Shown: positions 1 through 44,524 of the stretch, in pieces
How positions within the stretch are numbered: position 1 is the first letter of the stretch
Layout: each line of letters opens with the position of its first letter
Source of the DNA: Flavobacteriales bacterium
Lineage (GTDB): Bacteria > Bacteroidota > Bacteroidia > NS11-12g > UBA955
Length of the DNA: 44,524 nucleotides
Direction of reading: 5' to 3'
Assembly: GCA_002737705.1 (NCBI GenBank)
Contig: NSIM01000013.1
Coordinates: forward strand, 1 to 44,524
Notes under the pieces: model-generated
Told to the model about the DNA's origin: nothing
What the model saw: the letters and a program-made list of their open reading frames with translations, nothing else
Databases searched by the model: none
Translations under genes and position numbers: made by a program

Positions 1-1302
1 ATGCAAAATCCCCTAACAAGCCCCGATTTGGGAATGCGTTCTACCAGTGGGAATTCATCATTTCCATTCTATAACGCACTCAATCGAAGCAAAGGAGAAC
101 AAGAGTTTAAAAAAATATGGAGTACCCGAAGCAATATCGATTATTGGCGATACGGTGCAAAAAAATCTGTTTCTGAACCAATCAATGGAACGATGGCCAA
201 TACAACCCGCGATTCGTCAACTGAAAAAAAAATCCAAAAAAGCGATACGATCTTCATTCCCAGCGATGTTCTAGAGGCAGAAAAAAAATATTACGTCGAA
301 TTGCCACTCAGCGAAGAAGCAAAAAAGACAGCCCTTGCAGAAATCGAGAAATCATTGTTTGAAGCCGCACGTATTTACCAAGATCGTTTACAAGACTCCA
401 ACGAATCAATTCGTTTGTATTCTGAATTAATCAACCGCTTTCCGCAATCCGAAAACTCTGCACAAGCCCATTACGAATTAATAAAATTGTATCGTGTGGG
501 TGGAGACTTTTCCCAAGCCGATGCCTGGAAAGCCAAACTGATTGCAAATTTCCCAAAAAGTATTTATGTCCGATTATTGGAAAGTGGTGGAATATTGTCA
601 GAAATAGTCAGGTCTAACAGTGGCGATAAAATCATTGACAGTTTGTTTCAAACAATGGTAAATGCCTACAATAAAGGATTGTTCAAGGAGGCCCTTGTAT
701 TGAAAATGCAAGCCGATAAAAATTATTCTGGAAACCAATTACAAATCAAATTTGATTATTTACAGGCCATTGTATTTATCAAACAAGGAAATACCGAAAA
801 GGGGATTGAATTACTGAAACAACTGGTTGCAGACTATCAATCGTCTGACATCACATTGCGGGCAAAAGACATTGTTGAAGCCAACGACCGAATGATGGCA
901 GCTGCACTGAAAAGTGAAGATACAAGCACTGCCGTTTCCGTTCATTACCAACAAATTGACGGCGAAGCCTTGGGATGTATTTTTATATTTGCAAAAGGAA
1001 GCAATACAAATTTAATTCGGGCTGCATTGAGCGACTTCAACAAAAAACAATTTGTATTTGAAACCCTTGATATTTCGATGCCACTCAGCATTGGCAGCCA
1101 GTATATACTGAGAATATCAAACTTTACAAAGTCACAAATTGCAAAAGACTTTATTGCACTTGCCTCCAAATCCAAGGCATTTTTTTCTGAAAAAGGGCTT
1201 TTTGAATACCAGGTCTTGTCTATTAGTGAACCGAATTTTATTCTTCTAACCCAAGCACTAGACCTCTCGGCTTACCAATTGTTTTACGAGAAAAACAAGT
1301 AA
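1..1302 (+). CDS. porW: PorW/SprE-like T9SS lipoprotein, C-terminal part (5' end outside window)
   Basis: This is probably the C-terminal portion of a TPR-rich lipoprotein of the PorW/SprE family, which supports type IX secretion and gliding in Bacteroidota. The first 60 residues carry the conserved stretch of that family (FYNALNRSKGEQEFKKIW, then a D-x-WR element). They are followed by TPR-like helices around residues 110-190 with the FPQSENSAQAHYELIKLY pattern. The C-terminus, ending LSAYQLFYEKNK, also looks like the family end. Full-length members are much longer and begin with a lipoprotein signal. None is visible here and the frame is open to base 1, so the ATG at position 1 is probably an internal Met. 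The gene lies 27 bp before a class A PBP gene. Assignment rests on remembered family motifs; the partial state is an inference from length. Confidence 0.7.
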   Translation: MQNPLTSPDLGMRSTSGNSSFPFYNALNRSKGEQEFKKIWSTRSNIDYWRYGAKKSVSEPINGTMANTTRDSSTEKKIQKSDTIFIPSDVLEAEKKYYVELPLSEEAKKTALAEIEKSLFEAARIYQDRLQDSNESIRLYSELINRFPQSENSAQAHYELIKLYRVGGDFSQADAWKAKLIANFPKSIYVRLLESGGILSEIVRSNSGDKIIDSLFQTMVNAYNKGLFKEALVLKMQADKNYSGNQLQIKFDYLQAIVFIKQGNTEKGIELLKQLVADYQSSDITLRAKDIVEANDRMMAAALKSEDTSTAVSVHYQQIDGEALGCIFIFAKGSNTNLIRAALSDFNKKQFVFETLDISMPLSIGSQYILRISNFTKSQIAKDFIALASKSKAFFSEKGLFEYQVLSISEPNFILLTQALDLSAYQLFYEKNK

Positions 1303-1329
1303 CTTTTTACATATATTCGCGTTGGATTT

Positions 1330-3561
1330 ATGGCTTTACCCGATTATAAATTTTCCTTTATTAAACGCTTTTGGCTATTCCTATTGGGTGGAATAATGTC
1401 TGTTCTATTGTTATTTATACTCGTCGGATTTGGCTTGTTTGGAGAAATGCCCGATGTGGAAGATTTAGAAAATCCCAAAAATTCACTGAGTTCGGAAATT
1501 TTGGGTGATGACGGTACCATTCTCAGTAGTTTTTATTTAGAAAACCGGAGTAATACAAACCATAAAAACATTGCTCCCTGTGTTTTTCGAGCGCTCGTAG
1601 CAACAGAAGATATTCGGTTCTACAGTCATTCTGGCATAGATGTCCGGGGAACTTTCCGCGCCATTGCTGGATTGGGTATGAATGGTGGGGCGAGCACCAT
1701 CACCCAACAGCTATCCGAAAATATGTTTTACCGCATAGACCGTCCAACAACAAAAATTGGGATGGTGATGCAGAAATTTAAGGAATGGATTATTGCAATT
1801 CAACTCGAAAAAAGGTTTACCAAGACTGAGATCATTACCCTTTATCTCAATACAGTTCCGTTTTCGGGGCTTTCTTTTGGTATAGAATCTGCATCACGCG
1901 AATTTTTTAATACACCTGCAAAAAATCTAAAAACAGAACAAGCGGCTATCTTAATTGGAATGCTGAAGGCAAACCACCGATATAGTCCCAAATTCAACCC
2001 TGACAAATCATTATCACGCAGAAATACGGTATTGGAACAAATGAATAAATACGATTTCCTGAGCAATGATAGCCTAGAGATGCTAAAAGCCTTGCCCATA
2101 AAGATTGACTATCGTTCTTCGGAAATGGATGGAATGTCTCCCTATTTTAAATTTTATCTTGGAGAATATCTCAAACCCTGGTGCAAAAAAAGGGGTATCA
2201 ATTTATACCGCAGTGGATTAAAAATTTATACAACGATAAACCCAAAATTGCAACAATATGCCGAAAAAGCCGTTTCACAACACATGCCAGATTTGCAAAA
2301 GCAGTTTTACCAAACTTGGGGAAAAGATGCCCCTTGGCGTTATGTAACCGACTACCGCGTCATTCCCAATTTTATTGAAAATGCCCTCAAAAGAACGGCG
2401 CGTTATAAAGAACTCTCGGCTGAGTTTGGCAACGATGAGGTTAAAATAATGGCTGCGCTAAAAAAACCCATTCGGATGACACTATTTTCATGGCGAGGTG
2501 ATATCGATACATTGATGTCTCCATACGATAGTATGGCATATATCAAAAAAATATTGATGGCAGGATTTATTGCCATTCAGCCTGAAAGTGGCCATGTTAA
2601 GGCATGGGTTGGTGGAATCAATCATAAATACTTTAAATACGACCACGTTAACGCCAATGCAAGACGCCAAGTTGGCTCTACATTTAAGCCCATCGTATAT
2701 GCTACCGCCATAGACATAAACCAAATGTCACCCTGCACCGAATTTCCCCGTGAAAGAACGGTTTTTATTACAGATGGGCAAGAATGGTCGCCACAGAATG
2801 CCGATGGAAAATCAGGAGGAATGTGGACTATGGCGAGGGGATTGGCCCAATCGGATAATTTAATCACAGCACAAGTAATGAAAAGTTTGGGTGGAAATGC
2901 CCCCGAAATGGTTGTGAAATTTGCCGAGCGTTTGGGAATTAAACCAGGACGTATTCCATTGGTGCCTTCTATTTGTTTGGGAACCATGGAATTGTCTCCC
3001 ATAGAAATGGCCAGTGCCTATTCGGCCTTTTCAAATAGTGGCTTGTGGGTGGAACCCTCTTTTTTACTCAGAATTGAAGACAAGGATGGAAATATTTTGG
3101 AGGATTTTAATACGACAAAAACAGACCAGGTATTGAGTGCAGAAAAAGCCTATACCGTATTTCGCATGCTAGAAAATGTAGTCAATGGAGGAACAGGAAG
3201 CCGGATTCGTGGCGGAAAATTTGCTGTTGAAGGACATATAGCTGGCAAAACCGGTACCACGCAAGGATCTGCCGATGGCTGGTTCATGGGACTTACTGAA
3301 AATTTGGTTTGTGCAACTTGGGTGGGTGCTGACGACCCTACTGTTCGCATCAGAGGGACACTGATTGGACAGGGCGCAAATATGGCCTTACCCATATATG
3401 CCTATTTCATAAAAGCTGCATTGGCCGACAAATCGACGGGTATTTCGGCCGACGAATTAGAAATGCCTGATGGCTTCGACCCTGGCATATTTGACTGCAA
3501 TAGAAAAGAATCTGGCAATTCAAAAAAAGCTCCCGCAAATATTCCTGGATTGGGAGAATAA
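1330..3561 (+). CDS. Class A penicillin-binding protein (PBP1A-type glycosyltransferase/transpeptidase)
   Basis: This bifunctional peptidoglycan synthase polymerises glycan strands from lipid II and cross-links stem peptides on the periplasmic side of the inner membrane. A single N-terminal anchor spans about residues 13-36. The GT51 domain follows, with the catalytic Glu93 in the ATEDxRFY motif, GGASTITQQL near residue 120 and the RRNTVLEQM motif. The transpeptidase domain has all three motifs: SxxK as Ser450-Thr-Phe-Lys, SxN as Ser508-Asp-Asn, and KTG at 640-642. At 743 residues it is a normal family length and looks intact. It begins 27 bp after the porW-like gene and may share its transcript. 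A TATATTCG box at 1312-1319 (one mismatch to TAnnTTTG) could also serve it directly. Confidence 0.95.
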   Translation: MALPDYKFSFIKRFWLFLLGGIMSVLLLFILVGFGLFGEMPDVEDLENPKNSLSSEILGDDGTILSSFYLENRSNTNHKNIAPCVFRALVATEDIRFYSHSGIDVRGTFRAIAGLGMNGGASTITQQLSENMFYRIDRPTTKIGMVMQKFKEWIIAIQLEKRFTKTEIITLYLNTVPFSGLSFGIESASREFFNTPAKNLKTEQAAILIGMLKANHRYSPKFNPDKSLSRRNTVLEQMNKYDFLSNDSLEMLKALPIKIDYRSSEMDGMSPYFKFYLGEYLKPWCKKRGINLYRSGLKIYTTINPKLQQYAEKAVSQHMPDLQKQFYQTWGKDAPWRYVTDYRVIPNFIENALKRTARYKELSAEFGNDEVKIMAALKKPIRMTLFSWRGDIDTLMSPYDSMAYIKKILMAGFIAIQPESGHVKAWVGGINHKYFKYDHVNANARRQVGSTFKPIVYATAIDINQMSPCTEFPRERTVFITDGQEWSPQNADGKSGGMWTMARGLAQSDNLITAQVMKSLGGNAPEMVVKFAERLGIKPGRIPLVPSICLGTMELSPIEMASAYSAFSNSGLWVEPSFLLRIEDKDGNILEDFNTTKTDQVLSAEKAYTVFRMLENVVNGGTGSRIRGGKFAVEGHIAGKTGTTQGSADGWFMGLTENLVCATWVGADDPTVRIRGTLIGQGANMALPIYAYFIKAALADKSTGISADELEMPDGFDPGIFDCNRKESGNSKKAPANIPGLGE

Positions 3562-3562
3562 C

Positions 3563-3593
3563 TTGCTTTTTTTTGACAAATTTCTTATATTTG
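3563..3593 (+). promoter_or_regulatory. Bacteroidota-type promoter of rpmE2
   Basis: A TTG at 3563-3565 and a perfect TAnnTTTG box (TATATTTG, 3586-3593) are separated by 20 bp, the spacing expected for the -33/-7 promoter of the Bacteroidota primary sigma factor. Transcription would start near 3599, about 19 bases before the L31 start codon. Confidence 0.65.
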
Positions 3594-3617
3594 CTCCCCT
3601 AATAACAAAAAATACCA

Positions 3618-3866
3618 ATGAAAGCTGATATTCATCCCTCTAATTACCGCAAAGTTGTATTCAAAGACATGAGCTGTGATTACAGTTTTTTAACCCATAG
3701 CTGTGTCAATACAAAAGAAACTATTGTTTGGGAAGATGGAAGTGAATATCCCTTATTCAAATTGGAAATTTCCTCTCAATCACACCCTTTTTATACTGGG
3801 AAACAGAACTTGGTTGATACTGCTGGTCGTATCGATAAATTTAGAAAACGCTACGAGAAAAAATAA
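3618..3866 (+). CDS. rpmE2: Type B 50S ribosomal protein L31
   Basis: The 82-residue protein has the type B L31 pattern: [19 protein letters not shown] at the start, SHPFYTGKQ in the middle and a basic [13 protein letters not shown] tail. It lacks the paired CxxC zinc-binding cysteines of type A L31, so it is the zinc-independent form, which binds the central protuberance of the 50S subunit. The gene is an independent unit, with its own promoter (3563-3593) and a strong hairpin terminator 20 bp after its stop. Length and sequence match the family throughout; the assignment is firm. Confidence 0.96.
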
Positions 3867-3886
3867 TTCTGTGCTATTTACAGACA

Positions 3887-3920
3887 AAAAAGCCAAGCAT
3901 TCGCTTGGCTTTTTCTTTTT
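3887..3920 (+). terminator. Rho-independent terminator after rpmE2
   Basis: A perfect 12-bp stem (arms 3887-3898 and 3903-3914, core GCCAAGC/GCTTGGC) closes on an ATTC loop and runs into a T-rich tract to 3920. It insulates L31 from the next gene, whose promoter box begins only five bases later. Confidence 0.9.
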
Positions 3921-3924
3921 GGTG

Positions 3925-3932
3925 TAAATTTG
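3925..3932 (+). promoter_or_regulatory. -7 promoter box of the GlmU-family gene
   Basis: TAAATTTG is a perfect TAnnTTTG match ending four bases before the ATG at 3937. Initiation 5-6 bases after the box would make the mRNA leaderless. A TTGG at 3905-3908, inside the preceding terminator, is the only upstream element candidate and its spacing (16 bp) is short. Confidence 0.5.
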
Positions 3933-3936
3933 CCTC

Positions 3937-5157
3937 ATGATCGTTCAATTTGTTGAACCGACAAACATTGTCGATTTATACCCACTAACCCTTACCCGTC
4001 CTGCAGCCGACCTGCGTTGTGGAATACTCACATTGGCCGAAAAATGGGTATTTGACCTCAACTTAAAGAGGGAAGAATGGGGTTATTTACCCCAACTACA
4101 TTTGCAGCATACTGGAGGGTCCTTTAATCCTGTTTTGGGGGCTACAATGTACATTGTTGGAAACATACTGCCGAATGAGCCATTGGTTTCCGCCATTCAA
4201 TCACTAAAAGGGAATGAAAGTTTATGGCATGAGGGAAGTTTAATCGCCGCTACTGCTGGGGCTTACACCCTGCTAACAGATGCCCAATTTGACATGGGCA
4301 ATATCGTTGAGAGTGCAGCATTTGCTGCTGCTGCAAAAAATATCGAAATCAGCGTGGCGAAAATCAATCGTCCATTCTCACTCTTTGTGCTAAATGGCAA
4401 AGAAATACAAAACGACTTTATTCGCATCACCGCCAACAGAGATTCCGGCCCATTGAGCAATACCAATAGGATTCTGGGAGAATACCCTATTTTTATCGAA
4501 GCGGGAGCCACAATAGAATGTTCTATACTGAATGCATCGGAGGGACCTATCTACATAGGAAAAAATGCCCAAATTATGGAAGGTTGCATGATCAGGGGTC
4601 CGTTTGCAATGTGTGAAGGTGCTGTATTAAAAATGGGTTGCAAGGTATACAATGCAACAACATTGGGTCCATACAGTGTCGCTGGGGGTGAAATTTCAAA
4701 TGTTGTGTTTTGGGGGTTTTCCAACAAGGGACATGATGGATTTTTGGGCAATTCGGTTTTGGGTGAATGGTGCAATATAGGTGCTGACACAAATTCTAGC
4801 AACCTAAAAAATACCTACGATGAAGTAAAAGTTTGGAATTATACCAGCCAAAAGTTTGAGTTGAGTGGGCAACAATTTTGTGGATTAATCATGGGAGATC
4901 ACAGCAAATGTGGAATCAATACAATGTTTAATACAGGAACTGTAGTGGGCGTGGCGTGCAATGTGTTTGGGGCGGGATTTCCCAGACAGTTTGTCCCAGA
5001 TTTTTCTTGGGGCGGAGCACAGGGTTTTGTAACCCATACGCTCGATGCCGTGCATAAAACCGCAAAATTGGTTATGCCTCGTCGCCAAAGAAAATACACT
5101 GAATCCGACAAACGTATTATTGAATCAGTTTTCGGACAATGGGCAAAGATTCCATAG
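3937..5157 (+). CDS. GlmU-family protein (nucleotidyltransferase-like N-terminus, left-handed beta-helix C-terminus)
   Basis: The 406-residue protein belongs to a GlmU-like family widespread in Bacteroidota. It has an N-terminal sugar-nucleotidyltransferase-like segment (LTLTRPAADLRCGILTLAEKW around residues 18-38) and a C-terminal left-handed beta-helix of hexapeptide repeats (about residues 190-370), as in acyl- and nucleotidyl-transferases that make activated sugars. The exact substrate is unknown. Databases often label such proteins glucose-1-phosphate thymidylyltransferase, which the sequence does not prove. The gene stands alone between a terminator and the convergent mdh gene. The ATG is fixed by the promoter box immediately before it. 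Confidence 0.85.
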   Translation: MIVQFVEPTNIVDLYPLTLTRPAADLRCGILTLAEKWVFDLNLKREEWGYLPQLHLQHTGGSFNPVLGATMYIVGNILPNEPLVSAIQSLKGNESLWHEGSLIAATAGAYTLLTDAQFDMGNIVESAAFAAAAKNIEISVAKINRPFSLFVLNGKEIQNDFIRITANRDSGPLSNTNRILGEYPIFIEAGATIECSILNASEGPIYIGKNAQIMEGCMIRGPFAMCEGAVLKMGCKVYNATTLGPYSVAGGEISNVVFWGFSNKGHDGFLGNSVLGEWCNIGADTNSSNLKNTYDEVKVWNYTSQKFELSGQQFCGLIMGDHSKCGINTMFNTGTVVGVACNVFGAGFPRQFVPDFSWGGAQGFVTHTLDAVHKTAKLVMPRRQRKYTESDKRIIESVFGQWAKIP

Positions 5158-5293
5158 CAAGAACCCTTTTACCAATACCCAAGTTTCCAATACTATTTTG
5201 CTTGTAAACAGCAGGGTTCCCCTGTAATCATCTTCGTATACAAAATACACCTCACAGGATATATAGACATAAAGATATTGGCCAATCGCTTCC

Positions 5294-6217
5294 TTACAAT
5301 GCTGCGTTCATGCTGCGAACAGCCCGTGCACTCTCTTGAAACTCGGCTTTTTCGTCATCCGTCAAAGACAATTCCACAATTCGCTCCCAACCTCCCCTAC
5401 CCAGTATTACCGGAACTCCAATACAAATATCAGATTCTCCGTATTCTCCATCTAAAGGAACACAACAAGCCATCATCTTCTTTTGATCACATACAATACT
5501 TTGAACCAATGCGCTAACGGCCGCACCGGGAGCATACCAAGCACTGGTCCCCAACATTCCAGTCAATGTAGCGCCACCAACCATTGTGTCAGCTTTGACC
5601 TTCTCGAGTATCTCCTCAGACAATAATTGTGAAACTGGTACACCTTTGTATGCCGCCAATCGCAACAAGGGAATCATAGTTGTATCTCCATGTCCACCAA
5701 TAACCATTGCATCCACATCTGAAGAAGGACAAGCCAAAGCAATCGACAAATAATGTCTAAATCGAGCGGAGTCAAGTGCACCACCCATACCTATAATTCT
5801 ATGTCTTGGCAAACCTGAAATGTGCTTGGTTAGCTGTGTCATGGTATCCATCGGATTACTCACAATCACAAAAATGGCTTCTGGAGAATGCTCCAAACAT
5901 TGTTGAACGACCGTCTTGACTATGCCCGCATTGATGCCAATCAATTCTTCTCGGGTCATGCCTGGCTTGCGGGGAATACCACTCGTAACAACTATCACAG
6001 CACTGTTGGCCGTCTTTGAATAGTCGGAAGTGCTACCCGATATGCGGGAATCAAATCCGTTCAATGAAGCCGTTTGCATCAAATCAAGGGCTTTCCCCTC
6101 CGCAAAGTTTTCTTTGATGTCTAACAATACAACTTCTGCAGCGAAATTCTTCATTGCAATATACTCTGCACAGCTTGCTCCCACATTTCCTGCCCCGATA
6201 ATACTGATTTTACCCAT
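5294..6217 (-). CDS. mdh: Malate dehydrogenase (NAD-dependent)
   Basis: The enzyme oxidises malate to oxaloacetate in the TCA cycle. The 307 residues show the LDH/MDH fold signatures: the GAGNVG dinucleotide loop at 8-13; Asp33 at the end of beta-2, which favours NAD over NADP; substrate-binding Arg83 and Arg89 in the mobile loop (IPRKPGMTREE); SNPMD at 120-124; and the catalytic pair Asp149/His176 (GGHGDTTM), with Arg152. Arg83 in the malate position, rather than the Gln of lactate dehydrogenase, supports malate as substrate. The gene is divergent from speA. A TAATTTTG box on the minus strand (6243-6250) is a likely -7 element. Confidence 0.95.
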   Translation of the reverse strand: MGKISIIGAGNVGASCAEYIAMKNFAAEVVLLDIKENFAEGKALDLMQTASLNGFDSRISGSTSDYSKTANSAVIVVTSGIPRKPGMTREELIGINAGIVKTVVQQCLEHSPEAIFVIVSNPMDTMTQLTKHISGLPRHRIIGMGGALDSARFRHYLSIALACPSSDVDAMVIGGHGDTTMIPLLRLAAYKGVPVSQLLSEEILEKVKADTMVGGATLTGMLGTSAWYAPGAAVSALVQSIVCDQKKMMACCVPLDGEYGESDICIGVPVILGRGGWERIVELSLTDDEKAEFQESARAVRSMNAAL

Positions 6218-6242
6218 GGTTTTAAAATTACAATTTTTCTTG

Positions 6243-6250
6243 CAAAATTA
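6243..6250 (-). promoter_or_regulatory. Likely -7 promoter box of mdh
   Basis: On the minus strand these bases read TAATTTTG, a full TAnnTTTG match 25 bases before the mdh ATG. No good -33 TTTG was found at 19-21 bp, so this is only a probable promoter. Confidence 0.4.
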
Positions 6251-6280
6251 GCAAAATAGGGGAAACTCTATAGAAAAAAT

Positions 6281-6328
6281 CCAACTCACTTACTTAATAT
6301 AAAAAAAAATGAACCAACTCACTTACTT
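6281..6328. repeat. Two exact 15-bp direct repeats, 33 bp apart, in the mdh/speA divergent region
   Basis: CCAACTCACTTACTT occurs at 6281-6295 and again at 6314-6328 in the 146-bp region between the two divergent genes. The 33-bp period puts both copies on nearly the same helix face. The second copy overlaps the speA -7 box. An operator pair is possible. Confidence 0.85.
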
Positions 6329-6331
6329 TTG
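6324..6331 (+). promoter_or_regulatory. Likely -7 promoter box of speA
   Basis: TACTTTTG fully matches TAnnTTTG and would start transcription about 27 bases before the TTG start codon. No convincing -33 element is present, so an activator may be needed. The box overlaps the second copy of the 15-bp repeat. Confidence 0.45.
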
Positions 6332-6363
6332 CTACCCAATATAGGTCTAATCAAAAAATAAAA

Positions 6364-7761
6364 TTGAAAAACAAATACGTTGATTTAGTCAATCAAACAT
6401 TTTACTTCCCTACTGATGAGTTTAAACTCGACAGCAACGACAATCTTGAATTTCACAAAATTCCGTTAATGGAGCTCATCGAACAATATGGTACACCCTT
6501 AAAATTTACCTATTTACCCAAAATCTCCGAAAATATTCAGAAAGCACGAACTTGGTTCAATGTGGCCATCGCGAAAGCAGACTACCAAGGCAAATACTAC
6601 TATTGCTACTGCACCAAAAGCAATCAATTTAGCCATGTAATTGATGAAGTTGTCAAAAACAATGTCCATATCGAAACATCCTCCGCATTTGACATAAATA
6701 TTCTTGAAAGCTTGTTTGAACAGGGAAAAATAAGCAAGGATAAGTTTATTGTATGCAATGGATTTAAACGCGAAGTATATATTGAGAACATCGCCAATCT
6801 TATCAATAATGGCTGGACAAATGTGATTCCTGTAATGGACAATAGCAATGAGATCGACTTACTTGCTAAATATACCGACAAACCGGTAACGGTAGGCATT
6901 CGAATTGCAGCAGAAGAAGAACCTAAATTCGAGTTCTACACCTCACGCCTGGGAATCGGATACAAAGACTTGGTTAATTTTTATCGCACCAAAGTAAAAC
7001 GCAATAAGAATGTTACTCTCAAAATGTTGCATTTTTTTATCAATACCGGAATCTATGATACGGCATACTATTGGAATGAACTTCACAAATGTCTCAAGGT
7101 ATATTGCGAATTAAAACGAGAATGTCCTGAGCTTGATACATTAAATATTGGGGGTGGATTTCCGATTAAAAATTCGATGACATTCGATTACGATTACGAA
7201 TACATGGCCACAGAAATCGTAAGCCAAATAAAGCAAGTATGCACAGAAAATAATATTCCTGAACCCGATATTTTTACTGAATTTGGCGCTTTTACCGTGG
7301 GCGAGTCTGGCGGAAATATTTACTCAGTTTTAGATCAAAAATCACAGAATGACCGCGAAAAGTGGAATATGATCGATTCGAGTTTTATGACCACACTACC
7401 GGATGCCTGGGCCATTAATAAGAAATTTATGATGTTGCCCATTAACCGCTGGAATGAAGAGTATGAGAGGGTTTTATTGGGAGGAATAACCTGCGATAGC
7501 GACGATTATTACAATTCTGAACAACATGTCAACGCCATTTATTTGCCCAAATACGACAAAGATGACCCACTGTATTTGGGATTCTTCAATACGGGCGCCT
7601 ACCAAGAAAGCATCGGAGGATACGGTGGCATTCAACATTGTTTAACACCCGCTCCAAAACATGTAATTATCGACCGCGACGAAAATGGCGATCACCACTT
7701 TAGATTGTTTTCCAAGGAACAGAGCTACAAAAGCATGCTCAAAACCTTGGGCTTTATGTAG
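6364..7761 (+). CDS. speA: Arginine decarboxylase (PLP-dependent, short Bacteroidota form)
   Basis: This fold-type III PLP enzyme probably converts arginine to agmatine for polyamine synthesis. The 465 residues include the PLP-lysine segment (YCYCTKSNQF, about residues 77-86), the glycine-rich phosphate-binding loop IGGGFPI (about 260-266), and a catalytic-cysteine motif followed by acidic residues (GGITCDSDD, about 375-383). It is much shorter than E. coli SpeA, which has extra domains, but matches the form typical of this phylum. The start is a TTG. An upstream ATG at 6309 is out of frame and runs into a stop, and the first in-frame ATG lies inside the conserved N-terminus. Diaminopimelate or ornithine decarboxylase is less likely, given overall resemblance to the arginine enzyme. 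Confidence 0.85.
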   Translation: MKNKYVDLVNQTFYFPTDEFKLDSNDNLEFHKIPLMELIEQYGTPLKFTYLPKISENIQKARTWFNVAIAKADYQGKYYYCYCTKSNQFSHVIDEVVKNNVHIETSSAFDINILESLFEQGKISKDKFIVCNGFKREVYIENIANLINNGWTNVIPVMDNSNEIDLLAKYTDKPVTVGIRIAAEEEPKFEFYTSRLGIGYKDLVNFYRTKVKRNKNVTLKMLHFFINTGIYDTAYYWNELHKCLKVYCELKRECPELDTLNIGGGFPIKNSMTFDYDYEYMATEIVSQIKQVCTENNIPEPDIFTEFGAFTVGESGGNIYSVLDQKSQNDREKWNMIDSSFMTTLPDAWAINKKFMMLPINRWNEEYERVLLGGITCDSDDYYNSEQHVNAIYLPKYDKDDPLYLGFFNTGAYQESIGGYGGIQHCLTPAPKHVIIDRDENGDHHFRLFSKEQSYKSMLKTLGFM

Positions 7762-7780
7762 TTGCTAAACGAACGAAATT

Positions 7781-7996
7781 GTGCCTAAAGATCCATTGCA
7801 TGGCATCACCCTTGAAAGAATCGTTATTGCATTGCAAGAGAAATTTGGATGGGAAGAACTAGACCGCCGCATTCGCATCAACTGCTTTGCACTCAATCCC
7901 AGCATCCAATCGAGTGTAAAATTCTTACGAAAAACACCCTGGGCCCGAACAAAAGTCGAGAATTTATACATTGACACAATCGTCAATCCCGACTAA
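7781..7996 (+). CDS. VF530-family (DUF2132) small DNA-binding protein
   Basis: The 71-residue protein matches the VF530/DUF2132 family: DPLHGITLERIVIALQEKFG, then RIRINCFALNPSIQSSVKFL, then RKTPWARTKVENLY. This is the conserved core of a small helical protein whose Vibrio homologue has been described as double-stranded-DNA binding. The biological role is unknown. It starts with GTG, 19 bp after the speA stop, so it is probably co-transcribed with speA, and it converges on the symporter gene. Confidence 0.88.
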   Translation: MPKDPLHGITLERIVIALQEKFGWEELDRRIRINCFALNPSIQSSVKFLRKTPWARTKVENLYIDTIVNPD

Positions 7997-8012
7997 TACG
8001 CTTTCAATAGAT

Positions 8013-9545
8013 TCACTTTGTCACATTCTCCGACTTCAATTGGGAAATTGTGGGTGTGGAAATCATTGTGAGCCCTAAGAAAGTAAACAGACCATTCATA
8101 AGTATCAATTCGTTTCCAATCTTGTAGCCATTAAACATACGTTCTGAAATTAATTTCAATCCCAAAGAAACATGCAGTTTGGCTTCATACCATTCCGGAC
8201 TGCAACAAACGTCTAATGACAATGCCATCAGAGGCGCGATGATACACACTGGCCAAATGTATTTTTCGTTTAATCGTCTTTTGGTTAAAATACCGAAAGA
8301 GAATAATCCCAGCAAGGGGCCATAGGTGATACTGGCAAATTTTAAGATGAAGTCGATTATCAACTTGTCGTTGATGGCTTTAAATAGCAAAACCAAGACA
8401 AAGAACACAAGCGCAAACGAAAAATGAACCGTCAAGCGTGTTTTTTTGTTTTGTTTTTCGCTCCTATTATTATTATTGATCCCAAGAATGTCGATGCAAA
8501 AACAAGATGTGAGTGAAGTGATTGCACCATCTACACTGGGAAATAATGCCGAAATTAGGGCAATGATAAAAATAATTCCGATTGATCCACCAAAGGCAGA
8601 ACCCAATGCAATGGTTGGGAATAAATCGTCTGGCGCAACAACAATCGATTTTGAAGCAGCATAGATATGGAGGATTCCACCCAGAAATAGAAAAAGCAAA
8701 TTCACCAATACCAATACAAATGCAAAACTTAGAATATTTTTTTGCGAATCTCTGATATTTTTTACGCTAATATTTTTTTGCATCATTTCCTGGTCAAGCC
8801 CCGTCATGGCGATCGCAATAAACATGCCCCCAATGATGTGTTTTAGAAAAAAGGAGGGTGCTTTAATATCTGTATTAAAAATCTGGGTGTATCCTTTTTG
8901 CTGCATTGATGATAGTGCCCCGCTAAAATCAATACCCATCGACTTTACAATGAAAACAATACAAACCACCAAGCCCAAAAGCATGCCTAAAGTTTGCAAT
9001 GTATCTGTATAAATAATCGTTTTCACGCCCCCTTCAAACGTGTACAATAAAATGAGTAGCAAAATGACACCTGCCGTCAGTTCGAATGGAATTGACAACT
9101 TATCAAAAATAAAAATCTGAAGAATGCCAATGACCAGATACAATCGGGCAGTTGCACCAACCAATCGTGATAGGATAAAAAAAGAAGCCCCCGCCTTGTG
9201 CGCATTCATGCCAAATCGTTTTTCTAAATAGGTGTAAATAGACCTTAGATTCATTTTGTAATACAATGGAATCAATACAAATGCAATCACCAAATACCCC
9301 AAAAAATAACCCAAGACCAACTGAAAATAATAGAAATTGCTATTGCCCACTGCCCCAGGAACACTCACAAAAGTTACACCACTAAGACTGGTACCAATCA
9401 TTCCAAACGCAACCAACATCCAATTGCTGTTCTTATTTCCAATAAAAAAAGAATCGTTATTAGAATTGCGACCCGTAATCCAAGCAACCCCCAATAAAAT
9501 TAGAAAATAGGCAATTACAACTCCAAAAAGTAAGGTTGGTGACAT
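8013..9545 (-). CDS. Sodium:solute symporter (SSS family)
   Basis: The 510-residue membrane protein has about 13 hydrophobic segments and the SSS-family pattern: a conserved start (ITGRNSNNDSFFIGNKNSNW), GTSLSGVTFVSVPG around residues 52-65, and FEGGVKTIIYTDTLQTLGM around 170-188, the sodium/substrate-binding region. It should couple sodium entry to uptake of an organic solute. The substrate (sugar, amino acid or other) cannot be read from the sequence, and no catabolic gene sits beside it. It lies 110 bp downstream of an unrelated large secreted-protein gene on the same strand. Confidence 0.93.
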   Translation of the reverse strand: MSPTLLFGVVIAYFLILLGVAWITGRNSNNDSFFIGNKNSNWMLVAFGMIGTSLSGVTFVSVPGAVGNSNFYYFQLVLGYFLGYLVIAFVLIPLYYKMNLRSIYTYLEKRFGMNAHKAGASFFILSRLVGATARLYLVIGILQIFIFDKLSIPFELTAGVILLLILLYTFEGGVKTIIYTDTLQTLGMLLGLVVCIVFIVKSMGIDFSGALSSMQQKGYTQIFNTDIKAPSFFLKHIIGGMFIAIAMTGLDQEMMQKNISVKNIRDSQKNILSFAFVLVLVNLLFLFLGGILHIYAASKSIVVAPDDLFPTIALGSAFGGSIGIIFIIALISALFPSVDGAITSLTSCFCIDILGINNNNRSEKQNKKTRLTVHFSFALVFFVLVLLFKAINDKLIIDFILKFASITYGPLLGLFSFGILTKRRLNEKYIWPVCIIAPLMALSLDVCCSPEWYEAKLHVSLGLKLISERMFNGYKIGNELILMNGLFTFLGLTMISTPTISQLKSENVTK

Positions 9546-9655
9546 GGTTTAGTGTTTCAAAATTTGAGAATGTAGAGCCGTTGTTTTGGTATGTGGATCC
9601 ACCCCACCGCAATTTGCCTCTGTGATTCTCGAAAATATGGGCTGGGCTGTTCGTC

Positions 9656-12235
9656 TCATTGTCCTATTCTGTTTTTGGGAATACCCAAGATTTTTCGAAT
9701 ACTTTCATCGGTAAACAATTGATCTTCAATGGCTCCCAATGGCAAATAAAACAAGGTATGATTTTTTATTTCCATTTTGCGAAAGGCATCACCACCAAGG
9801 CAGTAAACTGTGCCATCAGAATGTCTTGCTGCAAAAAATAACACACGAGCAGGATCCAATAGCACAGAAAATTCTCGGTTTTTTTGCTGAGACGCAATTG
9901 GCTGAAGAACTTGAATGGCATCGGGCTTTCGAAAACCAACCAATAACTGCGCAATGTCAATGGGAGCGAGTCCCTGGTCCGCAATCACAATATTGAGAGA
10001 CAAAATTGAATCTGAAGGCATAGGCTTGGCCCATGCGAACCTACCTAAACTTCTAATTTTAAAGGCATTTCTGACCAGTCCCTTGGGTGGGAAGCTTGTT
10101 TCCAAAACAGCAGAATACGTTTCGGTCAACAACTTGTTTGTCTGACTCAATTGATAGACATCAAATGCATGATTTTTTTGGTTGTGAATAGAAATGACCT
10201 GGCGTAGTAATTTCTCGAATCGAATTTGCTCTCGCTTTGCAATTTTTACATCCGAAAGATACCGTGTTTTGGGTTGTAATAACTCAATTTCCCATAATCC
10301 TTCACTGCTTCGCAACAACAAAAAATAGCGAAGACCTTTTTGTACAAAATCGATATCCCAAAATTTGTGCATGCGAAAAAAGTTGTCCATAACTTCTTTG
10401 CTTGGCCATGAAGTATTGAATGCCAGGGGATATTCTCGCAAGGGTTTGAGCTCAGGAAAAAGAGATTCTGTTTTATCGAATAGAATCATTTCAAAAACCG
10501 CCTTTTGAGAAGCATTCTTGCCTTGAAACCTTCTCACCCCAATGAGTGCCTTGCCACGCAGCAATGAAAATTGTTCTGGCCCCTTGGCCTTTTCTCCAGC
10601 CCTAGCGACCCTAAACTCCGAAAATTTGTCAATAACTTGTTTAGATTCATCGGGATTTAACAAGTAATTGAATCCCTGGGTATGGAGTCTTTCTTCTAGT
10701 TTGATACCATTGATTGTGGTTTGGGTGATTGCTGTTTTACGTCCGCTGTAAAATTGGGAAAAATCGATCGCTGCGATAGTATCATCAGAAAAATCATAAT
10801 CATAATTGTATTGGTTTACCCATTTACCATTGTCAGCTTGAAACGAGACTTCACTATACTTTCTCGATAAAGTGGTTTTATTTTCGCTTGTAGGGACAAA
10901 AGCATTGGGCTTCCAAGCATAAAATCGAGAAGTTGAACTGGGCAAACCCACGAATCGGATATCAATAAAATAGCCATCTTTTAGTGTGAGCATTTGCTTG
11001 CCATTAAAAGCTTCAATATCAATAACCATCGAAGCAGCCAATACATAATTATGCCCATTGCTATCCAAATTCAAGGGTGGAGAATACGCCATTTGCCGTT
11101 GAATATTGTCCATGATCTTCACACGCAAGCGGTAAGATCCAAAGAAATCCTTGCCATCTGCATATTTCATGCATGCCTTTGGAACCAATATGGCCCATTT
11201 TCCTTCAGCAACGTACAATCGATCTTCTTTATTTGTAGCATAAAATTCATACCAGCCATCACTGTAGTCTCGAATTAATGGCGCTGTGATTGGCACTGGG
11301 AACTGCGCTTTGGTTTGCAGCGATAGAATGGGTTGTGGTATGGCAAAATCATTGACTTTTTCTGCCAATGGATCCGTAAATCCTGTCTCTTCTGCGGGAG
11401 AAACAACCGAAAAATAGCTTGCCAAAAACTGCTTTTCGGAAGCGAGTAAATTGGGGTCTTGGCTTAAATAATGAAGCATCAATGGAGAAATATCCCCCGT
11501 AGTAAATCCATTTCCCTTTGTGGGATTTTGAACTGCTTTATAAAAACCCACTTTCATCACTACATCACCCAAGGCAGTGATATCTCTCTGGGCCATCCAA
11601 CTTGCATTGTCAATTATATTGAGACGTTGTAGCAAGCCCAAACGCTTCAAGGACTCCGGCAAATGATATATTCTGTCGAGGGAGATTCCAAATTCTTGGA
11701 TTGATGGAAATTGCAACGCCACTGCATCTATCGCTACTTGTGCTTCTTTTTCGTTAAATGGGGCGACAAGATTGAGTCTTTTACATGCCTTCCATCCCTT
11801 GAAAAAATCGTATTGGTCTGGAACAACATCAAAAACCAATGTAATGCCAGGTATGAATGCCCAATTTTTATTCATCAACAATGCATCTTCCTTGCCTGAT
11901 GGAATATACAACACCAAACTATGCAGCCATTCGAGCTGGCTTAAATCCTCATCTGAAAGTATTCCATTATACTGCTGAAGAACAACTTCGTCTACATTGT
12001 CAAGCCGACTCAATACGTGTGCTACCCTCGCAATATCAACCTCTGCGGCAACCCTAATACGCTGAACCTGTTGAAATTGGTCAAGCTTATTGGCAATCCA
12101 TTCTAATTCTGCTGGGCTTGTGATCTCAATATTAAGAGAATATCCAGGCACAGAAAATCTGGGTTTTACATACTGATATTGGGCATGGGTATTGGCTGAT
12201 AAAATCAAACAAAAAAGGAGAAAAATCCAAGACAC
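9656..12235 (-). CDS. Large secreted protein of unknown function
   Basis: I do not recognise this family. From a GTG start at 12235 the protein has a clear signal peptide (SWIFLLFCLILSANTHAQ) and about 859 residues in all. Residues 20-260 have a leucine-rich-repeat-like rhythm (LDNVDEVVLQQYNGILSDEDL). A middle segment (about 380-480) resembles beta-sandwich surface domains of Bacteroidota (SYRLRVKIMDN, then SPPLNLDSNGHNYVL). No T9SS sorting domain or catalytic motif is seen at the C-terminus. The frame stays open upstream to an ATG at 12529, but that extension is Pro/Cys/Arg-rich translation of a G-rich repeat and lies before the signal peptide, so I reject it. The GTG start is an inference. 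The protein is probably periplasmic or outer-membrane associated. Confidence 0.7.
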   Translation of the reverse strand: MSWIFLLFCLILSANTHAQYQYVKPRFSVPGYSLNIEITSPAELEWIANKLDQFQQVQRIRVAAEVDIARVAHVLSRLDNVDEVVLQQYNGILSDEDLSQLEWLHSLVLYIPSGKEDALLMNKNWAFIPGITLVFDVVPDQYDFFKGWKACKRLNLVAPFNEKEAQVAIDAVALQFPSIQEFGISLDRIYHLPESLKRLGLLQRLNIIDNASWMAQRDITALGDVVMKVGFYKAVQNPTKGNGFTTGDISPLMLHYLSQDPNLLASEKQFLASYFSVVSPAEETGFTDPLAEKVNDFAIPQPILSLQTKAQFPVPITAPLIRDYSDGWYEFYATNKEDRLYVAEGKWAILVPKACMKYADGKDFFGSYRLRVKIMDNIQRQMAYSPPLNLDSNGHNYVLAASMVIDIEAFNGKQMLTLKDGYFIDIRFVGLPSSTSRFYAWKPNAFVPTSENKTTLSRKYSEVSFQADNGKWVNQYNYDYDFSDDTIAAIDFSQFYSGRKTAITQTTINGIKLEERLHTQGFNYLLNPDESKQVIDKFSEFRVARAGEKAKGPEQFSLLRGKALIGVRRFQGKNASQKAVFEMILFDKTESLFPELKPLREYPLAFNTSWPSKEVMDNFFRMHKFWDIDFVQKGLRYFLLLRSSEGLWEIELLQPKTRYLSDVKIAKREQIRFEKLLRQVISIHNQKNHAFDVYQLSQTNKLLTETYSAVLETSFPPKGLVRNAFKIRSLGRFAWAKPMPSDSILSLNIVIADQGLAPIDIAQLLVGFRKPDAIQVLQPIASQQKNREFSVLLDPARVLFFAARHSDGTVYCLGGDAFRKMEIKNHTLFYLPLGAIEDQLFTDESIRKILGIPKNRIGQ

Positions 12236-12248
12236 CTTTGAAACTATA

Positions 12249-12296
12249 GGGGCCGCATTGGGGGTATGCCTGGTTCCCCACGGAGAAGCCCGGCCC
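12249..12296. repeat. GC-rich nested inverted repeat next to the secreted-protein start
   Basis: Outer arms GGGCCG (12250-12255) and CGGCCC (12291-12296) enclose inner arms TGGGG (12259-12263) and CCCCA (12276-12280). Transcribed from the minus strand, this would fold 14-61 bases before the GTG start of the secreted-protein gene. Confidence 0.5.
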
Positions 12297-12353
12297 AAAA
12301 AACCTTGCCGATTTCTGATTCTGCGAATGCAATTAAAGTGCTTCACGATATAG

Positions 12354-12468
12354 GGTTGGCAGGTTGGCGGCGAGCGGCGAGCGGGATGGCAGGTTGGAGG
12401 GCAGGTTGGAGGGTTGGAGGGTTGGCACATGGCGTGATAAGGTGACAACATGATGGCGAACGGGTTGG
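12354..12468. repeat. Cluster of seven GGTTGG repeats (possible G-quadruplex)
   Basis: GGTTGG occurs at 12354, 12362, 12392, 12404, 12412, 12420 and 12463, with a tandem GGCGAGC pair at about 12369-12382 between them. Paired GGTTGG units are the core of two-tetrad G-quadruplexes. On the minus strand the tract is pyrimidine-rich (CCAACC units) and lies in the presumed leader of the secreted-protein gene. Confidence 0.75.
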
Positions 12469-12499
12469 TGGGGCCATATCTGTCTCGTCCTAAAAAAAG

Positions 12500-12571
12500 T
12501 TTACAGTTTAAGTTGTTTATTCCTAGCATTGGTTTACAGTTGATTCATGGTCTTGAAACTGATTTACAATT
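12500..12571. repeat. Three TTTACAGTT-like repeats at 30-33 bp spacing
   Basis: TTTACAGTT starts at 12500 and 12533, and TTTACAATT starts at 12563. The 33- and 30-bp steps are close to three helical turns. This could be an array of operator sites upstream of the secreted-protein gene, or a local duplication. Confidence 0.5.
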
Positions 12572-12585
12572 GCGTTGGGATTTGC

Positions 12586-13332
12586 CTATTGCCAGGATCT
12601 GATATCACAGAGTGTATGGGTTATTTCGCCTGTATGGGCGTTTACAATTCCCTGGGCAGAAAGGGTATCAATGCGGACATGGCCATGGGCATGTAAAATT
12701 TGGCCATGACCCATGCAAATTCCCACATGCACCACGATTCCATCTGAATTGCTGAAATACACCAAATCGCCACTGGCGATTTGGTTCCACATTTTTTTTA
12801 TGCCCATGGTTGCTTGTTCATGCGCATCTCGGGGCATCGATAATTTTAGCAATTTTCCAACAACCTGAATTAAACCACTGCAATCGATTCCCCAAAAACT
12901 TCTTCCACCCCATAAATAAGGCGTATTGAGAAAAGCCTGGGCTATTTCATGGGGTTTTACTGGAAGCTTTTTTCCAGAATGATAGTGGTATATAGAACCA
13001 AAAATTTCTAATTTCTTCGCATCGGGAATAAGGCTACCTGGGGAAAGCAAAATTTCATCACCCTGTTTTCCTTGCATCCTTGCACCAATTTCATCCACAA
13101 CATTCCATTTAAAGTCTATATAGGGTGTCGCATCTTCCAAATATAGTGCAGGAATCCAACCCGAATAATGGTCTTCGTTACGGCGAACCTGAAACCAATC
13201 GTCTTCTTTGTTTAGCAGCGTACAAGTTTCTCCAAATAGCAAGGAACTTGTCATCTCCGTTTTCGAAGACGCCCCTGCACGCAATGGTGCCCATGATTTT
13301 AAACACAAAAACTGCTGTTTATGGGTTTGCAT
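12586..13332 (-). CDS. NlpC/P60 (C40) cell-wall hydrolase with SH3 domains
   Basis: This is a probable peptidoglycan endopeptidase cutting within stem peptides. The 248 residues have SH3-like segments (about 10-65 and 75-120; CxLLNKEDDWFQVRRNEDHYSGW pattern) followed by an NlpC/P60 domain from about 125. That domain has the catalytic Cys151 in GIDCSGL, His202 in VVHVGI and a third polar residue in LHAHGHVR (His214 or His216). No signal peptide is obvious at the N-terminus (MQTHKQQFLC), as in related Bacteroidota C40 proteins, so the site of action is uncertain; recycling-type or dipeptide-releasing activity is possible. The gene lies 26 bp downstream of the ferredoxin gene and may share its transcript. 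Confidence 0.92.
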   Translation of the reverse strand: MQTHKQQFLCLKSWAPLRAGASSKTEMTSSLLFGETCTLLNKEDDWFQVRRNEDHYSGWIPALYLEDATPYIDFKWNVVDEIGARMQGKQGDEILLSPGSLIPDAKKLEIFGSIYHYHSGKKLPVKPHEIAQAFLNTPYLWGGRSFWGIDCSGLIQVVGKLLKLSMPRDAHEQATMGIKKMWNQIASGDLVYFSNSDGIVVHVGICMGHGQILHAHGHVRIDTLSAQGIVNAHTGEITHTLCDIRSWQ

Positions 13333-13358
13333 TGTTGCGAAGATAAGTTATAGGGCAA

Positions 13359-13706
13359 TCACAAATGCAAACGCGCCTTTCGATCCAATAAAATCGCTTC
13401 GCTTTCTACATGGTCTGGATCTGGAACACAACAATCAACCGGACAAACAGCCGCGCATTGAGGCTCTTCATGAAAACCCATGCATTCTGTACATTTATCG
13501 GGTACAATAAAATAAACCTCTTGGCTCACAGGTGTGAATTTTTGATTGACGTCAACCTGCAAGCCACTTGCCAACAAAAATTCGCCACCAATGTCTGTAC
13601 CATCTGCAATTGCCCATTCAACACCCGCCTCATAAATAGCATTGTTTGGACATTCGGGTTCACAAGCTCCGCAGTTTATACATTCTTCCGTAATGATGAT
13701 TGCCAT
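13359..13706 (-). CDS. fdx: 2[4Fe-4S] ferredoxin
   Basis: This 115-residue electron carrier has two cluster motifs. The first is the classical CxxCxxCxxxCP (Cys9, 12, 15, 19). The second is the expanded form found in Allochromatium-type ferredoxins, Cys72-xx-Cys75-x8-Cys84-xxx-Cys88-Pro. Extra cysteines 92 and 93 follow. The loop between motifs is also long (residues 30-66). Such ferredoxins have very low potentials; the partner here is unknown. The gene has its own promoter and is divergent from the phosphoesterase gene. Confidence 0.93.
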   Translation of the reverse strand: MAIIITEECINCGACEPECPNNAIYEAGVEWAIADGTDIGGEFLLASGLQVDVNQKFTPVSQEVYFIVPDKCTECMGFHEEPQCAAVCPVDCCVPDPDHVESEAILLDRKARLHL

Positions 13707-13716
13707 AATAGTAGTG

Positions 13717-13749
13717 CAAAGTTACAACCCTTTCGTAACTTCGACCCAA
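13717..13749 (-). promoter_or_regulatory. Promoter of the ferredoxin gene
   Basis: On the minus strand, TTG (13749-13747) precedes a perfect TAACTTTG box (13724-13717) by 22 bp. Transcription would start about 5 bases before the ATG at 13706, giving an almost leaderless mRNA. Confidence 0.5.
13719..13741. repeat. Inverted repeat between divergent promoters
   Basis: AAGTTAC (13719-13725) and GTAACTT (13735-13741) form a perfect 7-bp inverted repeat with a 9-bp centre. Each arm is part of an outward-facing TAnnTTTG-like box: TAACTTTG leftward, and TAACTTCG (one mismatch) rightward. Confidence 0.6.
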
Positions 13750-13765
13750 TATTTACCCCCAGAAT

Positions 13766-14269
13766 ATGGAAATTGCCATTTTAAGCGACATACACAATCA
13801 TTCAGAAAATCTAAGCCGCGCACTTCAGTCTATTCAAAATGAAGGCATTTCTACTGTCATTTTTTGCGGTAATTTTTGTTCGCCTGAAGTTTTAGAACAA
13901 ATGGGTTTGTGTTCTCTGAGCATTCATGCAGTGTTTGGCGATCGGGATATTGACCGCGAATCATTGAAAGCCACCGCCAATCGATACAAATCGATCTATT
14001 TGTATGGAGAATACATCGGTAGCGAAGAAAATTCTCTACCCCTAGACGATATTCGATTCGGGGTAAGCCACTATCCTTTTTATGCAAAGGCAATGATCAA
14101 AACAGGTTGGTTTGATGTGGTTTGCTATGGTCATTCACAGAAAGCGCATAGACAAAAATTTGGAATTTCGCTTTTGCTAAATCCAGGATCCATTGCTGGA
14201 ATTGATTCGGAGCCGAGTTATGCTATTTATGAAACGAAGATGCGCAGTTCACGCATTGTTTTGTTTTAA
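13766..14269 (+). CDS. YfcE-type metallophosphoesterase with altered metal ligands
   Basis: The 167-residue protein has the length and fold signatures of the YfcE/MJ0936 calcineurin-like phosphodiesterases: SDIH (residues 7-10), CGNF (about 34-37), FGDRDID (about 57-63), SHYPF (about 97-101), YGHSQ (about 120-124) and LNPGS (about 134-138). The usual motifs are DxH, GDxxx, GNxD, a His, GHTH and NPGS. Here GD has become GN, GN has become GD, and the last His of GHTH is Gln, so three metal-site positions are changed. It may bind different metals, have weak activity, or be a pseudo-enzyme. The rest is well conserved and the gene is not broken. Confidence 0.85.
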   Translation: MEIAILSDIHNHSENLSRALQSIQNEGISTVIFCGNFCSPEVLEQMGLCSLSIHAVFGDRDIDRESLKATANRYKSIYLYGEYIGSEENSLPLDDIRFGVSHYPFYAKAMIKTGWFDVVCYGHSQKAHRQKFGISLLLNPGSIAGIDSEPSYAIYETKMRSSRIVLF

Positions 14270-14295
14270 TTTTTTGCACCCCCAATTTACCATCA

Positions 14296-14312
14296 ATGAC
14301 TTAACAAGTCAT
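14296..14312. terminator. Possible bidirectional terminator between convergent genes
   Basis: ATGACTT and AAGTCAT form a perfect 7-bp stem with an AAC loop between the ends of the phosphoesterase gene and the convergent udk gene. The flanks are AT-rich, but there is no clean T-tract, so termination is uncertain. Confidence 0.3.
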
Positions 14313-14335
14313 GCGCAATTTTAATTTTTAATTGC

Positions 14336-14983
14336 TCAATCCCCGCGCAATTTTTCCAAGACGGTCGGGTGAGCTTGGCTGTAAATTTGTTTTACAATAT
14401 TCTGAATATTGCTATCGGCAGGACCCCTATTTTCAATCACCAGATTGCAGCGGTGCTCATGGGGTAAAATATGGGTATTGAATGCTGGCATTACGTGGTA
14501 TTCCCATTGGTGCAAACTCCGCTTAAGGGGTATTCCCCGCTCTTTTATGTCCCTATCCAAACGGCGATTAAAACACAAGTCTAAATCACAATTGATAAAA
14601 ATCCGATAATCAAGCAACGCATCAATTTCTGGATAGTCTAACACAAATAATCCCTCTACCACCAAAATTGGAGATGGATGAACAACGATTATTTCTTCTG
14701 GCGCATCATAATTCTCAAAATGGTATTTGGGTATTTTAACAGATTTATAGGCAATAAGATCCATCAAATCATTATGGAAACGCTCACTGAACAATGCAGC
14801 GGGTAAATCATAATTGACTTCCCCAAATTCATCACGGCATTGAAATTCTAAGGGCTTATAATAATCATCAAAGCCAACAATTGTAATGTTTTCAGCAAAT
14901 ACTTTGCGCAGGGCATTGACATAATGGGTTTTGCCAGAACCCGACAATCCAATTATCCCGATGACAAATGGCTTAACCTGCAT
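14336..14983 (-). CDS. udk: Uridine kinase
   Basis: This enzyme phosphorylates uridine and cytidine to the monophosphates in pyrimidine salvage. The 215 residues carry the Walker A loop GLSGSGKT (12-19), the substrate segment FDDYYKP (about 38-44), a Walker B-like VVEGLF (about 107-112) and the lid RRLDRDIKERG (about 138-148). Length is normal. The start codon lies one base after the stop of the upstream MORN-type gene, so the two are translationally close and should form an operon. A phosphoribulokinase-like relative is the only serious alternative. Confidence 0.9.
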   Translation of the reverse strand: MQVKPFVIGIIGLSGSGKTHYVNALRKVFAENITIVGFDDYYKPLEFQCRDEFGEVNYDLPAALFSERFHNDLMDLIAYKSVKIPKYHFENYDAPEEIIVVHPSPILVVEGLFVLDYPEIDALLDYRIFINCDLDLCFNRRLDRDIKERGIPLKRSLHQWEYHVMPAFNTHILPHEHRCNLVIENRGPADSNIQNIVKQIYSQAHPTVLEKLRGD

Positions 14984-14984
14984 A

Positions 14985-16133
14985 CTAATTTTTACGTTTG
15001 AAAAATTTCTCTTTCAAGACCTCTCCATTTTCATCATAGACTTGATTTACCAATGGCCTTCCTTGGTTGTCCATGAACAACCATTTTCCAATCATTTCTC
15101 CGTCGCGGTATTTTCCATATCGCTCCTGATAATGACTTACCTGCCCATGAATCCAATACCCTTCACGTTTGCCTTGAACAAACAAACCAGCCGTTTCGGT
15201 AGTCAACACCATGGATTTGCTCTTTTCGTCCCACAGATCAGCCATCGTAAAAAATCGGCCCTCGGGTATACCCGATTGAAATGACGCTAGATGCAGGGTA
15301 TCTCCAAATGCATTGTAATCGACAAAAATTCCATTTTTTGAACCCCGCGTCCAAACACCCTCCGAAATCAATTTACACGTGACGGCATCCCACGTTCTGG
15401 AAATACTGTCGCGCAACCCATGCTTAAAATACATTTCGGTAGCGCGACATCCATTTCGGTGGAATTGGAAAAATTTTCCATTGTAAACTCCCCGCTCATA
15501 CTCTTTAATATACCTTGTGGTACTGTCTTGATAATAGGCTATTACAGCGCCGTCTGGCATGTCATTTACGAAGAATGCAACCTGTTCTAGCGCCCCATTT
15601 TGATAATAAGATAGCGCCGAACCTTCCCTCACTCCAAGGTTATAGTGTTTTGCATATTGCAAAGTCCCGTTCATATAAAACCCTTTCACTTCAGCGTGTA
15701 AACTATCGTCCAAAAAATCACCCATAACCACAACAATTCCTGTCTTTTCGTCTGCGTAACGAAATGCGCCGTTTTTTTTACCCTTGGCCCAAGTTTCTTG
15801 TGCTACCAAAATTCCCTTTTCTGTATATTCGAGATAGAGACCCTGCTTAAGACCCGAGACATACCCTTGTTCGGTATTCATGCGATGGTCTGACCACAAA
15901 GAAATTGCTTTGCCCGTAAATACAATCTCCACACCGAATTTGTCGGTAAAGCTAGCCAGGCCATTGATATACTGAAGAGATTCGGCTTTGATTTTTTTAA
16001 TTGTTTGTTCTGATGATGGTGCCAGGATTGTTTGTTCTATACTCTTCTTAGAAGTTTTTGTTTGCGCAAACACATTTGGTAAAACCCCTAAGAAAAAAAG
16101 GGTAATTAAAGAATTTATTCGTGTCTTCATCAA
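14985..16133 (-). CDS. Secreted MORN/YwqK-type repeat protein
   Basis: The 382-residue protein has a signal peptide (INSLITLFFLGVLPNVFAQ) and then tandem repeats of the MORN/YwqK type from about residue 90 to the end. Each carries a G-x-x-x-G-x-(F/Y)-x-x-(F/Y) pattern, for example SGLKQGLYLEY, KGKKNGAFRY, REGSALSYYQNG and VYNGKFFQFHRNG. Databases call many such proteins antitoxins, after one Bacillus example. No toxin gene lies nearby, so that label is not supported here. A surface or periplasmic beta-rich scaffold is more likely. It precedes udk by one base. Confidence 0.85.
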   Translation of the reverse strand: MMKTRINSLITLFFLGVLPNVFAQTKTSKKSIEQTILAPSSEQTIKKIKAESLQYINGLASFTDKFGVEIVFTGKAISLWSDHRMNTEQGYVSGLKQGLYLEYTEKGILVAQETWAKGKKNGAFRYADEKTGIVVVMGDFLDDSLHAEVKGFYMNGTLQYAKHYNLGVREGSALSYYQNGALEQVAFFVNDMPDGAVIAYYQDSTTRYIKEYERGVYNGKFFQFHRNGCRATEMYFKHGLRDSISRTWDAVTCKLISEGVWTRGSKNGIFVDYNAFGDTLHLASFQSGIPEGRFFTMADLWDEKSKSMVLTTETAGLFVQGKREGYWIHGQVSHYQERYGKYRDGEMIGKWLFMDNQGRPLVNQVYDENGEVLKEKFFKRKN

Positions 16134-16144
16134 AAATGTTTATT

Positions 16145-16171
16145 CAAAATTAACGGGTAGCCTTAAATTTG
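16145..16171. promoter_or_regulatory. Back-to-back -7 boxes for the MORN-type and mmcQ genes
   Basis: The minus strand reads TAATTTTG at 16152-16145, about 11 bases before the MORN-type gene start. The plus strand reads TAAATTTG at 16164-16171, 21 bases before the mmcQ ATG. Both match TAnnTTTG. Neither has a convincing -33 element. Confidence 0.5.
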
Positions 16172-16192
16172 CATTGCGTTTTTTCCCACAAT

Positions 16193-16546
16193 ATGGAATA
16201 TTTCGATTTTGTACAACAGTATTGCGAATCAAAACCCCTTGTTACTGCAGGATTTCCATTCGATGAAACAACAATCGTTTGGAAAGTAGAAGGAAAAATT
16301 TTTTGTATCGGAGACATCAAACACTTTGAGAGTATCGCACTGAAATGCGACCCAGAAAAGGCGCAGTTATTGCGACAAGAGCATTCACAAATTTCAGGGG
16401 CTTACCATATGAACAAAACTCATTGGAACACCATTATCTTTGACGGGCTATCGCAAAGCTTGCTGGAGTCATTAATCACCCATAGTTTTGAATTAGTGGT
16501 ACGAAAATTGCCTAAAAAAACCCGAGAACTTATCAATAACGCATGA
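16193..16546 (+). CDS. MmcQ/YjbR-family protein
   Basis: The 117-residue protein matches the MmcQ/YjbR family (DUF419). It has the conserved N-terminal [29 protein letters not shown] pattern (residues 9-37, read here in two parts: CESKP and [12 protein letters not shown]), then a basic C-terminal half with HMNKTHWN. Members have a CyaY-like fold and a suggested DNA-binding role, but no established function. I chose the ATG at 16193 because the only longer start, a TTG at 16169, falls inside the -7 promoter box. The stop overlaps the next start by ATGA. Confidence 0.88.
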
Positions 16547-17628
16547 AAAACACACTCTCTACAATCACCGCATTGCTTTACAGCGCATTCAGTCTTATGG
16601 CTTGCGCTTCAAACCCAGAAAAAGAAAACCCTATGAATAACGAGAACCTAGAACTTGGCCAAAAAGATTTGGCAGATGGCATTTATGCCCAAATGAACAC
16701 CAATAAGGGAACCATCTTGTTGCAATTGTTCTTTAAAGAAACGCCCCTCACTGTTTGCAATTTCGTCGGCTTGGCTGAAGGAAATATATCGAATACGGCA
16801 AAAGCCAAAGGCATTCCATTTTATGACGGTCTAAAGTTTCACCGGGTAATCGCTGAGTTCATGATTCAAGGGGGCGATCCTCTGGGAAATGGAAGTGGAG
16901 ACCCAGGCTACAAATTTGAAGACGAATTTATTGATACACTCAAACATTCGACGCCAGGAATATTGTCAATGGCAAACTCAGGTCCTGGCACCAATGGTTC
17001 ACAATTTTTTATCACCCATGTTGCCACTCCTTGGTTGAATGGCTTTCATACGATTTTTGGAAAAGTAATCACCGGACAAGATATTGTCAATGCAATTCAA
17101 CAAGACGACATTATCATCAACCTAAAAATTATCCGTCAAGGTACAGAAGCAAAAGCCTTTAAAGCCAATGATGACCAATTCAAACTACTCCAATCTACTG
17201 CCAAAGAACGAACTATGGTAGCCGAAGCTGAGGCCAATAAACTTTGTTCTGCAGGATTTGACAATTGGTTGCAGAACAATTATCCGAATGCCAAAAGAAC
17301 CGCTAGCGGATTGTGTTATGTGATAGAAAAAGAAGGCACCGGACCCCAAGCAGTTTCTGGAAATACAGTAAGTGTTCATTACGCGGGTAAACTAGAAAAT
17401 GGAACAGAGTTTGACAATTCTTATAAAAGAGAAGAGCCCATAGAGTTTAAATTGGGTATTGGACAAGTAATACCAGGCTGGGACGAAGGAATTGCACTGA
17501 TGAAAGTTGGTGCCAAATACAAATTGCTCATCCCCTCTAACTTGGGGTATGGAAAAAGAGGCGCTGGTGGCGTAATTCCTCCAAACGCCACCTTGATATT
17601 TGATACAGAGTTATTGAATATCAAATAA
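16543..17628 (+). CDS. Cyclophilin-FKBP fusion peptidyl-prolyl isomerase lipoprotein
   Basis: This 361-residue lipoprotein has two different prolyl-isomerase domains. The lipobox SLMAC places the acylated cysteine at residue 21. A cyclophilin domain spans about 47-200, with the catalytic Arg101 in FHRVI, the FMIQGGD motif and a GSQFFIT core. A charged helical linker (about 205-250) follows. An FKBP domain spans about 255-361, with [22 protein letters not shown] and the [13 protein letters not shown] end. It probably assists folding of exported proteins in the periplasm, anchored to a membrane. Its start overlaps the mmcQ stop by four bases. Confidence 0.93.
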
Positions 17629-17686
17629 TATTTTGGTTGTTAACAACTACAGCATTACTTTCCAATTTCGTCCCCAGACAATGGGT

Positions 17687-17694
17687 TATTTTTG
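17687..17694 (+). promoter_or_regulatory. Likely -7 promoter box of pyrG
   Basis: TATTTTTG is a full TAnnTTTG match 37 bases before the pyrG ATG. A proper -33 element was not found, so the call is tentative. Confidence 0.4.
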
Positions 17695-17704
17695 CTTTCC
17701 GTAA

Positions 17705-19336
<1,632 letters not shown>

Positions 19337-19365
19337 TGCTAGACCCTATTCGGTGATTTTGGTTA

Positions 19366-20472
19366 TTAATTTCGCCCCAAAAATAGGTCTACATACACTG
19401 GCAGGTGATCGCTAAATCCATTGCGATACAGCTTTTTGTTTCCATACGTTCGCAGCGGCCAAGAATCATATTTACCTCCCTTTTCCAGCATCCAATCGCG
19501 TGAATAAATGTTGAGCGCTGGCCGTTTATTGTGCTTTGCACTGTAAGCAAAAATTGCGTTCGAGACCATGATCTGATCGAAAAAATTCCACCCGTCAAAC
19601 CAAGCATGGCTCCCTTTAACGCCAAGTAGTTTCGCTAAAAGCGCGAGATTTACCAGTGGGGCGTCGGCATTCCCTGCCAACAAGACTTTTGCAATACTGC
19701 TATCGCTTGGATTGTCATTAAAATCGCCCATCACAATACAATTACGCGAAAAATTCTTTGTCGAAACAATGTTTTTGTGCAAAATAGAGGCCGCTATAAC
19801 CCTATTGGCAACAGAGGATTCTCCAGATCTACGAGAGGGCCAATGATTTACAAAAACCACCATAGAATCCATCCCGTTCAAGGACACCAAATGCACCCGC
19901 ATAATACTTCTTGTAGCATACCCATCGGGCAGAGAAATTGGAATCATATATATGCCTGAAACAGAGAATTTTGAGGGGTTGTAAAACAATGCTACATCAA
20001 TACCCCGCTTGTCGGGCGAGTCGCGGTGGGCAATGGCGAATTGGTTAATCCACGATGAATATGTTTGCAAATCTTTCATTGCCGAAATATTCTCGACTTC
20101 AACAATACCTAATATATCAGGCTGAATCGAATCAATGACCTTGGCTATATTGCGCAATTTATTGAGGTATCTCTCGCTGTTCCAATGAAGGTCAGAATTG
20201 GGCTGAAACTCAGCATCGTCATTTTCACCGTCAATGGTATCAAACAAGTTTTCTACATTGTAGAATGCAATGCGACATGCATGCTTTTTTGTTGCGATTG
20301 GATGCGATTTTACTGCCGAAAAATTTTGGGTATTATTTGGCCTAGCGCAACTTCCTTTTTGATTGCGTTGCGAAAAGCATCCCAACAAAAATAGGGTCCC
20401 AAAAAAAATAGTATTCAAAGGAAAACCCCGTGAATTAAAAACCCTCTTGAAAATAATATGCGCTACGTGCAT
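19366..20472 (-). CDS. Endonuclease/exonuclease/phosphatase-family lipoprotein
   Basis: The 368-residue protein starts with a lipoprotein-like signal (TIFFGTLFLLGC, Cys at about 32), then an EEP domain. Its motifs are FYNVENLFDT (about 70-79), the catalytic Glu in GIVEVEN (about 120), FVNHWPSR (about 213-220), VMGDFNDNPSD (about 248-258) and the final SDHLPVYVD. Metal-dependent phosphodiesters or phosphomonoesters are likely substrates; outside the cytoplasm, nucleic acid or nucleotides are plausible. The gene follows guaB by 32 bp and is probably co-transcribed, which loosely fits nucleotide salvage but does not prove it. Confidence 0.88.
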   Translation of the reverse strand: MHVAHIIFKRVFNSRGFPLNTIFFGTLFLLGCFSQRNQKGSCARPNNTQNFSAVKSHPIATKKHACRIAFYNVENLFDTIDGENDDAEFQPNSDLHWNSERYLNKLRNIAKVIDSIQPDILGIVEVENISAMKDLQTYSSWINQFAIAHRDSPDKRGIDVALFYNPSKFSVSGIYMIPISLPDGYATRSIMRVHLVSLNGMDSMVVFVNHWPSRRSGESSVANRVIAASILHKNIVSTKNFSRNCIVMGDFNDNPSDSSIAKVLLAGNADAPLVNLALLAKLLGVKGSHAWFDGWNFFDQIMVSNAIFAYSAKHNKRPALNIYSRDWMLEKGGKYDSWPLRTYGNKKLYRNGFSDHLPVYVDLFLGRN

Positions 20473-20504
20473 GGGATTTTAGGGAACTATAACACCAAAA
20501 TCAA

Positions 20505-22357
<1,853 letters not shown>

Positions 22358-25321
22358 ATGATCAAAAAACTACCTATTTATAGTCTTGTATTCGTTGTTT
22401 TTTTCATTCTCAAAAACCCTGCACAGAGTCAAAATGTTGGAATAAATGAGACTGGAGCAAACCCAGACGCATCGGCTATGCTCGATATCAATACCAGTAA
22501 TAAAGGATTGCTCGTGCCCCGTCTTTCAAAGGCTCAAAAATCATTAATTGCCTCGCCCGCCAATGGATTGCTGGTATATCAAACGGATGATACTCTGGGC
22601 TTTTGGTACTACGAAAATACCAAATGGGTTCCATTGATGCGGTCAATCACAGCAGGAAAAGGACTCAGTGGTGGACTTATTCAAGGTAAAGGGACTATCT
22701 CTATCAAAACTACTGGAGTTGTAGCCAAAAAATATGGGGCATTAGATTCAATTCCAGTGGTTACCATAAATGCAGAAGGGCAAATCACATCGGCTACCAC
22801 AATCGCGACAAACTTCTTGAACAAGTCAGATACACTGTGGAGTTGGAGAATCATGGGTAATAAAGGAACAGACGACACCAAGCATTTTTTAGGTACGCAA
22901 GACAACAAAGCCCTTAGATTTCGTGTAAATAACAAATGGGCTGGTGAAATCAACCCTTCTAACGACAATATTTCTTTGGGTACCAATGCCAATAAAACTT
23001 CCAATGGTGCACAAAATATTGCAATTGGACTTTCCGCATTAGAGCAAGCCGCAAACAATAAGGGCGACATCATTGCGATTGGACAGTATGCTTTATCATC
23101 CAACGGAATTGGTGCAACGGGCAGCAGTCAAGGTGTTGAAAATATAGCGATTGGACCAAAAGCCATGTCGGGCAATAGATCTGGTAGTTACAATATTGCT
23201 TTAGGACAACGCGTTATGGAAAGCGCCCAATTCAACTATGGCAACATCGGTATTGGTTTTGAGGCAATGAAACAATCCTACAACTCCTATTACAACGTTG
23301 CCATTGGAATGTACGCGATGAGTTACAACCAAACAGGCAATTACAACTGTGCCATTGGTTATGGCTCGTTGCTCTACAATGGGAATGGTTATTATAACTC
23401 GGCGTATGGTTTCTATTCCTTATTATACAACAGTTCAGGTTTTGGCAATACTGCAACGGGAATGTATGCTATGACCGTGAATACTACCGGGCAATATAAT
23501 ACATCGAGTGGTTATCAGTCGCTCTATACTAGTTATGGATCAAACTACAATACAGCGTTGGGTGCGTTTGCGGCAGTAAGTACCACAACCAAAGGAGATA
23601 ACAATACTGCAGTGGGCTATGCTGCTTTGTATAAAAATACAACAGGCTATTCCAATGTTGCGTTGGGTGTTGCAACGTTATATAATAATACCATTCGGGG
23701 CAATTTGGTTGCCGTAGGTGATTCTGCCTTATTTAATAACGGAGTATGGAATGGTCCCGGCCAAGCATCATTTAATACAGCAATAGGAAGTAAAGCCCTC
23801 TTCACAAATACTTCAGGTTCAAATAATACCGCGGTGGGATATCGGTCACTGCAATCAACCGCAACCGGTATAAACAACACTAGTGTTGGTGCCAATTCCC
23901 TAAATGCAAATACAGCAAGTGACAACACTGCATATGGATATAATGCCTTGTCAAAAAATACAACAGGCGCGAATAACACATCAAATGGTTCAGAGGCATT
24001 ATCCGCCAATACAACAGGAAATCGCAACTTGGCTAATGGGTACAATGCATTAAAAGCAGCAACAACCGGTTCTGATAATGTTGCAGTTGGAAGTCGCGCC
24101 TTGATCGCATCAACCACAAGCTCTAACAACGTCGCTTTAGGATCCGACGCATTATTGGCAACTACCACTGGTGGCAATAATACCTCTATCGGTTATCAAA
24201 CTTTAGCAACGGCTACAACCGCAAGTAATAATACTGCAATTGGCTACCGATCTCTTACTGCCAATTCATCCGGGGTTAACAACACTGCCATTGGAGCCCC
24301 TGCTGCCGTTGCATTAACTTCTGGTAGCCAAAACATTGCTATCGGAAATACTGCACTAAATGCAAATACTACCGGCGATAATAACGTTGCCCTAGGATTT
24401 GAATCTTTACTCTCAGCTACTTCTACAGAATTTAATGTTGCCTTAGGCGCTCAAGCACTGAGAGCTTTTAATAACACAAATGGTAATACTGGTAGAAATA
24501 CAGCAGTTGGTTACCAATCTATGTATAGAACTACCAGTGGATCATACAATACAGCGCTAGGATATCAATCATTAGACAATAATACCACAGGGCAATTAAA
24601 TACGGCCATAGGATACGCCGCAATGCCCAATTCTTCAACTGCCGGAAATAATACAGCGATAGGATACGATGTATTAAATAATTTATCTACAGCAAACAAC
24701 AATACTGGAGTAGGATATCAAGCTCTTTATCAAGTAACAACTGGCGGCAATAATACTGCTATTGGCTTCCAGGCTGGCCCAGATTGGACTGGTGGTACAA
24801 ATACAAATGCTACAGCAGTAGGATATCAGGCCGTAACAACAGCAAGTAATCAAGTCCGCATTGGAAACAACTCTGTTACATCAATTGGCGGATTTACAGC
24901 ATGGACCAATCTTTCCGATGGACGTTATAAAACCAATATTCAAGAAAATGTACCCGGTTTGGATTTTGTATTGAAACTGCGCCCGGTAACCTACAATTTT
25001 GATTTCGATAAATTAAATAAGACCCTAAAACCAGCGGCAGCCGACGCTCCTGCGACAAACGAGGATAACCCCAACTTAGGTGTTCAATATTCAGGATTCG
25101 TAGCACAGGATGTAGAAAAAGCAGCGAAAGAAATTGGATATGACTTCTCTGGGGTAGACAAAGCAAAATCAGAAACCGACCTTTATGGTTTGAGATATAG
25201 CGAATTTGTCGTTCCTATGGTTAAAGCCATCCAAGAACAACAAGCACAAATTGATGCATTGAAAAAACAAAATGCAGAACTGGTGCGCATCATTGGTGAA
25301 ATACAAGCCAACAAAAAATAA
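22358..25321 (+). CDS. Repeat-rich surface protein with S74 intramolecular chaperone (tail-fiber-like)
   Basis: The 987-residue secreted protein has a signal peptide ending PAQSQ (about residue 25) and an N-terminal domain with the PDASAMLDINTSNKGLLVPRL signature of Bacteroidota surface fibres. It then has 35 short repeats (about 218-830) of the form N-x-A-x-G-x-x-(A/S)-(L/M). The C-terminus is a peptidase S74/endosialidase chaperone domain with the Ser853/Lys858 pair in SDGRYKTNI. A coiled coil (EQQAQIDALKKQNAELV) closes it. The family makes trimeric fibres and S74 domains usually cleave themselves off after assembly. No T9SS sorting domain is visible. The next gene starts 18 bp later and encodes a T9SS cargo protein, suggesting a surface pair. 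Adhesion is an inference. Confidence 0.88.
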   Translation: MIKKLPIYSLVFVVFFILKNPAQSQNVGINETGANPDASAMLDINTSNKGLLVPRLSKAQKSLIASPANGLLVYQTDDTLGFWYYENTKWVPLMRSITAGKGLSGGLIQGKGTISIKTTGVVAKKYGALDSIPVVTINAEGQITSATTIATNFLNKSDTLWSWRIMGNKGTDDTKHFLGTQDNKALRFRVNNKWAGEINPSNDNISLGTNANKTSNGAQNIAIGLSALEQAANNKGDIIAIGQYALSSNGIGATGSSQGVENIAIGPKAMSGNRSGSYNIALGQRVMESAQFNYGNIGIGFEAMKQSYNSYYNVAIGMYAMSYNQTGNYNCAIGYGSLLYNGNGYYNSAYGFYSLLYNSSGFGNTATGMYAMTVNTTGQYNTSSGYQSLYTSYGSNYNTALGAFAAVSTTTKGDNNTAVGYAALYKNTTGYSNVALGVATLYNNTIRGNLVAVGDSALFNNGVWNGPGQASFNTAIGSKALFTNTSGSNNTAVGYRSLQSTATGINNTSVGANSLNANTASDNTAYGYNALSKNTTGANNTSNGSEALSANTTGNRNLANGYNALKAATTGSDNVAVGSRALIASTTSSNNVALGSDALLATTTGGNNTSIGYQTLATATTASNNTAIGYRSLTANSSGVNNTAIGAPAAVALTSGSQNIAIGNTALNANTTGDNNVALGFESLLSATSTEFNVALGAQALRAFNNTNGNTGRNTAVGYQSMYRTTSGSYNTALGYQSLDNNTTGQLNTAIGYAAMPNSSTAGNNTAIGYDVLNNLSTANNNTGVGYQALYQVTTGGNNTAIGFQAGPDWTGGTNTNATAVGYQAVTTASNQVRIGNNSVTSIGGFTAWTNLSDGRYKTNIQENVPGLDFVLKLRPVTYNFDFDKLNKTLKPAAADAPATNEDNPNLGVQYSGFVAQDVEKAAKEIGYDFSGVDKAKSETDLYGLRYSEFVVPMVKAIQEQQAQIDALKKQNAELVRIIGEIQANKK
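23012..24850 (+). repeat. Region of 35 degenerate YadA-stalk-like repeats inside the S74 gene
   Basis: By hand I count 35 units, mostly 16-24 residues long, each centred on a pattern like NTAIGYxAL. The first about ten units are rich in Tyr and Asn with Met or Leu ends (YNVAIGMYAM). Units 15-27 are rich in Thr, Ser and Asn. The shift suggests at least two expansion events. Such repeats build left-handed beta-rolls in trimeric adhesin stalks. Confidence 0.85.
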
Positions 25322-25339
25322 TCAAATCTCTGTTACTTG

Positions 25340-27628
25340 ATGAAAAATCTACTGCTCTGTATACCCTGTTTTATCGCTTCTTGCCTCTTTGGCCAAGGAT
25401 GGGTGCACAATGGAGCCACTGTGGTAGTAAACAATGGTATATTTATCGTTTTAGATGGTATCAATGGCCATTATAAAGCACAGTCTAATGCGTCTTTTTT
25501 CTTAAAAGGCGATGTGGTCATTCAATTAAAAGGCAATTGGATCAACAATTCATCCGGCGGAATTTTTGCAACAAATGATGGAAAAATCGTGTTGAATGGT
25601 GCCTCTCAATCATTTCAGGGGTCGGCAATGACTGCTTTTCCTGCTCTTGATCTCAAATGCAGCGCCAACCCAAGTTTACAATCAACTATTTTGGTTGGGG
25701 GCGGGCAAGCTGGTGGTGGGATTGGGAAATTATCACTCAATGACAAACAGCTATTGCTCAATGGCAAACGCCTTATTATCAACAACCGATCAGAATCGGC
25801 AACTACGCGCAGCACTGGGGGTATCGTTTCAGAAACTTTTCCCGCACTCGGTTATGGAGAAGTGCAATGGAATATCCGAACTGGGGGTGCAGGACCCCTT
25901 TACCGTATCCCATTCCAAACCATTGGAGGGGTAGACATTCCCTTTGATTACAATATTAAGAATACAGGGTTGCAAACCAAAGACAGTGGATTTATCACAA
26001 TCTCCACCTATACTACACCCACTGTTTCCTTGCCCAATAACAGACCCTTGCCTTTTGGGGTTCCCCATGCCCGCAATGAATTTGCAACGGAAAATGCCCG
26101 TCGAATGATTGACCGATTTTGGGTTATTGCCGACGGAGGTTATACCAATAAACCCGAAATAAGCCTCGAATTTACCTATGCAGACGCGGAACACAATTCC
26201 GGAACCAATACTATTAAAGAAGTTAATATGGGTGCTATTTCATGGAATGCCGTTTCCAATAAATGGAATTACCCACCCAAATCAAAAGTAAACACAGCAA
26301 AAAATACACTCTTGTTGCATGCAGGACAAAATTTTTCGGGAATATGGACATTCAGCGAAGGAACTCCTTGCCCTATTGCAAATTTTAGCACGGTGGGGTC
26401 CTGCGAAAAAGACAGTGTTTTATTTGCCGACAAAAGTAGCGTTGTCGACGACACTTTGATTCGCTGGATATGGGCTTACGGAAATGGAAATGCTGGCTTT
26501 GGCGACTCAAGCGTCGGATATTTTTCTCCAGCTGGAATATATAAAACACGATTGATCGTCATAGCCGCCAGCGGATGTGCCGATACAACGTTTAAAAATA
26601 TCAATGTCTTAGGTGCCCCCCAAGCAAACATTGCCATTGATGACAGTTGCGAGAACACATCTGTCAAATTTACTTCATTCACTTCCCCTGGCAGCGGTTT
26701 TATTTCCAAAGAATACTGGTGGTTTGGAGACGGTTCCACCGCTATTGGAAAAAGCGCCTCTCACTATTATGGAACATCTGGTCTTCCTCAAATTAAATAT
26801 ATCGTCTACAATAGCAATTTGTGCAAGGACACCATTGAAAGAACCCTTTATATCGCAAATAAGCCCTTCGTTTACTTTAGTGTCAAGCCCGATTGTGAAG
26901 ACCTTATCTTTCCGTTCACCAATTCGTCGACAGCAGGTGCGGGAACCATCAGTTCATACAATTGGGATTTTGGCAATGGTCGCAGGTCTGGAAACCGCGA
27001 TGAAAATGTAGTGTTTTATGATTCAGGGACGTTTAAGACAAAACTGATTGTAATGAATAGCTTTGGATGCAGAGACACCAGCGAAGTCTCTTTAAGGGTT
27101 TTTCCGAGGGCAATTGCATCTTATACGTATAGTCCGTTTGACCCCAAAATGTTAAGCCCTGTTCAGTTTAACAACAATTCGAAACTATCAAACAACTGGA
27201 ATTGGGATTTTGGCGATGGATATTTTGATTTGTCATTCAGTCCAAGTCATATATACAACATGTATGGGCCCTATGATGTGTCTTTAATTGCAAACAATGA
27301 TTATAACTGTGCCGATACCTTCACTGTAAATATCCGGGTAAAATCAAAACCTATGTTTTGGTTCCCAACAGCCTTTTCTCCCCAAAATACCGAAGGCCTG
27401 AATGACCAATTTGGATTGTTTTCTATCCTCACTGTTAGCAATTATAAATTAAGGATATACAACCGCTACGGTCAATTGCTATTTGAAACAACCAATCCCA
27501 CTGTTTTGTGGGATGGAAAAGTGAATGGGGAATTATGCCAAGGTGGCTCTTATGTCTATGACGCTATATTTAAAAATCCTGAGAATGAACTTCAACATTT
27601 CTCAGGGGATGTAACACTATTGCGCTAG
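25340..27628 (+). CDS. Secreted PKD-domain protein with T9SS type B sorting domain
   Basis: The 762-residue protein has a short signal peptide (CIPCFIASCLFGQ) and a beta-rich N-terminal domain. Several PKD-like domains occupy about residues 345-675, with repeated W-x-(F/Y)-G-(D/N)-G signatures such as WWFGDGS, NWDFGNG and NWDFGDG. The C-terminus carries the gliding-motility-associated sorting domain: WFPTAFSPQNTEGLNDQF, YNRYGQLLFET and DGKVNGELCQGGSYVY. It should be exported by T9SS and attached to the surface. The ATG at 25340 is used; a TTG one codon earlier is less likely. It follows the S74 gene by 18 bp. Confidence 0.92.
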   Translation: MKNLLLCIPCFIASCLFGQGWVHNGATVVVNNGIFIVLDGINGHYKAQSNASFFLKGDVVIQLKGNWINNSSGGIFATNDGKIVLNGASQSFQGSAMTAFPALDLKCSANPSLQSTILVGGGQAGGGIGKLSLNDKQLLLNGKRLIINNRSESATTRSTGGIVSETFPALGYGEVQWNIRTGGAGPLYRIPFQTIGGVDIPFDYNIKNTGLQTKDSGFITISTYTTPTVSLPNNRPLPFGVPHARNEFATENARRMIDRFWVIADGGYTNKPEISLEFTYADAEHNSGTNTIKEVNMGAISWNAVSNKWNYPPKSKVNTAKNTLLLHAGQNFSGIWTFSEGTPCPIANFSTVGSCEKDSVLFADKSSVVDDTLIRWIWAYGNGNAGFGDSSVGYFSPAGIYKTRLIVIAASGCADTTFKNINVLGAPQANIAIDDSCENTSVKFTSFTSPGSGFISKEYWWFGDGSTAIGKSASHYYGTSGLPQIKYIVYNSNLCKDTIERTLYIANKPFVYFSVKPDCEDLIFPFTNSSTAGAGTISSYNWDFGNGRRSGNRDENVVFYDSGTFKTKLIVMNSFGCRDTSEVSLRVFPRAIASYTYSPFDPKMLSPVQFNNNSKLSNNWNWDFGDGYFDLSFSPSHIYNMYGPYDVSLIANNDYNCADTFTVNIRVKSKPMFWFPTAFSPQNTEGLNDQFGLFSILTVSNYKLRIYNRYGQLLFETTNPTVLWDGKVNGELCQGGSYVYDAIFKNPENELQHFSGDVTLLR

Positions 27629-27794
27629 TTGAATTTCCGTCTACCCGATTTGCTTTGTTTGGCAATAACACGAGAGAGCGCAAAGCGTGCATTGTAAAAA
27701 ACCAACCCCGGGTTTGGCCGGTTTCTGGTAAAATGGGCAAATTATACGCATTGTCAAGGATTTTATTAATTTCCTCCGACTTTTGCAGTAGGCT

Positions 27795-28625
27795 ATGATT
27801 CAAACTGGGCATTTTACAGATTTAACATTTCACCATGACACCCCGCAGGGTTGGTATTTGTCTGATGAATTGGGTGTGGAAATTCTCCTCCCCAATAAAT
27901 ACTGTCCAAACGATGCCCAAGCGGGTGATACCATCCATGTTTTTATTTACCGGGATTCCGAAGACCGTCTGGTAGCCACCACACGAAAGCCTTTCATTAA
28001 ACTGCATCAATTTGCATGTTTACAAGTAATTGCCTCTACTTCTATTGGCTCATTTATGGATTGGGGATTGGAGAAAGACCTGTTTGTACCTTTTAATGAA
28101 CAGCACAAACGCCTGATTGAAGGAGACTATGCGGTGGTGTTCTTATACCGAGATGAGTCTACCGATCGTTTATTGGCCAGTGCAAAAATCTCAAAATGGT
28201 TGCAAAAAGATGAAATCCCCTTGGCTGTTAATACGGAAGTATCTCTGCTTTGTTTTGAAGAAACTGCCATTGGATACAAGATGGTTATAGAACAACTATA
28301 CCAAGGAATGGTATTTGTCAATGAGTCCTTTCGCCACATCAAAGTTGGAGACACCTTGTTGGGCTATGTGCGATTGATCCGCGAAAATGGCCACATTGAC
28401 GTATCGCTCACCCCCATTGGCAGAAAAAAAGTTCTGGGGCTGTCAGGGGTCATTATGGAGGCGATTGAAGCTGCAGGAGGGTTCTTGTCAATATCCGACA
28501 AATCTCCACCAGCCATGATCCAATCAACATTTGGGATGAGCAAAAAAGCCTTTAAAGAAGCGGTAGGGAAATTATACAAAGCCCGAAAAATTGTCATTGA
28601 AGAAAATGGATTAAGAAAAATTTAA
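27795..28625 (+). CDS. cvfB: CvfB-type S1 RNA-binding protein
   Basis: The 276-residue protein matches CvfB/YitL: tandem S1-like OB domains (about 1-70, 72-140, 145-215) and a C-terminal winged-helix (about 220-276). Signatures include GVEILLPNKY, AFxxWGLEKDLFVPF-like SFMDWGLEKDLFVPF, and TFGMSKKAFKEAVGKLYK near the end. CvfB binds RNA and influences virulence-gene expression in Staphylococcus; the targets here are unknown. It stands alone, facing mfd. A GACTTTTG box (one mismatch to consensus) lies just upstream of the ATG. Confidence 0.92.
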   Translation: MIQTGHFTDLTFHHDTPQGWYLSDELGVEILLPNKYCPNDAQAGDTIHVFIYRDSEDRLVATTRKPFIKLHQFACLQVIASTSIGSFMDWGLEKDLFVPFNEQHKRLIEGDYAVVFLYRDESTDRLLASAKISKWLQKDEIPLAVNTEVSLLCFEETAIGYKMVIEQLYQGMVFVNESFRHIKVGDTLLGYVRLIRENGHIDVSLTPIGRKKVLGLSGVIMEAIEAAGGFLSISDKSPPAMIQSTFGMSKKAFKEAVGKLYKARKIVIEENGLRKI

Positions 28626-28689
28626 TGGCTACCCAAACCATCGAATTTTGGACTCTCTGAAGTATTAATGGATTTACATCTCTACCGTT

Positions 28690-31600
28690 TCAGGGATTTC
28701 CATCCGAAACCATTTCAGAATTTGCCGATCGATGCGTATTCCATTCGTTGAGTAAATGAAGGGCCTCAAAAACAGTATCTACTCCAAAAACCCCCACAAT
28801 CAATGTCTTATCTGTTTGCTTCACTGAAAACTTATTGGGATTATTTGCCACAAAACCCATGATTTCAATAAATGATTCACTGTGGTAGACTGCCGCATTG
28901 GAATCGCCCGGGAAATAGCAACGCATGCCATTGTTACCCAATGAAACTTTTTCCAATCCCAATTGCTTTCCCGCCCACTTCAAACGAACGGTATCGAGTA
29001 AGGCCAACACTGTGTTGGGGAGTTTTCCAAATCGGTCTTTCAAATTGGAGGCAAATTGCATTAATGCTAATTCTGTATTGATTGTAGACAATTCGCTGTA
29101 TAAAGACAATCGCTCCGCGGTTTGGGTTACATAATCGGAAGGAATGAGCATTTCAAATTGGGTGTCGACCTGACAGTCTCGGCTACTAATATCATCAGGA
29201 TGATCGAATAGCGTATTAAACTCTTCATTTTTCAACTCCCGGACTGCCTCGTCCAAAATCTTGTGGTACATATCAAACCCCATCTCCCCAATAAACCCCG
29301 ATTGCTCTGCACCCAATAAATTTCCTGCCCCCCGAATATCTAAATCACGCATGGCAACCTGAAATCCACTTCCCAATTCATTGTACTCTTCCAAGGTCCT
29401 CAATCGCTTACGGGCATCTTCTGCAAGCACTGAAAGTGGTGGAGACAAAAGATAACAGAATGCTTTGGTATTGCTCCTTCCAACCCTACCCCGCATTTGG
29501 TGTAAATCACTGAGGCCAAACATATGGGCATTGTTAATAATGATTGTATTGGCATTGGGTATATCCAAACCGCTTTCAATAATTGAAGTTGCTACAAGCA
29601 CATCATACTCTCCTTCAATAAATTGAACCATTGCATTTTCCAAATCATGTCCTTCCATTTGACCATGTGCCACGCAAACCCTCGCCTTTGGCAGTGAATC
29701 GGCAATCAGTCTTGCCATCTCATGAATATCCTTCACCCGAGAGTGAACAAAAAAAACTTGCCCTCCACGATCTAATTCAGTGGCTATGGCCTCAGTAATG
29801 AGTTGTCTGTTAAAAACGTGTAATTCGGTATGAACCGACTGTCTATTAGGGGGTGGGGTATTGATAATACTCAAATCACGGGCACCCATCAAACTAAAAT
29901 GCAATGTCCGTGGGATGGGTGTTGCCGTAAGTGTGAGTGTATCAACATTGTTTTTAAACTCTTTGAGTTTCTCTTTTGCCCCAACACCAAATTTCTGTTC
30001 CTCGTCTATGATGAGTAATCCCAAATCCTTAAAAACAATGTCTTTTCCCAAAATCCTGTGGGTGCCAATAAGAACATCTACCTTCCCAGCCTTTACCTTT
30101 TCCAATGTGGTTTTTTGTTGTTTGGCAGATTTAAAACGATTGATATAGTCAACACCAATCGGGAAACCTGCAAATCGTTTTGTAAAAGTGCGATAATGTT
30201 GCTGGGCCAAAATGGTGGTGGGAACTAGAATGGCAACTTGTTTGCTATCACAGACTGCTTTAAATGCCGCCCTAATGGCAACTTCGGTTTTGCCAAACCC
30301 CACATCCCCGCAAACCAGTCGGTCCATGGGCTGAATAGATTCCATGTCGCGCTTGGTAGACTCAACTGCTTTGGCTTGGTCTGGAGTGTCTTCATAAAAA
30401 AAACTGGCTTCCAATTCTAACTGAAGATAATTGTCTGGAGAAAAAGCAAACCCTTGCTGGGCTTTCCGTTTTGCATACAGCGCAATTAACTCCCGGGCAA
30501 TATCTTTTACCTTTTTCTTGGTAGCCTTTTTCTGCTTGTCCCATTGCGGACTTCCCAATTTGTGCATGGCCGGAATACTTCCATCTTTTCCCGAAAATTT
30601 GCTGATTTTATGCAGGCTATTGACAGAGACATAAAGCAAATCATTGTCTTTGTATACAATGCGAACCACTTCCTGTATTACGCCATTGACCTCCATTTTT
30701 TCAAGACCTGCAAAACGCCCGATGCCGTGATCGATATGGGTTACGAAATCACCAGGCCGTAAACTTTTTAGCTCGCGCAGTGAAAGTGAGCTCAGCGAAG
30801 AATAGCGCTGACGGCCTTTGGGGCGGTAAAACTTATCAAACAATTGGTGTTCGGTAGTAAACGCGATTTTTAGATCTTTGTCTACAAAACCCGCAGACAA
30901 TCCTTTATAAACAGGTTCAAAATCAACCTGTGATTGGGTGTCTTGAAGAATCGTCTGCAAACGCTCTATTTGGGTCGCATTTTCACTAAATACCAATGTT
31001 TTAAAGCCCTCATTCTGATTCGATTGCATCCATTCGATGAGCAGGGTAAAATTGCGTTTGAATAAGGGCTGAGGCTGTTGAAAAAATTCTATGATTGCGA
31101 CCTTTCCAGAGGGCCGGGTTCCACTTTGGTGTATTTGGGAAAAGGGTTGCAAGGCCATCATCAACCCCATGGGTGTATTCCAAATTTCCTTGGGATGTTT
31201 GGGTATTGTATCGCGTTTAGAATGTATTGCTTCTTGGTGCGACTGCAATGCATTTTCCCAAGCCTTTGCTAGGTCTTCAATTTGATAGGCAAGGTCTTGC
31301 GAAACGATGATCGTGGTGGGATCGAAATATTCAGTGATGGAAATTGTGTTTTCTTCGGTGCGCTGGTCTTGGATATTCGGCAACAAAGAAAAATGGGCAA
31401 TCTCTTTCAACGAAAGTTGGTCACTCACATCAAAAGTTCGGATAGTATCAATGATATTCCCGTCAAATTCGATTCGGAAAGGATATTCGTGGGCAAAGCT
31501 AAAGAGATCAACAATCCCCCCGCGAAGGCTAAATTCTCCTGGTCCAAAAACAAAGTCAGTGCGTTCAAACCCATTGACTTGCAGAAATTCCATTAAAAAA

Positions 31601-32058
31601 TCTGTATCTAACGCTTGTCCACGTGCAATTTCGATGGAAGATTTATCCAATTCAAGTTTGTCGACAACATATTCGGCAATCGCTGAACCATAAGTAACAA
31701 TGATACGCTGGTTGTTTTTGCGAAGTGCATTGAGTGTCTCGATGCGTTCCTGAACCCCCATGGCATTGTCACGCGCAAGGGCATATGGTTTGAGATACGA
31801 ATCTGGTAAAAAGTAAATGTGTTCTCCAGCGAGCAGATTTTCTAGGTCTGATTTGATATATTCGGCTTCCTCTTTTGAGGTTGCTATGACCAAAATGGGT
31901 CTGTTGGATGAAGCAAAGAGAGAAGCAATGGCCAGGGCAAACCCAGACCCCGAAATTCCTTGCAAATAAATAGGATCTTTTGAATCTTTCAATAAAGAAG
32001 ACAATACCTGCATGGGTGCTATTTGGGAAAAATTCCCCACTATCTCTCGGGTATTCAT
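28690..32058 (-). CDS. mfd: Transcription-repair coupling factor
   Basis: Mfd removes RNA polymerase stalled at DNA lesions and recruits UvrA. The 1122 residues show the normal order: UvrB-homology module (about 1-320), RNA-polymerase-interacting domain (about 450-530; GDFVTHIDHGIGRFAG), RecG-like helicase with Walker A GDVGFGKTEVA, DEEQ box and TATPIPRTLHFSLMGARDLS, and the C-terminal TRCF domain. I chose the ATG at 32058 over an upstream candidate at 32121 because the N-terminal conserved sequence starts there. A good promoter box also lies between the two, at 32074-32081. Confidence 0.96.
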   Translation of the reverse strand: MNTREIVGNFSQIAPMQVLSSLLKDSKDPIYLQGISGSGFALAIASLFASSNRPILVIATSKEEAEYIKSDLENLLAGEHIYFLPDSYLKPYALARDNAMGVQERIETLNALRKNNQRIIVTYGSAIAEYVVDKLELDKSSIEIARGQALDTDFLMEFLQVNGFERTDFVFGPGEFSLRGGIVDLFSFAHEYPFRIEFDGNIIDTIRTFDVSDQLSLKEIAHFSLLPNIQDQRTEENTISITEYFDPTTIIVSQDLAYQIEDLAKAWENALQSHQEAIHSKRDTIPKHPKEIWNTPMGLMMALQPFSQIHQSGTRPSGKVAIIEFFQQPQPLFKRNFTLLIEWMQSNQNEGFKTLVFSENATQIERLQTILQDTQSQVDFEPVYKGLSAGFVDKDLKIAFTTEHQLFDKFYRPKGRQRYSSLSSLSLRELKSLRPGDFVTHIDHGIGRFAGLEKMEVNGVIQEVVRIVYKDNDLLYVSVNSLHKISKFSGKDGSIPAMHKLGSPQWDKQKKATKKKVKDIARELIALYAKRKAQQGFAFSPDNYLQLELEASFFYEDTPDQAKAVESTKRDMESIQPMDRLVCGDVGFGKTEVAIRAAFKAVCDSKQVAILVPTTILAQQHYRTFTKRFAGFPIGVDYINRFKSAKQQKTTLEKVKAGKVDVLIGTHRILGKDIVFKDLGLLIIDEEQKFGVGAKEKLKEFKNNVDTLTLTATPIPRTLHFSLMGARDLSIINTPPPNRQSVHTELHVFNRQLITEAIATELDRGGQVFFVHSRVKDIHEMARLIADSLPKARVCVAHGQMEGHDLENAMVQFIEGEYDVLVATSIIESGLDIPNANTIIINNAHMFGLSDLHQMRGRVGRSNTKAFCYLLSPPLSVLAEDARKRLRTLEEYNELGSGFQVAMRDLDIRGAGNLLGAEQSGFIGEMGFDMYHKILDEAVRELKNEEFNTLFDHPDDISSRDCQVDTQFEMLIPSDYVTQTAERLSLYSELSTINTELALMQFASNLKDRFGKLPNTVLALLDTVRLKWAGKQLGLEKVSLGNNGMRCYFPGDSNAAVYHSESFIEIMGFVANNPNKFSVKQTDKTLIVGVFGVDTVFEALHLLNEWNTHRSANSEMVSDGNP

Positions 32059-32073
32059 AAAAAAATAAACATT

Positions 32074-32105
32074 CAAAGATACAATTCCAAGTTGGTCCAA
32101 GCCAA
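32074..32105 (-). promoter_or_regulatory. Promoter of mfd
   Basis: On the minus strand, TTG (32105-32103) and TATCTTTG (32081-32074) are 21 bp apart, matching the Bacteroidota promoter pattern. Transcription would start about 10 bases before the ATG at 32058. Confidence 0.55.
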
Positions 32106-32192
32106 TAAGAACCTGGGGCAAATTGTCAGTGAAGCAACAAGCAAAAGTACATTCAGAAATTGAAGAGTCTTTACAGAATACAATTCGAGAAA

Positions 32193-33149
32193 TTATTTTT
32201 TTCTGGCCACTGCATTTAGGGCGGCAGAAAAAATGGCTTCAGCGGTTAATCCATATTTTTTTAACAATTGATCGGGTGTGCCACTCTCCCCAAAAGAATC
32301 ATTAACAGCAACAAACTCCATCGGAGTTGGCAACTCCCTGGATAGCAATTGGGCAATGCTATCTCCCAAACCACCGTTCATTTGATGCTCTTCGGCACTC
32401 ACAACACAACCCGTCTTGCGAACCGATGCCAAAATAGCCTCCCGATCCAATGGCTTAATGGTGTGAATATTGATTATCTCCGCGTGGATTCCTTTTTCGG
32501 CCAGCGCGTGTCCTGCTTCAATCGCCAACCAAACCATATGCCCTGTGGCAAAAATACTCACATCCGTTCCTTCGTTCAACATCAATGCTTTTCCAATTAC
32601 AAAAGGGGTATCTTCAGAAATAAAAACTGGCCATTTTGGCCGGCCAAAACGCAGATAGCAAGGACCATCGTATTTGGCAATGGCAATCGTTGCAGCCTTG
32701 GTTTGGTTATAATCACAAGGATTAATTACCACCATACCCGGCAACATTTTCATTAACCCAATGTCTTCTAATATCTGGTGTGTGGCACCATCTTCTCCCA
32801 ATGTCAAGCCTGCATGAGAGGCACATATTTTTACGTTTTTGTGACTGTAGGCAATCCCCTGTCTGATTTGATCGTATACCCTTCCTGTTGCAAAATTTGC
32901 AAATGTCCCTGCAAAAGGAATTTTTCCGCCAATAGCCAAGCCAGCAGACGCACTCATCATATTGGCCTCTGCAATTCCAGCCTGTATAAACCTGTCTGGG
33001 AATTCTGCCTTAAACGCATCCATCATCAAAGAACCCGTTAAATCTGCGCACAAAGCAATTACATTTTGATTCTGTTTTCCCGCTTCCAACAAACCTGCGC
33101 CAAATCCACTTCGGGTGTCTTTTTGTCCTAAAATTTCGTATGATTTCAT
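32193..33149 (-). CDS. Transketolase, C-terminal subunit
   Basis: The 318-residue protein is the pyrimidine-binding plus C-terminal part of transketolase, which with the N-terminal subunit moves two-carbon units in the pentose phosphate pathway. It has the catalytic Glu segment FIQAGIAEANMMSASAGLAIGG (about residues 54-75, key residue Glu61), the GATHQILEDIG motif, and a C-terminal domain with EEHQMNGGLGDSIAQLL. The two-gene form is common in Bacteroidota and archaea. Here a VWA gene sits between the halves; its stop is 5 bp before this start. A deoxyxylulose-phosphate or pyruvate dehydrogenase E1 beta subunit is less likely given the partner. Confidence 0.9.
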   Translation of the reverse strand: MKSYEILGQKDTRSGFGAGLLEAGKQNQNVIALCADLTGSLMMDAFKAEFPDRFIQAGIAEANMMSASAGLAIGGKIPFAGTFANFATGRVYDQIRQGIAYSHKNVKICASHAGLTLGEDGATHQILEDIGLMKMLPGMVVINPCDYNQTKAATIAIAKYDGPCYLRFGRPKWPVFISEDTPFVIGKALMLNEGTDVSIFATGHMVWLAIEAGHALAEKGIHAEIINIHTIKPLDREAILASVRKTGCVVSAEEHQMNGGLGDSIAQLLSRELPTPMEFVAVNDSFGESGTPDQLLKKYGLTAEAIFSAALNAVARKK

Positions 33150-33154
33150 GAATT

Positions 33155-34525
33155 TTATATCGATAATTGGGTAGTGGTTCCGGAATTGATTTTAAAAATT
33201 TTGGATTTACTGTACAAGGTTCTGGTTTCACCGGCAGTGCGATACACTGCAGTATACTCGCCAGGTTGCATATTGATCATTTGCTTTGGAATGGTTCCGT
33301 TGAAATCCATTACCCATTCCAATTTATTGTCGACCCTCTGAAATACTGCTCCCGTCACATCCATACCAATACTCAATTGGAGAATTCCAGGATTTGGAAT
33401 TTCTATGGTATAGGTCTGATTCTGTTTAATCTGAACCCCTGTAAATAGCAAGCGCGGCACCGATAAAATTTCTAAATCATAGGCACCCACAAGGTATTTT
33501 TCGAGGGTATTAAACTCCTGTGCATTGATCGTTTGCATCTGATTTCCCTTTCGAACAATGGCCTGTAGCCTAGGGTAACGCGTGATACCACCCATTTTTA
33601 ACAACAAACTTCCTTGGGGTGTTTCGAGTGGGATAACCGTGTGTTTGCCGGGCACTATCTCAATATTGGCAGACACTACTTGTGGTTTGGTATGGGCAAG
33701 CACACGATACCTGCGAACCGGATCTAAATACAAAGTGTCGGGTATTCCTTTGCCATTCATCGTATGAATTACATTCTCGACCATCTGCCCGTTGTCGGAA
33801 TCGAAAATTGTTAAGGGAACATCAGTTTCTCTTGGTAAACCCTGGTTGTCAAGCAAATTAATTTGAACGGAAGTGTTGTTGAGTGCTTGGTTTATAATCA
33901 CCCCAATTATTTTCTGAAACTGGGAAGGATTTTCTGCATTAAAATATCGTCCTGCACAGGAATACGCCTTGCGAAACACTTCATTATCTGTCCCTAGACC
34001 AATAATAAAAGGGCGTAAAATTATCCCCTTGCGTTGCAAAGCTTCACTCACGGCACAGGGATCGCCACCGCATTCTTCTACCCCATCTGTAATAATAATG
34101 ATAATATTCCTTGCTGTAGGATCGGCTGGAAAATCTTTGGCCGATGCCAACAAAGATTGGGTTATCGAGGTGTATCCCAAGGGTTTTATTTGCTTTAATC
34201 TTTGAACAAATTGCTTGTGGTTATAGGGAGCAAAAGGAACTTCCAATTTCGTATCATTGCAATCTTTTTTTTCATTGGGTTGGTTATGGCCAAACACCCT
34301 CAACCCAACTTCTAAATCATTTACCGATCGCAAGGTATCTACCATCGTATTCATGAGGGTTACAGCGACCGCCCAACGGGTATAATTGCCCATTTCTGCC
34401 AACATACTGCCACTGCCATCCAGCAAAAAAAGCATCCGTGTCTTTCTTCCTGGATACCCATTGCGAACCTGGGCATGTAGGTTTGCAGAGAGCAAAAGGA
34501 CCATTAACAAGACAGCTTTTTTCAT
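33155..34525 (-). CDS. Secreted von Willebrand factor A-domain protein
   Basis: The 456-residue protein has a signal peptide (KKAVLLMVLLLSANLHAQ) and a VWA domain (about residues 30-215) with an intact MIDAS metal site: DGSGS at 36-40, a Thr in GYTSIT and an Asp in ITDGVEE. Paired cysteines (ECGGDPC) are visible. Two or three beta-sandwich segments follow (about 215-456), with no T9SS sorting domain. It probably binds a ligand or partner outside the cytoplasm. Placement between two cytoplasmic transketolase genes is unexpected. The ATG at 34525 starts 8 bases after the upstream transketolase stop; a TTG at 34537 would overlap it by four. Confidence 0.88.
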   Translation of the reverse strand: MKKAVLLMVLLLSANLHAQVRNGYPGRKTRMLFLLDGSGSMLAEMGNYTRWAVAVTLMNTMVDTLRSVNDLEVGLRVFGHNQPNEKKDCNDTKLEVPFAPYNHKQFVQRLKQIKPLGYTSITQSLLASAKDFPADPTARNIIIIITDGVEECGGDPCAVSEALQRKGIILRPFIIGLGTDNEVFRKAYSCAGRYFNAENPSQFQKIIGVIINQALNNTSVQINLLDNQGLPRETDVPLTIFDSDNGQMVENVIHTMNGKGIPDTLYLDPVRRYRVLAHTKPQVVSANIEIVPGKHTVIPLETPQGSLLLKMGGITRYPRLQAIVRKGNQMQTINAQEFNTLEKYLVGAYDLEILSVPRLLFTGVQIKQNQTYTIEIPNPGILQLSIGMDVTGAVFQRVDNKLEWVMDFNGTIPKQMINMQPGEYTAVYRTAGETRTLYSKSKIFKINSGTTTQLSI

Positions 34526-34533
34526 CGAATGTT

Positions 34534-35391
34534 TCAATAATCGCTGTGTTCTGTTTCAGACAATTGTGCCAAGGCTTTTTCTAATTGTTCATCATTGGGC
34601 GCTTTGCCATGCCAAGCATGGGTACCCATCATAAAATCGACACCCTGTCCCATTTCTGTTTTCATAATAATAACGATGGGCTTCCCTGCCCCCAATTTGG
34701 ATTGTGCTTGGGGAACAACACGCATAATATCGTCCCAATGGTTACCATCCATTTCAAGCACTTCCCAATTGAAAGCCAAAAACTTTGATTTCCACTCTGT
34801 CAAACCCATAATTTCACCAGTACTTCCATCGATTTGTTTTTGGTTAAAATCGACAGCAACAATCATATTGTCGAGTTTTTGATGTGATGCAAACATCACA
34901 GCTTCCCATATCTGACCTTCTTGCAACTCCCCATCCCCAGTTTGTACCCAAACTGTGTGGCTGTCTTTATCCATTTTTTTTTGCAGTGCAAGCCCCGCAG
35001 CAACACTCAATCCCTGCCCCAAAGAGCCGGTAGCAACGCGAATACCCGGAAGGTGTTCATGCGTTGCCGGATGGCCTTGAAGACGGGTATTTAATTTGCG
35101 AAAGGTTGCCAATTCGGAAACCGGAAAATAACCAACACGGGCCAAAGCACTGTAATATACGGGTGAAATATGGCCATTGCTTAAAAAAAACACATCTTCA
35201 CCATTTCCATTCATAGAAAAGTGCGATGCATTGTGCTTCATAAAATGAAAAAAAAGTGCTGTGAAATAATCGGCACAACCCAAAGAACCCCCTGGATGAC
35301 CACTATTAACAGCATGGACCATACGCAAAATATCGCGTCTAATTTGTGTGGCCATGGTGAGCATTGCTTTCGAAGAATGGGTAACTTCCAT
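34534..35391 (-). CDS. Transketolase, N-terminal (thiamine-diphosphate-binding) subunit
   Basis: The 285-residue protein carries the cofactor half of transketolase. It has SGHPGGSLGCADYF (30-43), substrate-contacting His residues in LQGHP (about 104-108), ATGSLGQGLSVAAG (120-133), and the ThDP/Mg motif GDGELQEGQIWEA at 152-164 with Asn183 completing the metal site. It should pair with the C-terminal subunit encoded at 32193-33149. The secreted VWA gene separates them. The start is 137 bp from the divergent bamD gene. Confidence 0.92.
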   Translation of the reverse strand: MEVTHSSKAMLTMATQIRRDILRMVHAVNSGHPGGSLGCADYFTALFFHFMKHNASHFSMNGNGEDVFFLSNGHISPVYYSALARVGYFPVSELATFRKLNTRLQGHPATHEHLPGIRVATGSLGQGLSVAAGLALQKKMDKDSHTVWVQTGDGELQEGQIWEAVMFASHQKLDNMIVAVDFNQKQIDGSTGEIMGLTEWKSKFLAFNWEVLEMDGNHWDDIMRVVPQAQSKLGAGKPIVIIMKTEMGQGVDFMMGTHAWHGKAPNDEQLEKALAQLSETEHSDY

Positions 35392-35484
35392 ATACTTTCA
35401 AAAATGAACATAAATATGCGTTCTGTATGCACAAGTTTTCAAGAGAACCCACAATTCAACTTTACCGGGATTAAAGCATTGCGT

Positions 35485-35518
35485 TTTGTCTAAAATTCGC
35501 TATTCTAGAGTATATTTG
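35485..35518 (+). promoter_or_regulatory. Promoter of the bamD-rpoZ-coaBC-porD-aroBA unit
   Basis: TTTG (35485-35488) and a perfect TATATTTG box (35511-35518) are 22 bp apart, slightly over the usual 19-21. Transcription would begin about 4-6 bases before the bamD ATG at 35529. It is the only strong promoter found for the following overlapping genes. Confidence 0.6.
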
Positions 35519-35528
35519 CGGTTCGAAA

Positions 35529-36350
35529 ATGCAGTGCAAAGGCGTAATATTCTCTTTTTGGTTGATGTTCCTGTTTTTAATTTCAACGGGATGTACTGAA
35601 TATAGTAAAATTTACAAAGGGACAGATACCAACACAAAATTTACAAAAGCCACTGAATTGTTCCAAAATAAGGAGTATATTAAGTCTATCCAGCTTTTTG
35701 AACAGTTACAAGAGACGTATAATGGCAACCCAGACAGCCTAGAAATTGTTGATATAAATATTGCTTATGCGTATTTTAATATGAAAGATTTTGTGACTGC
35801 GAGCATGTATTTTAAAGACTTTACCGACAAATTTGCCTATAACTCTCGGATGATAGAATGCGCTTACATGGCTTTGTATTGTGATGTATTGTCTGTGGGT
35901 AACGCAGACCTAGACCAAACTACTACCCCAGATGTTATCGAGGCTTTACAAACCTTTATCAATCATTACCCCGAGTCAAACTATGTGGAAAAATGCAATG
36001 GACATATCGATGCACTGAGAGCCATCATACACAATAAATCGTATTTTCAAGTAAAACAATATTATTTGATGAAAGAATACAAAGCGGCGAGTGCTGCGGC
36101 TCAGATCGCGATTCTTCGTTATCCCGATATTCCGCAAAAAGAAGAATTGGATTATATTGCGTATTATGCTTACTACTTATTTGCCATTAATAGTGTAGAG
36201 TCAAAAAGAATTGACCGCTTACTTCAAACAAATACGCTCATTCAAGAGTATTTGCATTCAAATCCATCCAATGCGCCGCATGTAGAAAATGCCTTATTGA
36301 TCAGACAAAAAAATATAACCACCATCACTAAACTTAAAGAAACAACATGA
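35529..36350 (+). CDS. bamD: Outer-membrane assembly lipoprotein BamD
   Basis: BamD is the essential lipoprotein partner of BamA in inserting beta-barrel proteins into the outer membrane. The 273 residues have a lipobox LISTGC (Cys22) and TPR-like helices over the rest, with the family pattern KFTKATELFQNKEYIKSIQLFEQL, then YFNMKDFVTASMYFKDF and HYPESNYVEKC. Length is normal. It heads a run of overlapping genes; its stop overlaps the rpoZ start by ATGA. Confidence 0.92.
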   Translation: MQCKGVIFSFWLMFLFLISTGCTEYSKIYKGTDTNTKFTKATELFQNKEYIKSIQLFEQLQETYNGNPDSLEIVDINIAYAYFNMKDFVTASMYFKDFTDKFAYNSRMIECAYMALYCDVLSVGNADLDQTTTPDVIEALQTFINHYPESNYVEKCNGHIDALRAIIHNKSYFQVKQYYLMKEYKAASAAAQIAILRYPDIPQKEELDYIAYYAYYLFAINSVESKRIDRLLQTNTLIQEYLHSNPSNAPHVENALLIRQKNITTITKLKETT

Positions 36351-36670
36351 GTAACCCAATTTCCCGCAATGCGGAAACCCGTGATTTACGCAACTTTGAA
36401 GAAGAAACTCAAAATATTTATTTGAGTGCCGCCATCATTTCTAAAAGAGCAAACCAAATTGCTGAAAAGCAAAAAGAGGAATTGCGCAATCGTTTAGAAC
36501 CTTTCTTAAACGACTCCGACAATCTCGAAGAAATTCAAGAAAACAGAGAGCAAATTGAAATTTCTTTGATGTACGAGCGTATGCCTAAGCCCACCCTTTT
36601 GGCAACGCAGGAATTTGACGAAAATAAAACCTACTGGAGAATCCCCGATGCTCCGGAAAAACCGCTTTAA
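36347..36670 (+). CDS. rpoZ: RNA polymerase omega-like subunit (Bacteroidota RpoZ)
   Basis: The 107-residue protein corresponds to the divergent omega subunit of Bacteroidota, which helps assembly of the beta' subunit. The helix IYLSAAIISKRANQIAEKQ matches the conserved omega core, and a C-terminal segment has the PKPTLLATQEF pattern. Its place between bamD and coaBC is the typical one in this phylum. It overlaps bamD by 4 bases and coaBC by 23. Confidence 0.85.
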   Translation: MSNPISRNAETRDLRNFEEETQNIYLSAAIISKRANQIAEKQKEELRNRLEPFLNDSDNLEEIQENREQIEISLMYERMPKPTLLATQEFDENKTYWRIPDAPEKPL

Positions 36671-37865
36671 CAATAAGAAAATCATTGTTGGGGTAAGTGG
36701 AGGCATTGCTGCTTATAAAATACCCCACTTGGTTCGTCTCCTCAAAAAGGAGGGGGCAGAAGTACAGATTTTAATGACCGAATCTGCCAAAAATTTCGTC
36801 ACCCCACAGACCCTTTCTGTTCTTTCTGAAAGACCTGTTCTCATCAATTTCTTTCAAAATGACCTGGGAGAATGGAACAATCATATTGACCTTGGACTTT
36901 GGGCAGATGCAATTGTCATTGCTCCTGCAGGTGCCAACACCCTGGCAAAAATGACACATGGAATATGTGATAATCTATTGCTATCTGTTATTCTATCGGC
37001 GAGATGTCCTATATGGGTTGCCCCAGCAATGGACTTGGACATGTGGGAACATGCTTCTACGCAAGAGAATGTAGGTACATTGCAGAAACGTGGTATTCGA
37101 CTCATAGAGCCAACAGAAGGCTTTCTGGCGTCGGGACTTGAGGGTAAAGGCAGAATGGCAGAACCCGAAGCCATTTTCAATACCTTGGTCCATGATTTAT
37201 TGCCACCCGATAATTATTTCAGCGGAAAAAAAGTACTGGTTACGGCTGGCGGAACGAGAGAATCCATTGATCCAGTGCGCTTTATTGGAAACCACAGCAG
37301 TGGCAAAATGGGTTTTGCAATTGCGGAAGCATTGATTGCATGTGGCGCCGAAGTGAGTTTGGTTTACGGATCTGTTTCAGAGAAACTGCCCAAGAATTGC
37401 ATTCATTACCCTGTTGTATCGGCCGAAGAAATGTTGGAAACTTGCAAGGGATTGTTCGCAGATTGTTCAATCTTAATGATGGTCGCCGCAGTGGCGGATT
37501 ATCAAGTCCAAACCATTTCTTCACAAAAAATTAAAAAAACCGATGCCGCTTTTGCCTTGGAATTAGTCAAAACACCCGACATATTAACACTCCTTTCAGG
37601 CAATAAAGCACCCCATCAAATATGCATTGGATTTGCACTGGAAACAGAAAATGAACAAGCCAATGCATTGGCGAAATTGAAAAATAAAAATCTCGATTGC
37701 ATCGTTCTAAATTCATTAAACAACCCCAATGTTGGTTTTGGAAAAGAGAGCCATGAAGTTGATGTTTTTTGCAAGAATGGAAATACATGGAGTATTCCCG
37801 CACAGCATAAATCGACCCTTGCGGAAACCCTCATAAACACCCTTTCTGTATGGCTATTAAAATAA
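36648..37865 (+). CDS. coaBC: Bifunctional phosphopantothenoylcysteine decarboxylase/phosphopantothenate-cysteine ligase
   Basis: The enzyme makes 4'-phosphopantetheine for coenzyme A in two steps. The 405 residues have an FMN-binding CoaC domain ([10 protein letters not shown] at 15-24, active-site His79, APAMDLDMW at 125-133) and a CoaB domain from about 190 ([26 protein letters not shown], then VAAVADYQ). The clamp motif that carries a catalytic Cys in E. coli (ACG) reads ASG here, with Ser162. I used the ATG at 36648; an upstream start at 36615 would lie deeper within rpoZ. It overlaps rpoZ by 23 bases and porD by 16. Confidence 0.94.
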
Positions 37866-38782
37866 AATCAAGGCAAGGCCAATTGTTTTCTACCCCATTT
37901 TTTTTAATGGCTGCAATGGCTTTCTTCGCGCCAACACCTTCGACAGCGCAAGAAATTAAATCCACAGTTCAAATTGTAGCTCCCCGGGTTCAATTGAGTG
38001 ATAAGCAAATTTTGATCACACTTCAAAATGCGGCACAACAATTTATCAATACCAGGAAATGGACAGATGAAACGCTAAATATGCAGGAAAAAATAGAGAT
38101 TTCTCTATTTTTTGATATTACTGCCATGAACAACAACGACTTTTCTGGAACCCTGCAGTTTCAGATAATTCGTCCTACATACAATGCGACATACAAAACA
38201 ACCATCTTTCAGTTCAATGATGAAGATATTTCCTTTTCATACCGCGAATTTGAAAATCTCGAATACCAAGAGAATGCCAATGTAAGCGACTTTACTGCCC
38301 TATTGGCTTATTATGTCAATATCGCCCTAGGGATGGATTTTGATAGTTTTGGAGAAATGGCCGGTAGTCCTTACTTTTCAAAAGCGCAAAGTTTGGTCGG
38401 TATCATGAGCAATGTCGTTGGGTGGCGTCAAGGAGATGGGAAAGGCATTCGAAACAGGTATTACCTATCCGAAAATCTTACAAATGCCCGTTTCAAAGAA
38501 TTGCGTTTACTTACCTATAACTACCATCGAAAAGGAATGGACCAATTTTCAGAAAATCCAGATCTGGCAAGGAAAACCATTACGGATCTACTGAAAAAAT
38601 TAAAAGAATCCCAATCGTTGCTGCAGAATTGTTTATTGCAGAAATCTTTCTTTTCTACGAAATGGCCAGAATTGGTTGAGATCTATAAAGGCGCCACAGT
38701 TCCAGAAAAAGCCGTAATTGTAAAGTTATTGACTGAAATGGATCCGACAAATTCACAACGGTATGAAAAAATAAAAGGATGA
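37850..38782 (+). CDS. porD: DUF4835-family protein (T9SS PorD)
   Basis: The 310-residue exported protein has a signal peptide ending PTPSTAQ (about residue 34) and a DUF4835 domain over its full length. Signatures are LSDKQILITLQNAAQQFINTRKW-type N-terminal sequence, then NDEDISFSYREFENLEYQ and FTALLAYYVNIALGMDFDSF. The family is found in Bacteroidota, is linked to type IX secretion under the name PorD, and usually follows coaBC. The function is not known in detail. It overlaps coaBC by 16 bases and aroB by 4. Confidence 0.88.
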   Translation: MAIKIKSRQGQLFSTPFFLMAAMAFFAPTPSTAQEIKSTVQIVAPRVQLSDKQILITLQNAAQQFINTRKWTDETLNMQEKIEISLFFDITAMNNNDFSGTLQFQIIRPTYNATYKTTIFQFNDEDISFSYREFENLEYQENANVSDFTALLAYYVNIALGMDFDSFGEMAGSPYFSKAQSLVGIMSNVVGWRQGDGKGIRNRYYLSENLTNARFKELRLLTYNYHRKGMDQFSENPDLARKTITDLLKKLKESQSLLQNCLLQKSFFSTKWPELVEIYKGATVPEKAVIVKLLTEMDPTNSQRYEKIKG

Positions 38783-39831
38783 TATGGCAAGGTCTTGATA
38801 TCACGACTGCTTTACAAAAAGCCTTGTCAAGATACAAACCAGAATCCGTTTTTATCCTCTGTAGCGAAGGTTCCTTATTCCATGCGAGAACAACCTTGGA
38901 GAGGGCATTCCCAGTTTTTATTCGCCGACAATGTTTTGTTATTCCAGATGGTGAAAAAGCCAAATCACTAAAAACTGCTGAAGACATCTGGACTTGGTTG
39001 GCTGAAGAAAACTGTAAACGTGATGGACTGCTTATCAATATTGGTGGCGGTGCTGTTTGTGATGTGGGTGGATTCTGCGCATCGAGTTTTATGCGGGGTA
39101 TCGAATTTTGGAATATCCCAAGTACCCTACTTGCTATGGTCGATGCATCAGTGGGCGGAAAAACCGGCATCAATCTTAACAGTTTTAAAAACTATATCGG
39201 CAGCTTTGCAAAACCCTCACATGTATTTATAGACCCGCAGTTTATCAAAACCCAATCTTCAGATGAATTGCTTAGCGGATGGGCGGAAGTAATTAAACAC
39301 GGCGTAATTGAAGGAGATACGCTTTGGAAAATCGTCAATGAAGGAATGCCTGAAACAAATGATTCCGCAGCCTGGTTAGAGATTATTGTGCAAAATACTG
39401 CAATTAAGGCACGCATTGTAGACGATGATTTTACAGAATTGGGTGCACGAAAATTGCTAAACTTAGGCCATACCCTCGGACATGCTTTCGAATCAATGGC
39501 GATTGAAAACCCGGGTATCCAAAACCCCATATCCCATGGAAGGGCCATCGCCTGGGGGTTGTTATTAGAAACCGAAATATCTGTTGCGTTAAAAATATGT
39601 GATACAGAAATACTTCAGCATATCCAATCTCTGATAGAGCCACTGTATGAAAAAATCATCTTTACAAGGCAACAAGTTGATAGCATGCTGCATTGTATCA
39701 AGGGGGATAAAAAAAATACTGGCAATGTGGTTAGGTTATCGCTTATCAGAAAAGTGGGAGATTGTGTATATGACATCGGTACAGACCTACTCCAAGTGAA
39801 ACAAATATTACTCAGTCATGCTAGCCATTAG
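38779..39831 (+). CDS. aroB: 3-dehydroquinate synthase
   Basis: This enzyme makes 3-dehydroquinate from DAHP, the second step of the shikimate pathway, using NAD and zinc. The 350 residues have DGEKAKSLKTAEDIW (about 56-70), the NAD loop GGGAVCDVGGF (about 89-99), the strongly conserved PSTLLAMVDASVGGKTGIN (about 114-132), the zinc-ligand Glu in GWAEVIKHGVI (about 170-180) and the His motif NLGHTLGHAFE (about 230-240). Length is normal. It overlaps porD by ATGA and aroA by 14 bases. Confidence 0.94.
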   Translation: MIWQGLDITTALQKALSRYKPESVFILCSEGSLFHARTTLERAFPVFIRRQCFVIPDGEKAKSLKTAEDIWTWLAEENCKRDGLLINIGGGAVCDVGGFCASSFMRGIEFWNIPSTLLAMVDASVGGKTGINLNSFKNYIGSFAKPSHVFIDPQFIKTQSSDELLSGWAEVIKHGVIEGDTLWKIVNEGMPETNDSAAWLEIIVQNTAIKARIVDDDFTELGARKLLNLGHTLGHAFESMAIENPGIQNPISHGRAIAWGLLLETEISVALKICDTEILQHIQSLIEPLYEKIIFTRQQVDSMLHCIKGDKKNTGNVVRLSLIRKVGDCVYDIGTDLLQVKQILLSHASH

Positions 39832-41272
39832 CAAAGGGGAATACCGCCTAGAAAAGAAACCCTATCGGGTTAGCCTTCCCCCTTCTAAAAGCATGGCAAA
39901 CCGGGCACTTATCATTGCAGCCCTTTCGGACAAATTAGACGCTTTCTTAAAAAAGAATCCGAACCTGCAAAAAGATTCCTGCCGCGATACGCAATTACTT
40001 TTACATGCTTTACAAAATCGCCAAGGTGTAACATTTGAATTCCGTGATGCAGGTACACCCTTCCGCTTATTTTTGGCATACGCTTGTGCAACATTTATAC
40101 ATTCTTTTGAACTCCATGGTGATGAAAGCCTCAACAATCGTTGTGTGAAACCCCTTGTCGATGCTTTGCGGGTCTGTGGAGCAGAAATAACATACCTAAA
40201 GAAGGATGGATTTCCACCACTTCAAATCACCAAAGGAATGGATCATTTCGATTCTGTCTCCATTGACAGAAGCCAAAGCAGTCAATTTGTGAGTGCTATG
40301 TTATTGGTAGCCCCCTTTTTTTCTGGAAAGAAACAAATCACACTCTTGGGCGATGCACATTCTGATAGTTATATTCAGCTAACAATCGATCAAATGCGTT
40401 TGGCAGGTGTAGAAGTAGAAATCCAGTATCCCATTGAAGGCCGAACAAGTCTCATCGGGCCTTTCTTTTTTCCCCAGTCGGGGAAACATAGCATCCCTGT
40501 TTTAAAAAATATTTCTTGTTCTTCTGCATATACAAGCCCATTGAATTGCAAAATTGAGGGAGATTGGAGCGCTGCGACATTCTTCTATCCCATTGTGTAT
40601 TCAGCCCTCGATTTGTGTTTCAAAGAAAAAAATCGGAAGTCGCAAACAGCAAATACCCTCTATCTTTCTCCCCTTCACCTCGAATCATTTCAATACGATG
40701 CCAACATGAGTGAACATTCAAAACACTTTGGATTTTCGACTACAAATGCCTCAACAAAACACCAAAATAGGGTTAAAATTTACAGGCCTACACATAACAG
40801 GCATACGCTCATCAATGCTACCGATCATGCCCAACCCAATCATAAATTACCCTATGAACACATATTGAATCCCCTTGTTTTTGACATGGCAAATGAACCA
40901 GATACTGTATTGGCACTCCTGTCTCTGTGTATGCTTAAAGAACAAACCGCACTATTCAAAAACATAGACAATTTGCAATGGAAAGAAAGCAATCGAATAC
41001 TTGCAATACAAGAAATTGCCATCAATCTACAATGCTCTTTTATCAGGAATCCGATTTGCGACGAATGGTTATTTGATGCCAGTACACTCGTTTGGCCTAA
41101 AGAAATCTCGATAGCCTCCCATGATGACCACCGAATTGTCATGGCCTTTTCCGCTCTATCTAACCGAATTCCCATTGTGTATATCGACAATCCCAATTGC
41201 GTAGAAAAATCATTCCCTTCGTATTGGGAGCAACTCAAGAATTGTAACTTTGAACTGATTTTTACACAATAA
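39818..41272 (+). CDS. aroA: EPSP synthase (3-phosphoshikimate 1-carboxyvinyltransferase), long divergent form
   Basis: The enzyme condenses phosphoenolpyruvate with shikimate-3-phosphate. Catalytic positions can be placed by hand: Lys24, Ser25 and Arg29 (PPSKSMANRA), Arg108, the SSQ at 154-156, Asp362 in NEPD, Lys389/Glu390/Arg393, His438/Arg439 (DDHR) and Lys464. All are present, so it should be active. At 484 residues it is 50-70 longer than usual. Most of the extra lies around 270-355, a polar, His/Asn-rich stretch before the Asp362 motif. The GTAMRP loop reads GTPFRL. It overlaps aroB by 14 bases. Confidence 0.88.
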   Translation: MLAISKGEYRLEKKPYRVSLPPSKSMANRALIIAALSDKLDAFLKKNPNLQKDSCRDTQLLLHALQNRQGVTFEFRDAGTPFRLFLAYACATFIHSFELHGDESLNNRCVKPLVDALRVCGAEITYLKKDGFPPLQITKGMDHFDSVSIDRSQSSQFVSAMLLVAPFFSGKKQITLLGDAHSDSYIQLTIDQMRLAGVEVEIQYPIEGRTSLIGPFFFPQSGKHSIPVLKNISCSSAYTSPLNCKIEGDWSAATFFYPIVYSALDLCFKEKNRKSQTANTLYLSPLHLESFQYDANMSEHSKHFGFSTTNASTKHQNRVKIYRPTHNRHTLINATDHAQPNHKLPYEHILNPLVFDMANEPDTVLALLSLCMLKEQTALFKNIDNLQWKESNRILAIQEIAINLQCSFIRNPICDEWLFDASTLVWPKEISIASHDDHRIVMAFSALSNRIPIVYIDNPNCVEKSFPSYWEQLKNCNFELIFTQ

Positions 41273-41323
41273 ATTTTATATACTCACTAAATATACCCTA
41301 TTTGTGATATTATACGCTCCAAG

Positions 41324-41938
41324 ATGAAATCAACGATAAGTCAAAACCCCACGCATTTGAATGCGTTTGTTGGAAACAAAAAGAACTACACTTTGAAATC
41401 TAGCCTACTTCTTTTACCATTGCTCCCCCTGATTCTCTTTCAAGCTTGCAATAAAAAACCCCTCTATACATTAAGTGAAGTTAAAACAGTATTAAACAAA
41501 CAGCTTATTTGTTGGAATAAGGGCGATATAGAAGGATTTATGCAAGGGTATTTGAAGGATAGCTCCGTTCGATTTATCACCAAAAAAGGAGTAAAAACAA
41601 AGTGGGAGGATATCCTTTCAGGATACCAAAAATCTTATCCCACCCAAGAAAAAATGGGGTTCTTAACATTCTATACCGATGAAATCCGATGGATTGATTC
41701 CGCTGTGGGTATTTCTATGGTCATTGGCCGATGGCAAATAACGAAACCACACGAACCATCCCAAACTATCCAATCTTCAGTGAATAAAAATAGCAAGACA
41801 GAAGCTGATCAGATCGAAAATACAGGCAGTACACAGAATAAAAATCCATCTGCAAAAGATACTTTTTCTGGCCAATTTTCACTCATTTTTATGGCCACCC
41901 AAAGAGGACCTAAAATTCAAATTGACCATACTTGGTAA
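41324..41938 (+). CDS. Lipoprotein with a DUF4440/SnoaL-like domain
   Basis: The 204-residue protein has a signal sequence with a lipobox (LILFQAC, Cys43) and an NTF2/SnoaL-type fold suggested by VLNKQLICWNKGDIEGFMQGY (about residues 56-76) and DSSVRFITKKG. Bacteroidota have many such DUF4440 proteins. A Ser/Asn-rich, low-complexity insert (about 150-180) interrupts the last strands. The N-terminus before the hydrophobic segment is long (about 25 residues); no later ATG keeps the whole signal. It sits between aroA and aroC, 6 bp before aroC. The function is unknown. Confidence 0.75.
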   Translation: MKSTISQNPTHLNAFVGNKKNYTLKSSLLLLPLLPLILFQACNKKPLYTLSEVKTVLNKQLICWNKGDIEGFMQGYLKDSSVRFITKKGVKTKWEDILSGYQKSYPTQEKMGFLTFYTDEIRWIDSAVGISMVIGRWQITKPHEPSQTIQSSVNKNSKTEADQIENTGSTQNKNPSAKDTFSGQFSLIFMATQRGPKIQIDHTW

Positions 41939-41944
41939 AGACAT

Positions 41945-43093
41945 ATGAGCAGAAATAGCATTGGTAAAAACCTTGTTCTCACCAGTTTCGGAGAAAGTCA
42001 CGGCCCATTCATCGGAGCGGTATTGGATGGATTTCCACCCAATTTTAGATTGGATATACATGCCATACAGGACGACATGAATCGTCGCAGACCCGGACAA
42101 AGTTACCTGAGTAGCCCACGAAAAGAAGACGATGCGATATCCATCATTTCGGGGGTTTTTGAGGAAAAAACAACTGGCTCGCCCATTGCAATACTGATTG
42201 CAAATACCGATGCAAAATCTTCTGACTATGATGATCTAAAAGACCTTTATCGCCCAGGCCATGCAGATTTATTATACGAAAAAAAATACGGATTTCGCGA
42301 CTACCGGGGTGGCGGTAGAAGCAGCGCAAGAATAACTGCAGGGTGGGTTGCTGCTGGCAGCTTGGCAAAACAATGGTTAATTTCGGGCGCATACAAAAAA
42401 AATATCCCCTTTGCTAGCGCCATCCAGCCCAATCCGATTGGAGGCAATGCCAGTGGATACCCAATCTGCACCACTGCATGGGTAAAACAAATCCATACCA
42501 TCGTCTGCGGTCCATTGCATACAATACCCACAACCCAAGAAATTGAAAGTTCCCTCGTGCGCTGCCCAGACAAGATAGCAGCAAAAGAAATGGAAAATGC
42601 CATCGTATCAGCCAAAGAAAGTGGCGATAGTTTGGGCGGAATTGTGAGTTGCACAATAGAAAATACCCCGATGGGATTGGGAGAACCATTGTTTGGGAAA
42701 TTGCAATCGGTCTTGGGACAATACCTACTCAGTATTAACGCAGTAAAAGGAATTTCATTTGGAGAAGGATTTCAGGCAGTATTAATGAAAGGCTCTGAGC
42801 ACAATGATTCATGGATCGTCAAAGAAAAAAATACTGTTGGAACCAGCACAAATCATGCTGGAGGAATGATAGGAGGCATGGCTACTGGTGAACCCATTTA
42901 TATTGAAATTGCATTCAAGCCCACATCCAGCATCGGAATTGCACAAAAAACATTGAATTCCAAATTGGAAGAAACCCCAATTTTAGGCAAAGGTCGACAT
43001 GATCCTTGTGTCTTACCAAGGGCCGTCCCCATCATTGAAGCCATGGTCAATTTAGCCATTATGGATTTACTATTGGAGCCATCCTATCTCTAA
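41945..43093 (+). CDS. aroC: Chorismate synthase
   Basis: This enzyme makes chorismate from EPSP using reduced FMN, the last step of the shikimate pathway. The 382 residues carry the family signatures: TSFGESHGPFIGAVLDGFPP (about 13-32), RRRPGQ (about 46-51), the RPGHADLLYEKKYGFRDYRGGGRSSAR region (about 105-130, including the catalytic His of PGHAD) and a C-terminal GRHDPCVLPRAVPIIEAM segment. Length is typical. It begins 6 bp after the lipoprotein gene and ends 4 bp before mazG. Confidence 0.96.
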   Translation: MSRNSIGKNLVLTSFGESHGPFIGAVLDGFPPNFRLDIHAIQDDMNRRRPGQSYLSSPRKEDDAISIISGVFEEKTTGSPIAILIANTDAKSSDYDDLKDLYRPGHADLLYEKKYGFRDYRGGGRSSARITAGWVAAGSLAKQWLISGAYKKNIPFASAIQPNPIGGNASGYPICTTAWVKQIHTIVCGPLHTIPTTQEIESSLVRCPDKIAAKEMENAIVSAKESGDSLGGIVSCTIENTPMGLGEPLFGKLQSVLGQYLLSINAVKGISFGEGFQAVLMKGSEHNDSWIVKEKNTVGTSTNHAGGMIGGMATGEPIYIEIAFKPTSSIGIAQKTLNSKLEETPILGKGRHDPCVLPRAVPIIEAMVNLAIMDLLLEPSYL

Positions 43094-43097
43094 AAGA

Positions 43098-43871
43098 ATG
43101 AAAAAAGAAGAAATACTTGCACAATTTTCATCACTGCTGGATGTAATGGATGAATTGCGAACAAAATGCCCCTGGGATAAAGAACAAACCTGGGAAACCA
43201 TTCGAACACTCACCATCGAAGAAACCTATGAACTTTCAGATGCAATCATCCAAAATGATGCTACAGAAATAAAAAAAGAACTCGGAGATCTTCTACTTCA
43301 CATTATTTTTTACAGTAAAATTGGCGCAGAAAAAGGTATATTCGACATGGGTGATGTAACAAAATCGCTCATTGACAAACTAAAACGGAGGCATCCCCAT
43401 ATTTATGGTACTGTTATTGCCAACAATGCCAACAAGGTAAAACAAAACTGGGAGCAAATTAAACTCACCGAGAAAGGAAATAAAAAAAATGGCGTTTTGG
43501 ATGGCGTACCCAAAGGATTAACGGGTATTGTCAAAGCCTTTCGGATGCAAGAAAAAGCGTCGCAAGTTGGATTTGACTGGAATAATCCAATGGATGCCTT
43601 TAAGAAAGTAGAAGAGGAATGGGCCGAATTTCAAACAGCCAAAACACAGTCCGAAAAAATTGGAGAATTTGGAGATTATCTATTCGCTTTAATCAATTAC
43701 GCAAGGCTCAGCGGAATCAACTCAGATGATGCCTTGGAATTGACAAATCAAAAATTCATTCGACGATTCAAGCGTATCGAAGGAATGGCTGAAGACCAAG
43801 GTAAGTCTTTAAAGGACATGACATTATCTGAAATGGATGCGTTGTGGAATTTGGTAAAAAAGTCTGAATAA
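43098..43871 (+). CDS. mazG: Nucleoside triphosphate pyrophosphohydrolase MazG
   Basis: MazG hydrolyses NTPs and dNTPs to monophosphates and pyrophosphate, a house-cleaning role. The 257 residues have two MazG modules. The first has the full metal motif: LRTKCPWDKEQTW, then EETYELSDAI and KKELGDLLLHII. The second, C-terminal module has VEEEWAEFQTA and EFGDYLFALINYARLSG. Length and order match the E. coli type. It ends the aro cluster and faces the rRNA operon head-on. Confidence 0.95.
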   Translation: MKKEEILAQFSSLLDVMDELRTKCPWDKEQTWETIRTLTIEETYELSDAIIQNDATEIKKELGDLLLHIIFYSKIGAEKGIFDMGDVTKSLIDKLKRRHPHIYGTVIANNANKVKQNWEQIKLTEKGNKKNGVLDGVPKGLTGIVKAFRMQEKASQVGFDWNNPMDAFKKVEEEWAEFQTAKTQSEKIGEFGDYLFALINYARLSGINSDDALELTNQKFIRRFKRIEGMAEDQGKSLKDMTLSEMDALWNLVKKSE

Positions 43872-44132
43872 GGCCCACGGTCACATACCAATCATCGTTG
43901 CCCCTAATTTTTTTGTGGATGGTCCCAGCAAAAATCCCTGTATTTCGATGCAAAATCTTTTGCCCCATATGGTTTGGTGGGGAAATAATGCGTAAACTAT
44001 ATTCTCTTTTTGAAATTCTCGGTTTATGACCTGCAAGGTAAATCCATTTTTGCCCCCTTTATGGGTTGCAGAACAGCTTCGCAAGGTGGAGGCGTTTGTT
44101 ATGTAGAACGTATTTGCGTTGTATTGCCATTG
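43872..44132. other. Spacer between mazG and the rRNA terminator
   Basis: No gene is supported here. One open stretch at 44010-44135 (plus strand) reads VYDLQGKSIF, loosely like the start of a T9SS type A sorting domain, but it soon loses resemblance. Confidence 0.5.
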
Positions 44133-44168
44133 TAAAACAAAAAACCCCGGCTTGAAGGCCAGGGTTTT
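44133..44168 (-). terminator. Rho-independent terminator of the rRNA operon
   Basis: On the minus strand, arms 44168-44158 and 44151-44141 pair over 11 positions (AAAACCCTGGC with GCCGGGGTTTT, including one G-T wobble) and are followed by a T-rich tract to about 44133. It lies 12 bases past the 5S gene, the proper place for the end of the rRNA transcript. Confidence 0.85.
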
Positions 44169-44180
44169 GTCTTATATAAA

Positions 44181-44290
<110 letters not shown>

Positions 44291-44344
44291 AAGATCTTAA
44301 AAAGTCTATGACAAATGCTGGAAACAAGAAATAAAAAAAGAGTA

Positions 44345-44524
44345 GGTAAGTCTACGGGTAATTAGTACTACTTGACTCATACATTACTGTATTTACATCT
44401 ATAGCCTATCAACGTAGTAGTCTTCTACGACCCTTAAAGGAAAACTCATCTTGAGACTAGTTTCGCGCTTAGATGCTTTCAGCGCTTATCTATTCCGCAC
44501 GTAGCTACTCTGCGATACAGCTAG
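44345..44524 (-). rRNA. rrl: 23S ribosomal RNA, 3' end (partial)
   Basis: The minus strand matches the last about 180 bases of 23S rRNA: AGCGCTGAAAGCATCTAAGC, the GAAACTAGTCTCAAGATGAG segment, and AGTAGTACTAATTACCCGTAG near the end. The gene continues beyond the right edge of the window. The 3' end at about 44345 is an estimate. A 54-base spacer separates it from 5S. Confidence 0.93.

Follow-up and report, generated by a model that had tools for sequence, protein, structure and literature searches.

What becomes of a phosphoesterase whose metal ligands have been exchanged for one another? The question is raised by a gene on a 44,524-nucleotide contig from a Flavobacteriales bacterium (the window, which here means this whole stretch of DNA). 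The gene, at 13766–14269 (+), is an intact open reading frame of 167 amino acids with an ATG start, and profile matches and a structural model identify its product as a phosphoesterase ortholog of the YfcE/MJ0936 type with a changed metal site. Is this still an active enzyme, with a different choice of metal? Or has the catalytic centre been lost and, if so, is the gene decaying or is the protein kept for some other function? Here we investigate the gene in the context of its locus, its orthologs and the known proteins of the same fold.

The phosphoesterase gene and its locus

In a Pfam profile search the protein matches PF12850 (E 3.5e-22), and against TIGR00040, the YfcE family, it scores 66.4 bits, the curated cut-off being 56.25. 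Its best sequence match in the PDB is the archaeal phosphodiesterase MJ0936 (1s3l, 2ahd), with an E value of 1.3e-19; the VPS29 chains match weakly (6.5e-4). The window protein and MJ0936 are alike in length and in motif spacing up to GNND. They would also be alike in fold: the AlphaFold2 model of the window protein (pLDDT 94.4) is predicted to be calcineurin-like and aligns with 1s3l at Z 25.0, with an rmsd of 1.5 Å over 161 residues and 30% identity. The model also matches E. coli YfcE (1su1, Z 18.3), VPS29 (Z up to 17.5) and LpxH (5b49, Z 15.6). The protein of a sister species, G012, is modelled with similar confidence (pLDDT 94.0). Confident models are no proof that either protein is stable.

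The gene is flanked by a YfhL-type 4Fe-4S ferredoxin gene at 13359–13706 (-), identified by profile match, and the two adjoin in all 20 regions compared. Where the contig reaches far enough, the usual order is NlpC, ferredoxin, phosphoesterase, udk, MORN, YjbR and PPIase. In the window the convergent neighbour is a uridine-kinase-like gene at 14336–14983 (-), recognised by profile match and gene order. The right-hand neighbours were not found or are distant in some genomes, and L045 has the ferredoxin-phosphoesterase pair inverted. Because gene order is conserved, the window gene is taken as the resident ortholog at this locus and not a stray paralog. By descent it thus belongs with TIGR00040, being the syntenic ortholog of canonical members. 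A second, canonical YfcE is present in the window genome (G000:C4, L109) and likewise in G012 (L110).

Ferredoxin and phosphoesterase are transcribed divergently, so that a functional link between them is possible. The 59 bp that separate them (13707–13765) are common to both genes; in the alignment, short boxes line up across the canonical orthologs and look promoter-like by eye. These boxes also resemble, by eye, the consensus of the Bacteroidota -7 element.

Further along the window, a single protein encoded at 16543–17628 (+) contains a cyclophilin domain (PF00160) followed by an FKBP domain (PF00254), making it a double prolyl isomerase, and by eye it appears to be a lipoprotein. Cyclophilin-FKBP fusions are already known. 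The gene at 9656–12529 (-) encodes a protein of 957 amino acids that has no Pfam match at E 0.001 and is present at 31–58% identity in 11 of 19 regions, the sister's region excluded. Another gene, at 22358–25321 (+), encodes a protein of 987 amino acids that carries an endosialidase-chaperone (Peptidase_S74) domain at its C-terminus; its neighbour at 25337–27628 encodes a protein with PKD repeats and a type IX secretion signal.

The metal site and other invariant positions

Which ligands have changed? We take residues 8, 10, 36, 59, 97, 120 and 122 of MJ0936 to be its metal ligands. The seven positions of the window protein, which are in register with MJ0936 and with the orthologs, are D8, H10, N36, D59, H102, H123 and Q125. 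MJ0936 has D36, N59 and His at both 120 and 122, whereas the window protein has N36, D59 and Q125. The canonical set of D, H, D, N, H, H, H has thus become D H N D H H Q, with three of seven ligands altered in comparison with YfcE and TIGR00040, and in the sister species D H N D H Q Q. Both Asp/Asn changes had been claimed in the original prediction, as GN for GD at Asn36 (D36N) and GDRD for GNxD at Asp59 (N59D), and both hold in register with the orthologs and with MJ0936. It had also read GHTH as GHSQ; here the replacement of His by Gln stands, but the Gln is residue 125 and not about 124.

The roles assigned to these residues are supported by two published descriptions. In the available part of PMC5016852, metal 1 of LpxH is coordinated by two His and two Asp, and one of these Asp bridges to metal 2, which has one Asn and two His as its other ligands. 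The metallophosphoesterase motif, as it appears in the available part of PMC4320098, is D-x-H, GD, GNHD, H and GHxH. By alignment, D8 and H10 (codons 8–10, 13787–13795) are site-1 ligands and are kept. N36 (13871–13873) stands where canonical orthologs have the metal-bridging Asp. D59 and R60 (13940–13945) replace canonical N59 and N60, changing GNND to GDRD. H102 (14069–14071) is a site-2 ligand and is kept, and H123 (14132–14134), also of site 2, is kept in the window and replaced by Gln in the sister species. Q125 (14138–14140) occupies a site-1 position that is His in canonical orthologs. All of these codons, and those that follow, are on the forward strand.

The changes are not confined to the ligands. 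Thirty-six positions are invariant in the 36 canonical orthologs of the family. Eight of them are altered in both species (D11N, D36N, F41E, N59D, N60R, D86S/G, H125Q and E142S), 27 are unchanged in both, and H123 is altered in the sister alone. By alignment, codon N11 (13796–13798) is Asp and E41 (13886–13888) is Phe in 36 of 36 canonical orthologs, S86 (14021–14023) is Asp in the same 36 and Gly in the sister, and S142 (14189–14191) changes NPGE to NPGS. When each of the 36 canonical proteins was left out in turn and compared with those sharing less than 85% identity with it, between 0 and 3 changes were found, against the 8 of the window pair. A similar excess is seen in comparison with the surrounding genes: 11 of 46 invariant positions are altered in both species in the target, versus 7 of 396 for six neighbours taken together (12 to 20 reference genomes per gene; Fisher p 8.9e-8). 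When the same 12 reference genomes are used for every gene (10 for the PPIase), the counts are 11/51 and 8/408 (p 4.3e-7).

The altered positions, with H123 counted, are not significantly enriched in the motif loops (7/21, versus 2/15 elsewhere; p 0.25), and identical new states in both species at seven of the eight positions are no excess over the overall identity of 87%. L080, a protein of another family with canonical ligands that was left out of the invariant-site count, differs at 5 of the 36 positions, including 86 and 142. These two are therefore not fixed outside the family, and not all eight changed positions need be catalytic.

Distribution of the swap among orthologs

The sister protein of G012 is 87% identical to that of the window. 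It has the same N36, D59, R60 and Q125 and in addition H123Q, so that GHSQ becomes GQSQ. L027, from a Bacteroidota metagenome-assembled genome (MAG), encodes a protein identical to that of G012. Could the swap then be an error of sequencing or assembly? The MAG origin of L027 speaks for this, but the same changes are common to two genomes that are separated by a dS of 0.41 and encode proteins only 87% identical, which makes error extremely unlikely.

Matches to the target gene were found in 25 of 58 related genomes and, in a family-wide search, in 40 of 70 genomes (26 of the 42 with a completeness of 90% or more). The ortholog was not found in the other 30 of these 70, some of them incomplete (16 of the 42 at least 90% complete), and it was not found in any of the 17 genomes of one genus. 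Members of the family thus seem able to do without the gene, and it may be in the course of being lost. Among the 40 family genomes with a match, two have the swap (the window's and G012), 36 have distinct full-length orthologs that are canonical at all seven positions and 42–58% identical to the window protein, and two have partial orthologs that are canonical where readable. One of the partial genes lies at a contig start (G009). The other, in G014, was considered as an N-terminal truncation, which was ruled out because the missing part is a scaffold gap of N.

Reading the ligands in 54 alignment rows gave D H D N H H H in 51; the exceptions are the window, G012 and G014 with its gap. Some rows repeat the same gene, and seven of the 61 loci analysed gave no row. 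Among these seven is L110, in which HAGD, GNID and GHSH, the usual motifs, were read separately. Another 40 proteins of the YfcE family, hand-picked from a score-ranked class-wide listing with the weakest matches left out, are canonical without exception (40/40). Comparison with homologues had been proposed in the original prediction as a check on the site; among the sequences compared there is no active homologue with the swapped residues and no alternative ligand position.

A fixed-spacing DNA pattern of the swap, which detects MJ0936-like spacing only and would miss swapped proteins of other spacing, matched 1 of 395 Bacteroidota genomes, and this was the window's own. The pattern also matched 27 viral contig stretches, with no relatives found by profile search of the 19 frames of more than 60 aa. 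On the fetched loci the canonical form was detected at 65 (repeats included), and the swapped form only at the loci of the two species and in the window. Among the matches listed in the open-licence literature, judged by titles and the beginnings of abstracts, none concerns a bacterial protein with this swap. Among the sequences compared, then, the swap is confined to the window/G012 pair. Chance is an unlikely source of the altered set, given that every one of the other 36 full-length orthologs in the family is canonical and that the pair has an excess of changes at invariant sites.

A probable non-catalytic binding protein and its alternatives

The gene has been under purifying selection since the split of the two species. 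For the window/G012 pair dN/dS comes to 0.163 (bootstrap 0.089–0.292) at a dS of 0.41. This is within the range of 13 other genes in the same species pair (0.02 to 0.21) and two to three times the values of seven canonical pairs of the target gene with dS between 0.1 and 1 (0.057–0.081). When the window pair is compared with the canonical pair L037–L040, dN/dS is raised in all six neighbours, by factors of 2 to 4, and in the target by 2.3. Since the neighbours are raised alike, the rise in the target appears to be lineage-wide, and a claim of relaxed selection from dN/dS alone was dropped for this reason. Along 12586–17628 all six neighbours give higher dN/dS values for window and sister than for one canonical pair from their genus, which suggests weaker selection throughout the lineage. 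An overall acceleration of the target was also considered, and the results were mixed. Its pair-to-genus branch ratio is ordinary, at 1.99 (neighbours 1.31–2.55). Its pair-to-outgroup ratio is the highest of the genes compared, the pair branch exceeding the outgroup branch (0.737 versus 0.546) as in none of the six neighbours, and in excess divergence from outgroups it ranks first of 12 genes (0.101; others 0.014–0.077).

A fold kept in the model, the loss of key catalytic residues and purifying selection are together the features of a pseudoenzyme. In the literature found, the pseudoenzyme of this fold is VPS29, in which the swap is ancient. The chains of E. histolytica and C. parvum (5xce, 2a22) align with the window protein with a GN...GD swap and GHTH, and the reciprocal exchange, at equal spacing, is common to VPS29 (1w24, 2a22, 5xce) and the window protein, both having Asn for the bridging Asp and Asp for the Asn. 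NPGS is also common to E. histolytica VPS29 (5xce) and the window protein. In mammalian VPS29 the swapped counterpart is presumably the Asp at position 62, and D62 is named in PDB titles for amoebal VPS29. According to the available part of PMC3101248, Asn39 of VPS29 stands in place of the bridging Asp, and the mammalian protein has a Zn Kd above 250 uM, with no phosphatase activity found; the paper also mentions one earlier report of weak activity and places the putative active site buried at the interface with VPS35. VPS29 retains GHTH in the aligned chains, whereas the window protein has GHSQ and the sister GQSQ.

Might the bacterial gene then be a true relative of VPS29, from or common with eukaryotes? 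The swap at equal spacing and the NPGS motif would fit such a descent. VPS29, however, is a eukaryotic subunit of retromer and retriever with VPS35 as its partner, and the window gene lies at a conserved bacterial locus. Its product is far closer to MJ0936 than to VPS29 in both sequence and fold, and in sequence the full-length canonical orthologs are much closer too. Such a descent is highly improbable on these grounds, and the exchange most likely arose separately.

We therefore favour, with a probability of about 0.65, a lineage-specific pseudo-phosphoesterase that arose apart from VPS29, lost its two-metal centre and is kept as a folded, non-catalytic binding protein. Judged from the residues at the site, two-metal hydrolysis has very probably been lost; that a binding role has been retained is also likely, if somewhat less so. 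In this lineage of two sister species a conserved MJ0936/YfcE-type phosphodiesterase ortholog would have lost its catalytic centre. Metal site 1 (D8, H10, D36 and H125) would lack the bridging carboxylate and one His, with D8 and H10 remaining. Metal site 2 (D36, N59, H102 and H123) would lack the bridge and have Asp for its Asn, with one His fewer in the sister as well, leaving H102, H123 and D59 in the window protein and H102 and D59 in the sister. Such a protein should be incapable of holding both of the metals that hydrolysis requires, although a weakly held metal could still bind, since D8, H10 and H102 (and H123 in the window) remain. As the gene is kept intact despite the apparent loss of the catalytic site, its product probably binds rather than cuts, and most likely the old active-site cleft now serves for docking, either of another protein or of a phosphorylated ligand.

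Binding of such a phosphorylated ligand is an option because R60, directly after the Asn59 equivalent, is placed like Arg80 of LpxH, which directly follows Asn79 and holds the substrate phosphate (available part of PMC5016852). LpxH, according to the same source, keeps all seven ligands and has a helical insertion and a lipid substrate, and in this it differs from the window protein. The other option is protein docking as in VPS29. Tentatively, a bacterium might even have repeated the step of VPS29 independently, exchanging Asp and Asn and turning a dead cleft into a protein-docking surface, with the protein as scaffold subunit of a bacterial complex.

Against the preferred reading stands the fact that only two species carry the change. 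Could the gene simply be a decaying remnant under relaxed selection? The many family genomes in which no ortholog was found, the further ligand gone in the sister, a dN/dS above that of the canonical pairs, the excess divergence from outgroups and the long pair branch would all agree with decay. On the other hand the open reading frame is intact in both species, the bootstrap interval of dN/dS excludes 1, the neighbours are raised too and have pair-to-genus branch ratios like that of the target, most invariant positions are unchanged in both species and the upstream region still aligns. We consider decay rather unlikely on balance, and a very recent loss of constraint may have occurred.

The original prediction had offered two readings of the site, compensating swaps with altered metal choice and a non-catalytic binder. 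In the former the Asp/Asn exchange would have left an active enzyme, for example one with a mononuclear site 2 built on a 2-His-1-carboxylate triad of D59, H102 and H123. The window protein has all of the triad, both species retain D8 and H10, the new states are mostly alike in the two, and the one earlier report of weak VPS29 activity would be in keeping with some catalysis. The triad is broken, however, by Q123 of the sister, which argues against a mononuclear site as the selected function even though it is conceivable in the window protein. The more His ligands are lost (H125Q, and H123Q in the sister), the less likely a compensated active site becomes. The weak zinc binding and inactivity published for mammalian VPS29, and the alteration of D11 and N60 in spite of their invariance in the 36 canonical orthologs, also count against compensation. 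We regard it as improbable, and the same evidence, including the VPS29 swap itself, favours the second reading, the non-catalytic binder.

The importance of the non-catalytic reading is twofold. The two species that carry the swap belong to a single bacterial genus, and in their relatives this locus has canonical orthologs. With such close and presumably active relatives the functional cost and the order of D36N, N59D, H125Q and H123Q are testable. In addition, TIGR00040 would label the gene a phosphodiesterase in these genomes, and the label is probably misleading.
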